Below, one piece after another: positions 1-64,000 of a stretch of 64,000 bases of DNA. The DNA is taken from positions 1 through 64,000 of the forward strand of contig JARLIK010000002.1 of NCBI GenBank assembly GCA_031291755.1. Reading direction: 5' to 3'. Within the stretch, counting starts at the first letter, position 1, and the number at the start of each line of letters is the position of its first letter. The notes under the pieces are model-generated. The model did not search any database. It worked only from the letters and a program-made list of their open reading frames with translations, and was not told the origin of the DNA. This stretch comes from Acidocella sp. Its GTDB lineage: Bacteria > Pseudomonadota > Alphaproteobacteria > Acetobacterales > Acetobacteraceae. A program made the translations under genes and the position numbers.

Positions 1-552
1 CTCGGCGGCGGGAAACACCCGGCTGACCAGGCTGGCGCGTTCGGCTTCGGTGGCGTCCATCATGCGGGCGGTGAGCACCATGTCCATGGCCTTGGCCTTG
101 CCCACCGCGCGGGTGAGGCGCTGCGAGCCGCCGGCACCGGGGATGACGCCGAGGTTGATCTCGGGCTGGCCGAATTTAGCGGTGTCAGCGGCGATCATGA
201 TGTCGCACATCATCGCCAGTTCGCAGCCGCCGCCGAGCGCGAACCCGGCCACCGCGGCGATCACCGGCTTGCGGGTGTGGGTGACGGCTTCCCAGGGCGA
301 GATGAAATCTTCCAGCACCGTGCCGGGGTAGTTGCGCGGCTGCATTTCCTTGATGTCGGCCCCGGCGGCGAAGGCTTTTTCCGAACCGGTGAGCACAATG
401 GCGCCAATGGCGGGGTCAGCATCAAAGGCTTTTAATTGCGTGGCCAGTTCGCTCATCAGCTGGTCGCACAGCGCATTCAGCGCGGCGGGGCGGTTGAGCT
501 TGATCAGCCCGACGCGGCCATGGGTTTCCACCAGAATTGTTTCATATGACAT
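1..552 (-). CDS. Enoyl-CoA hydratase/isomerase family protein (partial, runs off the window start)
   Basis: Minus-strand reading [33 protein letters not shown]...[40 protein letters not shown]; crotonase signature. Confidence 0.93.
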
Positions 553-585
553 TGTTTTCGCTCCAGTTGTTGGGGCGCACCGTAA

Positions 586-1413
586 TTAGCCCTGGGTCTT
601 GGAGCAATAGAAGGTGGCGCGGCCGGTTTGCACGATTTTGCGAATACCGTCGCAGGCGGGCGGGCCGGGGCAATGTTCACACGCCTCGCCCTCGCGGCCG
701 TAAACCTTCCAGGCGTGTTGAAAGTAACCAAGCTCACCGCTGGGCTGCACATAGTCGCGCAAGGACGAGCCCCCGGCGGCGATGGCTTCGGTGAGGGTTT
801 GCTTGATGGCGGGCACCAGCCGGTCCACCCGTTTGGCTCCCAGGTTCCCAGCTTGGCGCTTGGGGCTGATCCCGGCGCGGAACAAAGCCTCGCTGGCGTA
901 AATATTGCCGATGCCCGCCACCAGGGTCTGGTCCAGCAGGGCGATTTTGATCGGGCTGGCGCGACCGGCCAGCGCTTCCAGCAGCATCGGCGCGTTGAAC
1001 TCATTGCCCAGTGGCTCGGGGCCTAGCCCAGCCACCAGCCGGTGGGTGTCCTCGGCATCGGTCGCGATCAAATCAAGCGCGCCAAACCGGCGCGGGTCAA
1101 CGAAACCAATCCGCCCGCCGTCATTGGTCTCGAGGGTCAGATGCTCGTGCAGGGCGAACGGCGCATCGATGATCATGCGGCCTGACATGCCGAGGTGGAT
1201 CAGGGCCGAGACGCCGCCGGAGAGGCGCATGAACATATATTTGCCACGCCTGCGGAACCCCAGCACCTTGGCGCCGCTGAGGGTGGCGGCAAACTCAGGC
1301 GGAATCGGCCAGCGTAAATCCGGCCTGTGCAGGCTCGCCCGGGTGATGGTGCGGCCTGTGAGGCGGGCATCAAGGCCACGCATGACTGTTTCGACTTCGG
1401 GGAGTTCCGGCAT
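586..1413 (-). CDS. mutM: Formamidopyrimidine-DNA glycosylase
   Basis: [15 protein letters not shown]-terminus; C-terminal [31 protein letters not shown] zinc finger. Confidence 0.96.
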
Positions 1414-1440
1414 TTTCAGAAGTCAGGCTATAGTCAGTTC

Positions 1441-2205
1441 ATGAACGATGATAGCCCCCCAGCTTCGGCCCCTGATTCCGTGGATTTTGGCTTCCAAACC
1501 GTCAAGCGCGATGACAAGCGCAAGCTGGTGCGCGAGGTGTTTGATTCCGTGGCCGGCAAGTACGACATCATGAACGATCTGATGTCGCTTGGCATACACC
1601 GGCTGTGGAAGCATGATTTTATCCAGGCGCTGGACCCGCGCCCGAACCGCACCTTGCTGGACCTCGCCGGCGGCACCGGTGACATCAGTTTTGGGTGGCT
1701 GAAGAAGGGCGGCGGACCCGCTATTTTATCGGATATCAACGCCGCCATGCTGAGCGTGGGGCGTGACCGCGCCACCACCGGCGGGTTCATCGGCGATCTG
1801 TCGTTTCTGGTGACCGATGCCGAGGCGCTGGCGCTGCCGGACCGTTCGGTGGACCGGGTTTCGATGGCGTTTGGCCTGCGCAACTGCACCAACAAGAACA
1901 AAGTGCTGGCGGAGGCGCGAAGGGTGCTGAAGCCGGGCGGCAAGTTTTTATGCTTGGAGTTTTCCAAATTGCAGGTTTCGGCGTTTGAGAAAATTTATGA
2001 CGCCTGGTCGTTCAAGGCGATGCCCGCGATTGGTAAAATGGTCGCGAAGGATTCCGCCAGCTATCAATATTTAGCTGAAAGCATCAGGATGTTTCCAGAC
2101 CAGGAGACGCTGAAGGCGATGATGCAGACAGCCGGGCTGGAGCGGGTGAGCGTTCGTAATCTCTCCGGCGGCATCGCCGCCATTCATCAGGGCTGGCGGC
2201 TGTGA
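1441..2205 (+). CDS. ubiE: Demethylmenaquinone/ubiquinone biosynthesis C-methyltransferase
   Basis: VREVFDSVAGKYDIMNDLMSLGIHRLWK, LDLAGGTGDI, GLRNCTNK; start set at 1441 because the longer ORF overlaps mutM. Confidence 0.95.
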   Translation: MNDDSPPASAPDSVDFGFQTVKRDDKRKLVREVFDSVAGKYDIMNDLMSLGIHRLWKHDFIQALDPRPNRTLLDLAGGTGDISFGWLKKGGGPAILSDINAAMLSVGRDRATTGGFIGDLSFLVTDAEALALPDRSVDRVSMAFGLRNCTNKNKVLAEARRVLKPGGKFLCLEFSKLQVSAFEKIYDAWSFKAMPAIGKMVAKDSASYQYLAESIRMFPDQETLKAMMQTAGLERVSVRNLSGGIAAIHQGWRL

Positions 2206-3398
2206 GCCTGGCGGGCAAACGGGTTCTGCTCATCATCACGGGCGGCATTGCCGCCTACAAGGCGCTGGAGCTGATCCGGCTGCTGACCAAAGCCGATTGT
2301 GGCGTGAGCTGTGTGCTGACCAAGGCCGGGGCGCAGTTTGTCACGCCGCTCTCATTGCAGGCGCTCTCGGGCGCGAAGGTTTATACCGATTTATTTTCGC
2401 TCACCGATGAGAGCGAGATGGGGCATATCGAGCTCTCCCGCGCGGCGGATTTGCTGGTGGTGGTGCCGGCGAGCGCCGATATTCTGGCCAAAATGGCGGC
2501 GGGGCTGGCTGATGATCTGGCCACCACGCTGCTGCTGGCGACTGACAAACGGGTGCTGGTGGCGCCCGCGATGAATGTGCGGATGTGGGAACACGCCGCC
2601 ACCCAGGCGAATTTGGCCATTTTGACCAAACGCGGCGTGCTGATGGTGCCGCCCGATGATGGCCCGATGGCCTGTGGTGAATTTGGCCCTGGGCGGCTGG
2701 CGGAACCGCCGGTGATTCTGGCCGCCATAGCGCGGACATTGGGGGCAGGCGGGCCGCTAGCCGGCAAACATGTGCTTGTGACTAGCGGGCCGACGCATGA
2801 GCCGATCGACCCGGTGCGCTATTTGGGCAACCGCTCGTCCGGCAAGCAAGGCCACGCCATTGCGGCAGCACTGGCAGCGCTCGGCGCGCGGGTGACTTTG
2901 GTGAGCGGGCCGGTGAGCATCCCTGATCCGCTGGGCGTGAGTGTGGTGCATGTGGAAACCGCGCTGGAGATGCTGGCGGCGGTGCAGGAAGCCTTGCCTG
3001 CCGATGTGGCGGTGTGTGCCGCCGCCGTGGCAGATTGGCGGGTGGAAACCCTGGCCGCGCATAAAATTAAAAAAACCGGGTCCGCACCGCCCGCGCTTTC
3101 GCTCACTGAAAACCCCGATATTCTGCGCATCATTTCAACGCCCGGCCCGCGCCGCCCTAAGCTGGTGGTGGGGTTCGCCGCCGAGACCGAGAACCTCTAC
3201 ACCCACGCCGCCGCCAAGCGCGAACGCAAGGGCTGTGACTGGATCATCGCCAATAATGTCGGCGGCACCGGCATCATGGGTGGGGATTCCAATGAAGTCA
3301 CCTTGATCAATGATGCGGGCGAGGAAATCTGGCCGGTCATGGACAAGCATGAGGTGGCCCTGAAACTCGCCGCACTTATTGCCCAAGAGGTTGCATGA
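2202..3398 (+). CDS. coaBC: Bifunctional phosphopantothenoylcysteine decarboxylase/phosphopantothenate-cysteine ligase
   Basis: [57 protein letters not shown]. Confidence 0.96.
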
Positions 3399-3844
3399 CC
3401 GATATTGATGTTCGTATCCGCCGTCTGCCGCATGGCGCGGATCTGGATTTGCCCGCCTACGCCAGCGCAGGTGCGGCGGGGATGGATTTGCTGGCGGCGG
3501 TGGCCAAGCCGGTGAATATTCCGCCGCTGGGCCGGGTGCTGATCCCGACCGGCATCGCCATTGCCTTGCCGCCGGGATTTGAGCTGCAAATCCGCCCGCG
3601 CTCGGGGCTTGCCTTGAAGCACGGCATCACGCTGCCCAACACGCCGGGCACGATTGATGAGGATTACCGGGGTGAAATTCAGGTGATCATGATGAACGCC
3701 AGCGAGGAGCATTTTCTCGTCACGCGCGGCATGCGCATCGCCCAGGCAGTGCTGGCGCCGGTGGTGCGGGCGGCCTGGGTTGAGGTTGAGAGCCTTGATG
3801 AAACCGCACGCGGGGCCGGTGGTTTTGGCAGCACGGGGCGATAG
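3395..3844 (+). CDS. dut: dUTP diphosphatase
   Basis: [41 protein letters not shown]-terminal [10 protein letters not shown]. Confidence 0.96.
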
Positions 3845-3938
3845 TCGAAGTCATAAAACTGCAATGATCGCCGGGGGTGACAGCGCCGCGCTTGACGGCT
3901 AAGGCCAGGGTCAAACTATCCTTTAAACAGGCGGGTCC

Positions 3939-5669
3939 ATGGTCAATTTCACTCCCTCCGCGCTCACGTCGGGCCGCCGCATGCCCAACCGCTGGGATGG
4001 CGTGGCCATGCTGCTGGTGATGGGGCTGCTGATCGGGCTGGTTGATGTGGGGCGCAGCACGTTGTTTACGCCGCTGGCGGCCAGCCAGGCCACCACCATT
4101 CATCTCGATCCAGCCTATCTGCCAGGCTACGCGCTGCGCACCACGGCGCGGATGTTCGCAGCGTTGTTCTGCTCGCTGTTTTTTACCTTCACCTTCGCGA
4201 CATTGGCTGCCAAGAGCCGCCGCGCCGGGCTGATCCTCATCCCCATTCTCGATATTTTGCAGTCAGTGCCGATTTTAGGGTTTTTATCCTTCACGGTGGT
4301 GTTTTTTCTCAACCTGTTTCCGGGCCGGGTTGTGGGGGCTGAGTTGGCGTGTGTGTTTGCCATCTTCACCAGCCAGGCCTGGAACATGGCGTTCAGCTTC
4401 TACCAATCGCTCACCACCCTGCCGAATGATTTGCAGGAGGCCTCGCGGGCTTTCCGGCTTTCGCCGTGGCAGAAATTCTGGCGGCTTGATGTGCCGTTCG
4501 CCATGCCAGGGCTGGTGTGGAACACCATGCTTTCAATGTCCGGCGGCTGGTTTTTCGTGGTAGCGTCGGAAGCGATTACGGTGGGCAATACAAGTTTTGC
4601 GCTGCCGGGTATCGGCTCCTATGTGGCGCTGGCGCTGGCGCAAAAAAACCTGCTGGCGATCTTCTATGCCATTCTGGCCATGTTGATCGTGATTTTGCTG
4701 TACGACCAATTAGTGTTTCGCCCGCTGGTGGCATGGTCGGGCAAATTCCGGTTTGAAACCACCGCCGCTGCTGCCACGCCTGATCCCTGGATGCTGAAGC
4801 TGATCCGTCAGACACGGTTGTTTCAGGCGATATTTGATAAAATCGGCATTGTCGTTGGGGCGGTGTTCAGAATGCGCCTGAGCGGAAGCTCATCAGTGCA
4901 GGTCGATGAAAACCGCAAACCCTCACGCATTATCGATGCCTTCTGGTTTGCGATGATTGCTGTGCTGGCGGTCTATGCGGCGTGGCAGATTATTGGTTTC
5001 GTATCGACGACATTGCATTGGAGCGACCTGGGTACGGCCCTGCTGATGGGTATTTATACCATGATCCGGGTTGTCATTTTGATGGTGATCGCGGCACTCA
5101 TCTGGGTGCCGATTGGGGTGTGGATTGGCCTACGCCCAAAGGCGACGCGCATCGCTCAGCCAATCGCGCAGTTCCTCGCGGCCTTCCCGGCGAATTTGCT
5201 GTTTCCACCGTTCGTGGTGGCGATTGTGTATTTTCATGTCAGCCCGAATATTTGGCTGACGCCTTTGATGCTGATCGGCACGCAATGGTATATTCTGTTT
5301 AACGTCATTGCGGGTGCTGCGGCGTTTCCGGGTGATATGCGGGAAGCCGTGGCGAATTTTCGCATTCGCGGCTGGCTGCGCTGGCGCAGTGTGATGATCC
5401 CCGGCATTCTGCCGTATTTTGTTACTGGCGCGATTACCGCCAGTGGCGGCGCCTGGAACGCCTCGATCGTGGCGGAAGTGGCAAGCTGGGGCAGCACCAA
5501 TTTACATGCACAGGGGCTGGGCGCCTATATCGCGCAGGCCACCACCGCCGGTGACACGCCGCGGATTGTGCTGGGTGTGGCGGTCATGTCGGCCTTTGTG
5601 ATTACCTTCAACCGCGTTCTATGGCGGCCATTATATGCTTACGCCTCGCGGCGGACCACACTGGGTTAG
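3939..5669 (+). CDS. ABC transporter permease, two tandem permease domains (NitT/TauT-type)
   Basis: Two membrane permease modules; EASRAFRLSPWQKFWRLDVPFAMPGLVWN and EAVANFRIRGWLRWRSVMIPGILPYFVTG coupling (EAA-type) loops. Confidence 0.88.
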   Translation: MVNFTPSALTSGRRMPNRWDGVAMLLVMGLLIGLVDVGRSTLFTPLAASQATTIHLDPAYLPGYALRTTARMFAALFCSLFFTFTFATLAAKSRRAGLILIPILDILQSVPILGFLSFTVVFFLNLFPGRVVGAELACVFAIFTSQAWNMAFSFYQSLTTLPNDLQEASRAFRLSPWQKFWRLDVPFAMPGLVWNTMLSMSGGWFFVVASEAITVGNTSFALPGIGSYVALALAQKNLLAIFYAILAMLIVILLYDQLVFRPLVAWSGKFRFETTAAAATPDPWMLKLIRQTRLFQAIFDKIGIVVGAVFRMRLSGSSSVQVDENRKPSRIIDAFWFAMIAVLAVYAAWQIIGFVSTTLHWSDLGTALLMGIYTMIRVVILMVIAALIWVPIGVWIGLRPKATRIAQPIAQFLAAFPANLLFPPFVVAIVYFHVSPNIWLTPLMLIGTQWYILFNVIAGAAAFPGDMREAVANFRIRGWLRWRSVMIPGILPYFVTGAITASGGAWNASIVAEVASWGSTNLHAQGLGAYIAQATTAGDTPRIVLGVAVMSAFVITFNRVLWRPLYAYASRRTTLG

Positions 5670-5680
5670 GGAGAGACACG

Positions 5681-7003
5681 ATGGATCAGATTGTAAATCA
5701 TCAAGGCCCGCTGGTAACGGTTCGCAATTGCCGGCAGTCATACCATAAGGATGCCAGCGCCGATCTGATCGTGCTGGATGATGTTAACCTCACCTTGCAA
5801 TCGGGCGAGATCGTCGGGCTGCTGGGCCGCTCCGGCTCCGGTAAATCCACTTTGTTACGCATCGTCTCAGGGCTGTTGAAGCCGACCGCCGGTGAGGTGA
5901 TATGGCGCGGCCAGCCGCTCACCGGGCCGGCTGCTGGTGTGGCGATGGTGTTTCAGAGCTTTGCGTTGTTTCCCTGGTTGACTGTGCAGGAGAATGTGGA
6001 AATCGGGCTGGAAGCGCAGGGCGTAAAAAAGGCCGAGCGCGATGAGCGCACTGAAGCCGCGATCGATCTGATTGGCCTGGGTGGCTATGACACTGCGTAC
6101 CCGAAGGAATTATCAGGCGGTATGCGTCAGCGTGTGGGTCTGGCGCGCGCCTTGGTGGTGCACCCTGATTTGTTGCTGATGGATGAGCCGTTCTCAGCGT
6201 TGGACGTGCTGACCGCCGAGACGCTGCGTACCGACTTGATCGATTTATGGATGGATAAAAAACTCCCGGTGAAGTCGATCTTGCTGGTGACACACAATAT
6301 CGAGGAAGCGGTGCTGATGTGCGACCGGATTCTGGTGTTTTCATCGAATCCAGGCCGGGTGGCGCAGGAATTGAAGGTGCCGTTCCCGCATCCGCGTAAC
6401 CGCTACGACCCGGCGTTCCGCCAGATGGTGGATGATATTTACGGCATCATGACCAGACGCAAGGCGCCTACCGCGCAAGCCGCCGCACCGGTTACCAGCT
6501 TCTCCACCCCGCTGCATCCGGTGGGGACCAATATCATGTCTGGTTTGTTGGAAACTTTGGAAAACCCGCCATATGAAGGCCGCGCCGATTTGCCGGCATT
6601 AGCGGCGGCGCTGCAATATGAGGCCGACGAATTGCTGCCGCTGGGCGAGACGCTGACGATGCTCGGGTTTGCGATTTTGGAAGAAGGCGACTTGCAGATT
6701 ACCGAAGCAGGCCGCCGCTTCGTGAACGCCGAGACCGAGCAGCGTAAGGAAATTTTTGCCCAGACCATTCTGGCGCATGTGCCGCTGGTCGCGGAAATTC
6801 GTAAAGTGCTTGATGAGCGCTGGAACCATCGCGCTTCGGCGGTGCGCTTCCGCGATGAGTTGGAAGACCATATGTCAGCGGAATATGCCGAGGAAACGCT
6901 GCGTACTGTCATCGCCTGGGGCCGTTACGCTGAGCTTTACGAATATGACGAGGAAGCCCAGCAGTTCAGCCTGGAGGAAGAGGACGAGGAGGAGGAGGCT
7001 TAA
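5681..7003 (+). CDS. ABC transporter ATP-binding protein with C-terminal AAA-associated (winged-helix-like) domain
   Basis: GRSGSGKSTLLRI Walker A, LSGGMRQRVGLARAL signature, LLLMDEPFSALD Walker B; about 150 aa extra C-terminal domain ending in EEEDEEEEA. Confidence 0.9.
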   Translation: MDQIVNHQGPLVTVRNCRQSYHKDASADLIVLDDVNLTLQSGEIVGLLGRSGSGKSTLLRIVSGLLKPTAGEVIWRGQPLTGPAAGVAMVFQSFALFPWLTVQENVEIGLEAQGVKKAERDERTEAAIDLIGLGGYDTAYPKELSGGMRQRVGLARALVVHPDLLLMDEPFSALDVLTAETLRTDLIDLWMDKKLPVKSILLVTHNIEEAVLMCDRILVFSSNPGRVAQELKVPFPHPRNRYDPAFRQMVDDIYGIMTRRKAPTAQAAAPVTSFSTPLHPVGTNIMSGLLETLENPPYEGRADLPALAAALQYEADELLPLGETLTMLGFAILEEGDLQITEAGRRFVNAETEQRKEIFAQTILAHVPLVAEIRKVLDERWNHRASAVRFRDELEDHMSAEYAEETLRTVIAWGRYAELYEYDEEAQQFSLEEEDEEEEA

Positions 7004-7668
7004 ATTTTCCTCAGCGACCAATAAACCGGCGTCCGCCCGGCCTTGATGGCTTTCGCCTCATAGCGTGTCGGTGGCCAACCGTCGGGGCGCACGCCCGTTG
7101 TCCGCGTCACCGCAAATAAATCCTGCGCAGCCAGCACTTCATCGGTCCAGTGCTGATAAGTCGGATCATCGGAAGCGATGCGCCACTCGCCGCCACTTAC
7201 CAACACCCGGGCAATTTCCGGCAGCACCAGCGGGTGCACAAAGCGGCGCTTGGCGTGGCGGGCTTTCGGCCACGGGTCCGGGAACATCAGAAACATTTTG
7301 CCTAACGAACTATCGGGCAGTGAGCGGATCAGCGGGCGGGCGTCATCGGTGAACAGTCGCAAATTTGGCAGCGGTACCGGGTTTTCCACATCATCAGGTG
7401 CTAAGCGTGACAGCAGCGAGCAGATGCCATTTTCAAATACTTCTGCCGCAATCAGGGAAACATCATCATGCGCGGTTGCCAGCGCATAGGCGTGCTCACC
7501 ACCGCCAAAGCCAACTTCCAGCCATAACTCACGCTGCTGGTTGGTGAAGGGCGCGTTTGGATAACTGACTAAAGGCAAAAACTCCGCCATCAGCCATTCC
7601 TGGCGCGGGCGGAGTTTTTTCCCTTTTATCCGGCCATACAGCCGGTCAGCAGGTGGCTTAACGGCCAA
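7000..7668 (-). CDS. trmB: tRNA (guanine-N7-)-methyltransferase
   Basis: [36 protein letters not shown]. Confidence 0.94.
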
Positions 7669-8848
7669 ATGCAGCTTTCAGCGCAGGCGCCAGATCGGTC
7701 TTTTCCCAGGTGAAGGTGCCGAGGTCAGCATCTGGGGTGCGGCCAAAATGCCCGAAGGCGGAGGTTACCGCGTAAATCGGCCGGTTCATTTGCAGATGCT
7801 CACGAATCCCGCGCGGCGTTAAATTCACCAGCCCGCGCAGGGTCTTTTCCAGCTTCACAGGGTCAACGTCTTTTTCGGTGCCATGCATATCCACATAAAG
7901 TGAGAGCGGTTGCGACACGCCAATGGCGTAGCTCAACTGCAAGGTGGCGCGGCTGGCCAGCCCCGCCGCCACGATGTTCTTGGCCAGATAGCGGCACACA
8001 TAGGCGGCGGAGCGGTCAACCTTGGTGGGGTCTTTGCCGGAGAAGGCGCCGCCGCCGTGCGGGGCAGCCCCGCCGTAGGTGTCCACGATGATCTTGCGGC
8101 CGGTGAGGCCGCAGTCGCCGTCCGGGCCGCCGATGACGAAGTTGCCGGTCGGGTTCACATAAAATTCTTCATCCGGCGGCATCCAGCCGGCGGGCAGGGC
8201 AGCGGTCACAATCGGGCGCAGCATCTCTTTAATTTGTCCGGCGGTCATGCCTTCCTGGTGCTGGATGGACACCACCACTGAGGTTGCTCCCACCGGCTTG
8301 CCGTCGATGTATTTCAACGTCACCTGGCTCTTGGCATCCGGCAACAGGCCCACAACCCGGCTGTCGCTGGCGCGGCGCAGTTCGGAGATGCGGCGTAAAA
8401 TCAGGTGGGCGTAGTAAATCGGTGCCGGCATCAGCGCGTCGGTCTCGGTGCAGGCGTAGCCGAACATGATGCCTTGGTCGCCAGCACCTTCGTCCTTGTT
8501 GCCGGCCGCATCGACGCCCACGGCGATATCGCTGGACTGCGCGTGCAGATGCACATCCACCTGGGCGTTGCGCCAGGAGAAACCCGCCTGATCGTAGCCA
8601 ATGTCATGCACCGCCAGGCGGGCGAGATGCGCCAGAAGCTCCTTGGTGATAGTCTCCGGCCCGCGGACTTCACCGGCCAGGATGATGCGGTTGGTGGTGA
8701 CCAAGGTTTCGCAGGCCACCCGCGCATAGGGGTCGGCGGCCAGGTAAGCGTCCACCACGGTATCGGAAATCCGGTCGGCTACCTTATCCGGGTGACCTTC
8801 AGAAACAGACTCAGAGGTAAAGAGATACTCACCTTTATCGCGCATCAT
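7658..8848 (-). CDS. metK: S-adenosylmethionine synthetase
   Basis: [53 protein letters not shown]. Confidence 0.97.
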
Positions 8849-8906
8849 AAAATCCTTGGTTGAGGCGATGCGGGATGGCGGAAACTCCCCCCTGGGTCAA
8901 GACCGG

Positions 8907-9671
8907 CTACATGCCCAGAACTTGCTTCATATTGTACAAACCGGGTTTTTTGTCCGCCAGCCAGAGGGCGGCGCGCACCGCGCCGGTCGCGAAGGCGCGG
9001 CGGTCAAAGGCGTGGTGGGTGAGGGTGATCTGCTCGCTGCCCGCCGTGAACAGCAAGCTATGGCTGCCGACAATCTGGCCGCCGCGCAGAGTGGCAAAGC
9101 CGATTTCGCCGTCTTTGCGGGGGCCGGTGTGGCCATCCCGCCCGGAGACGATGACATCTTTGAGATCAACGCCGCGCCCGGCGGCTACCGCCCGGCCCAG
9201 CCCCAAAGCGGTGCCCGAGGGGGCATCGACCTTCTGGCGATGGTGCATTTCCAGAATTTCGGCGTCGTAGGCATTGGCGGGCAGGGCGGCAGCCATGCGC
9301 TCGGCCAAAGCGAACATAAGGTTCACGCCAGGCGAGAAATTCGGCGCTGCAATGACCGGGATTTTGGTCCCGGCGGCAGCAATGGCGGCTTCATCAGCCG
9401 CGGAAAGCCCGGTAGTGCCCAGCACCCAACTGGTGCCGGCGTGGGTGAGGGCGGTAGCGTGCGGGATCACCGTGCTGGCGTGGGTGAAGTCGATCACTAG
9501 GTCACACGCGGCGGCCAAAGCGGCAATATCCGCGAACAGGGTGGCGCCCTTGGCATCATCGCCCGGGCGGCAAACGCCCCCCACCAGAGTCGCCCCGGCG
9601 GCCACAACTTCCTCGGTCAGCATTTGGCCCATGCGGCCGGAGATCCCGGCGATTCCTATTTTCAGTGTCAT
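8907..9671 (-). CDS. dapB: 4-hydroxy-tetrahydrodipicolinate reductase
   Basis: MTLKIGIAGISGRMGQML; EILEMHHRQKVDAPSGTAL. Confidence 0.95.
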   Translation of the reverse strand: MTLKIGIAGISGRMGQMLTEEVVAAGATLVGGVCRPGDDAKGATLFADIAALAAACDLVIDFTHASTVIPHATALTHAGTSWVLGTTGLSAADEAAIAAAGTKIPVIAAPNFSPGVNLMFALAERMAAALPANAYDAEILEMHHRQKVDAPSGTALGLGRAVAAGRGVDLKDVIVSGRDGHTGPRKDGEIGFATLRGGQIVGSHSLLFTAGSEQITLTHHAFDRRAFATGAVRAALWLADKKPGLYNMKQVLGM

Positions 9672-9795
9672 AGGCGTTTTATAGGCGATATCCGGCGCGA
9701 TCCCCAAACGCGACGTTTTCGTCAGGTAATGGACGAATACGGCACAGAGCGCTAAGCCGTTTGTCATCATAAATAACAAACCAGCAGCGGCGCGA

Positions 9796-11538
9796 ATGAA
9801 AATCCTGAATGCACTCGATCAATTTTTTGGCCGCAACCATGACCGGCGGATGGAGCGGCCGCACGGTATTGCCTATTGGCTGACTGATAACCCCTCGTTT
9901 CCGGTGTCCCTCACGCTGGCGTTGCAGCATCTGGCCATCCAATCAATCTATTTTGTGGTGCCCATCGCCGCGGCCGCCAGTGTCACCAGCGACCCGGCTG
10001 AGATCACCCGGTTTTTGTGCCTGTCGATTCTCGCGGCTGCCATTTGGCAGGGTTTGCAGTTGGTTGCCCGTGGGTGGGTGGGCTCCGGCTACCCGATCCC
10101 TGGCACCCACACAGCGGCGCTGTTGAGCGCTTATGCGCTGGCTGGTCATCTCGGCTGCGGGTTCGGTGGCATTGCGGCGATGGTTTTAATTACCGGTGTG
10201 GCGGCGATATTGCTCACCTTTGCGCTGGGCCGGCTGCGGATTGTGCTGCCGAATGAAATTGCCGGGGTGGTGGTAATGCTGATTGGCGTGTCGCTCATCG
10301 GGCTGGCCGCCGTGCAGCTTGGCCTGCAGCCGGGGGGCACGCCGCGTGGCCCGCAGGCGGTGGCGGTGGTAATCGGGGCGATTATCATCATGGCGCTGGT
10401 GGCGCTCAGCAAAACCAAGGCAGCGCGGCTGGCGGTGCTGATCGGTGCGCTGGTTAGCATTTTGCCCGCCCTATGGTTGGGAGAGGGCACGCCAAACGCT
10501 GCCGCTATTTTGGCCGCCCGTCCGTGGTTCGCGCTGCCTAGCCCGTGGCTACCGGATTTTGGGGCGGTTTCAGCTGCGCCGCTGGCGGCTTATTTATTGT
10601 CGTTGGTTGCTCTGATGGCCACCGCCACCGGCAGTTTTGTGGTTTTACAGCGGGCGGCTGACGGTGGCTGGAATCGGCCCGATGCATCACCCCTGAGGCG
10701 CGGGCTGCTGGCCAACGGTATCGGTATCGCCTTCGCGGGGTTGATAGGCGGTGCGCCGCCGGGACCTGCGACGGCGGCGGTAGGGTTGTCGGTGGCCACG
10801 GGCACTTTGGCGCGGCGGGTGGTTTGGCTGGGGGTTCCGCTGCTGGTCATCGTCGCCTTGTGCCCCAAGCTGGCGGCGCTGTTTGTGCTGATGCCGGCAC
10901 CGGTCAAAGCCGCCATGCTGCTGTATGTTTCGGGCTTTATCATGGCCCAGGGCTGCCAGTTGGCCACCGCCCGGTTGCTGGACACCCGCCGTACCTTGGT
11001 TGTGGCGCTTGGCCTGTCCGCCGGGGTGCTGGTGGCTGTGGCACCACTGGCGTTTCAGGCCTCGGTGCCTGCCCTCGCGTCGCCGTTGTCGTTTGGCGCG
11101 GTGATCGCCTTCCTGGTGAACTTTCTTACCCTGCCGCTGGTGGCACAGCGGGTTGAGTTAAAGTTGCCGCTCGATAGCGCCGCGGGCACCCTCGCGGATG
11201 AATGGTTCGCCAATCTGGCGGCTGGATGGGGGTTGCGGGCGCGGACCTCGGTCAATGTCAGCCATGCCTTGGATGAGTTGATCGGCTTGCTGATGATGCG
11301 GAGGGTTTTGCAATTGCAACTTGAAGCCCGCTGGGCGGAGGACCGGGTGGAGATTAATCTGGCGTGGCAGGGTGAGCCGATACCGCACGCCAGCCGCCGC
11401 GCCCGCGTGGAGGATTTGACCGGCGAGGCCGATGCCATGGAAGGTTTTGCAGTGTGGATGGCAACGCGGGAGGCAAAATCCTTCACGCAAAGTCAATCTG
11501 CCGGGACCTGCAGCGCGAAATTAGTCTTCGAGGATTGA
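9796..11538 (+). CDS. Xanthine/uracil permease family (NCS2) protein with extra C-terminal soluble domain
   Basis: NCS2-like membrane core (LALQHLAIQSIYFVVPIA, GSGYPIPGTHTAALL, PGPATAAVGLSVATGTLARR) followed by about 120 aa soluble C-terminus. Confidence 0.85.
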   Translation: MKILNALDQFFGRNHDRRMERPHGIAYWLTDNPSFPVSLTLALQHLAIQSIYFVVPIAAAASVTSDPAEITRFLCLSILAAAIWQGLQLVARGWVGSGYPIPGTHTAALLSAYALAGHLGCGFGGIAAMVLITGVAAILLTFALGRLRIVLPNEIAGVVVMLIGVSLIGLAAVQLGLQPGGTPRGPQAVAVVIGAIIIMALVALSKTKAARLAVLIGALVSILPALWLGEGTPNAAAILAARPWFALPSPWLPDFGAVSAAPLAAYLLSLVALMATATGSFVVLQRAADGGWNRPDASPLRRGLLANGIGIAFAGLIGGAPPGPATAAVGLSVATGTLARRVVWLGVPLLVIVALCPKLAALFVLMPAPVKAAMLLYVSGFIMAQGCQLATARLLDTRRTLVVALGLSAGVLVAVAPLAFQASVPALASPLSFGAVIAFLVNFLTLPLVAQRVELKLPLDSAAGTLADEWFANLAAGWGLRARTSVNVSHALDELIGLLMMRRVLQLQLEARWAEDRVEINLAWQGEPIPHASRRARVEDLTGEADAMEGFAVWMATREAKSFTQSQSAGTCSAKLVFED

Positions 11539-11626
11539 AACGACGTACTCCGAAATTGCTTGCCTGCTGTCCCATACGAGCGCATCCTTCCCAAAACAGC
11601 ACATAAATTGAGGAAACGTTATACTG

Positions 11627-12217
11627 TTGGAGTTTTGCAAGCACGGCAGCAATCTGGTTTTGGGCTTGGTGGTAGTGCTGATGGCCGGGATGGTGGTCAG
11701 CGGTCTTTGGCCGGTTCACCCTTGGCTGTTTTTGCTGGGCGCGGTGCTGTTTTTTACCAGCGAGTACACGTTCCACCGCTATGCGTTTCATGCGCCGCCG
11801 GCGCAACGCGTGCCGTTCATACTTAAATTGCAGCACCGGTTGCATTATGACCATCACAGCGAACCAAACCGGCTTGATTTACTGTTTCTGCCGCTGTGGT
11901 TTGTGATACCGAACCTAGCGGTCACGGGTGGCTTGGCATGGTTGATCTGGCCCTCGGCGGCCGCGGTCGGCACGTTACTGGCCGGCACTTCGGCGGCGAT
12001 ATTATATTATGAATGGGTGCATTTTGTTGCCCATATTCCGTACAAGCCGCGCACCGCCTGGGGCCGGTGGATCAAAAAATATCATCTCTGGCATCATTTC
12101 AAAAACGAGCGGCTGTGGTTTGGCGTGACCAACCCCAGCTTCGATTTTATCATGCGCAGCTATGAGAATGTTGCGGATGCGGCGGCCAGCGCCACCACCC
12201 GCAACCTGCACTCCTGA
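11627..12217 (+). CDS. Fatty acid hydroxylase/sterol desaturase superfamily protein
   Basis: Histidine boxes HRYAFH, HYDHH, HFVAH, WHHF; TTG start as given by the ORF track. Confidence 0.82.
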   Translation: MEFCKHGSNLVLGLVVVLMAGMVVSGLWPVHPWLFLLGAVLFFTSEYTFHRYAFHAPPAQRVPFILKLQHRLHYDHHSEPNRLDLLFLPLWFVIPNLAVTGGLAWLIWPSAAAVGTLLAGTSAAILYYEWVHFVAHIPYKPRTAWGRWIKKYHLWHHFKNERLWFGVTNPSFDFIMRSYENVADAAASATTRNLHS

Positions 12218-12221
12218 CTCT

Positions 12222-12752
12222 TTAGGCGCCCTGGCCAACCGGCGGGCAATAATCAACGCTGCCCGGCACTTGCGCCACCAGATGTAAGAACGCACCGAAC
12301 GGCCCCATGTTGGACATCGCTTCCCACTTCGGCCCCTGGAAGTTCAGGCGGCCAAACATCATCGCGGTCATCGGTGAGCCCATGTTCTGCCAGTTCGCGG
12401 TGGTGGCCCACATCGAATAATCCACGCCATAATCCATGGCAGCGCCCTTGATCGCGCCGCCGTAAATGCAGATGGCCTTGCCGTCCTTGAAGGCGATTTG
12501 CAGTTCAACCGGTGCGCTCTTGGTGCAGACGGAATCTGCCACTTTCAAAGTTTTGTAGCCCTTGCCACCGTCATTATGAACCCAGCCGCCCGCAAGACCG
12601 GTGGTGAGGTCAGTCGATTGATTCCATGCGTCACATAAATTATTCGCCCAGTCCGGCGACATAAACACCGGCGATGTGGAAGCGGCTAAAGCAACGTTGC
12701 TGAAAAAGAACGTTGCGGCGGTTGCCGATAAAAACACTTGCTTTAACTTCAT
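12222..12752 (-). CDS. Secreted SCP2-like (sterol carrier/lipid-binding-like) protein
   Basis: Signal peptide MKLKQVFLSATAATFFFSNVALA; body resembles the SCP2-like protein at 18562-18954 by eye. Confidence 0.6.
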   Translation of the reverse strand: MKLKQVFLSATAATFFFSNVALAASTSPVFMSPDWANNLCDAWNQSTDLTTGLAGGWVHNDGGKGYKTLKVADSVCTKSAPVELQIAFKDGKAICIYGGAIKGAAMDYGVDYSMWATTANWQNMGSPMTAMMFGRLNFQGPKWEAMSNMGPFGAFLHLVAQVPGSVDYCPPVGQGA

Positions 12753-12870
12753 AACTGTCTCCCTGAAAACCGCTTTTATTGTTATGGGCAAGCGGATTTT
12801 CAGGTTTAACAAGATTTCAGCGTTTGCCTATTAAGATATTCTGGTAAGTGCGCCCAGTCTGCCTTAACGC

Positions 12871-14505
12871 CTACATGCCGCCCGGATAATTTGGACCGCC
12901 AGCGCCTTCCGGCACCACCCAGTTGATATTCTGTGTTGGGTCTTTGATATCGCAGGTTTTGCAATGCACGCAGTTCTGCGCGTTGATCTGCAATTGTGGA
13001 TTGCCGGTTTCCTCGCCGATGATTTCATACACGCCAGCCGGACAATAACGGGTTTCCGGGCTGCGATATTCATTCCAGTTCACGGCGATCGCCTTGGCTG
13101 GATCGATCAGCTGTAAATGCGCCGGCTGGTTTTCCTCATGGTTGGTGTTGGAGAGGAATACCGAGGAGAGCCGATCGAAGGTTAATTTGTTGTCGGGCTT
13201 TGGATAGGCGATGGGTGGGGCGTCCTTGGCTTTTTTCAAATGGTCGTGGTCGGTGTGGTTTTTCAGGGTCCAGGGCGATTTACCCCGGGTGATGTAAGTT
13301 TCGATCGCCGCATTCACCAGGCCGCCGTACAGGCCAAATTTCGCAAAGCCGGGACGGATGTTGCGTACGGTGTGCAACTCCGGCCACACCCAACTGGCTT
13401 TCAGCATATCGGAATAGGCCGTCACCTCTGCGGGCTTGCCGCCCGCGAAAGCCGCGGCGATGGCTTCGGCTGCCACCATGCCGGATTTCATGGCGGTGTG
13501 GGTGCCTTTGATCTTCGGCACATTCAGTGTGCCGGCTGCGCAGCCGATCAGCACGCCGCCCGGAAACGTCAGCTTCGGTAATGACTGAAAGCCGCCTTCG
13601 CTCAGGGCGCGCGCACCATAGGAGATGCGCTTGGCGCCTTCAAAATATGGCGCGATGGCCGGGTGCATCTTGAAGCGCTGCATTTCGCCGAACGGCGAGA
13701 GGAATGGATTGGTATAGTCCAGCCCTACGACAAATCCGTATGCCATCAGGTTTTCACCAAAATGATACATGAATGAGCCGCCATAGGTATCGCTCTTTAA
13801 GGGCCAGCCAATGGTATGCAGCGTCAGGCCTTTGCGGAATTTCTCCGGCTTGATCTCCCATAATTCCTTGATGCCGATGCCATAGGTTTGCGGGTCGTTA
13901 TTGGCGTTCAGATCAAAGTTTCTCATCAACTGCTTGGAGAGTGAACCGCGGCAGCCTTCGGCGAAAATCGTGTAGGTGGCACGCAGCTCGATGCCGCGGG
14001 TAAAATTGCCGGTGGGCTGGCCGTCTTTGCCGATGCCCATATCGCCGGTGGCAACACCCACCACCCGGCCATCTTCGGTCAGCACTTCGGCAGCGGCAAA
14101 ACCGGGGTAAATCTCCACGCCGGTTTCCTCGGCCTGCTGGCCCAGCCAGCGCACCACATTGCCGAGCGAGACAATGTAGTTGCCGTGATTATGCATTTGT
14201 GGCGGGGTGGGCATGGTGAAGGCTTTGGTTTCGGTGAGGAACATGAATTTGTCCTCCATCACCGGGGTCGAAAGCGCGATCAGCGAAGGGTCGCAATCGG
14301 GGAATAATTCCAGCAGGGCGCGCGGTTCCAACACCGCGCCGGAGAGAATATGCGCACCGACCTCGCTGCCTTTTTCGATGACGCAGACCGAAATTTCCGG
14401 ATTGATCTGCTTGAGGCGGATCGCGGAGGCCAATCCGCCGGGGCCGGCACCCACCACCAGCACATCAAATTCCATGGCCTCACGGGGTTCCAAATGCTCG
14501 GACAT
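12871..14505 (-). CDS. Electron transfer flavoprotein-ubiquinone oxidoreductase
   Basis: [20 protein letters not shown]-terminal [32 protein letters not shown] 4Fe-4S region. Confidence 0.96.
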
Positions 14506-14602
14506 CGTCGCTCCTTTATATGGTGTGGGCTGGCTAATGTTAACGTAAACGTAAACCCTGCGGAGGCTTGCGTAAACCCTGCTTGGCGTCCCAAATTAGT
14601 AT

Positions 14603-15376
14603 ATGGATGAATTGAGCGCATTGCGACTGCAGATGGATTGGGGCGTGGATGAAGTTCTGCTGGCAGAGCCCCAGAATCGCCTGCGGGTGACTCCTAAGGT
14701 TGCCAGCCCGGTGCCGTCGCCGCCGAGAGGGGTGCCGCTGCCGTTATCAGTACTCCCAGCTGGACCCGCAGATGCCGCCAAAATTGCAGCGAATTGCGCA
14801 AAGATTGAGGATTTACAAGAAGCTTTAGCGAATTTCACCGGCTGCGCCTTGCGTGATACTGCCACCCAACTGGTGTTTGCCGATGGTGCGGTTGAGGCGC
14901 GGGTGATGTTGATCGGCGATGCGCCGGCGGCTGAAGATGATCGTTCGGGCCGGCCATTCAGCGGGCCGCGCGGGCAGTTGCTCGACAAGATGCTGGCCAG
15001 CATTGGGTTGGACCGCAGCCTCGTGCGGATTACCAACATTGTGCCATGGCGCCCCCCCGGCGACCGCCAGCCGACCGAGGCGGAAATTGCGCTCTGTTTG
15101 CCGTTTTTACAGCGCCACATCGCTTTATTACGGCCGGATTGCTTAATATTATTGGGAGCGGTGGCGGCCAAGGCTATGTTGCCTGCGCAATACGGTCATG
15201 CTGGCATCAGCAAGCTGCGGGGGAAATGGCAAAGCATTGAAATACCTGGCGCACCAGCGCTTGTGCCGTGCCTGCCAATCTATCATCCAGCTTACTTGCT
15301 GCGCACGCCAGCGGCAAAGCGAGATTCGTGGCATGATCTTTTAGCGTTGCGGGCGTGGCTGGATTCCCAGGACTAG
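14603..15376 (+). CDS. Uracil-DNA glycosylase, family 4-like
   Basis: VMLIGDAPAAEDDRSGRPFSGPRGQLLDKMLASIGLDRS; ITNIVPWRPPGDR; HPAYLLRTP. Confidence 0.9.
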   Translation: MDELSALRLQMDWGVDEVLLAEPQNRLRVTPKVASPVPSPPRGVPLPLSVLPAGPADAAKIAANCAKIEDLQEALANFTGCALRDTATQLVFADGAVEARVMLIGDAPAAEDDRSGRPFSGPRGQLLDKMLASIGLDRSLVRITNIVPWRPPGDRQPTEAEIALCLPFLQRHIALLRPDCLILLGAVAAKAMLPAQYGHAGISKLRGKWQSIEIPGAPALVPCLPIYHPAYLLRTPAAKRDSWHDLLALRAWLDSQD

Positions 15377-15512
15377 GTGCCGTGATCACGCAATCGTGAG
15401 TAAAATGTGCCGCCATAACCTAAGGAAACCGTTAAATTTGTCTTAATTTATAGTAAACGTCTCACGGAAAGCCCTTGCCTCTCATGGGTGGATTGTGTAG
15501 CGACATCTCACC

Positions 15513-17159
15513 ATGCGCGGAGCCCTTCAAACGCTCTCCCGCCTGAACGCCTCTTCGGCCATGTTTGCCGCAGTCGCGCTTGTTGCCTTCAGTGCCGTCT
15601 CAGTAACGGCAGCTTCGGCAAGCCCCTCTTCTACGGGGTCAGGGTCAGGGTCGGATATTCCCCTTTCAACAGCCGGTGCTGTGTCGGATGGGAATTCTGT
15701 GGCCTATGCGGTGCCGCGTACCGCGCCAAATTCCGGTGAAGAAGTCGTCCTGCCGCAGCCGTTGCCGCCGAGCGCGGTGGCGCAATATCAGCGTATTATG
15801 GCGTTGCAGGACCAAGGCGCCTACGCCGAGGCGGACCAGATGCTCAACCGGCTCGACGATACTTCGCTGGTGGGGACCATTCTGGCCGCCCGCTATCTTT
15901 CGCCCCGCTATCACCCCAGCACCGCCGAGCTGACCAGCTGGTACAGCCAATATAGCGGCCAGCCTGCTGCGGCTGCCATCTATCAGGTTCTGGTCAAGAA
16001 ACTCCGCCCTGGCACCATAACCCCGCCGCAGGCGGTGCTGCTGCCCGAGCAGACCGCCATTCCGGTCACCAGCATCAAGCCGGCACGGATGAACGATGTT
16101 CCGGCCTGGCGGAGCGCCTTCACCAAAGGGCTGGCTGATTGGCAGCGCGGCGATATCGCCGGTGCCGCACCATTATTCGAGCAGGCCGCCAACGTGACCA
16201 GCGCCTCTGATGATGACCGCGCCGCCGGGGCCTTCTGGGCCGCCCGCGCCGCGCTACGCTTGCAGCAGCCGGTGGATTACCTGAACTGGCTGCGCACTGC
16301 CGCTACGGCTACCGACAGCTTTTATGGCATCATCGCAGGCCGCCTGCTGGGCCAGGGTTTTGGCCCCACCGGGATTGCTGCGGCGCTGTCTGAAGCTGAC
16401 ATTACGGCTGTGGATGCGCTGCCGAACGGCCATCTGGCATTCGAACTGCTGCAAATCGGCGAGAACGATCAGGCTGATCTGGCGCTGCGGGCCTTATGGC
16501 CGGATATGCAAGTCAATCCAGGGCTGGCGCATGCGGTGATGGCCGTGGCGGCGCGTGCCGGGCTGGTGGATGTCGCCATTGCCGTCGCCGGACAAACCAC
16601 GCTGGCGGACAACAGCATTGCCGGTGTCAGCCTGCCGCTGCCGGCCTTGCACCCGGCCGGCGGCTTCTCGATCGACCCGGCGCTGGTCTATGCGCTGGCC
16701 CGCACCGAGTCGGGCTTTAACGCCAACGCTGTTTCGCCCTGCGGCGCGCGCGGGCTGATGCAACTGATGCCGGTGACCGCGCATTTTGTGGCGCGTGACG
16801 AAGGCATTTCCGGCACCCTCAACGACCCTTCAGCGAATCTGGCGCTTGGCCAGGGCTATATCCGCTATCTCGGCCAACAAGCCGGAATCAACAACAACCT
16901 GCTCGCGATTCTCGCCAGCTATAATGCCGGCCCAGGGGCGGCCGCCGTCTGGTATAATGCCCTGCAGCAAGACAGCGACCCGCTGATGTTCATTGAAACC
17001 ATTTCGAACGATGAAACCCGGCATTTTGTGCATCATGTGTTGGCTGATAGCTGGATTTACGCCGAGGAAATTGGCCTGAAGCCCACCAGCCTGGATGACA
17101 TTGCTGAAGGAAATTTCCCGCAACTGCGTGACATGCCGAGTGCAACAGCGTCTAATTGA
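15513..17159 (+). CDS. Lytic transglycosylase (soluble Slt type)
   Basis: Signal-like N-terminus; ALARTESGFNANAVSPCGARGLMQLMPVTA; NLALGQGYIRYL; ILASYNAGPGA. Confidence 0.93.
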   Translation: MRGALQTLSRLNASSAMFAAVALVAFSAVSVTAASASPSSTGSGSGSDIPLSTAGAVSDGNSVAYAVPRTAPNSGEEVVLPQPLPPSAVAQYQRIMALQDQGAYAEADQMLNRLDDTSLVGTILAARYLSPRYHPSTAELTSWYSQYSGQPAAAAIYQVLVKKLRPGTITPPQAVLLPEQTAIPVTSIKPARMNDVPAWRSAFTKGLADWQRGDIAGAAPLFEQAANVTSASDDDRAAGAFWAARAALRLQQPVDYLNWLRTAATATDSFYGIIAGRLLGQGFGPTGIAAALSEADITAVDALPNGHLAFELLQIGENDQADLALRALWPDMQVNPGLAHAVMAVAARAGLVDVAIAVAGQTTLADNSIAGVSLPLPALHPAGGFSIDPALVYALARTESGFNANAVSPCGARGLMQLMPVTAHFVARDEGISGTLNDPSANLALGQGYIRYLGQQAGINNNLLAILASYNAGPGAAAVWYNALQQDSDPLMFIETISNDETRHFVHHVLADSWIYAEEIGLKPTSLDDIAEGNFPQLRDMPSATASN

Positions 17160-17162
17160 TCC

Positions 17163-17693
17163 ATGATCGACGAGTCGCGCACTTTCCTGCCAGTTCATAT
17201 CGCTATCATCACTGTCTCTGATACCCGTGTGGCGGCGAACGACACCTCGGGCGATGCGCTGGCGGGCCGTATTCTGGCCGCGGGGCATCATCTGGCAGAC
17301 CGCAAAATCATCAAGGATGATGCTGACCTTCTTGAAACTCAGTTGCGTATCTGGATGGCTGACCCGGCGATTGACGTGGTGATCACCACCGGCGGCACCG
17401 GCGTGACCGGCCGCGACGTGACCCCTGAAGCCTTCAGCCGTGTGCTGGATAAAACCATCGAGGGGTTTGGCGAATTATTCCGGATGTTGAGCTACCAGAA
17501 AATCGGCACTTCAACCATCCAGTCGCGCGCCCTCGGCGGCGTGGCGGGCGGCACCTATATGTTCGCACTGCCTGGCAGCACCGGGGCGGTAAAGGACGGC
17601 TGGGACGATATTTTGAAGTTCCAACTGGATTCCAGGCACCGGCCTTGCAATCTGGTGGAGCTGATGCCGCGGCTATTGGAGCATCTGAAATAG
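17163..17693 (+). CDS. moaB: Molybdenum cofactor biosynthesis protein B
   Basis: [40 protein letters not shown]. Confidence 0.93.
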
Positions 17694-17694
17694 C

Positions 17695-18549
17695 TTAAGC
17701 GTCGCGGGCCACCATGAAGGCGCTGTCGTCGATCTCCAGTGTCGAGGTTGAGCGCAGGTCAATCGCCTCATGGCCGCTGATATACTCGTCCGCCAGCATC
17801 GTCAGGCACGCCACCTCGTCCTCATTGACCGGGGTGAAGCCGGTAAAGCCGATATCCTGCAATAGCATCTGCCCACGCGGTTCCTCGTCCATCCGGCAGA
17901 GCACCTCGGTGAGGCGCACCTGCAACGGCAACAGGCGGGGGCCGATACAAAAAGCGTGAAAGGCGAAGGCGTCATCGGATTTGTCGATGATGCGCAGCCG
18001 GTCACGGATCAGGCTGCTGGCGCCGGCGTAGATTTCATCGAACAAAAATCCGATATCGGCTTGCTTTTGCAGCACCGCTTTCAATACGCCCTGGTAACTG
18101 CCGGTGAAGACAAACTCCAGCCGCGCCCGGTCGATCTCAGCCTTATCGAGCAGGAACAGCCCCACCATATGAATGAGCGTGCCGGGGTGCGCCGAGGCGA
18201 TCCGGATGCGTTCCGGCAAATCAGCCACTGTCTCGATGGCGTTGGCGGCGGTGGTGCAGAGATACACCTCATCGTAATGGTCGCGTGGTTTGGCGATGGG
18301 AATGAAATCCAGCTTTTGGGTATATTGCACCCAGTCAAACGGATTGGCGTAAACCAGGTCATATTCATTTGAGAGCACAGCAGCCCGGCAATCATCGAAG
18401 CTGTCATGCGGCGCAAACCGCATCGCCACCCCAAGCTGGCGTTGCAGATAGGTGTTCATTAAAAACCAGCCGGGCAGATTCTTGCCGGAGTAATTCGGAT
18501 CAACTGTAAAGTTTAATTTAGCTCCGCTGCCGGTTTGAGAATCTGACAT
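17695..18549 (-). CDS. PhnD-like phosphate/phosphite/phosphonate binding protein fold, no signal peptide
   Basis: LNFTVDPNYSGKNLPGWFLMNTYLQRQLGVAMRFAPHDSFDDCRAAVLSNEYDLVYANPFD; N-terminus MSDSQTGSGAK lacks a secretion signal. Confidence 0.75.
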   Translation of the reverse strand: MSDSQTGSGAKLNFTVDPNYSGKNLPGWFLMNTYLQRQLGVAMRFAPHDSFDDCRAAVLSNEYDLVYANPFDWVQYTQKLDFIPIAKPRDHYDEVYLCTTAANAIETVADLPERIRIASAHPGTLIHMVGLFLLDKAEIDRARLEFVFTGSYQGVLKAVLQKQADIGFLFDEIYAGASSLIRDRLRIIDKSDDAFAFHAFCIGPRLLPLQVRLTEVLCRMDEEPRGQMLLQDIGFTGFTPVNEDEVACLTMLADEYISGHEAIDLRSTSTLEIDDSAFMVARDA

Positions 18550-18561
18550 GACACCGCTTCC

Positions 18562-18954
18562 TCAGATATTAAAATCAACAGGAATCTTGCCTAGAATTTG
18601 CAGATGCATGTTGAACGGCGCCATGTATTTCATGGCCGTCATCATCGAGCCTTTGAACTTTAGCCGCCTCGTCATGAGAGCGGCCTTGCCGCTGACCTCG
18701 CCGGAGAGGATTTTTTTCCAGTTGTCGAGGCTGGCCCACATGATGAAGTCGCGGGCTAGTCCGTCCGATGGCCCGGCGTAAACGACTTTGCCGGCCTGGC
18801 AGACCAGCATGACATGCGTAACTTCCGGCCTGTCCTCGATATAATATTCCCATGAGGCATTGAAATTTTTCAAATCCTTTTGGATTTCAGGGTTCGCATC
18901 CCATTGGGCGCCCACCAACTGAATCCACTCCGCGCTCATAAACTTCGCTGTCAT
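18562..18954 (-). CDS. SCP2-like (sterol carrier/lipid-binding-like) protein, cytosolic
   Basis: MTAKFMSAEWIQLVGAQWDANPEIQ...VTHVMLVCQAGKVVYAGP...DFIMWASLDNWKKILSGEVSGKAALMTRRLKFKGSMMTAMKYM. Confidence 0.75.
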   Translation of the reverse strand: MTAKFMSAEWIQLVGAQWDANPEIQKDLKNFNASWEYYIEDRPEVTHVMLVCQAGKVVYAGPSDGLARDFIMWASLDNWKKILSGEVSGKAALMTRRLKFKGSMMTAMKYMAPFNMHLQILGKIPVDFNI

Positions 18955-19058
18955 TTTTTAAGCCTCTGGACCGTTGTTTTTTAGTTTTTGTCAGAAAACT
19001 CGATGTGATTTGACTTCGATCATCCCGGACCTATGTCAGGGCCTTATGCAACGCTGGC

Positions 19059-19451
19059 TCAGTGCAGGAGTGTTGCCACCGCCTGGGCCGTATATTTTGC
19101 ATTCAGGAACAGCAGCCCCAGTTTTACGGTCTTGTTGGCGATCACGCAGAGCACCGCGTCGCTGCCAGCATGCACGATGAGGATATGCCCATGCGAGCCG
19201 CTGACCAGCACCTGTTCCAACTGGCCACAGGCCAGTTCGGCAGCGGTACGATCACCCAATGAGAGCATGGCTGCCACCATGGCCGCAACACGGTCCTCAT
19301 CCATTGCGCCCGGTAAGGCCGAGGCCAGGATCAACCCATCAGTCGAAATGAGCGCCGAAGCCTCGATACTGGCGGAGCCGTTGTTAAGGTCTGTTAGCAC
19401 GGTTTTTATTTCGTTTTCACGCAAGGCTGCCTCCCCTAAGCGAGCTATCAA
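19059..19451 (-). CDS. Roadblock/LC7 domain protein
   Basis: ASALISTDGLILASALPGAMDEDRVAAMVAAMLSLGDRTAAELACGQLEQVLVSGSHGHILIVHAGSDAVLCVIANKTVKLGLL. Confidence 0.82.
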   Translation of the reverse strand: MIARLGEAALRENEIKTVLTDLNNGSASIEASALISTDGLILASALPGAMDEDRVAAMVAAMLSLGDRTAAELACGQLEQVLVSGSHGHILIVHAGSDAVLCVIANKTVKLGLLFLNAKYTAQAVATLLH

Positions 19452-19684
19452 CTTAGGATTAGAATGTTTTTACATTTTCGCAATAGGATTATCGTAACTT
19501 ACGTCAATTGCTTAACTATCTGCACAAGGCATAAGCTTCGCAAAACTCACTTCAGCTTGTGCAAATTTTGAGCGTAATTCAAGGAAATTATTCAAATCGT
19601 CAATTGTTGCAGCGATATGATTTTTCGCGCGTATCTGGACAGATCTAACGTTAAGGTCAATGATATCGTTACGGGGTTAAAAGC

Positions 19685-21034
19685 TTGAAGGATGCTCCCA
19701 TGATCACACCACAGCGGGACAATGCCACTGGCATCGTGACGATTGATAATGAACCCGTTATCTTTCACTGCAATCATTATAACCGGGTTCTACAGTTGGT
19801 GGTGGAAGATTGCCACTACATCAAGCGAGAGCCGATCCTTATCAATTCCGCTGCAGAAGTCAGCTTCCGCCAAATGCGAGCGCATTTTGACGCCAACCCG
19901 GGCATGAACCGTGCAGCATGCCTTGCCTATGCGGAAGAATTTTACCGGTTTTGCGGATTTGGAAATTTGCCGATTGCCGCTATTCCGCCGTTGCCGCCCG
20001 AGGGGGTAGTTATCGAGGAGGCATTCTCTCATTACGGCTGCGCCCTGCGCCTGAATTATGGCAAACGCCGCTGGGCCGGCGATTATTTCGATCTAGGATT
20101 TGCCGTCGGTGTGCTTGCCGCGGTGGATGGCATCGCCGTCACCGGACAGATAGATCAGGCGCAGTCAATTTCCATGGGGGCCCACAACAGCCGCTTTCAC
20201 ATTGCTCCTGCCACCGAGGGGCGATTCCTGCTTGATACCCCGCCGATCGTGCCGGTGACGCTGCCACCGCGCGCGGATCAGGTGCCGGTCCGCACGGTTG
20301 GCCTGCATATCGATGAATCGGCGATCATCGCGGCGGTCGGCACGTTGCCGCTGGCGGGTGATGAAAACGGTATGATCCCGGCATTTGGCGTGTTCCTCAC
20401 CCGCCATTATGCCGATTATTATAACCTCGTTTCGTTCCGTTATGAGCGGGCGCTGGCCGAGGCTCTGAAAACCCATAAATATCTCAGCGATGTTTTATGG
20501 TTCGAATACCCCGCGCTGTTTTATTACAAGGATAAATTCAGCCATCTCAAGGGCATGGAACTGGCCAGCACGCTGTTGATCGAAGCCGGCCATATCTGCG
20601 GCTTCAACACCATGGGCGGGATCATGCGTTCGGACCCCTGGTATCAGCTGATCGTGCCGCAATTGCGCACCAAGGAAGATTGGATATCGGGGGTGGTCGC
20701 CTGCATCAACGCGCTGGGGTGGGGTGTGTGGCGCATTCATGAGATTATCCCTAACGAACGGCTGGTGCTGCGGGCCTGGCACCCTTACGAATCTCTCGGC
20801 CATCTGCGGCTGTTCGGTAAAGCCGACCATCCGATTGATTACTTGCTCACCGGCATCGGCGGCTCATTGATGAATTTGCTTTACAGCGCCGATATCACCA
20901 CCAAGCCGGACCTCACACTGGATTTTTATTATAAGGTCAACCGTTCGAAATCGGGCTTCTGGGGCCGCCAGACCGCCTGCGTGGCGATGGGCGATGCCTA
21001 TTCGGAAGTGGTGGTTGAACGCAACGTTTTGTAG
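19685..21034 (+). CDS. Uncharacterised protein with two V4R (4-vinyl-reductase)-like halves
   Basis: C-terminal half: NALGWGVWRIHEIIPNERLVLRAWHPYES...GIGGSLMNLLYS...CVAMGDAYSEVVV; similar layout in the N-terminal half (CGFGNLPIAAIPPLPPEGVVIEEAFSHYG...DLGFAVGVLAAV). Confidence 0.55.
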   Translation: MKDAPMITPQRDNATGIVTIDNEPVIFHCNHYNRVLQLVVEDCHYIKREPILINSAAEVSFRQMRAHFDANPGMNRAACLAYAEEFYRFCGFGNLPIAAIPPLPPEGVVIEEAFSHYGCALRLNYGKRRWAGDYFDLGFAVGVLAAVDGIAVTGQIDQAQSISMGAHNSRFHIAPATEGRFLLDTPPIVPVTLPPRADQVPVRTVGLHIDESAIIAAVGTLPLAGDENGMIPAFGVFLTRHYADYYNLVSFRYERALAEALKTHKYLSDVLWFEYPALFYYKDKFSHLKGMELASTLLIEAGHICGFNTMGGIMRSDPWYQLIVPQLRTKEDWISGVVACINALGWGVWRIHEIIPNERLVLRAWHPYESLGHLRLFGKADHPIDYLLTGIGGSLMNLLYSADITTKPDLTLDFYYKVNRSKSGFWGRQTACVAMGDAYSEVVVERNVL

Positions 21035-21037
21035 GCA

Positions 21038-21067
21038 CTAAAAGGGGGCCTTTAAGCCCCCTTTTAG
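21038..21067. terminator. Bidirectional intrinsic terminator between convergent V4R-like gene and eno
   Basis: ctaaaagggggcctttaagcccccttttag strong hairpin with A/T flanks. Confidence 0.85.
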
Positions 21068-21068
21068 T

Positions 21069-22588
<1,520 letters not shown>

Positions 22589-23698
22589 TTACTTCCTAAA
22601 CCGCATCGGGTTGATGGCCGGGATGATAACCCCGGCAGGTCCTGGGTCGCGGTTGGCGACCATGGCGGCGGTGAGTTGACCGGCGGCGGGGGCGGTTTGG
22701 ATGCCGTAGCCGCCTTGGCCGACGCACCAGAAGAAGCCGGGGGCGGCGGTGTCGAACCCGAAGGCGAGGTTGCGGTCGGCGGAGAAGGTGCGAAGACCGG
22801 CCCAGGAATGTTCGACGCGGCGGACTTCGATGGCAAGGGCCTGTTGCATGCGGTCGATACCGATGGCGACGTCGAGTTCGTCGGGTTGCACATCATGCGG
22901 GTGCATCGGGGTTTCGTCGCAGGGGGTGACCATCAGCTTGGAACGGGCTTCCGGGCGGATGTACCAACTGTGGTCGGCGGCCTGCATGAGGGGCCAGGCG
23001 GCGACATCATAGGGGGTTGGGTCGATGATGGCGGCGGTGCGGCGGCAGGGGACGAGGCCGATGGGGGGCAGGCCGGCGATTTGCGCGACCTCATCGCCCC
23101 AGGCGCCGGCGGCGTTGACCACGATGGGGGCGGTGACGGTGGTGCCGCCGGTGGTTTCCACGTGCCAGTTGCCGGATTGGCGGGTGATTTTACCGGCGCG
23201 GCTGCGAAGCATGAGCTGGCCGCCGTTCTGGCGGGCGCGGCGCAGGTAGCCTTGGTGGAGGGCGGCGACATCCATGTCGAACGAGGTGTCTTCAAATCCG
23301 GCACGGACAGCGTAGCCCTCGATATAGGCGGGGACCTTTGATTTCACTTCTGAGAGCGGGATTTCGGTGATGCCGAGGTCCTGGCCGATCAAGGCGTCGA
23401 GGAACGGGGTTTGGTCTTCCGGGGCGAGATAGATGATCTGGCGGGGCGTGCCGAGCGGGACGGGCGAGATATCGGGCGGCGGGTTAAGGTAGAAATCGCG
23501 CGAAAGGCCGGTGAGTATGCGGACTTCGTGTGGGCCGTAATTATGGATCCATATGGCAGCCGAGCGGCCGGTGGTGTGGTAGCCGGCTTGTTCCTCGGCT
23601 TCCACCAGGCCGACTTTGTGGGTGGTGCTCAGCGCCGCGGCGGTGGTGGCGCCGACCATGCCGGCACCGATGATCAGCACGTCAAAATGAGTGGGCAT
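22589..23698 (-). CDS. FAD-dependent oxidoreductase (DAO/glycine oxidase-like)
   Basis: MPTHFDVLIIGAGMVGATTAAALS; GRSAAIW; VNAAGAWGDEVA; C-terminal WCVGQGGYGIQTAPAAGQL. Confidence 0.9.
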   Translation of the reverse strand: MPTHFDVLIIGAGMVGATTAAALSTTHKVGLVEAEEQAGYHTTGRSAAIWIHNYGPHEVRILTGLSRDFYLNPPPDISPVPLGTPRQIIYLAPEDQTPFLDALIGQDLGITEIPLSEVKSKVPAYIEGYAVRAGFEDTSFDMDVAALHQGYLRRARQNGGQLMLRSRAGKITRQSGNWHVETTGGTTVTAPIVVNAAGAWGDEVAQIAGLPPIGLVPCRRTAAIIDPTPYDVAAWPLMQAADHSWYIRPEARSKLMVTPCDETPMHPHDVQPDELDVAIGIDRMQQALAIEVRRVEHSWAGLRTFSADRNLAFGFDTAAPGFFWCVGQGGYGIQTAPAAGQLTAAMVANRDPGPAGVIIPAINPMRFRK

Positions 23699-24456
23699 TA
23701 CAGCAAAAACTCCTGCAAGGCGGCGATGACGGCCTGGGGCTGGTCGGCATGCAGCCAGTGGGCGGCGTTTTCGATGGTTTTGATGGTGGCGTGAGGAAAC
23801 AGCGCCATGATTTTCTCCTGCGAGGCGGCCCGCACATAATCCGAGTTGCCGCCGCGCAGGAACAGCGCCGGGTTGGGGAAGGCAGCGCCGGGCGGTTCTT
23901 GCCATTTCAGCATTTCCGGCATGGCAGCACGGATTTCGTTCAAGCCCACCCGCCAGCGCGGCTGCCCGCCCAGGATGAGGTTATTGAGCAGGAAGGCGCG
24001 GTAGGTGGCGTCCGGGATGGCGGCGGCCAGTGCGGCGTCAGCGGCGCTGCGGGTGAGTGATGGGGTGAGCGGTAGTTGCTGCATGGCGGCGGCGTAAGCG
24101 TCGTAACCATGCTGGTAGGTGACGGGTGCGATGTCCATCACCACCAGTTTGTTGACCAGCGTGGGATCGGCGAGGGCGACATGCATGGCGATTTTGCCGC
24201 CCATCGAGTGGCCCACCAGTGCGGCAGCGGTGATTCCGAGGGCGGCAATGGTCTCGGCCACATCATGCGCCATGATTGGGTAGCTCATCGCGGCGTTATG
24301 CGGGCTATCGCCATGGTTGCGTAAATCCAGCGAGATGACCCTGGCATGCGGAGCCAGGCCGCGCGCGATCACGCCAAGATTTTTAGCGGTGCCGAACAGC
24401 CCGTGCAGCAAAATAACGGACGGGCCGGCACCCTGTTCGATGGAGTTGAGAATCAT
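23698..24456 (-). CDS. Alpha/beta hydrolase
   Basis: VILLHGLFGTAKNLGVIARGL; LVGHSMGGKIAM; ENAAHWLHADQP. Confidence 0.9.
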   Translation of the reverse strand: MILNSIEQGAGPSVILLHGLFGTAKNLGVIARGLAPHARVISLDLRNHGDSPHNAAMSYPIMAHDVAETIAALGITAAALVGHSMGGKIAMHVALADPTLVNKLVVMDIAPVTYQHGYDAYAAAMQQLPLTPSLTRSAADAALAAAIPDATYRAFLLNNLILGGQPRWRVGLNEIRAAMPEMLKWQEPPGAAFPNPALFLRGGNSDYVRAASQEKIMALFPHATIKTIENAAHWLHADQPQAVIAALQEFLL

Positions 24457-24475
24457 TTGGCCGTAACATCGGCGT

Positions 24476-25021
24476 ATGAATCAAAATGCTCAAGACCTTG
24501 CGAAATTTATCTCCCGCCAGCAGCAAAAGCGGCATCTGGCGGCGGTGTGGGCTGAACTGGCGGGGGTGCGTGCTGGTATGATCGTGCTCGATATCGGCAG
24601 TGGCCCTGGTGTGCTGGCTGAGGAATATGCCAAGATTGTTGGCCAGGGCGGGCTCGTTTATGCGCTGGACCCAAAAATCGCGCCGTCCTCGATGCCTGAT
24701 AATCTGGTGTTTCTGCGGCAGGATGCAGCGCATCCGATAAATTTACCCGCCCCGCCGGATGTGATTTTCGTCACGGATGTTTTGCATCACGCGCCGGACC
24801 CGGCGGCGATACTGGCGAATTTGCGCGAGGTTTGCGGTCCCCCAACGCGGGTGCTGATCGCGGAATATGACCCGGCGCAGCCTGGGCTGGTGGGGGCAAA
24901 ACAAGGCCGGCGAATGGCCAGGCAGGCCTTATTGTCGCTGCTGGATGCAGCGGGATTCAGCCATGGCGGGGTGTTTGGCACCGCCGATGAACATTATGCG
25001 GTCGTCGCGGCGCGTCCATGA
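24476..25021 (+). CDS. Class I SAM-dependent methyltransferase
   Basis: AGMIVLDIGSGPGVLAEEYAKIV; VTDVLHHAPDP. Confidence 0.85.
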   Translation: MNQNAQDLAKFISRQQQKRHLAAVWAELAGVRAGMIVLDIGSGPGVLAEEYAKIVGQGGLVYALDPKIAPSSMPDNLVFLRQDAAHPINLPAPPDVIFVTDVLHHAPDPAAILANLREVCGPPTRVLIAEYDPAQPGLVGAKQGRRMARQALLSLLDAAGFSHGGVFGTADEHYAVVAARP

Positions 25022-26259
25022 ATTTTTGGGCGGCGGCGTTCGCCGCATTGGGACTCGCCTGCGCTTTCGGTGCCGCTTTGCGGTTGCCGGTGCTGGCGGT
25101 GGTGCTGTGGGTGCTGTTTTTGGAAACCTCGCCCGATATCTGGCTGACCGGGTTGATCGGCGGGTACGAGACTATTATCGGCGCCATGAAAGGCATCGGG
25201 ATGGCGTTGGCGCTGGCTTTGGCGCTGCGCGGCGGGGTGAAGCCGGACCGCTATAATCCGGGCTTTGCGTTCGGGGCGATGTTCATCACCGGGCTGGCGC
25301 ATGGGCTGTATCCGGGGCTGACGCTGCTTTCGAGTTTGCGGTCCTTGGTGGGGTCGGCGGCGCCGTTTGCATTTGGGTTTATCAAACCGCCGCTGGCCTG
25401 GAGCCGGGCGGTGATCCGCACCGTGATCGTAGCGCCATTTTGCACCTTGCTGTTTGGCGCGGCGCTGCAGCTGGCGGGGGTGCATGCGATGTATGACCTC
25501 GAACAGGGGGCGCTGCGGCTGGGGGCCTCGGGCGAGCCAGCGTTTCTGGCGGGGTTTGCCTTGATCGGCATCTATGCCGGGCTGGTGGAGCTTTCGGCGG
25601 GTGTACGGCGGGTTGAAATGATGTGGTTGCTGGTGAATTTTGCCATTTTATTCGCAACCGGCGCCCGGGTGCCGCTGGTGCTGGCGGTGCTGGTGATGTT
25701 CAGCGCGGTTTTGCAGCCCTCTTCACCGTTTACCGCCATGGGTAAAATCATGTTTCTGGCCGCCTTTGGCGCATTGGCCAGTCTGGCGTTGATATTTGCC
25801 AATGCGCTCTCCTTCATCAGGGTGTTTGACTTGGTGCAGCTTGGCGAGGCGGGCAACCTCTCACACCGCGATCTGGTCTGGCCATATTTCGAGACCGCCA
25901 TCGCTAATTCACCTTGGGTCGGCTGGGGGATGGGGGCTGGCAAATTCGTGCTGCCGGTGACTTCGGTGTTGAGCGCCAGCATCGGCACCAATGCCGCGCA
26001 TAATGAATATTTGCGGATTGGCGCGGAAGGCGGGTTTATCGGGCTGGCTTTGCTGGTGGTTTTCATCGGCCTTTGGGCGTGGCGCGGCAGCCGGTTTTTA
26101 CCCCCCGCGCAACGTGGTTTATTGCGACTGATTTGCATTGCTTTTGCACTTCATGCAGCAACAGATAATGTTTTAATTGCAACAACAAGCAGCATTTTCT
26201 TCGTTTGGGTCAGCGCCCTCTTCGCAACGCGATTACAAGCGCCTAAAGGGGAGGCATGA
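25018..26259 (+). CDS. O-antigen ligase-like polytopic membrane protein
   Basis: Multiple TM helices; HRDLVWPYFETAIANSPWVGWGMGAG, NAAHNEYLRIGAEGGFIGL Wzy_C/WaaL-type motifs. Confidence 0.82.
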   Translation: MNFWAAAFAALGLACAFGAALRLPVLAVVLWVLFLETSPDIWLTGLIGGYETIIGAMKGIGMALALALALRGGVKPDRYNPGFAFGAMFITGLAHGLYPGLTLLSSLRSLVGSAAPFAFGFIKPPLAWSRAVIRTVIVAPFCTLLFGAALQLAGVHAMYDLEQGALRLGASGEPAFLAGFALIGIYAGLVELSAGVRRVEMMWLLVNFAILFATGARVPLVLAVLVMFSAVLQPSSPFTAMGKIMFLAAFGALASLALIFANALSFIRVFDLVQLGEAGNLSHRDLVWPYFETAIANSPWVGWGMGAGKFVLPVTSVLSASIGTNAAHNEYLRIGAEGGFIGLALLVVFIGLWAWRGSRFLPPAQRGLLRLICIAFALHAATDNVLIATTSSIFFVWVSALFATRLQAPKGEA

Positions 26260-27236
26260 TCCTCCGCCGCAGCTTCCTTTCGCTCCCGCTTCTTGGCCTC
26301 ACCCCAGCCTTTGCCGACGCCGATGCACCACCGCCGCTTGCCATGGTGATGAATTCCGGTGAGGCGACGGTGAGTGTCATCGATATGACCACCCGCCAGG
26401 TGATCAAAACTCTGCCCACCTATCGCGAGCCTAGCCATTGGGTGCTGACCCCTGACCGCAGCAAACTTTATATCTGCGACGCCAGCGGCAACGCTTTGTT
26501 TATTGTCGACCCGATTACTGCCGAGCCGCTGGGCCACATGACCATCGCGGACCCGTATCAGCTTGGCTACACGCCGAACCAGAAATATCTCGTCGTCAAT
26601 GCGTTGCGCATTAATCATGTTGATATTTATGATGGCGTGACCTTGAAACTTGTGAAGCGCTTCTCGCCCGGCAAAATGCCCAGCCATCTGGATTTCTCAC
26701 CGGACAGCAAATGGAGTTTTCATTCTCTGCAAGGCAGCGATGAGCTGGTGTCGTACGACCTGACGAACATGACCACCCGCTGGAAGGTGAAAATCGGCTC
26801 CACGCCGGCCGGCGTGCTGTGGCATGAAGGCAAAATTCTGGTGTGCATCATGGGCGCCAACGGCATCATCGAAATGGACCCGATGAGCGGTGAAATTCTG
26901 CGCCATGTGGCGACCGGCGAAGGGGCGCATAATATCTTCATCACCGAGGATAAATCGACGATTTATGTCTCCAACCGGGTCGGCAGCACGCTGACCGCAC
27001 TTGACCCCGCCACCCTGACCGTGCGCCGCAATTACAGCATTCCCGGCGGGCCGGATGATCTGGGCGAGGCGCCTGACGGCAAATTATGGATTGCGCTGCG
27101 TTTTGCTGAAGCGGTGGCGGTGCTTGACCCGGTGAGCGGGGATTTCACCAAGATTGATGTCGGCCGCTCTCCGCATGGCATTTTCCTTAACACCGAAATG
27201 CGCAAAGCCGGTAAGCTGACAGCGGAGACACTGTAA
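26256..27236 (+). CDS. Secreted YVTN-type beta-propeller protein
   Basis: Signal-like MILRRSFLSLPLLGLTPAFA; NSGEATVSVIDMTTRQVIKTLPTYREPSHWVLTPDRSKLYI repeats. Confidence 0.85.
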   Translation: MILRRSFLSLPLLGLTPAFADADAPPPLAMVMNSGEATVSVIDMTTRQVIKTLPTYREPSHWVLTPDRSKLYICDASGNALFIVDPITAEPLGHMTIADPYQLGYTPNQKYLVVNALRINHVDIYDGVTLKLVKRFSPGKMPSHLDFSPDSKWSFHSLQGSDELVSYDLTNMTTRWKVKIGSTPAGVLWHEGKILVCIMGANGIIEMDPMSGEILRHVATGEGAHNIFITEDKSTIYVSNRVGSTLTALDPATLTVRRNYSIPGGPDDLGEAPDGKLWIALRFAEAVAVLDPVSGDFTKIDVGRSPHGIFLNTEMRKAGKLTAETL

Positions 27237-27238
27237 AA

Positions 27239-28183
27239 ATGTTCATCGACCGCTTCTTCAGCATCATCGCCGGCGATATCGACCAGTGGCTGATTTTGCC
27301 AGTGCTGTATCAGTTTGGGTGGATGGAGTGGGAAGAACTCTCATTCGATTGGGCGTTGATCTGCGTTTACGGCATGTTCGCGGTCATCGTCACTTACGCG
27401 GTGTGCTGGCCGCTGGAGGCGCTGTTTCCGGTGGAGCGCTGGGCCTCGCGCAAGGCGGTGGGGGTGGATGTGCTCTACACCATTCTCAACCGGGTGGGCG
27501 TTATACCCATTGTCAGCTTTTTGCTGTTCTACCAGTTGCAGGTGGTGTTTACCGGAACATTGGTGGACTGGGGGTTTGTGCCGCCGGATTTGGAAATGTG
27601 GATACCGGCCTTATTCGGGCACCCGGTGATTACGTTTTTCATCTACGCGCTGATCCTGGATTTTGCCGATTATTGGCGGCACCGCCTCAGCCATACCTTC
27701 CGGGCCTGGTATGCGCTGCACGCGCTGCACCATGCCCAGCGGCAGATGAGTTTCTGGTCTGATGACCGCAATCATATCCTCGATGACCTGATCTCGTTCG
27801 TCTGGTTCTTCGTGATTGGCCTCGCCATCGGCATTCCGCCGCTGCAATTCCCGCTGCTGATTTTGCTGCTGCGCTTCATTGAGAGCCTCTCGCACGCCAA
27901 TATCCGCCTCTCCTTCGGCTGGCTGGGCGAACGGTTGCTGGTCTCGCCTCGCTTTCATAGGCTGCACCACGCGCTGAAGGCCGCCGGCAGGCAATCCTGC
28001 AACTATGGTGGGGTATTCCCTTATTGGGACATGATGTTCGGTACGGCTGACTTCTCAGATTTGTATCTGCCCACCGGCGATGCGCGGGCGCCTGAGGCCC
28101 TGGCGACCGGCGGCTACCTGGCCCAGCAATGGACCGGGGCGAAGATGTTCCTCACCGCCCTTGGCAGAGGCTTCGCGGGCTAA
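27239..28183 (+). CDS. Sterol desaturase/fatty acid hydroxylase family membrane protein
   Basis: [26 protein letters not shown] histidine boxes within TM segments. Confidence 0.88.
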
Positions 28184-28197
28184 TACAAGCCTCGTTC

Positions 28198-29424
28198 ATG
28201 AGCAAAGACATCAAAAAAGTCGTGTTGGCCTACTCGGGCGGGCTCGATACCTCCGTCATTCTGCGTTGGCTGCAGAATACCTATAACTGCGAAGTCGTGA
28301 CCTTCACGGCGGATTTGGGCCAGGGCGAGGAGCTGGAGCCGGCCCGCAAGAAGGCCGAGATGTTCGGCATCCGCCAAATTTTCATCGAGGATTTGCGCGA
28401 GACCTTCGTGAAGGATTTCGTCTTCCCGATGTTCCGGGCCAATGCGCTGTATGAGGGCCAGTATCTGCTGGGTACCTCGATCGCCCGGCCGTTGATCGCC
28501 CAGCGGCAGATTGAGATTGCCGAGATGGTGGGGGCCGATGCCGTAGCGCACGGTGCGACCGGCAAGGGTAACGACCAGGTGCGGTTTGAGCTGGGTTATT
28601 ACGCGCTGAACCCGAATATTAAGGTGATCGCGCCGTGGCGGGAGTGGGAACTGACCTCGCGCACCAAGCTGCTGGAATATGCCGAGGCGCACCAGATACC
28701 CGTGACCAAGGATAAACGCGGCGAGGCGCCGTTCTCAGTGGATGCGAATTTGCTGCATTCATCATCCGAGGGCAAAATTCTGGAAGACCCCGCGCTGGAG
28801 CCGGAAGAAATTGTTTACCAGCGCACCATTTCGCCGGAAGCGGCACCGGATAAAGCCACCATCATCAGCGTGGAGTTTTATCAGGGTGATGCGGTGGGGA
28901 TTAATGGCGAGTCACTCTCACCGGCCACCATTCTCACCAAACTGAACGAGTACGGCAAAGCCAACGGCATTGGCCGGTTGGATTTGGTGGAAAACCGCTT
29001 CGTGGGCATGAAGTCCCGCGGCGTGTACGAAACCCCAGGCGGCACGATTTTGCTGGCAGCACATCGTGGAATTGAGAGCATTACGCTGGACCGTGAAGCT
29101 GGGCATTTGAAGGACAGCATCATGCCCCGCTATGCGGAGCTGATTTATAACGGCTTCTGGTTCTCGCCCGAGCGACGGATGCTGCAGGCGCTGATCGATA
29201 CCAGCCAGCACTCGGTGACGGGTACCGTGCGGTTGAAACTGTATAAGGGCAACGTGACGGTGATTGGGCGGGAAAGCCCGCACTCGCTGTATTCAACCCG
29301 GATGGTGACGTTTGAGGATGATGCCGGTGCCTATAACCAGCAGGACGCGGCAGGGTTTATTAAATTGAACTCGCTGCGGCTACGGCTAGGTGCGGCGATC
29401 GGGCGGCGCGGCGGGAGTCTGTAG
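28198..29424 (+). CDS. argG: Argininosuccinate synthase
   Basis: [43 protein letters not shown]. Confidence 0.97.
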
Positions 29425-29449
29425 GACCCCCGCCGGAGGCAGCTGTCGT

Positions 29450-30322
29450 TTAAGGAGCTGTCCCCAGTAATGCCGACAGCGACAACCCGGGTTTCTTGAG
29501 ATTGCTTGCGACAGAGTCGGTCTCGGTTCTGACGCTGGCATTGTAATCATCAGGCGGCATGCCGGCGGGAAGATGCTGGGTGAGTACAAAATCCGGGCGG
29601 GGTTGCGTGTCGATATACAAGGCCACGTCAAAAGCGTCCTTGTCGCTTAGGTGGGCATTGCCCAGCGGCATGTTGCCTTTCACCCATTCCGCGAGCTTGG
29701 GCACATTGGCCAGACCCGCGCCGGCATTATAGCTGTTCGGGCCCCACACCGGCGGGAAGGTGCCTGGTATGCCCGCCCCTTGTGCGCCATGGCAGGCGGC
29801 GCAATCGGTTTTGTAAACCGCGGTGCCGGCTACAACATCAGCGTGGGTGGCAGCCTTGAGCATTGCGGGGAAAGGGCTTGGCTCAGCGGCAGACGCTGGG
29901 GCTAATATCGCCTTGCCCTGGTCGAGCCAACTGATATAGGCGGTCATGTCGACAACCAGCTTGCTATCGGTGCTCGGGCGCATGCCGTTCATGCTGCGCA
30001 TGAAGCAGTTGGCAATCCGGTCCTCAAGGGTGATCACAGCGCCCTCGCGCGGGGAGAAGGAGGGGAATTTGGTGGCGGTTTTAAGCAAATTGCCTGGATG
30101 ATCGTTGTTGCCGCCGTCAGTGTGGCAACTGTTGCACGTCAACCCATTGCCAACATTACCTTTGGACTCAGGGTCGGTAGTGGTGTTCATGATGGTGTCG
30201 TAGCCGCGTTGAACCGACTGTCCAAACGGCCCCGGCGGTAAATTTTGTAGCGGCGTGGCGCTGGCATGCGCCGAACCCGCAACAACAGTTAGTGCGATTA
30301 CTGTAACTATAAAATTTTTCAT
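29450..30322 (-). CDS. Diheme cytochrome c, TsdA (thiosulfate dehydrogenase)-like
   Basis: Signal peptide; CNSCH and CAACH heme motifs; LEDRIANCFMRSMNGMRPSTDSKLVVDMTAYISWL. Confidence 0.83.
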   Translation of the reverse strand: MKNFIVTVIALTVVAGSAHASATPLQNLPPGPFGQSVQRGYDTIMNTTTDPESKGNVGNGLTCNSCHTDGGNNDHPGNLLKTATKFPSFSPREGAVITLEDRIANCFMRSMNGMRPSTDSKLVVDMTAYISWLDQGKAILAPASAAEPSPFPAMLKAATHADVVAGTAVYKTDCAACHGAQGAGIPGTFPPVWGPNSYNAGAGLANVPKLAEWVKGNMPLGNAHLSDKDAFDVALYIDTQPRPDFVLTQHLPAGMPPDDYNASVRTETDSVASNLKKPGLSLSALLGTAP

Positions 30323-30520
30323 GTGGCCTCCGTTGCGCTTTTATTCCCTTTCGCTCGTCAAAACAAGAAAGCTTTCTAAAATTGCTGTGCAATTCAGAAT
30401 TATTTGCATTTACATTAATTTATCATGGACCAATTCCTGCCAGCCAGATGAGCGTACCTTCATGGTCCCTCCTGGCTTTGCAGTATCGGAATTTGGTGCA
30501 TTCCGTCGTAAAACGATCAG

Positions 30521-30633
30521 TAATGACGGATAGATAGGTAGGGCGGATAAGCGTAGCGACGCAATCCATCTTTTGCGGTCTAGGTGAGGAAGATGGATTG
30601 CCACGGCCGCGTTGCGGCCTCGTAATGACGGTT
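30521..30633. repeat. Intergenic inverted-repeat element (cgtcattacgaggcc...ggcaatccatc type)
   Basis: gcaatccatctt (30561-30572) / aagatggattgc (30590-30601); GC hairpin cacggccgcgttgcggcctcg; taatgacgg at both ends. Confidence 0.7.
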
Positions 30634-32215
30634 AGGTGTGGATATGGCCGTGGTCGTGGAAATGCGCTCTGGCCTCCACCGGGTCGGGCATCGCGGCTTC
30701 GCGGGCCAGGGCGATGATGATCAGGCTGAACACCACCAGCAATACCGAAGGTACCCAGCCGGTGCCGCCGAACACCGTGATCGCCCACAGCCCGCCGAAG
30801 TATGGCGCGAACCACCAGGCGCCGCGCCATTCGAGGTGGGCAAGTGTGCGGCGGGTCGCAAACTGGTAGGCGCAGTATATAACAAACGCGATGCCCAGCC
30901 CGCCAAACAAGTGATTGGCCACACTCGCCCCCGCCCAGAACACCACGAAATTTGCCACCATGAACGCCAGCGTTGCGAACACCGGCGCGTAGGCCAGCCG
31001 GAAGGGCCGTGGAAATTCCACTTCGGGCAAGATTTTACGGAATGATATCAGCACCAGCGGTCCCACCCCGTAGGCCAGCACGCCGATGGAGGAGAGATAC
31101 GTTACCAGCAGTCGCCATGAGGGCAGTGGGGCCAGAAACAACAGCCCCACCACAAAGCTGAGAACCAGGCTGCTCACCGGCACCCCGGCGCGGGAGAGCG
31201 TGGCAAAATGCCGGGTGAGGTAGCCTTCCTGCGCGCTGGCGTAGATCACCCGCGCCGCCGTGGTGCTGTAAATAATGCCGGTGCCGGCGGGGGAGATGGC
31301 AGCGTCTGCGTACAGAAGCACCGCCAGCCAACTTAGCCCCAGCAGGCTGGCCAGCCCGGCAAACGGCCCCGAAATACCGGGGAAGTTAACGTGGCTCCAG
31401 CCGTGGGCGAGGTCGGCGGGGTCGAGGGCGCCGATGAAAGCTACTTGCAGCCCAGCATATAGCAACACGCAAAATAACACCGAGCCGACGATGGCGAAGG
31501 GCAGGTTATGCTTGGGGTCAGATGATTCACCCGCCAGCTCAATGGCCTGACGGAAACCCAGATAGGTGAAGATAATCCCGGCCCCCGAAACCGCGCCGAA
31601 CATCCCGTTCACCCCGGCGGGGGCAAAGCCGAATTGGGTGAAGTTAGCGGCGCGGAAATGCACCAGCATCAGCGCCACTACGGTGAGGGCAGGCACCGCC
31701 AGCTTCCACCAGGTAATGGCGTTATTCACCGCCAGCACCAGCCGGATGGCCAGCAGATTGATGACGATGAACAGCGCCATCAACGCCGCCGCCGCCGCCA
31801 TGCCGGGCAAAGTGAGCACCCCGGTCTCGGGCACCACCAGGCCGGGCAGGTAGTTATTGGTATAGGACACCACCGCCACCGCCTCGACAGGCGCCACCGA
31901 CACATAGGCCAGAAAATTAACCCAGCTCATGATTTGGGCGGCCAGATGGCCATGGCAGAGTTTGGGAAACACGATCACGGCGCCGGGTTTGGGGAACATG
32001 GTGGTGAGTTCGGCATACACGAACGCCAGCAGCAACACTGCCGCCCCACCGATGAACCAGGAGATGATGGAAGCCGGCCCGGCTATTTTGGCGGCGTTCA
32101 TGGCGCTGAACAGCCAGCCCGAGCCGATCATGCCGCCTAAGCTGGCAAATAGCAGCCCAAACTTGCCGGCGTCCCGTCGTAACCCGCTTGTCGGCAATGC
32201 CCCGCTCCTGTTCAA
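30632..32215 (-). CDS. APC family amino acid permease
   Basis: FGLLFASLGGMIGSGWLFSAMNAAKIAGPASIISWFIGG; about 12 TM segments. Confidence 0.9.
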   Translation of the reverse strand: MNRSGALPTSGLRRDAGKFGLLFASLGGMIGSGWLFSAMNAAKIAGPASIISWFIGGAAVLLLAFVYAELTTMFPKPGAVIVFPKLCHGHLAAQIMSWVNFLAYVSVAPVEAVAVVSYTNNYLPGLVVPETGVLTLPGMAAAAALMALFIVINLLAIRLVLAVNNAITWWKLAVPALTVVALMLVHFRAANFTQFGFAPAGVNGMFGAVSGAGIIFTYLGFRQAIELAGESSDPKHNLPFAIVGSVLFCVLLYAGLQVAFIGALDPADLAHGWSHVNFPGISGPFAGLASLLGLSWLAVLLYADAAISPAGTGIIYSTTAARVIYASAQEGYLTRHFATLSRAGVPVSSLVLSFVVGLLFLAPLPSWRLLVTYLSSIGVLAYGVGPLVLISFRKILPEVEFPRPFRLAYAPVFATLAFMVANFVVFWAGASVANHLFGGLGIAFVIYCAYQFATRRTLAHLEWRGAWWFAPYFGGLWAITVFGGTGWVPSVLLVVFSLIIIALAREAAMPDPVEARAHFHDHGHIHT

Positions 32216-32274
32216 TATATGTTTGACGTCAGCGCATGAGCGCTTACATCAGATAGTGATTAAGGAGCCCAAAT

Positions 32275-34092
32275 TTGATGCGCGATTCAGGACAAGCCTA
32301 TCTGCCCGAAGGTATGGGGGGCAGCGCCGAAATACCAGCCTGGGATTTGAGCGACCTTTACGCATCCGCCACCGACCCGTGCATCACCACCGATCTGGCC
32401 ACGATTGAGCACGAGGCCGAGGCGTTCGAGGCGCGCTACAAGGGGAACATTGCCACCCTTTCAGGCGCTGAACTGGGTGCCGCGATTGCCGCTTACGAGC
32501 ATATCGAGGAACGACTGGGCCGGGTGCTCTCGTACGCGCAACTGCTGTTTGCCGCCGATTCCACCGACCCCGCTTGCGGTAAATTTTACCAGACAATGAG
32601 CGAGCGCGGCACCACCATCAACACATTTTTGCTGTTCTTCACGCTTGAGATCAACCGCATTGCCGAGATCGATCTGGCAGTGAAATTGCAGGACCCAGCG
32701 CTGGCGCATTACGCTTCATGGCTGCGGGATTTGCGAGTGTTTCTGCCGCATCAGCTTTCCGATGAGCTTGAGAAAATACTGCTCGAAAAGGACATGACGG
32801 GTCATTCCGCCTGGAGCCGGCTGTTTGATGAAACCACCGCGGGCATGCGGATTGCTCTGCGCGGTGAAGACCTCACATTGTCGGCGGTGTTAAACAAACT
32901 TTCCGATCCCTCACGCGAAATTCGTGAAGCTGCCGGCAAGGCGATTGGCGAGGCGATTGGAAAGCAGGAGAAGTTATTTTCCCTCATCACCAACACGCTC
33001 GCCAAAGATAAAGAGATCGACGATAAATGGCGGCATTATCCAAAGCCTTCGAGTTATCGTAACCGCTCGAACATGGTGGAGGATGAGGTGGTGGATGCGC
33101 TGTCCGCTGCCGTGGTGTCCTCGTATGGTAAGCTGTCGCATCGCTATTACGCCATGAAGGCCAAGTGGCTGGGGCTGGAGAAGCTCGAATATTGGGATCG
33201 TAATGCACCGTTGCCGGATGATGGCGACAAGGTAATTTCATGGCCGGAAGCCAAAGCCTATGTGCTGGATGCATACGGCGCCTTTACGCCGGAACTGGCC
33301 GCCACAGCCAGGCCGTTTTTCGAGAAGAACTGGATTGATGCGGCGTTACGTCCGGGCAAATCCGGTGGGGCATTTGCGCACCCTACTGTGCCGTCGGCGC
33401 ATCCGTTTGTGCTGATGAATTTCCATGGCCGCACGCGCGATGTGATGACGCTGGCGCATGAGTTGGGGCATGGCGTGCATCAGGTGCTGGCGGCGAAGCA
33501 GGGCTATTTAATGTCCGGCACGCCGTTAACATTGGCTGAAACCGCCAGCGTGTTTGGCGAGATGCTGACGTTCAGATCACTTCTCGATAATGAGACCGAT
33601 CCGCGCCGGAGAAAAATAATGCTGGCGCAAAAGGTTGAGGACATGCTGAACACGGTGGTCCGGCAGATTGCGTTTTATCAGTTCGAGAAAAAAATCCACG
33701 ATGAGCGCCGGCACGGCGAAATTCTGCCCGAGCGCATTGGTGAAATCTGGCTGGAAGTGCAGACCGAAAGCCTGGGCCCAGCCTTCAACTTCACCGAAGA
33801 GTACCGGATGTTCTGGGCCTATGTGCCGCATTTCATTCACTCACCGTTTTATGTGTATGCTTATGCGTTTGGTGATTGTTTGGTGAACGCGCTGTATGCC
33901 GTTTACACCGAGCAAAAAACTGCCGGGAAGGCCGCTGAATTCACCGGAAAATATCTCACCATGTTGCGGGCCGGTGGTACGTTGCGCCACCAGGAGCTGC
34001 TGGCACCGTTCGGGCTGGACGCCACTGAACCGGAGTTCTGGCAGAAGGGCCTGGATGTGATTTCAGGGTTTATTGACGAGTTGGCAGCGTAA
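32275..34092 (+). CDS. pepF: M3 family oligoendopeptidase F-like peptidase
   Basis: VMTLAHELGHGVHQVLAAKQG zinc motif; FHGRTRDVMTL. Confidence 0.93.
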   Translation: MMRDSGQAYLPEGMGGSAEIPAWDLSDLYASATDPCITTDLATIEHEAEAFEARYKGNIATLSGAELGAAIAAYEHIEERLGRVLSYAQLLFAADSTDPACGKFYQTMSERGTTINTFLLFFTLEINRIAEIDLAVKLQDPALAHYASWLRDLRVFLPHQLSDELEKILLEKDMTGHSAWSRLFDETTAGMRIALRGEDLTLSAVLNKLSDPSREIREAAGKAIGEAIGKQEKLFSLITNTLAKDKEIDDKWRHYPKPSSYRNRSNMVEDEVVDALSAAVVSSYGKLSHRYYAMKAKWLGLEKLEYWDRNAPLPDDGDKVISWPEAKAYVLDAYGAFTPELAATARPFFEKNWIDAALRPGKSGGAFAHPTVPSAHPFVLMNFHGRTRDVMTLAHELGHGVHQVLAAKQGYLMSGTPLTLAETASVFGEMLTFRSLLDNETDPRRRKIMLAQKVEDMLNTVVRQIAFYQFEKKIHDERRHGEILPERIGEIWLEVQTESLGPAFNFTEEYRMFWAYVPHFIHSPFYVYAYAFGDCLVNALYAVYTEQKTAGKAAEFTGKYLTMLRAGGTLRHQELLAPFGLDATEPEFWQKGLDVISGFIDELAA

Positions 34093-34093
34093 T

Positions 34094-35446
34094 ATGGTTG
34101 ATCGTGATGGCGGGAGTATGTTTGGTGAAATCCGCCGTCTGGCGCGCACCTCGGGCGCGGTAGGTGGAATCGCGGCACGGATTACCGGCGAGCGCGTGTT
34201 TGGGATCAAAACCAATCAAGCCAAGCACGCCGAGGATTTGAAGGCGATTCTGGGAGGGCTAAAAGGCCCGATGATGAAGGTGGCGCAGTTCCTCTCCACC
34301 ATCCCAGACGCATTGCCGCCGGAATATGCCGCACAGTTGGCGGAATTGCAGGCTAATGCGCCGCCGATGGGCTGGGCGTTTGTGCGCCGCCGGATGACGG
34401 GCGAACTGGGGCCGAATTGGGAGAAAAAATTTCAGAAATTTGGCCATGAGGCCGCTGCCGCCGCCAGCTTAGGTCAAGTGCATCGCGCCACCTTGCTGGA
34501 TGGCACGGAAGTGGCTTGCAAGCTGCAATACCCCGATATGCCGAGCACGGTGGAAGCAGATCTCCGGCAGATCAAAATGGCGATGGCGGTATATCGCCGG
34601 ATGGATAACGCCATCATCCAGGATGATATCTACGAGGAACTGGTTGAGCGGTTGCGTGAGGAGCTGGATTACAACCGCGAAGCCGCGCAGATGCGCTTGT
34701 ATCGCGACATGCTGGCCGGCGTGCCAGATGTGAATGTGCCCGAGCCGGTGCCCGATTACACCACCACCCGGCTGATCACGATGAAATGGCTGAACGGCAC
34801 CGGGCTGAGTGCCTGGCTGGCCACCAACCCCTCGCAGGAGTCCCGTAATCGGCTTGCCACCGCGTTATTCAGGGCATGGTACAAGCCGTTTTACCGCTAT
34901 GGCGTGATTCATGGTGACCCGCATCTGGGCAATTATCAGGTCAACCCGGATGGCGAGCTGAATTTGCTCGATTATGGCTCGATCCGGGTGTTTCGGGGTA
35001 AATTCGTGACCGGCGTGCTGGAACTCTATGCCGCGGTGCGTGACGATGACGAGGCGCGTGCGGCGCATGCCTATGATATCTGGGGCTTCAAGGGTGTCAC
35101 CAGCGAGCAGGTGCATGTGCTGAATGATTGGGCGCGGTTTATCTATGAGCCGCTGGTGCAGGACCGGGTGCGGCCGATCCAGGAAAATGGCGACACGCAA
35201 TTTGGCCGCTCGGTTGCCGAGAAGGTGCATGCCGGGTTGCAGCGCACCGGCGGGGTGCGTCCGCCGCGGGAGTTCGTGCTGATGGACCGCTCCGCGATAG
35301 GATTGGGAAGTGTTTTTTTGCGGCTGCAGGCCGAGCTCAATTGGAGCCGGTTGTTTCACGAGACAGTGGCGGAGTTTGACGAGGCGGAACTTGAAGCCCG
35401 CCAGACCGAGGCGCTGGCTGCGGCGGGCGTACCGGTTACAGTTTAG
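34094..35446 (+). CDS. ABC1/UbiB (AarF) atypical kinase family protein
   Basis: GPMMKVAQFLSTIPDALPPEYAAQLAELQANAPPM; AAAASLGQVHRATLLDGTEVACKLQYP; GVIHGDPHLGNYQVN. Confidence 0.92.
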   Translation: MVDRDGGSMFGEIRRLARTSGAVGGIAARITGERVFGIKTNQAKHAEDLKAILGGLKGPMMKVAQFLSTIPDALPPEYAAQLAELQANAPPMGWAFVRRRMTGELGPNWEKKFQKFGHEAAAAASLGQVHRATLLDGTEVACKLQYPDMPSTVEADLRQIKMAMAVYRRMDNAIIQDDIYEELVERLREELDYNREAAQMRLYRDMLAGVPDVNVPEPVPDYTTTRLITMKWLNGTGLSAWLATNPSQESRNRLATALFRAWYKPFYRYGVIHGDPHLGNYQVNPDGELNLLDYGSIRVFRGKFVTGVLELYAAVRDDDEARAAHAYDIWGFKGVTSEQVHVLNDWARFIYEPLVQDRVRPIQENGDTQFGRSVAEKVHAGLQRTGGVRPPREFVLMDRSAIGLGSVFLRLQAELNWSRLFHETVAEFDEAELEARQTEALAAAGVPVTV

Positions 35447-35515
35447 CCGTGGTATTGCTTTCATCGGCGTTACCGCTTAGGCGCGTTATGTAACGCTTGG
35501 AGAACCATTGGACTT

Positions 35516-36214
35516 ATGTCGATTTTTAAAAACGGCGGGCGGGAAGGGATTACGGCCCGTCTTTACCGGAAATGGCTCCATAAATTTTATGCGAACGATC
35601 TTTGGCTGGATTTGCGGCTGCACGCCAAGCGGGAAGCTGTTGAATATATCATCGCCAATATGCCGGAAGCGATGGTGCTGCCGGACCGCTTCGATCTGCT
35701 GAAATTTGCGCTTGACCGGGCCCCGGCGCAGGGGTTGGTGGTTGAATTTGGCGTCGAAAAAGGCGCCTCTCTGCGGCATCTAGCGGCCAATACTTTGCGT
35801 GTCGTGCATGGGTTTGACAGTTTCGAAGGTCTGCCGGGAGACTGGGGCGGTACCAAGGAAGCCGCCGGGGCGTTTTCCCTGCAGGGCAAATTGCCGAAAA
35901 TTCTGGGCAATTCGCAGCTTCACGTCGGCTGGTTCGACGCCACTTTGCCGGAGTTTCTGGCGACCCACCCGGAAGCCTGTGCCCTGATCCATGTGGATTG
36001 TGACATTTACACATCAACTGTCAGCATTTTCACGTTGCTGCGCGAGCGGATCAAGACCGGCACGGTGATTGTGTTCGATGAATATTTCAATTACCCCGGC
36101 TGGCGTGCCCATGAATATAAGGCATTCCAGGAGTTTATCGCCTTAACGGGTCATACTTACCGCTATATTGGCGTGGCCGCCGAGAAGGGCCATGTGGCGG
36201 TTATAATTACGTAA
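35516..36214 (+). CDS. TylF/MycF-type macrocin-O-methyltransferase-like protein
   Basis: VVEFGVEKGASLRHLA; VHGFDSFEGLPGDWGG; LIHVDCDIYTSTVSIF; VIVFDEYFNYPGWRAHEYKAF. Confidence 0.82.
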   Translation: MSIFKNGGREGITARLYRKWLHKFYANDLWLDLRLHAKREAVEYIIANMPEAMVLPDRFDLLKFALDRAPAQGLVVEFGVEKGASLRHLAANTLRVVHGFDSFEGLPGDWGGTKEAAGAFSLQGKLPKILGNSQLHVGWFDATLPEFLATHPEACALIHVDCDIYTSTVSIFTLLRERIKTGTVIVFDEYFNYPGWRAHEYKAFQEFIALTGHTYRYIGVAAEKGHVAVIIT

Positions 36215-36339
36215 GAATTACGGCCTTGCTTTCCGGTAATGGCTGAAACTATTGCATCTGTTGCGCTGCTCCATCATGGTGCGGGCAATTGCGCGACCGG
36301 GCCGAAGGGCCGGTTTTAATGGCTTATGGGGATGGTTAA

Positions 36340-37479
36340 ATGCGTCTGGCGGTTTTGAAAGAACGTGCATCTGGTGAAGCCCGTGTGGCTGCGACACCGG
36401 ATACGGTCAAAAAATTAATAGCCCTGGGTTTGAGCGTTGCGGTGGAAGCCGGAGCTGGTCTGGAAGCGTCGATTTCCGATGCCGAATACAGCGCGGCCGG
36501 GGCTGAGATCGCCGCTGATCCTGCGGCGGCGCTGAAGGATGCTGGCATTTTGTTTGCCGTGCAGGCGCCCGGGCAGGATATTCGGGCCCTGATGCCCAAG
36601 GGCATTCTGCTGATCTGTACCATGAACACCTTTTCTGACCCTTCGCTGGTGCCAGCTTTGGCTGCCGCCGGGATTGACGGCGTGGCGATGGAGATGATGC
36701 CGCGCATTACCCGCGCACAGAGCATGGATGTGCTGTCCAGCCAGGCGAACCTCGCTGGCTACCGTGCGGTGATCGAAGCGGCGAACGCGTTTGCCCGCGG
36801 CTTCCCGATGATGATGACCGCTGCCGGGACCGTTCCTCCCGCCCGTGTGCTGGTGATTGGCGCTGGCGTGGCCGGCTTGCAGGCCATTGCTACCGCCCGC
36901 CGCCTGGGCGGCATTGTTTCGGGCACCGACGTGCGCCCGGCTGCCAAGGAAGAAATCCGCTCGCTCGGCGCGACGTATATTGGCGTGGACGATGAGGAAT
37001 CCGCCAAACAGACCGGCCCGTACGCCGGCCAGATGTCTGATGAATTCCGCAAGAAGCAGGCGGATTTGATGGCCGTGACCGTTGCGAAGAATGACATGGT
37101 AATCTGCACCGCGCTGGTGCAGGGCCGTAAGGCTCCCACCATCGTTACCGCCGACATGGTGGCCGCGATGAAGCCGGGTAGCGTGATTGTCGATCTGGCA
37201 GCGGATTCCGGCGGCAATTGTGCGGCTACCGTGCCGGGCGAGCTCATTGTTACTGAAAACGGTGTGCAGGTTTTGGGTTACCGCAATTGGCCGTCCCGCA
37301 TCGGCGTGGCCGCCAGCCAGTTGTACGCGCGCAATCTGCTGACATTCCTCACCACTTTCTGGGACAAAGAGACCAAGGCACCGAAGCTGGTGGAAACCGA
37401 TGACATTATCAAAGGCGTGCTGCTGACCAAGGGCGGGCAGATTGTTCACCCGAATTTTCAGCCGGCTGCTGCCGCGTAA
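36340..37479 (+). CDS. pntAA: NAD(P) transhydrogenase subunit alpha part 1
   Basis: MRLAVLKERASGEARVAATPDTVKKL; VLVIGAGVAGLQAIATARRLGGIVSGTDVRPAAKEEI. Confidence 0.95.
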   Translation: MRLAVLKERASGEARVAATPDTVKKLIALGLSVAVEAGAGLEASISDAEYSAAGAEIAADPAAALKDAGILFAVQAPGQDIRALMPKGILLICTMNTFSDPSLVPALAAAGIDGVAMEMMPRITRAQSMDVLSSQANLAGYRAVIEAANAFARGFPMMMTAAGTVPPARVLVIGAGVAGLQAIATARRLGGIVSGTDVRPAAKEEIRSLGATYIGVDDEESAKQTGPYAGQMSDEFRKKQADLMAVTVAKNDMVICTALVQGRKAPTIVTADMVAAMKPGSVIVDLAADSGGNCAATVPGELIVTENGVQVLGYRNWPSRIGVAASQLYARNLLTFLTTFWDKETKAPKLVETDDIIKGVLLTKGGQIVHPNFQPAAAA

Positions 37480-37494
37480 TCAAGGAACCTGAAC

Positions 37495-37887
37495 ATGACC
37501 CCTACTGATCTTGCGAGCCAGGCGGCAGACCTCGCCCACCAGGCCTCCATTCTGGCTCAGAACGCTGCGGGCGTTGCGGCGATTGCTGCCCAGCACGCCC
37601 CACCGGCGGCGCCATTTGTGTATCTGTTCAGCATTTTCGTGCTGGCGATTTTTGTCGGCTATTATGTGGTCTGGAACGTCACCCCGGCGTTGCACTCACC
37701 TTTGATGGCGGTGACCAACGCGATTTCCTCGGTGATCATCGTGGGTGCCATGTTGGCAGCCGGGCTGCATGGTAATTTTGCCGCGCATAGCTTTGGCTTC
37801 CTGGCCGTGGTGCTGGTGAGTGTTAATATTTTCGGCGGCTTTGTGGTGACTAACCGCATGCTCTCGATGTTCCGCAAGAAGCAATAA
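37495..37887 (+). CDS. pntAB: NAD(P) transhydrogenase subunit alpha part 2
   Basis: [50 protein letters not shown]. Confidence 0.95.
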
Positions 37888-37900
37888 GGCAAACGCCCAC

Positions 37901-39304
37901 ATGAACGAGTCATTTACTGCTTTTGCCTATCTGGTCGCCGCTGTCCTGTTCATTCTGGCGCTGCGCGGCCTGTCTCACCCATTAACATCCCGCCGCGGCA
38001 ACCAGATGGGTGTCGTTGGCATGGCCATCGCCATTGTTGCCACCCTTTTGCATGGCGGCATGTCGCTGGGTGGCGTGTTCATGATTGTGCTGGGGGTCGC
38101 CATTGGTGGTTCCATCGGTACGGTTGCGGCACTCCGGATTAAGATGACGGCGCTACCGCAGCTTGTTGCGGCCTTCCACTCATTGGTGGGTTTGGCGGCG
38201 GTGTTTGTGGCGGCATCCGCGCTGAATGCGCCGGAGAGCTTTGGCATTGGCTCGCCGGGCCATATTCACGTTGAGAGCCTGATTGAAATGTCGCTTGGGC
38301 TGGCGATTGGTGCCATCACCTTTACCGGTTCATTGATCGCGTTTGCCAAGTTGCAGGCGCTGATGAAGGGCACACCGATCACCTTCAAGGGCCAACACCA
38401 GATCAATCTGGGGCTTGGCATATTGCTGCTGGTGTTGATCGTGGCGTTCATCGTCTCGGGCGGCAGCCAGGTGGTGTTCTGGATGGTGGCGCTGCTGGCG
38501 CTCGCCATTGGCTTTTTGCTCATCATCCCGATCGGTGGTGCCGACATGCCCGTGGTGGTCTCGATGCTGAACTCCTATTCGGGCTGGGCGGCTTCGGGCA
38601 TTGGTTTCACCATTGGAAACCTGGCCTTGATCGTGACGGGTGCGCTGGTGGGCTCCTCGGGCGCCATTCTGTCCTACATTATGTGCAAGGGCATGAACCG
38701 CAGTATCTTCAACGTGATCTTGGGCGGGTTTGGTACCACTGGCGAGGCTGCTGTGGCGGGTCCGGCCGGCGACAAGGCGGTGAAGATCGGCTCGGCGGAA
38801 GATGCGGCGTTCATTATGAAGAATGCCTCGAAGGTTATCATCGTGCCGGGCTACGGCATGGCGGTGTCACAGGCCCAGCATGCGCTGCGCGAAATGGCTG
38901 ACACGCTGAAGAAAGATAATGTCGAGGTGAAATACGCCATTCATCCGGTGGCGGGCCGTATGCCGGGGCATATGAACGTGCTGCTGGCCGAAGCCAACGT
39001 GCCGTATGACGAGGTGTTCGAGCTTGAGCAGATCAACAACGAGTTCGCCACCGCTGACGTGGTGTATGTGATCGGCGCGAATGACGTGACCAACCCGGCA
39101 GCCAAGACCAACCCGGCCAGCCCGATTTTCGGGATGCCGATTCTGGAAGTCGACAAGGCCAAGACCGTGCTGTTTGTGAAGCGCTCGATGGCCTCAGGCT
39201 ATGCCGGTGTGGAGAACGAGCTGTTCTTCCGTGACAACACCATGATGCTGTTCGGTGATGCCAAGAAGATGACCGAAGAGATCGTGCAGGCGCTCAACCA
39301 CTAA
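37901..39304 (+). CDS. pntB: NAD(P) transhydrogenase subunit beta
   Basis: SRRGNQMGVVGMAIAI; VVIVPGYGMAVSQAQHALREMAD-like stretch; YAIHPVAGRMPGHMNVLLAEANVPYDEVFE. Confidence 0.96.
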   Translation: MNESFTAFAYLVAAVLFILALRGLSHPLTSRRGNQMGVVGMAIAIVATLLHGGMSLGGVFMIVLGVAIGGSIGTVAALRIKMTALPQLVAAFHSLVGLAAVFVAASALNAPESFGIGSPGHIHVESLIEMSLGLAIGAITFTGSLIAFAKLQALMKGTPITFKGQHQINLGLGILLLVLIVAFIVSGGSQVVFWMVALLALAIGFLLIIPIGGADMPVVVSMLNSYSGWAASGIGFTIGNLALIVTGALVGSSGAILSYIMCKGMNRSIFNVILGGFGTTGEAAVAGPAGDKAVKIGSAEDAAFIMKNASKVIIVPGYGMAVSQAQHALREMADTLKKDNVEVKYAIHPVAGRMPGHMNVLLAEANVPYDEVFELEQINNEFATADVVYVIGANDVTNPAAKTNPASPIFGMPILEVDKAKTVLFVKRSMASGYAGVENELFFRDNTMMLFGDAKKMTEEIVQALNH

Positions 39305-39318
39305 GCCGCCCAAGAATG

Positions 39319-39346
39319 AAAAGGCCCGGAATTTCCGGGCCTTTTT
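39319..39346. terminator. Intrinsic terminator after pntB, shared with the convergent small ORF
   Basis: aaaaggcccggaatttccgggcctttttg. Confidence 0.9.
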
Positions 39347-39349
39347 GAT

Positions 39350-39556
39350 TCAGGCTTGCACTTTGCTCATATGCTCGATCGACGAGGCGAACCGGCTGAC
39401 GGCGAGCCGTTCACGGTTGATCAACTCTTCGATGGTTTCGTGGTTAGGGTCGCCATCCAGCTTCCCTCCAGCTTCCTTGAATTTGAGCAGCCGCTCCAGA
39501 TGCAGTGAGTGGCTGGCCTTCATGGCTTCGAGAATCGGCAAAATAGGCTCGGGCAT
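39350..39556 (-). CDS. Small conserved-looking hypothetical protein (68 aa)
   Basis: MPEPILPILEAMKASHSLHLERLLKFKEAGGKLDGDPNHETIEELINRERLAVSRFASSIEHMSKVQA; ends at a shared terminator. Confidence 0.6.
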   Translation of the reverse strand: MPEPILPILEAMKASHSLHLERLLKFKEAGGKLDGDPNHETIEELINRERLAVSRFASSIEHMSKVQA

Positions 39557-39688
39557 ATGCGTTCTCCAGTTATTATTGAGGTGACCATATGACTGTTTCG
39601 AGACTGCCGCCAAGCATTTTTAGGGGGGCAGAATTGTGGCCTGGCGATATCGTAAAAATCCGTAAGCGTGCTTATCATATGCTCTGTG

Positions 39689-40156
39689 ATGAGCCAGCAC
39701 CCCGACCATGATTTACTGTTCCTGCTGCACGATGTCGCCCGGATGCTACGGGTTGAGGTGGATAGGCGTGCCAGTGCGCATGGGGTGACCAGGGCGCAAT
39801 GGGCGTTGCTGTCCAGGTTAGCCCGGAACCCTGGGCTTTCGCAGAAGGAAATTGCCGATTTGCTGGAGGTGGAGCCGATTTCGGTGGCGCGTCTGGTGGA
39901 CCGGCTGGCGGCGAGCGGTTTGATCGAGCGGCGGGCGGATGCGGCGGACCGGCGCATCTGGCGGCTGCATCTGCTGCCTGCCGCCGAGCCGGTTTTGCAG
40001 GAACTGGCAGTACTGAAGCGGGCGCTGGCTGCGGAGATCGGCGCGGGGGTGCCCGACGAAGTGCGCGATGCCATGCTCGCCGGACTGGATCAGATGAAAG
40101 CCAATTTGTTGAATATGCCAGAAGTGCCATCCGGCACGATCAAGGAGGTTGCGTAA
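39689..40156 (+). CDS. MarR family transcriptional regulator
   Basis: WALLSRLARNPGLSQKEIADLLEVEPISVARLVDRLAASGLIERRADAADRRIWRLHLLPAA winged helix. Confidence 0.92.
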   Translation: MSQHPDHDLLFLLHDVARMLRVEVDRRASAHGVTRAQWALLSRLARNPGLSQKEIADLLEVEPISVARLVDRLAASGLIERRADAADRRIWRLHLLPAAEPVLQELAVLKRALAAEIGAGVPDEVRDAMLAGLDQMKANLLNMPEVPSGTIKEVA

Positions 40157-41241
40157 TGTCTCAGACCAGCACCGTACCACGCAATACCAGCAATGCCGGG
40201 TTCCGCCGGGCCAACCGCATTAAACTGTTGCGCCCCGTTTTGATGCTGGGCGGCGTGCTGGTCGTGGTGATTGTCTCGTTAATTTTCTGGTTGTTTGGCG
40301 GCCAGTATGTGTCGTCGGATGACACTTACGTGGATGCGGCGAAGGTCTCATTGTCCACCGATGTCTCGGGTTTGGTTTCGGAAGTGGACGTGAAGGATAA
40401 TCAGCATGTTGAGGCTGGGCAGGTTTTGTTCAAGCTGAGCCAGGCGCAGTTTAACATCGCGGTGGCTGCCGCCCAGGCGCAGTTGGCGCAGGCCCAATTG
40501 GATGTGGCGTCCGCCAAGCGTGGCTATGCCGAGGCGGTGGATGAGATTGCCGCGCAACGGATTCAAATCCAGGATGATCAGTCGAATCTTTCAAAATACG
40601 CCTCGGTGGTTGGCTCCGGCGGCGTGACGCGGGCGACTTACGATGATGCTCGGTTCAAGCTGGCGGCTGACCAGTCGAAGCTGACGCAGTTGCAGGATGA
40701 ATCCGGCGTGCAACTGGCCAAATTGGCTAATAACCCTGACATCGACCCCGCGCAGACCCCGGAATATCAATCGGCCCTGGCGCAGCTGAACAATGCAAAA
40801 CTGCAGCAGGCCCACAGCATCGTGCGGGCACCTTATTCCGGTACCGTGACGATGGTCGAGCAGTTGCAGCCAAGCATGTTTCTACCGGCCGGCACCGTGG
40901 CCTTCGGGCTGGTTTCCGACACCGATGTATGGGTAACAGCACAGCCGAAGGAGAGTGATCTGACCTGGGTGAAGCCGGGGCAGAGCGTGGATATTACGGT
41001 TGATGCGTATCCAGGTGAAAAATGGACCGGCGTGGTGCAAAGCATCAGCCCTGCCAGCGGCTCGGAGTTTTCTATTCTGCCGGCGCAGAATTCGTCGGGT
41101 AATTGGGTGAAAGTGGTGCAGCGGATTCCGCTGAGGGTGCAGATCAAATCGGGTCCGGATGGGTTTGTGCTGCGCGATGGTATGAGTGCCGAAATTTCAA
41201 TTGACACCAATCACCATCGGCATTTGTCGGATCTGTTCTAA
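40156..41241 (+). CDS. HlyD/EmrA family membrane fusion protein
   Basis: YVSSDDTYVDAAKVSLSTDVSGLVSEVDVKDNQHVEAGQVLFKL; VRAPYSGTVTMVEQLQPSMFL. Confidence 0.92.
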   Translation: MSQTSTVPRNTSNAGFRRANRIKLLRPVLMLGGVLVVVIVSLIFWLFGGQYVSSDDTYVDAAKVSLSTDVSGLVSEVDVKDNQHVEAGQVLFKLSQAQFNIAVAAAQAQLAQAQLDVASAKRGYAEAVDEIAAQRIQIQDDQSNLSKYASVVGSGGVTRATYDDARFKLAADQSKLTQLQDESGVQLAKLANNPDIDPAQTPEYQSALAQLNNAKLQQAHSIVRAPYSGTVTMVEQLQPSMFLPAGTVAFGLVSDTDVWVTAQPKESDLTWVKPGQSVDITVDAYPGEKWTGVVQSISPASGSEFSILPAQNSSGNWVKVVQRIPLRVQIKSGPDGFVLRDGMSAEISIDTNHHRHLSDLF

Positions 41242-42788
41242 TGCCGGGTCCAGCCTTGGTGGAGACGCCGCACCGGACGTTGATCACCATTTGTCTGATG
41301 ATCGCGACCTTGATGCAGGCGCTGGATTCCACCATCGCCAATGTGGCGTTGCCCTATATGCAGGGCAGTCTCTCGGCTTCATATGACGAAATCACCTGGG
41401 TTCTCACATCCTATGTGATTGCCGCGGCTATCATGACGGCGCCGGTGGGCTGGCTGGCGGCAAGGTTTGGCCGCAAGAATTTATTTGTCGCGTGTCTGGT
41501 GGGATTCACAGTGACCTCAATGCTGTGCGGCATTGCGGACTCGCTGGTGCAGATGGTCGTTTACCGGTTTTTGCAGGGTTGCTTTGGCGCAGCTTTGGTG
41601 CCGCTCTCGCAATCCACCATGCTTGATATCTACCCGGTTGAGCAGCGCGGGATGGCGATGTCGGTCTGGGGTATGGGGGTTATGGTGGGGCCGATTTTGG
41701 GGCCGACCCTGGGCGGCTATCTGACCTATTATTACAATTGGCGCTATGTGTTTTTCGTGAATTTGCCATTTGGCATCATTGCCGTGGTAGGCTTGTTGTT
41801 TTTGATGCCACGGGTAAAGCAGGCGGCCACCGGAGGGTTTGACTGGCTGGGATTTGGCGTGCTCGCCTTGGGGCTGGCGGCGTTGCAGATCATGCTGGAC
41901 CGTGGCGAAGAGCTTGATTGGTTTAGTAACCCTGAAATTATCGTTGCCGCGATACTGGCGGGCTTGGGATTTTATTTATTCATCGTGCATATGATGACCT
42001 CGAAGGACCCGTTCATTCCACGTGCCGCCTTCCGTGATATGAACCTGAATGCCGGGTTGATTACAATGTTTTCGGTGGGGATGATTCTGCTCGCCTCCTC
42101 CGCCCTGCTCGCACCATACCTCGAAAATCTCGGCAATTATCCGGTGGCGACCGCGGGTTTGATCATGGCACCGCGCGGCATAGGCACCATGGGTGCGATG
42201 ATGATCGCCGGCAGGCTCACCAACAAAGTGGACCCAAGGGCGATCATGCTGGTGGGATATGGGATGCTGGGCCTCTCGATTTACATGCTGGAAGGTTGGA
42301 CCCCGGATGTTTCGGTGGGGTACATGACGACCACCATCATCATTCAGGGGGCGGGTCTGGGCTTTGTGTTCGTGCCATTGCAGGTAGTGGCGTTTTACAC
42401 GCTCTCACCGGCGTTGCGCACCCAGGGTACGGGTTTGCTCAGCCTGGTTCGTAATGTTGGCAGTGCCATAGGCATTTCCATTACCTCGGCCTTGCTGGAC
42501 CGCCAGAGCCAGGTTGAACACTCAGTGCTCGCGCAATATATTACCCCCTTTGCCCGGCCTTTGCAGGTTGGTGGGGCGGTGAGCAAAATGCTGAACCCGG
42601 CCTCACCGGCCGGTGCCTCGTTGCTGAATAGCTTGGTCAACACCCAGGCGCAGATTGTCGCCTATGTGGATGATTATAAGCTGATGCTGCTCACCACCAT
42701 CCCGGCGGTGGCTTGCCTGCTGCTGATGCGCAAGCCACCAGCCGAGGCCATGGTGCCTGTGTCCATCGGTCATACGGTTATGGATTAG
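41241..42788 (+). CDS. DHA2/EmrB family MFS drug efflux transporter
   Basis: LMQALDSTIANVALPYMQGSLSASYDEITWVLTSYVIAAAIMTAPVGWLAARFGRK; GPILGPTLGGYLT. Confidence 0.93.
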   Translation: MPGPALVETPHRTLITICLMIATLMQALDSTIANVALPYMQGSLSASYDEITWVLTSYVIAAAIMTAPVGWLAARFGRKNLFVACLVGFTVTSMLCGIADSLVQMVVYRFLQGCFGAALVPLSQSTMLDIYPVEQRGMAMSVWGMGVMVGPILGPTLGGYLTYYYNWRYVFFVNLPFGIIAVVGLLFLMPRVKQAATGGFDWLGFGVLALGLAALQIMLDRGEELDWFSNPEIIVAAILAGLGFYLFIVHMMTSKDPFIPRAAFRDMNLNAGLITMFSVGMILLASSALLAPYLENLGNYPVATAGLIMAPRGIGTMGAMMIAGRLTNKVDPRAIMLVGYGMLGLSIYMLEGWTPDVSVGYMTTTIIIQGAGLGFVFVPLQVVAFYTLSPALRTQGTGLLSLVRNVGSAIGISITSALLDRQSQVEHSVLAQYITPFARPLQVGGAVSKMLNPASPAGASLLNSLVNTQAQIVAYVDDYKLMLLTTIPAVACLLLMRKPPAEAMVPVSIGHTVMD

Positions 42789-42835
42789 ACGGCATCGGCA
42801 CATTCCGGCATGATACGAACATCCATGCAGGGATT

Positions 42836-45800
42836 ATGATGTCGATTTCAGAACAGTACATGCAGGCCGAAATGGCTTATATCCATGCGAGTGGGCTGTT
42901 TCTGGCGGATTGGTATGTCGAGCACCATCCGGAATTGGCAAAACCTGGTGCCGACCCGCTTGGCTATTTTTGCAAAGTTGGCTGGCGGCAGGGGGATTTT
43001 CCGAACCCCTATTTCGACCCGGCGTATTATCTGGCGGTCAACCAGGATGTTGCCCGCGCCGGGCTGAACCCGCTGCTGCATTATGTGACGCATGGCGACA
43101 AGGAAGGCCGGGATCCGTGCGCGTATTTTCATGCTGCCTGGTATCGCGAGCAGAATCAGGTTCCGGCGGGCGAGACGGCGTTGAAGCATTTTCTGGACCG
43201 GCGGTTCACCGGCGAGGTGGCGCCGGTGCCGATGTTCGACCCGGTTTATTACTTCGAGAATAATCCGGATGTGGCGAGTGCGGGTTCCGATCCGTTCGAG
43301 CATTTTTTGGCGTTTGGGGCCGCCGAGGCACGCAACCCCTCGGCGGAATTTGACATGCGGTTTTATACCGCCCGCTATGGCGCGGTGCTGGGCGGGTTGA
43401 ATCCGCTGTTGCATTATCTGGCCAACCGGGGCGAGGGGGCGTTTTTTCCGGCCCGGCCTGAGCACGAAAAACTCATTCCAGGCGCGGTAAAACATGCCAC
43501 TAGGCCAGGAGCCTTGTTTGAGGAGTTCCGCCCCGTGCCCGCGCAGGCGAAGCGGCGGGCGAAATTGCTGGCGTTTTATTTGCCGCAGTTTCATCAGGTG
43601 CCTGAAAATGACGCCTGGTGGGGCAAGGGGTTTACCGATTGGACGAATCTGCCCCGCGGTCTGCCGCGTTTTGCCGGGCATTTGCAGCCGCGTGTGCCGC
43701 GGGATCTGGGATTTTACGCGCTCGATAACCCTGAAGTTTTGCGCAAGCAGATCGCACTGGCACAAGGTGCCGGGCTTGGTGGATTTGTGTTTCATTTCTA
43801 CTGGTTCAACCGCCAGCGGTTGCTGGATGCGCCGCTGCAGGCTCTGCTTGCGGATGAGACCTTGGTATTTCCATTTTGTGTAAGCTGGGCCAATGAGAAT
43901 TGGACACGCCGCTGGGACGGGCTGGAGCGAGAGGTATTGCTGGCGCAGGAATACCGCGAGTCCGACGACGAGGCGCTGATCGCCTGTTTTGCCGGGCTGT
44001 TCGCGGATCATCGTTATATTCGCATCAATGGGCGGCCGTTATTGATGATCTACCGGGCTGCACTGATCCCGGATGCGGCACGGCGGATCGCTGCATGGCG
44101 TATGTTGTTTGAAAAAAACCATGGTGAAAATCCGATCATCGTGATGGTGCAGAGTTTGGGTGATGCTAATCCCAAGCCTTATGGGGTGGATGGTGCGGTG
44201 GAGTTCCCCCCTCATCAGATTGCTGACGAATTGGTGCCGGTGAATGACCGGCTGGATTTGTTTGACTCTGAGTTTACGGCCCGAGTTTATGAATATGAGG
44301 ATGTTGCGGCGGCCTCACTGGCGGTATTGCGCCCGGATTATCCGCTGATCAAAACCATAGCGCCTGGCTGGGATAACGATCCGCGCCGCGAGGGCAAGGG
44401 GCTGGTGCTGCATGGTGCTACGCCGGCAAAATATCAGGCTTGGCTGGCGGCGTTGGTGACACAGGCTAATGAAAAACCATTTTATGGTGAGCCAATTATT
44501 TGCGTGAATGCCTGGAATGAATGGGCGGAAGGTGCATTTTTGGAGCCCGATGTGCATTTTGGCGCGGCGTTTTTAAATGCCACCGGCCGTGCGATTTGCG
44601 AAATCGCGTCGCACGCCAAGGTGGCCCTGCTGATGGTGGGGCATGATGCGCATCCGCACGGTGCCCAAATGAACATGTTGAATCTGGCGCGGCACTATCG
44701 CCAAGTGTGCGGGATTGAAGTGCATGTTTTATTGCTCGGCCCGGGCGCCTTACTGCCGGAATTTCAGAAAATCGCCAATGTAAATCTGACGAATGACAAG
44801 GCGATGATTGCGGGATTGCTTGATCGTTACGTCGCCTTGGGCATCCGTACGGCAATCGTCAACAGTGCGGCCTCGACCAGATTGGTGCCCGCTTTGGCGG
44901 CGCACGGCATAGCGGTGACATTATTGATCCATGAGATGCCGAATTTGCTGGCCGAGTATAATTTGCAGATGCAGGCCAAGCTGGGTGCCTTGGCTGCGCG
45001 GCGTGTGGTGTTTTCTGCTGCGTATCCAAAGCAGCGCTTTTGCGAGGCGCTGCAAATAGAGCTTGATAATGCAACGATATTGCCGCAGGGGAACTATAAA
45101 AAAATCAGATATTCAGCATCAGCCAGGGCTGAGGTGCGAAGAGCTTTCGGTGTGCCGGATACGGCCTTTGTGGTGCTAGGGGTCGGGTTTGCGGATTTGC
45201 GCAAGGGGTTTGATCTGTTCTTGCAAATTGCCAGATATTTTTTATCAGCGCACGACGACGTGTATTTTTTATGGGTCGGCGAAATCCAGCCCCTCTTGCG
45301 GGCGCATCTGGGCAATGAGCTAGCTGCCGCCACCGCGACGGGCCGGTTTTTACGGATTAGTTTCAATGACGATGTCGGAAAATATTATTCTGCTTCCGAT
45401 GTCTATGCACTGACTTCGCGGGAGGACCCGTACCCGACAGTGGCGATGGAAGCCATTGCCTGCGGTGTGCCGGTAGTGGCATTCGATAAATCCGGCGGCG
45501 TGCCGGAGATGCTGCGTCAATATGCAGCCGGCGTGGTGGCTGAATACGGCAGCCCGGAAGATTTCAAAGACAAACTGGCCGGGCTATTACACCATGACAC
45601 GTTGGAGCTGAACCGGCCCCGATTGATTAAGCTAGCCGAGGAGAGGTTTTCAGCGTCACGCTATGCCCAGGATTTATTGTGCCTCGCGCAACCGGATCTG
45701 AAGACAGTCAGCGTTTGCGTGGTGAATTATAATTACGCCAGATATTTGAAACAACGCTTAAATTCGCTATTTGCTCAAACATACCCTGTAGCAGAAATTC

Positions 45801-46618
45801 TGTTTCTAGATGACGGCTCGGGCGATGACTCGCGTCATTTGGCGAAGGCCATCGCTGCTGAGCAGGGCAGGGAGTTGTGCAGCCTGGCGAACTTACAGAA
45901 TGCCGGGCAGATACTGCTGCAATGGCAAAGCGCGGTGGCCGCCGCCAGCGGTGAGTATATATGGATTGCTGAAGCGGATGATGATTGTGATCCGCAATTT
46001 CTTAGCCGGGTGATCGAGGCGATGACCAGTGCAGACGATGTACTGCTCGGATTCTCGGATAGTGCGATGATCGATGCGGCCGGCGAGCAGATCGCGCCGA
46101 ACTATCAAAGCCATTACCACGCCGCCGGGGCAGCGATGCTGGGCAATTCAGGTGTTTGGCCTGCTGGTGATTTTGCCTTGCAATGTCTTGCGATACAGAA
46201 CCTCATTTATAATGTGAGCGCGGTGGTGTGGCGGCGCGACGTATTGCTCGAGGCGCTGCAGCGCTGTGGGGAGTCGCTGCGCGATTGGAAAATTGCCGGC
46301 GACTGGCGACTGTATATTGAGGCTTTGACACAAGGAAAGGGCAGAGTGGCTTACGTTGCCGCGCCGCTGAACCATCACCGGCGCCATGCTGATAGCGCTA
46401 CGCAGGCAGCTGATGCTGAACGGCATCTGGATGAGATCCAGCGAATGCAAAAAATATCCGCCGAAAAATGCGGTTTGGACCTGGTTTTGCGTACTAAACA
46501 ACAAAACTATCTGCACGCTGTTAAAAAATCATTTTCCGTATCAAAAAAAGCGAATCAACAGGAGATTAAATCAGTACGCGCGACGAAACCCGTTGTTGCG
46601 CGTAAACCTAAGGTCTGA
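42836..46618 (+). CDS. Giant multidomain glycan protein: N-terminal YY-repeat region + WbsX (GH99-like) domain + GT4 + GT2
   Basis: N-terminal FDPAYYLAVNQDVARAGLNPLLHYVTHGDKEGRDP repeats; KLLAFYLPQFHQVPENDAWWGKGFTDWTN (WbsX); GVGFADLRKGFDLFLQIARYF...TSREDPYPTVAMEAIACGVPVVAFDKSGGVPEM (GT4); VSVCVVNYNYARYLKQRLNSLFAQTYPVAEILFLDDGSGDDS (GT2). Confidence 0.85.
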   Translation: MMSISEQYMQAEMAYIHASGLFLADWYVEHHPELAKPGADPLGYFCKVGWRQGDFPNPYFDPAYYLAVNQDVARAGLNPLLHYVTHGDKEGRDPCAYFHAAWYREQNQVPAGETALKHFLDRRFTGEVAPVPMFDPVYYFENNPDVASAGSDPFEHFLAFGAAEARNPSAEFDMRFYTARYGAVLGGLNPLLHYLANRGEGAFFPARPEHEKLIPGAVKHATRPGALFEEFRPVPAQAKRRAKLLAFYLPQFHQVPENDAWWGKGFTDWTNLPRGLPRFAGHLQPRVPRDLGFYALDNPEVLRKQIALAQGAGLGGFVFHFYWFNRQRLLDAPLQALLADETLVFPFCVSWANENWTRRWDGLEREVLLAQEYRESDDEALIACFAGLFADHRYIRINGRPLLMIYRAALIPDAARRIAAWRMLFEKNHGENPIIVMVQSLGDANPKPYGVDGAVEFPPHQIADELVPVNDRLDLFDSEFTARVYEYEDVAAASLAVLRPDYPLIKTIAPGWDNDPRREGKGLVLHGATPAKYQAWLAALVTQANEKPFYGEPIICVNAWNEWAEGAFLEPDVHFGAAFLNATGRAICEIASHAKVALLMVGHDAHPHGAQMNMLNLARHYRQVCGIEVHVLLLGPGALLPEFQKIANVNLTNDKAMIAGLLDRYVALGIRTAIVNSAASTRLVPALAAHGIAVTLLIHEMPNLLAEYNLQMQAKLGALAARRVVFSAAYPKQRFCEALQIELDNATILPQGNYKKIRYSASARAEVRRAFGVPDTAFVVLGVGFADLRKGFDLFLQIARYFLSAHDDVYFLWVGEIQPLLRAHLGNELAAATATGRFLRISFNDDVGKYYSASDVYALTSREDPYPTVAMEAIACGVPVVAFDKSGGVPEMLRQYAAGVVAEYGSPEDFKDKLAGLLHHDTLELNRPRLIKLAEERFSASRYAQDLLCLAQPDLKTVSVCVVNYNYARYLKQRLNSLFAQTYPVAEILFLDDGSGDDSRHLAKAIAAEQGRELCSLANLQNAGQILLQWQSAVAAASGEYIWIAEADDDCDPQFLSRVIEAMTSADDVLLGFSDSAMIDAAGEQIAPNYQSHYHAAGAAMLGNSGVWPAGDFALQCLAIQNLIYNVSAVVWRRDVLLEALQRCGESLRDWKIAGDWRLYIEALTQGKGRVAYVAAPLNHHRRHADSATQAADAERHLDEIQRMQKISAEKCGLDLVLRTKQQNYLHAVKKSFSVSKKANQQEIKSVRATKPVVARKPKV

Positions 46619-46665
46619 TTAAACCAAACCGCTGATTGAACGGCTAGAAAGTGGTGTGATACCGG

Positions 46666-47721
46666 ATGAGACTGCTTGTAACGGGAGGTTGTGGCTTTAT
46701 CGGTTCGGCTGTCATCCGCCATATTTTGGAATTCACGGAACACACTGTTCTTAATTACGATAAAATGACTTATGCCGCCTCGGAAGCGGCACTTGAGGCC
46801 GGCAGCCAGCATCCGCGGCATAAACTTCTGGTCGCAGATATTATCGACGCGGCAGCCGTTAAAACTGCATTCGATGAATTTCAACCAGAAGCTGTTATGC
46901 ACCTGGCAGCCGAGAGTCATGTTGATCGTTCTATCGACGGGCCGGCTGATTTCGTGACAACCAACGTGGTAGGCACGTTTACGCTGCTGCAGGCGGCGCG
47001 TGATTATGTGGGCCATTTGCCGCCCGAGCGGCGGGAAAAATTCCGCTTTCACCATATCTCGACGGACGAGGTGTTTGGTGCGCTCGAAGCGGGCGACCCG
47101 GCGTTTCATGAGGCGACAGCCTATGATCCGCGCAGCCCCTACTCAGCGACCAAGGCAGCGTCTGACCATTTGGCGCGGGCCTGGTATCATACCTATGGCT
47201 TGCCGGTCATTGTTTCGAACACCACCAATAATTACGGACCCTGGCAGTTTCCGGAAAAATTGATTCCTTTGATGATTATCAATGCGATCGAGGAAAAGCC
47301 GCTGTCAGTGTATGGTGATGGGTCCAACATACGCGATTGGTTGTTCGTGGATGATCATGCCGAAGCCTTGGTGAAAATTGTGGAAGCTGGGCAAGTTGGG
47401 CAAAGCTACTGCATCGGCGCGCGCCAACCGCGTAATAATCTGCAGGTTGTTAAAACCATTTGTGCGATTCTTGACCAAAAATTGCCCAGTCCGCACGGGC
47501 CGCGTGAGCGTTTGATCAGTTTCGTGCAAGACAGACCGGGCCATGATTTCCGTTACGAAATCGACTCATCATACGCCGAGGCTAGTTTGGATTGGCAAGC
47601 CGCGCATGATTTTGAAACCGGCCTGGCCGCCACCATCGACTGGTATTTGGCGCATCAGGATTGGTGGCAGGCGATTCGTGCAAAAAAATATCACGGCCAG
47701 CGTTTAGGAACCGCAGCATGA
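46666..47721 (+). CDS. rfbB: dTDP-glucose 4,6-dehydratase
   Basis: [50 protein letters not shown]. Confidence 0.95.
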
Positions 47722-48599
47722 TCCGTAAGGGAATATTATTGGCCGGCGGCTCCGGCACCAGGCTGCACCCCACCACGCAGGCCACATCTAAGCAATTGCT
47801 GCCGGTTTATGATAAGCCGATGGTGTATTATCCGCTATCGACTCTGTTGCTGGCGGGGATCCGGGAAGTTCTGGTGATCTCGACACCAGCAGACTTGCCG
47901 CAGTTTCAAAGATTATTCCACGACGGTTCGCATCTGGGGATCAGAATTTCGTACGCTGAGCAGGCCAGGCCGGAAGGCATCGCGCAGGCGTTTTTAATTG
48001 GTGAGGACTGGATCGCCGGTGAAGCCTGTGCGCTGGCGCTGGGCGATAATTTGATTCATGGCGATCATCTCTCAACCTTGTTGCGTGCCGCCAGTGCTCG
48101 GCCTGAAGGCGCTACCGTATTTGCCTATCAGGTGCGCGACCCTGAACGTTATGGTGTGATTTCATTTGGTGCTGATGGCAAGGCGGTTGATATCGTCGAG
48201 AAGCCTCTGAAGCCGGAGTCTAATTGGGCGGTTACAGGCTTGTATTTTTATGACAAGCGCATCACCGATGTCGCCAAAAAAATCAAACCATCTGCGCGCG
48301 GTGAGCTTGAAATTACTGATATCAACCATTGGTATCTTAACGAAGGCTCATTGCATGTGGAGCGCCTTGGCCGTGGTACTGCCTGGCTGGATGCCGGCAC
48401 GCCAGATTCATTGCTGCAGGCAGCAACGTTTGTGCAGACCATCCAGACCCGGCAGGGTAATCTGGTCGGCTGCCCAGAGGAGATCGCGTTTCGGATGAAA
48501 TATATTGATGCCGAGGCATTGCGCGCTTGCTCCAAGCTGATCGGCAAAACCGAACTTGGTAGAATTTTGAAAGATATCGCCGATGGGACGCACGAGTGA
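47718..48599 (+). CDS. rfbA: Glucose-1-phosphate thymidylyltransferase
   Basis: [54 protein letters not shown]. Confidence 0.96.
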
Positions 48600-49156
48600 T
48601 GCGAATCGAACGGCTTGATATCCCGGAGGTTTTACTGATCACGCCACCGAAGTTTGAAGATAGCCGAGGCTTTTTCTCCGAAACATGGAGTGAGGCGAAG
48701 CTGACGGCGGCGGGGTTTAACCAGCATTTTGTGCAGGATAACCAGAGCCTGTCGCGTGAAACAGGCACGGTGCGTGGCCTGCATTGCCAGGTGGCTCCTG
48801 CAATTCAGGGCAAGCTGGTGCGGGTGGTTCGCGGTGCGATCTGGGATGTGGCGGTGGATGCGCGGCGCGGTTCGCCAACGTTCGGGAAGTTTGCCGCGGC
48901 GGTGTTGAGTGCGGAAAACTGGCACCAGCTTTGGATCCCTGGTGGGTTTCTGCATGGGTTTTGCACCATCGAGCCTGATACCGAAGTGATTTATAAAGTG
49001 ACCGCCGATTATAACCGCGCAGCCGAACGCGCCGTGATCTGGAACGATCCTGACCTGGCGCTGCCTTGGCCGGTGGCGGCTGGTGCCGCGATATTATCTG
49101 ACAAGGATAAAGTTCTGCCGCGTCTGGCAGAATGTGATACGTGGTTTACCCTGTGA
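48599..49156 (+). CDS. rfbC: dTDP-4-dehydrorhamnose 3,5-epimerase
   Basis: EDSRGFFSETWSEAKL; VQDNQSLSRETGTVRGLHCQ; LWIPGGFLHGFCTIEPDTEVIYKVT. Confidence 0.95.
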   Translation: MRIERLDIPEVLLITPPKFEDSRGFFSETWSEAKLTAAGFNQHFVQDNQSLSRETGTVRGLHCQVAPAIQGKLVRVVRGAIWDVAVDARRGSPTFGKFAAAVLSAENWHQLWIPGGFLHGFCTIEPDTEVIYKVTADYNRAAERAVIWNDPDLALPWPVAAGAAILSDKDKVLPRLAECDTWFTL

Positions 49157-50052
49157 GTGGCATTCTCATCACTGGTGGGTCGGGTCAGCTGGGTAACGCG
49201 CTGCAAGCACTCGCGGCCATGCGGGGATTGCCGTTCAGCGTGGTCAGCCGGCCAGACTTTGACTTTGAAAAACCGCAGACGGTTGCTGCCTGTTTTGTCG
49301 GAGCACTACCCTCGCTGGTGATCAATGCGGCGGCATATACGGCGGTGGATGCAGCTGAAAGCAATCCGGCGGCTGCCAAAGCAGGCAACCATACCGGGCC
49401 GTTGCAATTGGCAGAGCTATGCGCGGCAGTGGATATTCCGTTCATTCATGTTTCGACTGATTATGTTTTTGATGGCAGCAAAGGCCAGCCTTATACCGAG
49501 GACGATGCGACAGCCCCTTCAGGTGTTTACGGCCGTACCAAGCGCGATGGCGAAGAGGCGATTTTAGCGACAGCTGCGAAGGCGATCATTCTGCGCACGG
49601 CCTGGGTTTACGCTGCGTACGGCAGGAATTTTGCCCGCACCATGCTGAACGCTGCCCGTAAGACCAATGTTTTGCGGGTAGTGGCGGATCAGCGTGGCAC
49701 GCCGACAGCGGCACCTGATCTGGCGGCTGCGATTTTGGATATCGTGAAAATTTTGCAGGCCGGTGGCTGGAAGCCTGCGTATCGCGGGATTTACCATGCT
49801 ACTGGTAGCGGCGAGACGAGTTGGTATGGCTTCGCTAAAGCGATTTTTGCGGCGGCCCCGCCAGAATTTCCGCACCCCTCGATCACACCCATCACCACGG
49901 CTGATTGGCCTACTCCGGCCCGGCGGCCAGCGGATTCCCGGCTTGATTGCTGCAAAATTGCTAAAATATTTGGCGTGCGCCTGCCTGATTGGCGATCATC
50001 GCTGCCGCCGATCGTCGCGGCTCTGATCGAGATGGATGCGCCCCGGCCGTGA
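49153..50052 (+). CDS. rfbD: dTDP-4-dehydrorhamnose reductase (GTG start)
   Basis: ILITGGSGQLGNALQAL; VINAAAYTAVDAAE; HVSTDYVFDGSKGQPYTEDD; PVYGRTK-type region GVYGRTKRDGEEA. Confidence 0.94.
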   Translation: MSGILITGGSGQLGNALQALAAMRGLPFSVVSRPDFDFEKPQTVAACFVGALPSLVINAAAYTAVDAAESNPAAAKAGNHTGPLQLAELCAAVDIPFIHVSTDYVFDGSKGQPYTEDDATAPSGVYGRTKRDGEEAILATAAKAIILRTAWVYAAYGRNFARTMLNAARKTNVLRVVADQRGTPTAAPDLAAAILDIVKILQAGGWKPAYRGIYHATGSGETSWYGFAKAIFAAAPPEFPHPSITPITTADWPTPARRPADSRLDCCKIAKIFGVRLPDWRSSLPPIVAALIEMDAPRP

Positions 50053-50960
50053 ACGATTCTATTACCATCCTGCTCTCAACCTTCAATGGCGAGTTGTATC
50101 TCGAAGAGCAGCTAACCAGCTTTATGGACCAGAGTTTTGCCAACTGGCGGCTGCTGTGGCGTGATGATGGCTCATCGGATGATAGCGTTGCCATCATGCG
50201 TAATTTTGCTCGAAAGATCGGCGAGGAACGCTGCATCGAGCTGGTGGATTCTGGTGTTCATTACGGTGCTGCCAGCAGTTTTCTGCGGCTGCTGGCGCAT
50301 GCCGCGTCCTGCGCGATAGTGGCGTTTGCAGATCAGGATGATGTTTGGTTGCCGGATAAATTATCCAATGCAGTGCGCCAGGTAACCGCGGCGGGGGATG
50401 GTCCGGTGCTGTATTGCGCACGGCAATTTTTTGTAGATCACCAATTGCGCGGCCATCGGCTTTCGGCGCTGCACTCTGGTAGGGGGTTTCCAGCATGTCT
50501 GACGCAAAACATTGCCAACGGCAACACGCTGGTCATGAACCAGAGTGCGGTCAGGCTCGTGGTGGCGACAAAGGCGCCTGAGGCTACACTGCATGATTGG
50601 TGGAGCTATATTGTGATATCGGCCTGTGACGGGCAGGTTATTTTCGATCCCGAGCCGCAGATTTTATACCGTCTGCACAATAAAAATCTGATCGGCCGGC
50701 GGCAACCGCTGCTGAAGCGGGCGATGGCGGCGTTGCGGCGCGGTTCCTATGTTTTTATGACCACCATGCGCCGGCATGCCGGCGCATTGAAAGGCGCTGA
50801 ATTATCGTTGTCGCCCACGGCACGGGCCGATCTGGCCATGGTCACGACCGCGCTCTCCGGCAATTTTTCAAGCCGCATTCAGGCGCTGCATTGCCTGCGC
50901 CTTCGCCGGGAATCATGGCTTGAAAATATTTTATTCAGCTATTGGTTCATTAAGGGCTGA
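50049..50960 (+). CDS. Family 2 glycosyltransferase, rhamnosyltransferase-like (GTG start)
   Basis: ITILLSTFNGELYLEEQLTSFMDQSFANWRLLWRDDGSSDDS; FADQDDVWLPDKL. Confidence 0.9.
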   Translation: MNDSITILLSTFNGELYLEEQLTSFMDQSFANWRLLWRDDGSSDDSVAIMRNFARKIGEERCIELVDSGVHYGAASSFLRLLAHAASCAIVAFADQDDVWLPDKLSNAVRQVTAAGDGPVLYCARQFFVDHQLRGHRLSALHSGRGFPACLTQNIANGNTLVMNQSAVRLVVATKAPEATLHDWWSYIVISACDGQVIFDPEPQILYRLHNKNLIGRRQPLLKRAMAALRRGSYVFMTTMRRHAGALKGAELSLSPTARADLAMVTTALSGNFSSRIQALHCLRLRRESWLENILFSYWFIKG

Positions 50961-51633
50961 AGGCAGCGTGCAGCACTGGTATGGCGCCGGAGAGCACGAT
51001 CTGGACGCCGATGCCCAGTAACAAAAAAGCTGCGATACGTGAGACCACCTGCCGCCCGACATTGCCCAGCGCGTCGGTAACATGGTCGGCAGTGGTGTAT
51101 AGAATCCAGATTATGAGAGCCATGCTCAGCACTGCCAGCGAGGCGCCGGCAAAAAAAGCCATGGTGTTTAGCCAGCCATCCGGCCGCTCGGTGCCCAGAG
51201 ACACTGCCACCGCGATGGTGCCGGGGCCGGTGGTGAAGGGCATGGTGAGAGGAAAAAACGCATAACCGGATAAATTGCCACCAGCACGCTCGATGGTTGC
51301 GGCTTGCTCCTCCTTACGTTGTATCGGAACCTCAGGGGCAGAGAGCATCTCATAGGCCCGTACCGAGACCACGATGCCACCCGCAATCCGCAGCGCGTTG
51401 AGCGAAATACCAAAAAAGCTGAGGATATAGCTGCCGGCCCAAAGGGCGACGAGCATTGTCATGGTGGAGTAGATCGCCACCTTGCGGGCGAGGGTCACGC
51501 GCTCTGCATGTGTTTGAGCGGCGGTGACCTCGTTGAAAATGATGGCGCCGGCCAACGGGTTGACGATCGAGAACAGGGCCGGGAAGGCCAGCAGCAAGGC
51601 TTGTAAACCGGCGCTTAATATCATGGGGGCCAT
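50950..51633 (-). CDS. MarC family integral membrane protein
   Basis: FPALFSIVNPLAGAIIFNEVT; FPLTMPFTTGPGTIAVAVSLG. Confidence 0.9.
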   Translation of the reverse strand: MAPMILSAGLQALLLAFPALFSIVNPLAGAIIFNEVTAAQTHAERVTLARKVAIYSTMTMLVALWAGSYILSFFGISLNALRIAGGIVVSVRAYEMLSAPEVPIQRKEEQAATIERAGGNLSGYAFFPLTMPFTTGPGTIAVAVSLGTERPDGWLNTMAFFAGASLAVLSMALIIWILYTTADHVTDALGNVGRQVVSRIAAFLLLGIGVQIVLSGAIPVLHAAFSP

Positions 51634-51804
51634 ATACCAGCATGGCCGCGACGGGGTAAGTCATGCGGCCCATGGCCTTCTGAACAGAGAATTGATGTTC
51701 CGGCCACTTCACGCCGTGTGTCAATCTGGTAATAGTCTATGAGGTTTGGGGAATTACGGCCGCCGGGAAAACGGTTCCGGCCGGCATATTAGGGTTTAAA
51801 AGTT

Positions 51805-53220
51805 ATGAAGCTGATAAATGCCATCCGTATGGGCGGCACTGAGGTTTTGCCACTGGTAGAAGGTGGCAAGGGTGTTGCCGTCTCGAATGGCATTACGTCC
51901 GGCCACTGGGCCGCGGGTGGTGGCGTTGGCACATTCAGCGCGGTGAATGCTGATAGTTATGATGTGCATGGCGTTGCGATTCCTCAGGAATATCACGGTA
52001 CTACCCGGCGGTTGCGCCATGAGGAGCTGGTTGCTTACGCTATCGAAGGCGGGGTAACGCAGGCGCGGCGGTCTTACGATATTTCAGGCGGCAAGGGCCG
52101 TATCCACGCAAATATCCTGTGGGAAATGGGTGGGGCCGAGAGGGTGATCACCGGCATTCTGGAACGCACCAAGGGTATTGTGAACGGTATCACCTGTGGT
52201 GCCGGCATGCCGTACCGTCTCTCCGAGATCGCCGCCAAGTTCAACGTGCATTACTATCCCATTGTTTCCTCAGGCCGGGCTTTCTCGGCTTTATGGAAAC
52301 GGGCTTACTCCAAAGTCGCTGATTTGATGGGCGGCGTGGTGTATGAAGACCCCTGGCTGGCAGGTGGCCATAATGGCCTCTCCAACAGTGAGAACCCCCA
52401 AAAGCCTGAGGACCCGTATCCCCGCGTGTTGGCGCTGCGCAAAATCATGCGTGAGTTTGGCCTTGGCGAGACCCCGATCATTATGGCGGGCGGCGTCTGG
52501 GCGCTGGAGGAATGGGAAAATTGGATCGACAACCCTGAACTTGGCCCGATTGCCTTTCAGTTTGGCACCCGTCCGCTGCTGACCAAGGAAAGCCCGATCA
52601 GCGATGGCTGGAAGCAGCGTTTGCTGAAGCTTAAGCCGGGCGATGTGTTCCTCAACAAATTCTCACCAACCGGGTTTTACTCCTCGGCCGTGAACAATAA
52701 TTTTATTCAGGAACTGCGGGCCCGCTCAGAGCGTCAAGTGGCCTTCACCACCGAGCCGGTGGGCGAGCATCTGGTTGAATATGGCGTGGGAGCCCGCAAA
52801 CGGCCAGTGTACCTCACCGCGCCCGATTATGCGCGGGTGAAGGATTGGGAGGATGCCGGGTTTGTCGAAGCCCTGCGCACGCCAGATTCCACCCTGATTT
52901 TTGTCGAGCCCGGAAAGGCAGAGGAAATCCACCGCGATCAGGTGAACTGCATGGGGTGTTTGAGCCAATGCCGATTTTCCAACTGGTCGCAGGAAGGCCC
53001 AGACTACGATAATGGCAAAAAAGCCGATCCGCGCAGCTTCTGTATCCAGAAAACCTTGCAGGATATCGCCCATGCAGACCCGAAGGATGAGACGGCACTT
53101 GAGAATAACCTTATGTTCGCAGGTCATAACGCCTACCGGTTCGGCTCTGATCCGTATTATTCCAACGGTTTTATTCCGACCGTGCGTGAGTTAGTGGACC
53201 GGATTTTAACCGGCAAATAA
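51805..53220 (+). CDS. Nitronate monooxygenase family protein (long form with Cys-rich C-terminus)
   Basis: GVAVSNGITSGHWAAGGGVGTFSAVNADSYD; IIMAGGVWALEEWE; NCMGCLSQCRFSNW. Confidence 0.82.
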   Translation: MKLINAIRMGGTEVLPLVEGGKGVAVSNGITSGHWAAGGGVGTFSAVNADSYDVHGVAIPQEYHGTTRRLRHEELVAYAIEGGVTQARRSYDISGGKGRIHANILWEMGGAERVITGILERTKGIVNGITCGAGMPYRLSEIAAKFNVHYYPIVSSGRAFSALWKRAYSKVADLMGGVVYEDPWLAGGHNGLSNSENPQKPEDPYPRVLALRKIMREFGLGETPIIMAGGVWALEEWENWIDNPELGPIAFQFGTRPLLTKESPISDGWKQRLLKLKPGDVFLNKFSPTGFYSSAVNNNFIQELRARSERQVAFTTEPVGEHLVEYGVGARKRPVYLTAPDYARVKDWEDAGFVEALRTPDSTLIFVEPGKAEEIHRDQVNCMGCLSQCRFSNWSQEGPDYDNGKKADPRSFCIQKTLQDIAHADPKDETALENNLMFAGHNAYRFGSDPYYSNGFIPTVRELVDRILTGK

Positions 53221-53283
53221 TAGGCTCCCGGCGGGGTGGTGCATCGTCTAAACTCCGACAAAACCCGAGTCGGAGTTTCTTGC

Positions 53284-54126
53284 ATGGCGACCATCACCGC
53301 GGCGACCAAGCCTACCGTCATCGTGCTTGGCAACGAGAAGGGTGGCTCGGGTAAATCCACGACCGCCATCCATATTATTGTCGGGTTGCTGCGGGAGGGC
53401 TATCGGGTCGGCGCCATGGATCTCGACGCCAGGCAAGGCACGCTGGCCGGCACCTTGGCAGGGCGTAAACATTTCATTGCGAGCAAGGGAACGCCACTGC
53501 CGATGCCGCGATTCTGCCCGGTGCACCGCAGCGTGGCTGATAACCGGCTGGAAGCCGAGGCCGAGGAGCGCAGCCGGTTTGATGAAGCGTTCACCGGGCT
53601 GGCCGCCGATTGCGAGATCATTGTGATTGATTGCCCGGGGGCTGATACCTACCTGTCGCGCTATGGCCATTCCCATGCCGATACGTTGATTACCCCGATC
53701 AACGACAGCTTTGTCGATTTTTCAATGTTGGCGAAGGTGGATCCGGAAAACCACGATATTGTGAATCCCAGCATCTATTCCGAGATGGTGTGGGAGGCCC
53801 GCAAGAATCGCTTCAGCATGGACCGCGGCAGGATCGACTGGATTGTGATGCGCAACCGGCTAGCGAGTTCGGAGGCGCGCAATAAGCGCGATGTGGGCGA
53901 AACCTTGGAATTACTGGCCAAGCGAATTGGGTTCCGTACCTTGAAGGGTTTTGGCGAGCGGGTGATTTTCCGGGAGTTATATCTGCAAGGGCTGACCTTG
54001 ATGGATGTGCGCGAGGCCAATATCGGTATTGCCATGGGGCTTTCGCATGTGGCGGCCCGTACCGAGGTGCGCGCGTTGCTGGCGGCAATCAAGAAGCCGG
54101 AACCGCGCCTCGAACTGGTGGCCTGA
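53284..54126 (+). CDS. mipZ: Division-plane positioning ATPase MipZ
   Basis: PTVIVLGNEKGGSGKSTTAIHIIVGLLREGYRVGAMDLDARQGTLAG; VIDCPGADTYLSRYGHSHADTLITPINDSFVDFSMLAKVD. Confidence 0.94.
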   Translation: MATITAATKPTVIVLGNEKGGSGKSTTAIHIIVGLLREGYRVGAMDLDARQGTLAGTLAGRKHFIASKGTPLPMPRFCPVHRSVADNRLEAEAEERSRFDEAFTGLAADCEIIVIDCPGADTYLSRYGHSHADTLITPINDSFVDFSMLAKVDPENHDIVNPSIYSEMVWEARKNRFSMDRGRIDWIVMRNRLASSEARNKRDVGETLELLAKRIGFRTLKGFGERVIFRELYLQGLTLMDVREANIGIAMGLSHVAARTEVRALLAAIKKPEPRLELVA

Positions 54127-54230
54127 ACGCCCGGTTATTTTTGTCCACCTGGCCTTGTTGATGGGTAGTTTAAATTTTCGAATGCCGGTGGTATCGTAAT
54201 TGTCACATAAGAACGCCTTGGGGGGAAAAC

Positions 54231-54416
54231 ATGATCAGATGGTTGCTTGCTGCCGTTTTTGTATTGGCATTGGCGGTACCGTTTTTTAATCAGGCTGAGC
54301 CCAGCCTGTGGGGCTTTCCGTTTTTCTACTGGTATCAGATGATCATCGTACCGGTCTGCGCATTGCTGACTTACGTCGTGTTTGTCGTCGAAGACAACAA
54401 AGGAGACGGCAAATGA
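54231..54416 (+). CDS. Small DUF3311-like membrane protein
   Basis: 61 aa, two TM segments (FFNQAEPSLWGFPFFYWYQM), translationally linked to a downstream symporter. Confidence 0.8.
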   Translation: MIRWLLAAVFVLALAVPFFNQAEPSLWGFPFFYWYQMIIVPVCALLTYVVFVVEDNKGDGK

Positions 54417-55933
54417 CCTACCCAGTCGCCACGATTATCTTCCTGGCGTTGATCGGCTTCGTGATTTTGCTTGGCTTCAGCGCGGCGCGCTGGAAAGCCG
54501 GGGATATGAATCATATCGAGGAATGGGGTCTGGGTGGACGCCGCTTTGGTACCCTGATTTCCTGGTTCCTGATCGGCGGTGATATTTATACCGCCTATAC
54601 CTTCATTGCGATTCCGGCCTTGATGTTCGGGGCGGGCGCCATTGGGTTTTTTGCGCTGCCTTACACAATCGTTTGCTATCCGATTCTGTATATCGTGTTT
54701 CCGAAATTATGGAGGGTGGCGCATAAATACGGCTATATCACCGGGCCGGAATTTGTGCGTGGCCGCTATGGCAACAAATATCTTGGGCTGGCCATTGGCA
54801 TTACCGGCATTTTTGCCACCATGCCTTATATCGCGCTGCAGCTCATCGGGATGCAGACGGTTATCGGCGCTTTGGGGATGCCTGGCCATCTTCCATTGAT
54901 TATTGCGTTCGGCGTGCTGGCCGCATTCACCTACACCTCTGGTCTGCGGGCACCGGCGATGATCGCGATTGTTAAAGATCTGCTCATCTACGTTACGGTG
55001 ATTGCTGCGATCATTGTGATTCCTCATGAACTTGGTGGTTTTGGCGCGATTTTTGCCAAAATTCCGCCGGCCAAACTGCTGCTGGCCACGCCGCCCGCCG
55101 GCAGCACCGGGCTTTACACCGGCTATGCCACCTTGGCGCTGGGCTCGGCGATGGCGCTGTTTTTATACCCGCACAGCACCACGGCCATCCTCAGCGCGTC
55201 CGGCCCGCGGGTGATCCGCCGCAATGCGGTGTTTCTGCCGGCCTATTCGTTCCTGCTGGGGCTTCTTGCCCTGATGGGTTTCATGGCGGTGGCCTCCGGG
55301 GTGAGCAGCATGCCGCAATTTGCCGCCGGGTTTAAGCAATATGGCCCGAGCTTCGCGGTTCCGGCCTTGGTGCTGAATTCGTTTCCGGCCTGGTTTGCCG
55401 GGGTGGCGTTTGCCGCGATTGCGATTGGCGCTTTGGTGCCGGCAGCCATCATGGCAATTGCCTCAGCGAATATTTTCACCCGCGATATTTACACCCAATT
55501 CGGAACCTCCAGCCGCCCGCACACTGATACGCGGGTGGCAAAACTGTTTTCGATTTTCATGGTGGTCGGGGCGCTGGTGTTTATCATGGTGATTCCGAAT
55601 ACCTATGCGGTGCAACTGCAGTTGCTGGGCGGCATGTGGATTATTCAGACATTCCCGGCGATTGTGTTTTCGCTATTCACACGGTTCTTCAACGGCTGGG
55701 CGCTGCTGGTGGGATGGGCGATTGGGATCGTCAGCGCCACCTGGCTGGTAGCGCTCAATCATTTTGCGGGCGCGATCTGGGCGTTTCATGTGTTTGGCAT
55801 CACCGTGCCGAGCTATATTGCCTTGGCAACCGTTTTGGTGAACTCAGGCGTGGCGGCAGTGCTGAGCCTGCCGTTGAATGCCATGGCGTCTGATCGTGCG
55901 GGGGATGAAACTTTAGCCGCAGATTATAACTGA
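54413..55933 (+). CDS. Sodium:solute symporter family protein
   Basis: EEWGLGGRRFGTLISWFLIGGDIYTAYTFIAIPALMFGAGAIGFFALPYT; multi-TM SSS fold. Confidence 0.9.
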   Translation: MTYPVATIIFLALIGFVILLGFSAARWKAGDMNHIEEWGLGGRRFGTLISWFLIGGDIYTAYTFIAIPALMFGAGAIGFFALPYTIVCYPILYIVFPKLWRVAHKYGYITGPEFVRGRYGNKYLGLAIGITGIFATMPYIALQLIGMQTVIGALGMPGHLPLIIAFGVLAAFTYTSGLRAPAMIAIVKDLLIYVTVIAAIIVIPHELGGFGAIFAKIPPAKLLLATPPAGSTGLYTGYATLALGSAMALFLYPHSTTAILSASGPRVIRRNAVFLPAYSFLLGLLALMGFMAVASGVSSMPQFAAGFKQYGPSFAVPALVLNSFPAWFAGVAFAAIAIGALVPAAIMAIASANIFTRDIYTQFGTSSRPHTDTRVAKLFSIFMVVGALVFIMVIPNTYAVQLQLLGGMWIIQTFPAIVFSLFTRFFNGWALLVGWAIGIVSATWLVALNHFAGAIWAFHVFGITVPSYIALATVLVNSGVAAVLSLPLNAMASDRAGDETLAADYN

Positions 55934-55986
55934 CAGCAGTGGACCGTAGCAGGAGTAAAAAACCTGCTGCGGCCGGGGCTTTTCGC

Positions 55987-56868
55987 TTAGGCTAGAACTC
56001 GCCCTGCCACAGCCTGCAACTTTGCCAAAGCTGCTGGGTCGCGGGCTTCCGGTGCAGTAATCAGCGCGTATTCCAGCGCACGGTCGCAGCCGGCTGGGCA
56101 AAGCCCGCGTTCGGCACTGATTTTCGGCAGCACGGCTTTGACCAGGCTGCGCGCCTTGTCGGCATTGCCGAGCAAAACCTTAATCACCGCGTCCACGGTT
56201 ACGGCGTCATGGTCCTCATGCCAGCAATCGAAATCGGTCACCATCGCCACGGTTGCGTAACAAATCTCGGCTTCGCGGGCCAGCTTGGCTTCCGGCATAT
56301 TGGTCATGCCGATGACCGAGCAGCCCCAGGAGCGGTACAGATTGCTCTCCGCCAGCGTGGAGAATTGCGGGCCTTCCATCACCAGATACGTTCCGCCACG
56401 CGTGACCGGCAGACCAAGCTCACGGGCGGAGGCTTCCAGCGCGTCGCCCAGGCGCGGGCAAACCGGATGGGCCATCGAGACATGGGCGACGCAGCCCGAG
56501 CCGAAGAAGGTTTTGGCGCGGGCGAAGCTGCGGTCGATGAACTGGTCAACGATCACGAAATGTCCCGGCGGCAATTCGGCCTTCAGTGAACCAACCGCCG
56601 AGAGCGAGAGAATATCGGTGACGCCGACCCGCTTCAGGGCGTCAATATTGGCGCGATAATTCAACTCGGACGGGGACATGCGATGGCCGCGCCCATGGCG
56701 AGGCAGAAACACCACTTTGGTGCCTTCAAACTGCCCGATCAGCAGTTCATCGGAAGGCTCACCCCAGGGTGACTCCACCTTTTCCCAATGCTTATCGGTT
56801 AGCCCCTCGATATCATAGAGACCTGAACCGCCGATGATGCCGATGACCGGCGTAATGACTTCAGACAT
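55987..56868 (-). CDS. mtnP: S-methyl-5'-thioadenosine phosphorylase
   Basis: VIGIIGGSGLYDIEGL; FLPRHGRGHRMSPSELNYRANIDALK; MEGPQFSTLAESNLYRSWGCSVIGMTNMPEAKLAREAEICYAT. Confidence 0.95.
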   Translation of the reverse strand: MSEVITPVIGIIGGSGLYDIEGLTDKHWEKVESPWGEPSDELLIGQFEGTKVVFLPRHGRGHRMSPSELNYRANIDALKRVGVTDILSLSAVGSLKAELPPGHFVIVDQFIDRSFARAKTFFGSGCVAHVSMAHPVCPRLGDALEASARELGLPVTRGGTYLVMEGPQFSTLAESNLYRSWGCSVIGMTNMPEAKLAREAEICYATVAMVTDFDCWHEDHDAVTVDAVIKVLLGNADKARSLVKAVLPKISAERGLCPAGCDRALEYALITAPEARDPAALAKLQAVAGRVLA

Positions 56869-56874
56869 CCGGCT

Positions 56875-57597
56875 TTAAGCCACGTCTCGCCAGATTTTGC
56901 GTTTGGTAGCAATCGCCAGCAAGGTGAGGAAAATCAGGAAGATCACCGCCCGCAGGCCAATTTGCTTGCGCGCATCGAGATTGGGGTCAGAGGCCCAGGT
57001 GAGGAAGGCCGCAACGTCGGAAGCTTCCTGGGCGGTGGTCGCCTTGGTGCCGTCGGCATAGGTGACAGCATTATCCGTCAACGGTGCCGGCATCGCGATC
57101 TGGTTACCGGGGTAGGCGGCATTATAATAATGCTTCGCCATCAGGGTCACATCGGCCGGAGGGGCCTGATAGCCGGTAAGCAGATTATAGATATATTCGG
57201 TGCCCTTCGGCCGGGCGGCAACAATGTTCGAGAGATCGGGCGGAACAGCCCCGCCAAACGCAGCGGCGGCCTGGGATTTTGGCAGAGCGCTGATGAGACG
57301 GTCATCTAATGTGGCTGGCCGGTTGTCCAGCTTGATGCTGGCAGTGATGTCGGCCACCTGTTCGGTGGTCAGGCCAAGGGCGGTCAGGTCACGGTAATGC
57401 AGCGCGTTGGCTGAATGGCAACTTGCGCAGGCGGTTTGATAAACCAGGAAACCGCGTTGCAGGGCAGCTTGGTCGTACGACCCAAAGGTTCCTTGTGATT
57501 GCCAATGCAGCGGGCTGAGTGTGTCCTCGGCGTAAGCAGCGGAGCCAAAGGCGAGGAAAGCCGCCAGCAGGGCGGCAGCGGAGATGCCAAGTTTCAT
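56875..57597 (-). CDS. petC: Cytochrome c1 of a bc1-type complex
   Basis: VYQTACASCHSANALHYRDLTALGL; PPDLSNI; GNQIAMPAPLTDNAVTYADGTKATTAQEASDVAAFLTWASDPNLDARKQIG; C-terminal TM anchor. Confidence 0.93.
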   Translation of the reverse strand: MKLGISAAALLAAFLAFGSAAYAEDTLSPLHWQSQGTFGSYDQAALQRGFLVYQTACASCHSANALHYRDLTALGLTTEQVADITASIKLDNRPATLDDRLISALPKSQAAAAFGGAVPPDLSNIVAARPKGTEYIYNLLTGYQAPPADVTLMAKHYYNAAYPGNQIAMPAPLTDNAVTYADGTKATTAQEASDVAAFLTWASDPNLDARKQIGLRAVIFLIFLTLLAIATKRKIWRDVA

Positions 57598-58718
57598 TAT
57601 TTTGACTCCCGCGCGGTGACGAGTGGGGTGAGCACCAGAAAATGCAGAAAATACCAGCCGATGAAAATGATCATCAGGATCGCGTTAATCGTCGAGGGAC
57701 CGGCGGCGGCGGTCATGCCGAGCGCAATCACATCGAGTCCGAGGATCACCACCAGTAGCTTGTAGAGAAAACCAGGCTCTGAACGAGGGTCTGAGCGGTC
57801 CAGCCAAGGCATCGCGAACAGTACCGCAAAGGCAGCGAAGAAGGCCACGATACCCCCTTCGGTTCCTGGCAGAGCATGTGTCACGGCGGCCGCGGGCAGA
57901 AGGTACCAGGGCGGCGTCATCACGGCGGGCACCAGCAGCGGGTTGGCGGGTGCCGCGTTCAGCGGGTTTTCACCCAGATGCGGGGCAAAGAATACCAGCA
58001 CCGCAAACAGCAGCACATAAACCGACACCGCCACGAAATGATGGCTGGTGTAGTAGGGGTGCAAGGGTACGGTCTTTTTGGCAACCGGGGCGACGGCCTG
58101 CTTGGCATAATAATGTAAAACCAGCACGCCAAGAGCTATGAATGTCAGCAGCCCATGCATCATGGCCACGTGCCCGAGCGTGCCGTGGCCAGCCGGACCG
58201 CCCAAGACCCAGTTGGAAATATTACCAGGGAAGCTGGAAAGCCCAGCACCGGCCAGTGTCACGTCATGCAGGCTCCAGTGACTGACCGCGCCATCCTGCA
58301 TCGCATAGCCAAGGTAACCGACCAGCATCATCAGCAGCAGAAATGCCAGCTTGAGCCCCCATACCAATTCGCCGGGCAGCCGGTAGGCCCCGGTGATCAG
58401 GGCGTGGAAAATCGCCAGATATACGGCGGCGAACAGCATGGTGGTGCCGGTGGCGTGGAAGGAGCGGATCAGCCAGCCGTCATTGACGTTGCGCATGATG
58501 AACTGGATGGAATTATACGCGCCGTGGTCTGACGCCACATAATAGGCCGACAGCACCGCGCCGGAGAGCATCAGAAAGATCAGCGTTCCGGTGATCAGCG
58601 TGCCAAGGGCCGACAGATAAGGCCGGTTGGCGGGCAACGGCTTGTCACACACTTGAGCGCGAAAACAGGCGGCGAGGGGAAGCCGGGAGTCCAGCCAGGA
58701 TTTGGTTTGGTCTGACAT
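57597..58718 (-). CDS. petB: Cytochrome b of a bc1-type complex, divergent at key motifs
   Basis: FIMRNVNDGWLIRSFHATGTTMLFAAVYLAIFHAL; MMHGLLTFIALGVLVLHYYAK; PPWYLLP at the PEWY position. Confidence 0.87.
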   Translation of the reverse strand: MSDQTKSWLDSRLPLAACFRAQVCDKPLPANRPYLSALGTLITGTLIFLMLSGAVLSAYYVASDHGAYNSIQFIMRNVNDGWLIRSFHATGTTMLFAAVYLAIFHALITGAYRLPGELVWGLKLAFLLLMMLVGYLGYAMQDGAVSHWSLHDVTLAGAGLSSFPGNISNWVLGGPAGHGTLGHVAMMHGLLTFIALGVLVLHYYAKQAVAPVAKKTVPLHPYYTSHHFVAVSVYVLLFAVLVFFAPHLGENPLNAAPANPLLVPAVMTPPWYLLPAAAVTHALPGTEGGIVAFFAAFAVLFAMPWLDRSDPRSEPGFLYKLLVVILGLDVIALGMTAAAGPSTINAILMIIFIGWYFLHFLVLTPLVTARESK

Positions 58719-58733
58719 ATGAGGGGTTCCTGC

Positions 58734-59294
58734 TTAACCGAGCTGAATTTGCGTAGCGTTGAGGAAGGTAAAGCGTGGAATCGCGAGATTTTTCGGGGCC
58801 GGGCCGCTGCGCACGCGCCCTAGCGGGTCGTAGATGCTGCCGTCGCACGGGCAGGTCCAGCCGTCGAGCGGGCCGCGCGGATCGGTAGGGCTGTTGCCCA
58901 GAAGTTCACATGAGATACCGGTATTCAGCCCGACAACGACCACAAAACTCTCGTAGCCGGGCTTAACACGGTCGGTATAATCGGCCGGGTCGGGTAAGGA
59001 AGATGGCACAACGGCCTGATTATCGGCAATCTGCTGCGGGGTCAGCTTGCGGATATAGATTGGCTGGCCGAGCCACATGACTCGCAATCCGGTGTTAGGC
59101 GCAATGCCGCCTACCTCAATAATGGGATTCGATACTGCAAGCTCGGCAGTGGTTGGGTTCAGCGCGTCGATAAACGGCCAAGCCGTCGCTCCCAGCGCCA
59201 CGGCACCTGCCGAAACCGTCAGGATCTTCAGAAAATCGCGCTTAGCTGGGGCTTCCACCCCGTCCTCAACCGCATGTGCCGCTGCATTTGCCAT
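58734..59294 (-). CDS. petA: Rieske-type subunit of a bc1-type complex with degenerate cluster-binding motifs
   Basis: [31 protein letters not shown] (Tat/TM anchor); [13 protein letters not shown]...[29 protein letters not shown]. Confidence 0.87.
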
Positions 59295-59414
59295 ATTTTG
59301 TCCTACCCTGCCAGCTCATGGCACGCCCGAGGGCGCTCCCACATAACGCATGACTGGAACGCCGGAAAAATTCAAGAGTGGATGGCGCGGCGTTTCGAGG
59401 TTAAGGATCGGAAC

Positions 59415-60278
59415 ATGCAAGAAATTACTGAAACCCCTCCCCACGAATCTCTGAAACCTGATGCTTCGGCTTGGTTCGCTGCATTGCGCGACAGGATTTG
59501 TGCCGCCTTTGAAGCGATTGAGGATGAGGCCGGGCCGAATCCCGGCCGGTTTGTTCGCACTCCCTGGGAGCGCCCGGAGGGCGGTGGCGGCGTGATGAGC
59601 GTGATGCGCGGCCAGGTGTTTGAGAAGGTCGGGGTGAATGTCTCGACCGTGGCGGGTAAATTTTCGCCTGATTTTGCCAAGCAGATGCGCGGCGCGACGG
59701 AAGATGGCCAGTTCTGGGCCTCGGGCATCAGTCTGGTCGCGCATTTGCGCAGCCCGCGGGTGCCGGCGGTGCATATGAACACCAGGATGATCGTGACCGG
59801 CAAAGGCTGGTTCGGTGGCGGTGGGGACTTAACCCCGCTGCAACCGGGGACACCGCAGGCGGCTGAGGATACGGCGTTTTTCCATGCCGCGTATCGGGCC
59901 GCCTGTGATAAAAATGACCCCACCTATTATGAAAAATTTAAAAAATGGTGCGACGAATATTTTTTTCTGCCGCACCGCAATGAGCCGCGCGGCGCCGGCG
60001 GAATTTTTTACGATTATCTGGATACCGGCGATGTGGCGGCGGATTTTGCCTTCACCCGCGATGTCGGTGAGGCATTTTTAGCCGCTTACCCGGCCATTGT
60101 GCGGCGCCGTATGGGGGAAGCATGGTCGCCCGAGGAACGCGAGGCGCAACTCATTCGCCGTGGCCGTTATGTCGAATTCAACCTGCTGTACGATCGTGGC
60201 ACGACCTTTGGCCTCAAAACCGGCGGCAACACCGAGGCGATCCTGATGTCGCTGCCGCCGGAAGTGAAGTGGCCCTAA
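59415..60278 (+). CDS. hemF: Oxygen-dependent coproporphyrinogen III oxidase
   Basis: [76 protein letters not shown]. Confidence 0.97.
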
Positions 60279-60281
60279 AAT

Positions 60282-60572
60282 TTATGGCCGGAAACCGAAG
60301 GTGATGACCGGCGGCGCGTAATAAACCGGGGGCGGCGCGTAATACATCGGTGGTGGCGGCGCGTAATATACTGGTGGGGGCGGGTAGTAACCATCATCGT
60401 CGTCATACCACCTGCCGCGATCCCAGTGGCCGTGGTGGCGATCGTGGTCGCCGTAGCCGCCATGGTAATAGCCGCCGTGGCCATAATCATCACCGTCAGC
60501 CTTGGCGGCGTGGCTGCCGATCAGGCCGAGGCCGATAATACCTGCAACAAGAAGTGTTTTTGTCATCTTCAT
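60282..60572 (-). CDS. Small secreted low-complexity His/Gly/Tyr/Pro-rich protein
   Basis: Signal peptide MKMTKTLLVAGIIGLGLIGSHAAKA then DDYGHGGYYHGGYGDHDRHHGHWD and YYAPPP repeats. Confidence 0.6.
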   Translation of the reverse strand: MKMTKTLLVAGIIGLGLIGSHAAKADGDDYGHGGYYHGGYGDHDRHHGHWDRGRWYDDDDGYYPPPPVYYAPPPPMYYAPPPVYYAPPVITFGFRP

Positions 60573-60782
60573 CTTACCGAGCCTCCAAAGCTCATGCTGG
60601 TAAGATGGCGTCGAAGCAAGGCGAGCGCAGGACGATAAAATGGTAAAACCGTGGCATGCGGCGATTTTTTGTAATGGCTCATGGAAATCATTGATATATC
60701 GCTGTAAATTGCTTGCGAAACCCAGGCCGCTTGCTACAGACTCCCGGTGCCCTTGTTTATGGCCTGAGGTTTAGGATTAAAT

Positions 60783-61115
60783 TTGCTCAAGACGCTCAAA
60801 TCGCGGCTGCAGGCGCTTTTGCCGCCAGCCATTTTTCTGGCCATCACCTGGTATTTTGGCTGGAACGCGTTGCATGGTTCACGCGGGATGGAAGCCCAGG
60901 CCGTGCAGCAGGCGGCGCTCAACAAGGCCAATGCCGCTTTTCAGTCCACCGACGCATCGCTCAGCCAATGGGAAACCCAGGTCGCCGATCTCAGTGATAA
61001 ATCAATCGTACGTGATGAGTTGGAGGAGCAGGCGCGCCAGGAACTTTATCTGGCGTCACCGTCTGACATTGTGGTGCAGCTTCCACCCGTGACAACACCG
61101 GTGACACAAAAGTAA
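60783..61115 (+). CDS. FtsB/DivIC septum formation initiator family protein
   Basis: Short N-terminal TM (LPPAIFLAITWYFGWNALHG), coiled coil, DELEEQARQELYLASPSDIVV; located upstream of pdhA. Confidence 0.8.
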   Translation: MLKTLKSRLQALLPPAIFLAITWYFGWNALHGSRGMEAQAVQQAALNKANAAFQSTDASLSQWETQVADLSDKSIVRDELEEQARQELYLASPSDIVVQLPPVTTPVTQK

Positions 61116-61227
61116 ACGCAAAAAATAAACAGGCGAATTTCGGCTTGACGGTGTAGATTGGTTGCGGCGGATGGTTTCGTTACGACATAATATTACTTAG
61201 TTAAATTTGCGATGTAAGGCAGTAAAC

Positions 61228-61254
61228 TCAATTAACCATAATATGGTTAATTGA
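61228..61254. promoter_or_regulatory. Perfect palindrome upstream of pdhA, candidate operator
   Basis: tcaattaaccat-aat-atggttaattga, 12-bp arms, about 106 bp before the pdhA ATG. Confidence 0.55.
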
Positions 61255-61359
61255 AATTGATGCAGTGCAGCAGGTTGTTTTCCTTAAGCTTTATATTGCG
61301 AAGGGTATGGAATACCGTCTAGCAAAGGCCAGAAAACTTCACCGAGAGGAAGATACCGC

Positions 61360-62376
61360 ATGGCTGTGACCCAGGATAAACCCACCAAAAGGACCAAAAA
61401 GCCAGAACCCGCCATGGGGAAGGATGAACTTCTCGACGCCTACAGGACCATGCTGCTGATCCGCCGCTTTGAGGAAAAAGCGGGGCAGTTGTACGGCATG
61501 GGTTTGATCGCCGGGTTCTGCCATTTATACATCGGCCAGGAAGCCGTGGTGGTGGGTATGAAACACGCCACCAGCGAGGGCGATGAGGTGATTACCTCGT
61601 ATCGCGACCATGGCCACATGTTGGCCTGCGACATGGACCCGAAAGGCGTGATGGCTGAGCTTACCGGGCGCTCGGGTGGTTATTCGCACGGCAAAGGCGG
61701 TTCGATGCATATGTTCAGCCGCGAGAAAAATTTCTTCGGCGGCCATGGCATTGTCGGGGCGCAGGTCTCGCTGGGCACTGGGCTCGGGTTTTCCAACTGG
61801 TATCGCGGCAACGACCGGGTGTCGCTGACCTATTTCGGCGACGGTGCGGCCAACCAGGGCCAGGTGTATGAGAGCTTCAATCTGGCCAATTTAATGAAAC
61901 TGCCGGTGATCTTCATTATCGAGAACAACCGTTATTCGATGGGCACCAGCGTGGAGCGTGCCACCGCCTCGCGTGATTTGTCCCTGAATGGTTCGCCGTG
62001 GGGCATGGCCAGCTTGTCGGTGGATGGTATGGATGTGATGGCGGTGAAAGCCGCCGGCGAGATTGCCGTAGCGCATTGCCGCGCCGGCCATGGGCCGTTT
62101 TTGCTGGAAATGAAAACCTACCGTTATCGCGGCCACTCGATGTCTGACCCCGCCAAGTACCGCACCCGTGAGGAAGTGCAGCGGATGCGCGCTGAGCATG
62201 ATTGCTTGGATGCGGCGAAGAAGATGCTGGAAGACCAGGGCGTGAGCGAGGCCGATTTGAAGAAACTCGATGACGACATCAAGGCCCGCGTGCAGGAGGC
62301 GGCAGATTTTGCCCAGACCTCGCCGGAGCCGGATGAGGCGGAAATTTGGACTGACGTTTTGGTGGAGGGCGTATAA
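61360..62376 (+). CDS. pdhA: Pyruvate dehydrogenase E1 component subunit alpha
   Basis: [70 protein letters not shown]. Confidence 0.96.
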
Positions 62377-62378
62377 TT

Positions 62379-63725
62379 ATGGCAACCGAAATTTTGATGC
62401 CAGCACTTTCGCCCACCATGACGGAAGGCAAGCTTTCCAAATGGCTGAAGAAAGTTGGCGATGATGTGAAATCCGGCGATGTGATTGCCGAGATTGAGAC
62501 CGATAAAGCGACGATGGAAGTTGAAGCCGTTGATGAGGGAAAAATCCTTAGCATTCTGGTGGAAGAAGGCACTGAAGGCGTGCCGGTGAATGCCGTGATC
62601 GCCACATTGGGCGTTGAAGGCGAAACGGCCAAAGCCGCACCCGCAGCGGCACCGAAGGTTGAAGCTCCCAAAGCTGAACCAAAGGCCGCCGCACCGGCGC
62701 AGGCCGTAAAAGCCGAGCATCATGAAATTGCTGAGCCATCCTGGGGCGAGACCAAACCCACCACCGTACGCGAAGCTTTGCGTGCAGGCATGAGCCTGGA
62801 GATGCGCGCTGACCCCGATGTGTTCCTGATGGGTGAAGAAGTGGCGCAGTACCAGGGCGCTTATAAAATCAGTCAGGGGATGCTCGATGAATTTGGCCCC
62901 CGCCGCGTGATCGATACGCCGATCACTGAACATGGCTTTACCGGCATGGCCGTGGGTGCGGCGATGAACGGGCTGAAGCCGATTGTTGAATTCATGACCT
63001 TCAACTTCGCCATGCAGGCGATTGACCAGATCATCAATTCCGCTGCCAAAACTCTGTATATGTCAGGCGGCCAGATGGGCTGCCCGATCGTGTTCCGTGG
63101 CCCCAATGGTGCAGCATCGCGCGTCGGTGCCCAGCATAGCCAGTGCTTTGCGTCCTGGTACGCCCATTGCCCTGGTTTGAAGGTGGTGGCCCCGTGGTCT
63201 GCCGCGGATGCCAAGGGCTTGATGCGCGCGGCCATCCGCGACCCGAACCCGGTGATTTTTCTGGAAAATGAAATTCTTTATGGCCAGACCTTCGATTGTC
63301 CGGTTTCCGATGATTTCATCCTGCCCATCGGCAAGGCGAAAGTTGAGCGCGTTGGCTCGGATGTGACGATCGTTGCGTTCTCCATCATGGTGGATGTGGC
63401 GCTGAAGGCGGCCGAGATTTTGGCCGGGCAGGGGATCAGCGCCGAGGTGATCAATTTGCGCACCATCCGGCCTTTGGATGTGGCGACAATTGTGGAATCG
63501 GTGAAAAAAACCAACCGCGTGGTGAGCGTGGAAGAGGGCTGGCCCTTCGCAGGGATCGGTTCAGAGATTTGCATGACCGTCACTGAGCATTGCTTCGACT
63601 GGCTGGATGCACCGCCGGTGCGGGTGGCGGGGCTGGACGTACCGATGCCGTATGCGGCGAATCTCGAAAAACTGGCGCTGCCGCAACCGAATTGGGTTGT
63701 GGATGCGGTCAAGAAAATTATCTGA
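62379..63725 (+). CDS. pdhB: Pyruvate dehydrogenase E1 component subunit beta with N-terminal lipoyl domain
   Basis: [25 protein letters not shown]...[17 protein letters not shown] lipoyl domain; [39 protein letters not shown]. Confidence 0.95.
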
Positions 63726-63741
63726 GGCAGGGAGCACACAC

Positions 63742-64000
63742 ATGGCAACCAATATATTGATGCCGGCACTTTCGCCTACGATGACGGAAGGCAAATTGTC
63801 GCGCTGGCTGAAGAAAGAAGGCGACGAGGTGAAATCCGGCGACCTGCTCGCGGAAATCGAAACCGATAAGGCGACGATGGAAGTAGAAGCGGTGGACGAA
63901 GGGTTCGTTGCGAAAATTGTAGTCCCTGAGGGCACTGAGGGCGTGGCGGTGAATGCGGTGATTGCCATTCTTACTGCCACCAGGGGTGAAAAAACTGACG
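63742..64000 (+). CDS. pdhC: Dihydrolipoyllysine acetyltransferase (PDH E2) N-terminus (partial, runs off the window end)
   Basis: [54 protein letters not shown] lipoyl domain. Confidence 0.9.

Follow-up and report, generated by a model that had tools for sequence, protein, structure and literature searches.

The four-gene locus described here, in a window of 64,000 nucleotides from contig 37 of a 2.59 Mb Acidocella MAG (G000, 84% complete), is best read as a GTPase-free, sensor-rich derivative of the Group 3 MglA/Roadblock systems known from beta- and gammaproteobacteria (Wuichet and Sogaard-Andersen 2014; PMC4316618). The locus encodes a PhnD-like protein (P0001), an SCP2-domain protein (P0002), a Roadblock/LC7 protein (P0003) and a protein predicted to have a tandem V4R fold (P0004), and the closest genomes that carry it are Acidocella MAGs. 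An earlier note on this DNA had proposed an undescribed module; we confirm its observation and find partial support for its interpretation. The class of system found in relatives, where the Roadblock protein has a GTPase partner, has already been described; the lack of that partner is particular to this lineage.

Gene content and layout of the locus

The four open reading frames were all recovered on the strands first reported (Table 1), and three of the proposed identities were borne out by Pfam: Phosphonate-bd in P0001 (2.2e-44, the only domain found), SCP2 in P0002 (PF02036, 2.7e-14) and Robl_LC7 in P0003 (PF03259, 6.8e-15). Two gene starts were revised. P0003 more likely begins at the TTG at 19424 than at 19451, since GGGGAGG lies just 5' of the former and relatives start at the same residue. 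P0004 more likely begins at the ATG at 19700 than at the TTG at 19685, since the latter reads TTA in the sister genome L004. With the corrected starts the divergent intergenic region spans approximately 275 bp, not 233 bp as first given.

Table 1. Features of the Acidocella locus, with positions in the window
Feature	Position	Strand	Basis
P0001, cytosolic PhnD-like protein (Phosphonate-bd, PF12974), 284 aa	17695..18549	-	Pfam; no signal peptide
P0002, cytosolic SCP2-domain protein, 130 aa	18562..18954	-	Pfam
P0003, Roadblock/LC7 protein, ~121 aa from the corrected (more likely) TTG start	19059..19424	-	Pfam and start comparison
Divergent intergenic region between the Roadblock and tandem-V4R genes, corrected bounds	19425..19699	.	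Sequence
P0004, predicted tandem V4R-fold protein, ~444 aa from the corrected (more likely) ATG start	19700..21034	+	Predicted structure

The three minus-strand genes had been called a probable operon. The SCP2 and PhnD genes do form a tight pair with a 12-bp gap, and membership of the Roadblock gene is plausible because no terminator-like site was found in the 104 bp that separate it from the SCP2 gene. In the divergent region the promoter-like matches are matches to consensus only, and comparison with sister genomes revealed no conserved operator. The best inverted repeat, ATCTGCACAAG/CTTGTGCAAAT, was rejected as an operator because it is lost in the sister genomes. The four-gene locus contains no output gene, and no permease or ATPase gene was recognised among the ORFs adjoining it. 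Two other identities were also considered and set aside: phage or plasmid cargo, as P0004 had no match in viral contigs or plasmids, and a defence system, as none of the four proteins had a PADLOC match.

Predicted folds and ligand sites

No signal peptide was found in P0001 or in eleven relatives (12 aligned sequences), and P0001 has no hydrophobic N-terminus, which places the protein, by its sequence, in the cytosol. For the PhnD fold, a sensing role in the cytosol would be unusual. Two P0001-related proteins carry an N-terminal fusion to STAS, a cytosolic signalling domain, while a Pfam scan found no histidine kinase domain fused to P0001 itself. A STAS-PhnD fusion was observed in a Burkholderiales MAG (L099, 8102-9271).

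The predicted structure of P0001 (pLDDT 83) matches ArrX, PtxB, PhnD and AioX at Z 20-23 and also resembles the sterol-binding BstB (7t1m, Z 20.2); in the sequence-profile matches PtxB, ArrX and AioX are present and BstB is absent. By profile alignment, only one (a Tyr) of the five residues common to the PhnD and AioX oxyanion sites is kept in the P0001 family. An invariant Asp-Glu replaces the second Tyr, 11 of the 12 sequences have Tyr in place of the His, and the Ser-x-Ser loop is lost. P0001 accordingly departs from an ABC-transporter phosphonate-binding protein in its missing signal peptide, in its neighbours and, one Tyr excepted, in the Tyr, Tyr, Ser-x-Ser, His set of ligand residues. 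P0001 shares its predicted fold with PtxB, ArrX, AioX and the TtrS-type proteins, among which AioX, ArrX and TtrS are also sensors, but differs from them in its cytosolic location, in the replacement of most of the oxyanion-site residues and in having no transporter or histidine kinase gene beside it.

P0002 is 77 to 82% identical to SCP2 proteins of Acidithiobacillus, whose genes likewise adjoin PhnD, and among the 25 genomes with a P0004-family member its close relatives (77-96%) occur only in Acidocella and Acidithiobacillus. Behind the SCP2-PhnD pair of Acidithiobacillus lies a further conserved gene, of 490 aa, with a UbiD-like reading (L083, L088, L089). Elsewhere in the window, at 12222-12812 on the minus strand, P0002 has an SCP2-like paralogue that carries a signal peptide and matches no Pfam family; its homologues with an FM...W...W start are found in Acidithiobacillus, Halothiobacillus and Thiothrix.

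P0004 gave no significant Pfam or NCBIfam match, and the Pfam V4R family (PF02830) was absent up to an E value of 1. The earlier assignment as a tandem V4R-like protein nevertheless appears right in fold. In the AlphaFold2 model (mean pLDDT 90.2, pTM 0.92, from a 20-sequence alignment) the N-terminal half resembles the sensor domains of MopR, PoxR and DmpR, with Z scores of about 15-16 and an rmsd of about 3 Å over 170 to 180 residues (best figures Z 16.0 to 5kbi_A, rmsd 3.1, 179 aligned). The same half less strongly resembles TRAPPC3/Bet3 and BcsD. The C-terminal half, taken from the full-length model, has the same order of elements and weaker structural matches; no internal sequence repeat was detectable in P0004, the two halves being alike in fold only. 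P0004 as modelled differs from the MopR, PoxR and DmpR phenol sensors in consisting of two V4R-like halves, with no AAA+ or DNA-binding domain. Its family carries HCNHxN and EAGHxC-type motifs, with H28-C29-N30-H31 and, in the EAGHxC stretch, G302 and C305 among the invariant residues, and is undescribed in the libraries searched. Three distant relatives, from a deltaproteobacterium (L025), a spirochaete (L026) and a gemmatimonad (L029), have small uncharacterised ORFs upstream (approximately 70 and 106-119 aa). Asgard archaea also encode Roadblock and V4R-fold (TRAPPC3) proteins in one genome, together with GTPases (PMC10933270); here such a GTPase is lacking, P0004 is a predicted tandem, and its family looks unrelated.

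The earlier note had offered ligand sensing and lipid handling as alternatives. Lipid handling is possible, with no specific support, and we consider it unlikely that P0001, P0002 and P0004 bind or pass a hopanoid or another hydrophobic molecule in the cell with the Roadblock protein as a scaffold. Such a role would fit the SCP2 fold of P0002, the loss of oxyanion-site residues in P0001, the ligand cavities of V4R/TRAPPC3 proteins (PMC10933270) and the structural match to BstB, which binds sterols (PMC10942540). BstB, however, is periplasmic as well as missing from the profile matches, close SCP2 partners do not extend beyond the two genera named above, and the genes with which PhnD relatives are linked encode PAS, STAS, Roadblock and GTPase proteins and are not lipid genes. 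The intracellular ligand-sensing set is upheld by the absence of signal peptides, by the MopR-like V4R fold predicted for P0004 and by the association of relatives with sensors (PAS, ODP, protoglobin) and with STAS and GTPase-Roadblock genes.

Distribution and the operons of relatives

P0004 was present in three of the 37 Acidocella genomes compared, and its family in none of 396 other sampled Pseudomonadota. A scan of GTDB contigs with exact patterns taken from P0004, over an uneven sampling of taxa, returned 27 P0004-family loci. Most belong to Acidithiobacillus, Halothiobacillus, Thiothrix and further gamma lineages that are sulfur oxidisers or unclassified; distant members occur in Spirochaetota, Gemmatimonadota and Acidobacteriota.

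The families of the locus co-occur far beyond background, and this is not chance. A PhnD relative was found in 20 of the 25 P0004-family genomes versus 3 of 396 background genomes at E<1e-28 (Fisher p ~1e-26, kinship ignored), and a Roadblock relative in 22 of the 25. The earlier note had named an absence of co-occurrence in other genomes as grounds for refuting its module, and that is therefore not what was found. Conservation of the neighbourhood itself is narrower: the exact four-gene set was seen only in three Acidocella, namely G000 and two others (L004 and L005) in which the four genes stand in the same order, and elsewhere the parts are mostly split over two or three loci. This narrow distribution, together with the 104-bp gap between the Roadblock and SCP2 genes, could be taken to mean that a transferred PhnD-SCP2 pair and V4R gene came to lie beside a Roadblock duplicate with no joint function. 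We regard such chance neighbourhood as highly improbable, given that none of the three carriers has lost the set (protein identities 93-98%), that the same families occur together in 20 to 22 of 25 genomes and that Halothiobacillus has three of the four side by side in one locus.

In Halothiobacillus the genes run from TPR through receiver-like, small GTPase, MglB-like Roadblock, a 157-aa protein, Roadblock, PAS, PhnD and tandem V4R to an OmpR-type regulator, with an unbroken Roadblock-PAS-PhnD-tandem-V4R stretch behind the GTPase-MglB pair. The TPR/receiver-like/GTPase/MglB/Roadblock/PAS/PhnD operon is conserved across many genera; Thiothrix and several unclassified lineages keep it and have the tandem V4R gene elsewhere. 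Acidithiobacillus has three loci, namely the GTPase operon, the SCP2-PhnD pair and the tandem V4R gene. The V4R and Roadblock genes are apart in most Acidithiobacillus or Thiothrix; in Acidithiobacillus STE_117 the V4R gene directly adjoins a Roadblock gene and an ODP gene. Of the PhnD matches in the random background sample, the three strongest (G286, G323 and G353) and one weaker match (G465) also belong to operons of this type, and soxB was found in each of these four genomes.

Judging from their sequences, the operons of relatives fit the described Group 3 MglA systems (PMC4316618), because the GTPase carries TPGQ in G3 and, among six sequences, DAR (three) or DGR (three) in G5. The profile of the receiver-like protein (A7) matches only response regulators in the PDB, weakly (best E 0.02), with wHTH not seen. 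The GTPase is coupled to one or two MglB, as in Group 3 MglA, and the orthologue of P0003 follows the TPGQ/DAR-type GTPase, the MglB-like Roadblock and the receiver-like protein, corresponding to the two-MglB type. The published systems consist only of a GTPase, one or two MglB and a receiver-wHTH protein, whereas the loci described here add PAS, PhnD, V4R and SCP2 genes, and in Acidocella the GTPase family searched (A3) is missing from the version found.

The hosts point to sulfur metabolism in a statistical sense. Matches to soxB over the cut-off were found in 15 of 25 P0004-family genomes versus 66 of 397 background genomes, or in 7 of 12 lineages by our own grouping (p ~0.002). The link goes no further than that because soxB is represented in G000 by fragments at contig ends alone, and in the Acidocella carrier G017 (99% complete) nothing exceeds the soxB cut-off, which rules out a strict link to sox. 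The G000 fragments are C-terminal and lie at the starts of contigs 4 and 31 (bases 5-97), so that this genome probably has a sox cluster that was split in assembly. One alternative is that P0001 acts like the PhnD-like domain of TtrS/ThsS, as a cytosolic thiosulfate/tetrathionate sensor that reports sulfur oxyanions via the Roadblock protein. The predominance of sulfur oxidisers among the hosts, the enrichment of soxB, the sensing of tetrathionate or thiosulfate by TtrS-type domains (PMC5408782) and the close structural relationship of P0001 to the oxyanion sensors ArrX and AioX (PMC5908839) all speak for it. The proposal is thus attractive by distribution but not by pocket, since the oxyanion-site residues are mostly replaced; P0001 also has no fused histidine kinase and G017 carries the locus with no soxB over the cut-off, and we judge this alternative to be quite unlikely.

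The missing GTPase and a proposed sensing complex

The statement that no GTPase is present holds for the four-gene locus, which has no MglA-type gene, and for the partner GTPase family (alignment A3) it extends to the three Acidocella carriers, namely G000, 84% complete, and its sister genomes G017 and G031, 99-100% complete. The partner that relatives encode next door is missing from the lineage of these carriers. Roadblock proteins commonly pair with GTPases (PMC4316618; PMC10933270), and P0003-type Roadblocks adjoin a GTPase-MglB pair in relatives, so that P0003 might be an ordinary MglB-like regulator of a small GTPase encoded elsewhere in the genome, with its neighbours as inputs to that pathway. 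This is very unlikely in our estimation: the partner family, which is present in three other Acidocella, is absent from all three carriers in the search for that family, and Acidocella Roadblocks are linked to protoglobins instead. Roadblock relatives were found in 18 of 38 Acidocella, several of which encode a Roadblock-protoglobin fusion with a separate Roadblock gene next to it. In G000 one such arrangement lies on contig 7, and a PAS-PhnD pair of the Halothiobacillus type on contig 33. In the Acidocella loci L103 (8268-10133), L127, L128, L130 and L132 Roadblock is fused to or paired with protoglobin, with no output domain. The literature searched yielded nothing relevant that connects Roadblock proteins with sulfur oxidation, with Acidithiobacillus or with protoglobin.

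Phylogenetic trees placed P0003 beside Acidocella Roadblocks, P0004 inside an Acidithiobacillus/Halothiobacillus clade (99/96) and P0001 closest to Acidithiobacillus proteins. The locus therefore looks composite, a native Roadblock gene joined to transferred sensor genes, where we infer the root and the direction of transfer.

The explanation that we favour, at somewhat less than an even chance, is an intracellular sensing complex centred on Roadblock and free of GTPase, derived from Group 3 MglA operons; the complex, the direction of transfer, ligand binding and the output are what we infer here. A Roadblock/LC7 platform would form the core of the complex, P0001 and P0004 would serve as soluble ligand-binding inputs, and P0002 would present or buffer a hydrophobic ligand for both, with the Roadblock dimer acting as the switch that relays the bound state. 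The source would lie in sulfur-oxidising proteobacteria, in GTPase-Roadblock operons of the Group 3 MglA type, where Roadblock would control the MglA-type GTPase and the receiver-like regulator. An Acidithiobacillus-like donor would have supplied the V4R gene and the PhnD-SCP2 pair; Acidocella would have placed both next to a second copy of its native Roadblock gene and would run the module without that GTPase. This explanation builds on the gene content, the predicted folds, the cytosolic location read from the sequences, the operons conserved in relatives, the co-occurrence of the families, the fusion links, the trees and the failure to detect the partner GTPase family in the Acidocella carriers. 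The separation of the V4R and Roadblock genes in most Acidithiobacillus or Thiothrix, the lack of an output gene in the locus and the soxB result for G017 weigh against it. The regulated process could conceivably be reduced-sulfur energy metabolism or an oxygen response.

A bolder version, which we hold to be doubtful though possible, is that Roadblock/LC7 signalling operates here without any GTPase, with PhnD-like, tandem V4R and protoglobin sensors acting directly via Roadblock dimers, whose target would be something other than a GTPase; the lineage would have put parts of a sulfur-oxidiser GTPase pathway back together without the GTPase itself. In the literature searched we found no tested precedent for GTPase-less Roadblock signalling, nor any report of the input signal of a Group 3 MglA system. 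If the Roadblock module does lack its GTPase, this would suggest that Roadblock proteins can signal alone. The PAS, PhnD, V4R, ODP and protoglobin genes are candidate inputs for Group 3 MglA, a question that can now be tested.

Follow-up and report, generated by a model that had tools for sequence, protein, structure and literature searches.

The cytochrome bc1 complex of Acidocella and Acidiphilium has been described as "deranged" by Degli Esposti et al. (2023; PMC10715153), with the ligands of heme bH lost and cytochrome c1 intact. In the available part of that paper, the Rieske proteins are reported to be without three or four of the cluster ligands, the loss of bH ligands is given as always paired with the loss of Rieske, and Acidiphilium is given as having no Rieske gene. 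Stabilisation of Complex I was proposed there as the role of the deranged complex, and iron oxidation by Cyc2/Cyc1 as the bypass that feeds the oxidase. The decay of the Acidocella bc1 is already known from this work; the order of the losses and the identity of what has been kept are new against its available part, even though parts of these additions may already be in its supplementary figures.

The stretch of DNA analysed herein (the window) is 64,000 nucleotides in length and carries a petABC operon, for which the initial annotation had pointed to a single lost heme bH ligand in cytochrome b. Whether one ligand alone had been lost can now be answered: the defect is wider, and the replaced residue is one part of the decay of the whole complex, as published for Acidocella (PMC10715153).

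The petABC locus and its respiratory setting

As contig 37 of a genome of 2.59 Mb (38 contigs, estimated 84% complete), the window groups inside Acidocella when four proteins are concatenated for tree building. Its petB shares 80% and 64% identity with genes of Acidocella sp. RAIPT19 and Acidocella sp. 20-57-95, and is the sole cytochrome b gene found in the genome. Exactly one cytochrome b was found in each of the 36 genomes with a match among 38 of Acidocella, and a second, intact bc1 was not detected elsewhere in the window genome, at its 84% completeness. The gene order hemF, petA, petB, petC, mtnP (Table 1) is common to the Acidocella locus and to the sister genus, herein g96; an mtnP-like gene adjoins petC in some Acidocella loci as well as in g96. 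Based on its kinship, on the presence of reaction-centre genes in five of the six genomes tested and on the agreement with PMC10715153, g96 is probably Acidiphilium.

An operon for an aa3 oxidase is present in the window genome, the CuA motif of subunit II being kept (CNQICGVNHDAM), together with two matches to cytochrome bd; a second heme-copper oxidase was not found in this incomplete assembly. Alternative Complex III was considered as a substitute and rejected, the only NrfD gene of the window genome being located with a Mo-enzyme, a 4Fe-4S protein and a rhodanese-like protein. This cluster, with a molybdopterin-type oxidoreductase, lies on contig 18 (L157, 4679-9158), and among the 38 Acidocella genomes an NrfD gene was seen only in the window genome, G330, and G257. 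Photosynthetic reaction-centre genes (PF00124) were identified in G330 (contig 61), in G284 (contig 15) and in the five g96 genomes mentioned above; the window genome, which is incomplete, yielded none. In relatives that combine such genes with a bc1 unable to Q-cycle, cyclic electron flow needs another route, and the re-reduction of cytochrome c has to be explained.

Table 1. Positions in the window of the petABC genes, their neighbours, and the diagnostic residues of cytochrome b
Feature	Position	Strand	Remarks
mtnP-like	55987..56868	-	downstream of petC; syntenic marker; name from our own reading of the protein
petC, cytochrome c1, 240 aa	56875..57597	-	CASCH 57415-57429; axial Met in AMPAPL 57091-57093; seemingly intact
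petB, cytochrome b, 373 aa	57597..58718	-	both bL ligands present; Ala at the helix-B bH position
Qo-site motif PEWY changed to PPWY	57903..57914	-	Glu to Pro in 46/46, both genera
H202 codon (bovine H196), orphan helix-D bH ligand	58113..58115	-	His in the window; kept by only 10/46
H188 codon (bovine H182), helix-D heme bL ligand	58155..58157	-	His in 45/46
H105 codon CAC (+17; bovine R100)	58404..58406	-	Arg in 31/35 Acidocella
A102 codon GCG (+14; bovine H97), helix-B heme bH ligand lost	58413..58415	-	
H88 codon CAC (bovine H83), helix-B heme bL ligand	58455..58457	-	His in 46/46, both genera
petA, Rieske-type subunit, 186 aa	58734..59294	-	C139 to N124, H141 to G126, H161 to D151; C158 kept (C148)
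hemF-like	59274..60278	+	divergent orientation to petABC; exact start codon not certain; flanking syntenic marker opposite mtnP; name from our own reading of the protein

Heme, cluster and quinone sites of the three subunits

The reading frame of petB is intact, and its product is a cytochrome b of the bc-complex type: both the N-terminal domain (Pfam Cytochrome_B, PF00033, 94.6 bits) and the C-terminal domain (Cytochrom_B_C, PF00032, 61.2 bits) are matched, and the fold agrees, the AlphaFold2 model, a heme-free prediction with pLDDT of 91.5, giving query TM values of 0.82-0.89 against cytochromes b in the PDB. The residue numbers and roles assigned to PetB positions follow what is generally known of the bovine complex. 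Upon rechecking of the minus strand, the coordinates and codons of the ligand stretch in the initial annotation were found to be correct, as were its Ala at helix-B +14 and His at +17 (H88, A102, H105) and its intact helix-D pair with a spacing of 14 residues (H188, H202). Among the four His for hemes bL and bH, the bL pair H88 and H188 is present and the helix-B ligand of bH is Ala; the claims that bL ligation is kept and bH ligation lost both stand. Other markers of the bH pocket have disappeared too, the equivalent of bovine G116 being Lys123. The Ala at +14 is not a sequencing slip, because A, S, A, and V occupy the same position in the closest relatives L066, L067, L068, and L069, respectively. 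In a comparison with 45 canonical cytochromes b from Acetobacteraceae, every one of them had His at both +14 positions. The quinone sites are also altered: neither the Glu of the Qo PEWY motif nor the Lys and Asp of the Qi site, as expected of a Q-cycling bc1, is present, the Qi positions being His226 and His227.

The window PetA is without three of the four [2Fe-2S] ligands, and N124, G126, C148, and D151 stand where a Rieske protein has two Cys and two His; the disulfide pair C129/C150 is retained. This assignment comes from an alignment with the intact relative G196, gap-free across the cluster region (GWTCPCDGS against VVIGICPHRGCIPVGN...GWLCPCHGA). The reading of PetA CELLGN as CTHLGC was rejected, since this alignment places the disulfide Cys at C129 and the first ligand Cys at N124. 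All 35 Acidocella Rieske proteins read carry N, then G or A, then C, S or A, and then D at the ligand positions, with the disulfide Cys pair kept, so that Cys158 is additionally lost in some of them. Upon superposition, the predicted head of the window PetA lies 1.4 A from bovine Rieske 1rie, and a Rieske-type fold is still predicted. Pfam Rieske (PF00355) gave no match to the window PetA, and NCBIfam TIGR01416 (Rieske_proteo equivalog, cut-off 97.4) matched it with 131.8 bits; in practice, the standard NCBIfam model still labels a ligand-poor PetA as an iron-sulfur subunit. Cytochrome c1 retains both the CXXCH motif and the axial Met in the window PetC and in 35 of 35 Acidocella proteins.

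On these residues the window bc1 is almost certainly unable to run the Q-cycle, and the break in the standard Q-cycle predicted by the initial annotation is borne out on a wider basis than the heme bH site. That annotation had also offered the alternative that heme bH is re-registered by one helical turn; in the corresponding rival reading, the heme would be held by His+17 and H202 and the complex would still turn over. Both H105 and H202 do exist in the window PetB, but +17 is the canonical Arg in 31 of the 35 Acidocella proteins, including all the nearest relatives, in which +14 is equally non-His, and His+17 is therefore not a conserved substitute ligand. In addition, the other glycine of the bH pocket is replaced by Lys123, and the Rieske ligands, the PEWY Glu, and the Qi residues are gone, so that no Q-cycle would be expected even with a heme at bH. 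The one-turn shift is left unsupported and is very improbable.

Conservation and the order of losses in the two genera

For the conservation analysis, 35 cytochromes b of Acidocella and 11 of g96 were combined into a set of 46. The four residues of the bL pocket (window G53, H88, G137, and H188, corresponding to bovine G48, H83, G130, and H182) are kept in 100, 100, 100, and 98% of the set, and those of the bH pocket (bovine G34, H97, G116, and H196) in 24, 20, 15, and 22%. The PEWY Glu is Pro throughout (0% kept), the Qi Asp is gone in all 46, and the Qi Lys is gone in 45 (2% kept). The separation is confined to these named pocket residues, conservation over whole helix halves of cytochrome b giving no clean separation. 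One petB, L071 of G321, is the only Acidocella cytochrome b seen in which a heme bL ligand is also lost (helix-D His to Leu).

The petABC genes are under purifying selection, though constrained less than their neighbours hemF and mtnP: the median omega, by pairwise Nei-Gojobori and taken for each gene from the pairs where it was readable, was 0.16 for petA, 0.20 for petB, and 0.12 for petC, against 0.08 for hemF and 0.06 for mtnP. Between close pairs (dS < 0.26), which were used because omega of the canonical cytochrome b is unreliable at larger distances, the canonical protein gave 0.06-0.16 and that of Acidocella 0.08-0.29.

The two bH His never occur together among the 35 Acidocella cytochromes b. 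The helix-B His is present in nine, all within one part of the genus, and the helix-D His in ten from other parts, including the clade of the window, implying, if His was not regained, that the Acidocella ancestor would have had both, with no fewer than two separate inactivations of the site whatever the tree, and four on the tree found here. Such a regain is possible, since Tyr-to-His is a single base change. Within Acidocella the loss of Rieske preceded that of bH, because every Acidocella Rieske protein is already ligand-poor.

In g96, neither bH His was found in any of the 11 cytochromes b. The Rieske protein of G196 (L136, 2231-2782) nevertheless has the complete ligand set (CPHRGC, CPCHGA) and the disulfide pair, with both bH His of its cytochrome b replaced (Glu, Gly), and the heme bH site was therefore lost first in this genus. 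The Ser and Tyr beside the cluster, which tune the cluster potential in Rieske proteins, are Ala and Phe in G196. In the other g96 species, three Rieske proteins are full-length and ligand-poor, one is shortened, and six are a membrane anchor only, the petA of the latter six species (L128, L129, L137, L138, L148, and L153) encoding a single-helix anchor of 47-73 aa between hemF and petB. The segment with the axial Met is lost and CXXCH kept in c1 of L129 (G153), L139 (G264), and L153 (G333), and thus c1 function is not universal in the sister genus. The PPWY and the lost Qi Asp shared by the two genera suggest that changes at the quinone sites would have come before the losses of both bH and Rieske.

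The G196 petA is located at the base of the Acidocella and g96 Rieske group, outside the canonical ones (support 94, on a long branch), and the closest sequence to its product by identity is a canonical one (50%). Its lateral gain is disfavoured by this basal place, by the g96-like anchor, and by its normal place in the operon; vertical retention is preferred but not proven.

Retention of the complex and comparison with known systems

We consider it probable that petABC of the window is a vertically inherited operon from which Q-cycle catalysis has been lost, the complex being kept for a structural or assembly role. In detail, PetA, PetB, and PetC would still assemble in the membrane into a complex in which hemes bL and c1 are bound and both heme bH and a normal Rieske cluster are missing, and this remnant would be unable to bifurcate electrons from ubiquinol. 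It could serve the stability of a supercomplex or of Complex I, as in the proposal of PMC10715153, and c1 might act as a membrane-tethered cytochrome c ahead of the aa3 oxidase, with ubiquinol oxidised instead by the cytochrome bd encoded in the window genome. The selection on the three genes makes it likely that the complex is still made and assembled, and the predicted folds matching cytochrome b and Rieske structures support an assembled remnant. As to what it is assembled for, a structural role is the best of several options, at about an even chance; the six g96 petA anchors without a redox head fit the need for the membrane part. The loss of the c1 Met in G153, G264, and G333 and of the bL ligand in L071 counts against this reading.

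The near-invariance of the p-side sites could also be taken to mean that the complex was repurposed for redox chemistry outside a Q-cycle. Here bL and c1, perhaps joined by an unusual Rieske centre, would exchange electrons between cytochrome c and either the quinone pool or donors in the periplasm. The bL pocket has been kept selectively (98-100%) together with the heme ligation of c1, c1 is the most constrained of the subunits, and a CuA-type aa3 oxidase is retained without any other recognised quinol:cytochrome c route; the close relatives with reaction-centre genes would, moreover, need c-type cytochromes to be re-reduced. In canonical bc1 structures, however, bL and c1 are too distant for direct electron transfer, and the Rieske protein that should bridge them is without its ligands. 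The Qo residues are lost as well, and iron oxidation by Cyc2/Cyc1 has been published as an alternative donor (PMC10715153). Such repurposing is unlikely. A dispensable relic that is disappearing with no present function is judged improbable to a similar degree. The ligand losses are repeated and ongoing, petA is worn down to a stub in the sister genus, omega of petB is two to three times that of the neighbours, and values of 0.1-0.2 could also come from the slow decay of such a relic; no petB was found in 2 of 38 Acidocella and 2 of 13 sister-genus genomes, three of these four being incomplete. The compared reading frames have, however, stayed open in both genera, which represent a deep radiation. 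Omega lies far below 1, and in Acidocella the heme sites of bL and c1 hardly vary.

These data turn the retention of the complex into a testable puzzle. Selection protects heme bL on the p-side, c1, and the Rieske anchor, and not the bH/Qi side or the Rieske head. A bolder proposal, which we put forward only tentatively and regard as rather doubtful, is that both genera independently dismantled bc1 in opposite order, Acidocella starting with the Rieske ligands and the probable Acidiphilium clade with heme bH, each keeping bL, c1, and the Rieske membrane anchor for a selected function of bL/c1 other than the Q-cycle; G196 would then represent a naturally occurring quinol:cytochrome c reductase of the linear, non-bifurcating kind. 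In any case, G196 is a natural species in which a cytochrome b without bH ligands is paired with a complete Rieske ligand set.

The closest described system is the deranged bc1 of PMC10715153, which, as far as its available part goes, has in common with the window the loss of bH His, a ligand-poor Rieske protein with the disulfide Cys pair, an intact c1, the petABC order, and a retained oxidase. The window conforms in its partial loss of bH His, in a PetA with three ligands lost and C129/C150 kept, and in its Acidocella host, and differs in being a further Acidocella species. Beyond the available part of that account, all Rieske ligands are kept with bH lost in G196 of the sister genus, and six species keep an anchor stub. 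Two of its statements need amendment accordingly: the loss of bH ligands is not always joined to that of Rieske, and in the sister genus petA has often been cut down to the anchor and is not absent. An incomplete bH site with a broken Q-cycle is likewise found in a chloroplast cytochrome b6 mutant (Malnoe 2011, as cited in PMC10715153), the closest analogue of G196; as described there, this mutant was made in the laboratory and its Rieske protein is intact, unlike the window complex with its incomplete Rieske ligand set. With the canonical alphaproteobacterial bc1 of Rhodobacter and Paracoccus, the window shares the operon order, the fold, the heme bL site, and the c1 heme site, but it differs from them in having PPWY for PEWY and in being without a complete bH site, the Rieske ligand set, and the Qi Lys and Asp.

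Follow-up and report, generated by a model that had tools for sequence, protein, structure and literature searches.

Genus-wide derangement of the cytochrome bc1 complex in Acidocella and its probable retention as a structural assembly

Introduction

Can a cytochrome b whose quinol oxidation (Qo) site has been rewritten still belong to a working bc1 complex, and what might keep it in the genome if it cannot? The question is raised by a locus of Acidocella sp. (assembly GCA_031291755.1) in the first 64,000 nucleotides of contig JARLIK010000002.1, a stretch that was analysed as a whole and is called the window here. The original prediction, made from this DNA alone, held that the cytochrome b gene has PPWY where PEWY is expected and MQDGAVSHW where LPWGQMSFW is expected, and that quinol oxidation chemistry at Qo is altered, in keeping with a Rieske partner lacking its ligands. 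A deranged bc1 complex has been described in Acidocella by Degli Esposti et al., 2023 (PMC10715153), and a structural role is proposed for it in the main text of that paper.

Results

The cytochrome b gene is part of petABC, a compact operon on the minus strand (Table 1), which is intact and encodes homologues of all three bc1 subunits. In searches of the PDB, the petA and petB products align colinearly with subunits of solved bc1 structures, and the cytochrome b matches, which go down to 9e-49, run colinearly across PPWY and MQDGAVSHW. Both motifs are present as predicted, within 57870-58320, and together with the Pfam matches they identify the window's petB as encoding a genuine cytochrome b. 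The searches returned a single bc1 in the window's genome, an assembly that is 83.7% complete; a second, canonical bc1 was looked for there, was not found and was rejected on these grounds.

Table 1. Positions of the petABC genes and of their cofactor and quinone-site features in the window
Feature	Position	Strand	Description	Support or state
petA	58734..59294	-	Rieske iron-sulfur protein homologue, 186 aa	TIGR01416 2.6e-38
petB	57597..58718	-	cytochrome b, 373 aa	PF00033 9e-27, PF00032 1e-16
petC	56875..57597	-	cytochrome c1, 240 aa	PF02167 3e-72
Rieske box I	58908..58925	-	NTGISC for CTHLGC: C139N, H141G; C144 kept	PDB alignment
Rieske box II	58836..58853	-	CPCDGS for CPCHGS: H161D; C158, C160 kept	PDB alignment
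ef-loop	57903..57914	-	PPWY for PEWY (Glu271 to Pro), residues 269-272	codons CCG CCC TGG TAC
cd1 region	58275..58301	-	MQDGAVSHW for LPWGQMSFW, residues 140-148	
His88	58455..58457	-	haem bL ligand (bovine His83)	kept, 35/35
His188	58155..58157	-	haem bL ligand (bovine His182)	kept, 34/35
Ala102	58413..58415	-	replaces the haem bH ligand His97	lost
His202	58113..58115	-	haem bH ligand (bovine His196)	present in window's subclade, partner His97 absent
c1 haem site CxxCH	57415-57429	-	haem attachment	intact
c1 Met ligand	57091-57093	-	haem ligand	intact

The Rieske protein bears most directly on catalysis. Three of its four cluster ligands are lost in the window (C139N, H141G and H161D; Rieske and cytochrome b residues carry bovine numbers), so that Cys158 is the only ligand left; C144 and C160, which form the structural disulfide, are retained. 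We searched 60 relatives and 150 genomes of the order and found 35 Acidocella genomes, the window's included, with both cytochrome b and Rieske genes. All of them encode Asn139, Gly or Ala at 141, Cys144, Cys160 and Asp161; at position 158, 23 of them have Cys and the other 12 have Ser, and at least three ligands are missing in every one. The claim of a ligand-free Rieske partner thus holds for three positions and goes too far for the fourth, because Cys158 persists in the window's genome and is lost in 12 of the 35. From what is established about Rieske proteins, a [2Fe-2S] cluster cannot be built on a single remaining ligand. Mutation of a ligand histidine has been found to disrupt the whole Rieske subunit (PMC10583091). 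Judged by its residues, the Acidocella head would be unable to hold the cluster, and loss of the cluster ligands leaves no electron path between Qo and haem c1. The predicted head is modelled at pLDDT >90 and superimposes on the bovine Rieske fragment 1rie with a Z score of 21.4 and an rmsd of 1.1 over 127 residues. The strict invariance of Asn139 and Asp161 could point to a specific role rather than to passive scaffolding.

How far do the changes in cytochrome b support the loss of activity? Glu271 is replaced by Pro in 35/35 Acidocella genomes, so that PPWY and a cluster-incompetent Rieske protein occur together without exception, and the PEWY residues Trp272 and Tyr273 are kept in 100%. At cd1, P134, W135, Q137, M138 and G142 are present in 100% of canonical relatives and in 0% of Acidocella. 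The Asp that ends the Qo proton network described for Rhodobacter capsulatus (PMC10583091) is also replaced in Acidocella, mostly by Leu. However, non-protonable replacements of E295 in R. capsulatus retain activity, and there are species that naturally lack a protonable residue at the PEWY Glu position (PMC10583091); natural xPWY variants may exist elsewhere. The PEWY change alone is therefore insufficient to infer a dead Qo site, and as a sign of altered quinol oxidation the lost Glu, real as it is, is not decisive; the loss of Rieske ligands is. It is on these ligands that the case for a dead complex rests, with the losses at Qo, haem bH and the Qi site as independent support.

The cytochrome b losses are not random. 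Scored at 102 sites that the canonical relatives conserve, the bL side has survived (G48, G76, W77, H83, G86 and G130 in 100% of Acidocella, H182 in 97%), and the bH side (G34 in 13%, H97 in 29%, H196 in 26%) and Qi (H201, K227 and D228, each in 0%) are lost. No Acidocella keeps both bH histidines together, each having lost at least one, and different clades lack different ones: on a rapidly built LG+G4 tree, whose open forks make the counts approximate, there are at least six changes at His97 and at least four at His196, set against none at His83 and one at His182. The single His182 change is to Leu, in genome G019 (locus L009), where bL is possibly lost too, or where the change is possibly an error in a metagenome-assembled genome (MAG) that is 77% complete. 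A histidine three residues past the lost His97 in the window (YLAIFHAL) was rejected as a shifted bH ligand, because close relatives read YLAIFRAL and the residue is thus not a conserved replacement. Haem bL is probably still bound, to judge from its ligands, most simply because cytochrome b requires it for folding. The original prediction is accordingly supported in part: Qo is altered as it says, but the change amounts to removal of the whole Q cycle rather than to an altered chemistry at Qo, with the cluster, the Qo proton network, bH and Qi all gone and the bL pocket left in place. In cytochrome c1, residues C57, C60, H61 and M169 are invariant across the genus.

A sequencing or assembly error was rejected as the source of these substitutions, because identical changes recur in 35 genomes. 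A scan of named genomes with the Acidocella Rieske alignment returned 34 loci and none from an unrelated group; those named to genus are Acidocella (among them A. aquatica, A. aromatica, A. aminolytica and A. facilis), save one MAG labelled Rhodovastum, and the rest are MAGs. The remaining sampled Acetobacteraceae have canonical bc1, except an Acidiphilium-like sister genus (g51; genomes G128 and G207), in which cytochrome b is degenerate, with xPWY, bH histidine lost and bL histidine kept, and the Rieske gene is absent from the locus. The c1 of G207 (locus L109) keeps CxxCH and the membrane anchor and has lost the region of the axial Met ligand. Decay of bc1 is further advanced in this sister genus than in Acidocella. 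We infer that g51 is Acidiphilium itself, as it resembles the published Acidiphilium case of a degenerate cytochrome b without a Rieske gene.

The genes are nonetheless under constraint. No internal stops occur in petABC of Acidocella, and the gene order is conserved in relatives, in all species with complete loci. All three genes are under purifying selection, with dN/dS well below 1: estimates by YN00 between near species, for converged pairs only and with several saturated pairs left out, are 0.04-0.28 for cytochrome b, 0.07-0.15 for Rieske and 0.02-0.11 for c1, compared with 0.01-0.04, 0.04-0.08 and 0.02-0.07 from the few converged canonical pairs. Mean column identity across the genus is 67-68% for the Rieske protein and c1. 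The ratio of cytochrome b to c1 distances is 1.71 in Acidocella vs 0.51 in canonical genomes, so that the rate of cytochrome b, measured against c1, is about 3.4 times that in canonical relatives, and cytochrome b has gone from slowest to fastest subunit. This reversal implies that catalysis now constrains cytochrome b less tightly. Its model has a pLDDT of 90.5 and a Z score of 41.5 to 7rje (Candida complex III). Taken together, selection, rate reversal and predicted fold argue that constraint has moved from catalysis to fold.

The surrounding respiratory chain offers other routes for quinol. One haem-copper oxidase is present in the assembly of the window's genome, a cytochrome c oxidase (aa3) with a CuA-type subunit II, together with two bd-type quinol oxidases, which make quinol oxidation possible without bc1, and several copies of complex I. 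Three NuoH copies of two types lie on contigs C38, C29 and C18 (L154-L156), those of C29 and C18 being about 71% identical, which suggests several complex I operons. No alternative complex III was found in this genome, and its replacement of bc1 was rejected, because the sole NrfD protein sits in a molybdopterin oxidoreductase cluster. That cluster (C18, L153, 9176-16696) encodes NrfD, a ferredoxin-type subunit, the molybdopterin oxidoreductase and rhodanese-like proteins, followed by a hydrogenase small subunit, and is one of sulfur and hydrogen metabolism. A 447-aa ORF on contig C33 near 46204 (L174, 1489-3247, minus strand) has a single N-terminal CxxCH and adjoins a small class I cytochrome c gene; it matches nothing in Pfam or NCBIfam, and by inspection it would be Cyc2-like, in line with the iron route of the main text of PMC10715153. 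In the window itself, a di-haem c-type cytochrome (29450-30322, minus strand) combines a SoxA/TsdA domain (PF21342) with a cytochrome c domain and is possibly a thiosulfate dehydrogenase or tetrathionate reductase.

Discussion

Why would a genus keep a complex III that cannot run the Q cycle? We envision that petABC yields a folded, membrane-anchored assembly of Rieske protein, cytochrome b and cytochrome c1 that would no longer turn over as a quinol:cytochrome c reductase. With no [2Fe-2S] cluster in the Rieske head, as is very probable, electrons would have no way of passing from Qo to haem c1, and haem bH, Qi and the proton network of Qo would have decayed along with the cluster. Selection might then keep the assembly for a non-catalytic role, as a structural partner of complex I, of the aa3 oxidase, or of both. 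Of these steps, the absence of cluster and activity is very probable in view of the ligand losses; retention for structural reasons can be advanced with moderate confidence from the selection on all three genes; and the naming of complex I and/or aa3 as partner is tentative. As a whole, a deranged bc1 throughout the genus that lacks Q-cycle activity and is retained as a structural assembly is the reading we consider probable, and the independent description in PMC10715153 interprets the complex likewise. A literature search found no biochemistry of the Acidocella bc1 complex and turned up no paper on proteomic detection of its PetA, PetB or PetC.

Which partner might such an assembly support? 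The main text of PMC10715153 suggests that the deranged complex stabilises complex I, and complex I of Paracoccus is reportedly stabilised by supercomplex assembly, according to work cited in PMC8115037. Outside Acidocella, a strict need of alpha-type complex I for bc1 is contradicted: a cytochrome b match is absent in 16 of 150 sampled genomes, 12 of which have NuoH, and in at least three of these bc1-less genomes (G086, G069 and G088) NuoH is of the alpha type, 66-67% identical to that of the window's genome by tblastn. Complex I is thus not generally dependent on bc1 in the family, although bc1 could be needed for it in Acidocella itself. The aa3 oxidase is an equally possible partner. Genomes G069, G088 and G089 contain COX1 (cytochrome-oxidase-like) and complex I and give no cytochrome b match; they form a further group of Acetobacteraceae in which such an oxidase is present and bc1 went undetected.

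Alternatively, the bL pocket, c1 and the Rieske head with Asn139 and Asp161 may form a new bc1-derived assembly with a positive function of its own beyond that of a passive scaffold, for instance regulation of the oxidase or relay of electrons into aa3 centred on c1, which we consider rather unlikely. In a related and similarly unlikely scenario, c1 would relay electrons from periplasmic donors, for example Cyc2-type iron oxidation, to cytochrome c or aa3, with cytochrome b and the apo-Rieske protein merely holding c1 in place. The CxxCH and Met haem ligands of c1 are indeed invariant in the genus, the rate of c1 has come to lie below that of cytochrome b, the genome has a canonical aa3 oxidase with a CuA motif and no working bc1, the Cyc2-like ORF adjoins a small cytochrome c, and iron routes that reduce c-cytochromes are proposed in the main text of PMC10715153. 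Yet a membrane c-type cytochrome requires neither cytochrome b nor a Rieske protein, the Acidiphilium-like G207 has a c1 without the Met-ligand region, the Cyc2-like ORF lacks a family match, and the iron route in that same text bypasses c1.

Might petABC instead be a functionless relic, caught in decay ahead of gene loss? The ongoing, repeated and independent losses of bH ligands, the raised dN/dS of cytochrome b and the missing Rieske gene at the locus of the sister genus would fit such a course. Against it, the genes have no internal stops, every species with a complete locus shows the conserved order, dN/dS is far below 1, mean column identity is 67-68% in Rieske protein and c1 with the new residues invariant, and the operon persists in at least 35 species; we regard a relic as improbable. 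Residual linear quinol oxidation, in which haem bL or c1 would be reduced at a low rate without bH as in an antimycin-inhibited complex, is highly improbable, because general knowledge of bc1 structure provides no carrier from Qo to c1 without the Rieske cluster, the Qo proton network is lost too, and the main text of PMC10715153 excludes back-door oxidation on the grounds that Rieske loss always accompanies bH loss, even though the bL pocket and c1 are intact, the PEWY Trp and Tyr are invariant and loss of the Glu alone is tolerated in R. capsulatus (PMC10583091).

Retention as a structural assembly would leave Acidocella with a complex III whose catalytic centres are removed and which selection has nevertheless kept throughout a genus. 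Because these centres are gone, any phenotype of a petABC deletion must be non-catalytic, so that a natural system becomes available for a direct test of the long-debated structural role of complex III in respiratory supercomplexes. The series from canonical relatives through Acidocella to the Acidiphilium-like genomes also displays the dismantling of a Q-cycle enzyme: no Acidocella retains the Qo Glu or a full set of Rieske ligands, the loss of bH took several independent routes, and bL persists.

How does the complex compare with known systems? It shares with canonical Rhodobacter and Paracoccus bc1 the operon, the subunit folds, the twin-arginine-type N-terminus of the Rieske protein (PF10399) and the bL and c1 ligands; in contrast, the canonical enzymes have the Rieske ligands, the bH site, the PEWY Glu, PWGQMS at cd1 and the Qi residues. 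The g51 remnant is alike in its degenerate cytochrome b, xPWY, lost bH histidine and kept bL histidine, and differs in that the Rieske gene is missing at the locus and one c1 is without its Met-ligand region. Closest is the deranged bc1 in the main text of PMC10715153, which has in common with the window's complex the genus Acidocella, the petABC order, an intact c1, the presence of a cytochrome oxidase, the loss of three or four Rieske ligands, the kept disulfide and the loss of bH histidines, and from which it does not differ in kind; given that publication, the phenomenon was already known in kind. PEWY does not occur in the main text of PMC10715153, and some of the substitutions in cytochrome b may be shown in its supplementary figures. 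Relative to that main text, our analysis adds the genus-invariant Glu-to-Pro and Asn/Asp replacements, the lost Qi residues, the partition into a kept bL and a lost bH side, the reversal of subunit rates, a test for selection and the counter-examples on complex I.

Follow-up and report, generated by a model that had tools for sequence, protein, structure and literature searches.

The window (the whole 64,000-nucleotide stretch of Acidocella DNA analyzed) carries a petABC operon for a cytochrome bc1 complex, in which petA, encoding the Rieske iron-sulfur protein (ISP), is the first gene and is followed on the same strand by petB and then petC. The features to which the text refers are:

58734..59294, minus strand: petA, Rieske (ISP) subunit without cluster ligands, 186 aa (TIGR01416)
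58908..58925, minus strand: box 1, N124-T-G-I-S-C129, canonical C-T-H-L-G-C (codons and alignment)
58836..58853, minus strand: box 2, C148-P-C150-D151-G-S153, canonical C-P-C-H-G-S (codons and alignment)
57597..58718, minus strand: petB, cytochrome b with degenerate Q-cycle residues, 373 aa (PF00033, PF00032)
58413..58415, minus strand: haem bH ligand position (equivalent to yeast H96), here Ala102 (alignment)
57903..57914, minus strand: Qo-site PEWY motif, here P-P-W-Y (Glu to Pro)
56875..57597, minus strand: petC, cytochrome c1 with intact CASCH haem motif and Met ligand, 240 aa (PF02167, 243 bits)

The petA frame begins with ATG and runs open to its stop with no internal stop codons. Box 1 reads AAT ACC GGT ATC TCA TGT (58925-58908) and box 2 TGC CCG TGC GAC GGC AGC (58853-58836), the same triplets as reported in an earlier sequence-only reading of this DNA. 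Alignment to solved bc1 Rieske subunits showed the first Cys replaced by Asn, the box 1 His by Gly and the box 2 His by Asp, leaving one of the four [2Fe-2S] ligands (C148), while both disulfide cysteines (C129 and C150) are present. The alignment thus bears out the central claim of that reading, that three of the four ligands are lost and one ligand Cys is kept with the disulfide pair. In line with its further claim that the bc1 Rieske layout is otherwise retained, PetA matched the bc1 Rieske iron-sulfur subunit profile TIGR01416 with 131.8 bits (cut-off 97.4) and the N-terminal Tat/TM anchor profile PF10399 with 42.2 bits (cut-off 24). The PF00355 profile did not reach its threshold against this protein.

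An additional, ligand-bearing PetA encoded elsewhere in the genome was considered and rejected, as TIGR01416 had a single match in the window's genome (84% complete) and a second such protein was not found there. PF00355 matches in this genome lie on contigs other than that of petA. Second TIGR01416 matches in other Acidocella genomes scored 20-22 bits and were mostly long frames unlike PetA.

Residue losses across Acidocella

Of the 37 genomes in the genus, 35 had a petA homologue in a nearest-genome search, with 53-87% identity to that of the window. A scan of the GTDB collection gave 35 loci, including those of Acidocella aquatica, A. aromatica, A. aminolytica and A. facilis as well as MAGs. 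Residues were counted over the 35 sequences with usable petA, the window included, which represent four cultured species and MAGs. Asn124, Thr125, Cys129, Cys150, Asp151, Gly152, Ser153, Tyr155 and Asp156 were invariant in all 35. The box 1 His position was occupied by Gly or Ala, and position 148 by Cys in 23 sequences and Ser in 12, with 12 of the 35 having no cluster ligand left. In 20 of 20 ligand-bearing relatives the canonical ligands were invariant. None of the 35 Acidocella petA loci had an internal stop, and the petABC order and open frames were kept.

The presence of the same Asn and Asp in 35/35 sequences indicates that the ligand loss is not the product of chance or artefact. The sequence-only reading had proposed conserved loss in related genomes under purifying selection as support for repurposing, and assembly error or a decaying pseudogene in a single strain as evidence against its claim. 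Conserved loss was found throughout the genus. Assembly error and single-strain decay were both rejected because four cultured species and many MAGs share the two residues.

The other two subunits were compared over the same genus. The PEWY Glu of cytochrome b was Pro in 35/35 Acidocella sequences. The two haem bL ligand positions were His in 35/35 and 34/35, and the haem bH ligands were variable, one or both being lost in most species; the window has Ala102/His202 as its bH pair (one of two lost) and keeps both bL ligands. This damage to cytochrome b goes beyond what the sequence-only reading had noticed. In cytochrome c1 the CxxCH motif and the Met-Pro of the sixth-ligand region were found in 34 of 34 sequences (CASCH and IAMP in the window). 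Of the features of a Q-cycling bc1 complex, the PEWY Glu is thus missing, the b-haem His ligands are incomplete in the window and in most species, and the c1 haem motifs are present. Established knowledge of the Q cycle predicts that normal quinol:cytochrome c reduction is lost when the Rieske ligands, the PEWY Glu and a bH ligand are all missing, and we infer that this activity is absent.

Selection on the operon and the Rieske head

Selection on the three genes was estimated from median dN/dS values of close pairs, which are estimates and not formal tests because pairs share branches and some genomes are MAGs: for petA they were 0.097 (YN00) and 0.146 (NG86), compared with 0.088 and 0.124 in ligand-bearing genomes; for petB, 0.120 and 0.246, compared with 0.035 and 0.064; and for petC, 0.063 and 0.173, compared with 0.073 and 0.108. 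The Acidocella petA is thus under ordinary purifying selection, at about 0.10-0.15 like ligand-bearing petA. The description of the gene as a retained intact ORF in the sequence-only reading stands, given a frame open over 186 aa, a dN/dS of about 0.1 and a genus-wide ligand loss.

Pairs at matched petC identity (0.62-0.70) had a petB identity of 0.50 in Acidocella versus 0.845 in ligand-bearing relatives, and a petA identity of 0.617 versus 0.694. The petB difference indicates that constraint was released far more on cytochrome b than on PetA and cytochrome c1. Cytochrome b is relaxed yet still selected, its dN/dS being well below 1.

The AlphaFold2 model of the PetA head was confident, with 112 residues at pLDDT of at least 90 and the head mostly above 90, and a Foldseek comparison of the modelled head with 1rie gave a TM score of 0.91 and an rmsd of 1.9 Å. 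Within the head, conservation was still highest in the tip loops, the former seat of the cluster (entropy 0.44-0.53 bits, compared with 1.13 bits in the base fold). The model and the genus-wide loss support the earlier suggestion that the protein has a Rieske fold but can probably not bind a conventional cluster. PetA most likely lacks a [2Fe-2S] cluster; it would fold without one, held by the conserved disulfide, and its tip would be re-packed with the fixed Asn124 and Asp151 at former ligand positions.

A proposed role for the remnant complex

The constraint pattern points to the periplasmic subunits, and a structural PetA together with a useful cytochrome c1 is favoured. In the reading we prefer, to which we give about an even chance, PetA would be a structural subunit, folded but without a cluster, in a bc1 remnant incapable of the Q cycle, the useful part of which would be c1. 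The most likely candidate for that part is c1: it would keep a working haem in the remnant complex and, anchored in the membrane with its c-haem on the periplasmic side, would accept electrons from sources that are not ubiquinol and hand them on towards an aa3 oxidase. Cytochrome b would serve mainly as an anchor in which one haem (bL) is kept, and may do more than that, given the retained bL ligands and a dN/dS well below 1. The genome of the window carries an aa3-type oxidase cluster, whose adjoining subunit II-like gene has a CuA-type motif, and further c-type cytochromes that are possible donors, indicating that cytochrome c reduction and oxidation are still possible without bc1. A di-haem c-type cytochrome of 290 aa is encoded in the window itself (29450-30322, minus strand) and may be an alternative carrier of electrons.

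Degli Esposti et al. 2023 (PMC10715153), citing Paracoccus work, proposed that the inactive bc1 is kept to stabilise complex I in a supercomplex. In line with this, NuoD was matched in every Acidocella genome searched and scored over the cut-off in most. On the other hand, among 15 Acetobacterales genomes at least 99% complete and without Rieske (TIGR01416) and c1 matches, 11 had a NuoD match that passed the cut-off, the NuoD frame being unfused in G069, G088 and G086, and the subunit that has lost most constraint is the membrane subunit, cytochrome b. The persistence of complex I without bc1 in relatives weakens a scaffold role for complex I; a dependence of complex I on bc1 could still be special to Acidocella. 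Of the alternatives this is the one with the best prospects, though we consider it unlikely. The genome of the window (G000) has three NuoD copies over the cut-off (C38:41131-42282, C18:43519-44676 and C29:91205-92359), two of which belong to frames some 600 aa long and may be NuoCD fusions.

It is also conceivable, although we think it rather improbable, that the Rieske head was repurposed: with Asn and Asp fixed where ligands had been, its tip would cooperate with cytochrome c1 either as a binding surface without a cluster or as a site for a different metal. If so, what was once an electron shuttle would now be under selection as a non-redox (or differently cofactored) subunit.

A whole acid-loving genus keeps a respiratory complex without Q-cycle-essential residues in two subunits, and so provides a natural experiment on the functions of bc1 subunits other than electron transfer. 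The selection pattern, with cytochrome b released and PetA and c1 held, directs experiments to the periplasmic side and not to a membrane scaffold, and the question is open to experiment because A. aromatica, A. facilis and A. aminolytica are in culture.

Acidiphilium remnants and known bc1 complexes

Five Acidiphilium genomes were compared: G225, G263, G128, G207 and G247, the last being A. multivorum AIU301, one contig of which was 100% identical to plasmid NC_015187.1 of that strain over the 3.1 kb compared. All five share with Acidocella the PEWY Glu to Pro change, the loss of bH ligands (here both) and the retention of bL. They differ in the Rieske subunit. The petA of G225 (L101) keeps 4/4 ligands, with box 2 Ser changed to Ala and Tyr to Phe, and that of G263 (L110) is ligand-less and very diverged, with both disulfide Cys kept and Asp at the box 2 His position. 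No PetA match exceeded the cut-off in G128, G207 and G247. Since G247 keeps c1 without such a match, c1 is not strictly dependent on PetA, a point against the favoured reading. Cytochrome c1 is shortened in G128 (L195), G263 (L197) and G207 (L198), and its Met-ligand stretch appears to be missing in G263 and G207.

In the cytochrome b tree Acidocella and Acidiphilium formed separate clades (support 100/100 and 100/99), with G225 inside Acidiphilium. In the petA tree G263 could not be placed because of its long end branch (4.21). In the simplest order of events, damage to cytochrome b came first and the Rieske ligands were lost later, perhaps twice.

These remnants could be taken as later stages of a slow decay, in which the operon is gradually being lost and owes its conservation to past selection; the missing petA matches in three genomes, the divergence of the ligand-less petA of G263 and the shortened c1 of G207 and G263 are what such decay would leave. 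Against it stand the petA dN/dS of about 0.1 over many species pairs, the invariance of the new residues and the absence of internal stops from the 35 Acidocella loci, and we regard it as improbable. Least probable of all is a new cofactor or ligand site, in which Asn124, Asp151 and their neighbours would bind another metal or a partner instead of the cluster: these two residues are strictly fixed while the old ligand Cys varies, conservation within the head peaks at the tip and G263 also has the Asp, but neither His ligand survives, the sole Cys outside the disulfide pair is variable, and hydrogen bonding in an apo fold would account just as well for a fixed Asn and Asp.

The Rieske ligand loss in Acidocella was already published in 2023, PMC10715153 describing an Acidocella ISP that lacks three or four of its ligands but keeps the disulfide pair, the loss of cytochrome b bH ligands in Acidocella and the absence of the ISP gene from Acidiphilium. 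A word search of its main text found mention of neither PEWY nor purifying selection, and no relevant case of another bc1 Rieske protein without cluster ligands emerged from a literature search. Relative to that text, the selection measurements, the petA of two Acidiphilium-genus genomes and the complex I of relatives without bc1 are new. The operon of the window shares with the deranged bc1 described there its Acidocella origin, the ISP ligand loss, the kept disulfide and the bH ligand loss, and adds a further species, whose bH pair has lost one ligand. The petA genes of G225 and G263 are contrary to the statement on Acidiphilium in that text. In comparison with canonical bc1 PetA (TIGR01416; Rhodobacter and Paracoccus structures), the Acidocella protein shares the Tat/TM anchor, the Rieske fold, the disulfide Cys, the box 2 Ser and Tyr, the Pro loop and the petABC operon, and differs in the absence of three, in some species all four, of the cluster ligands.
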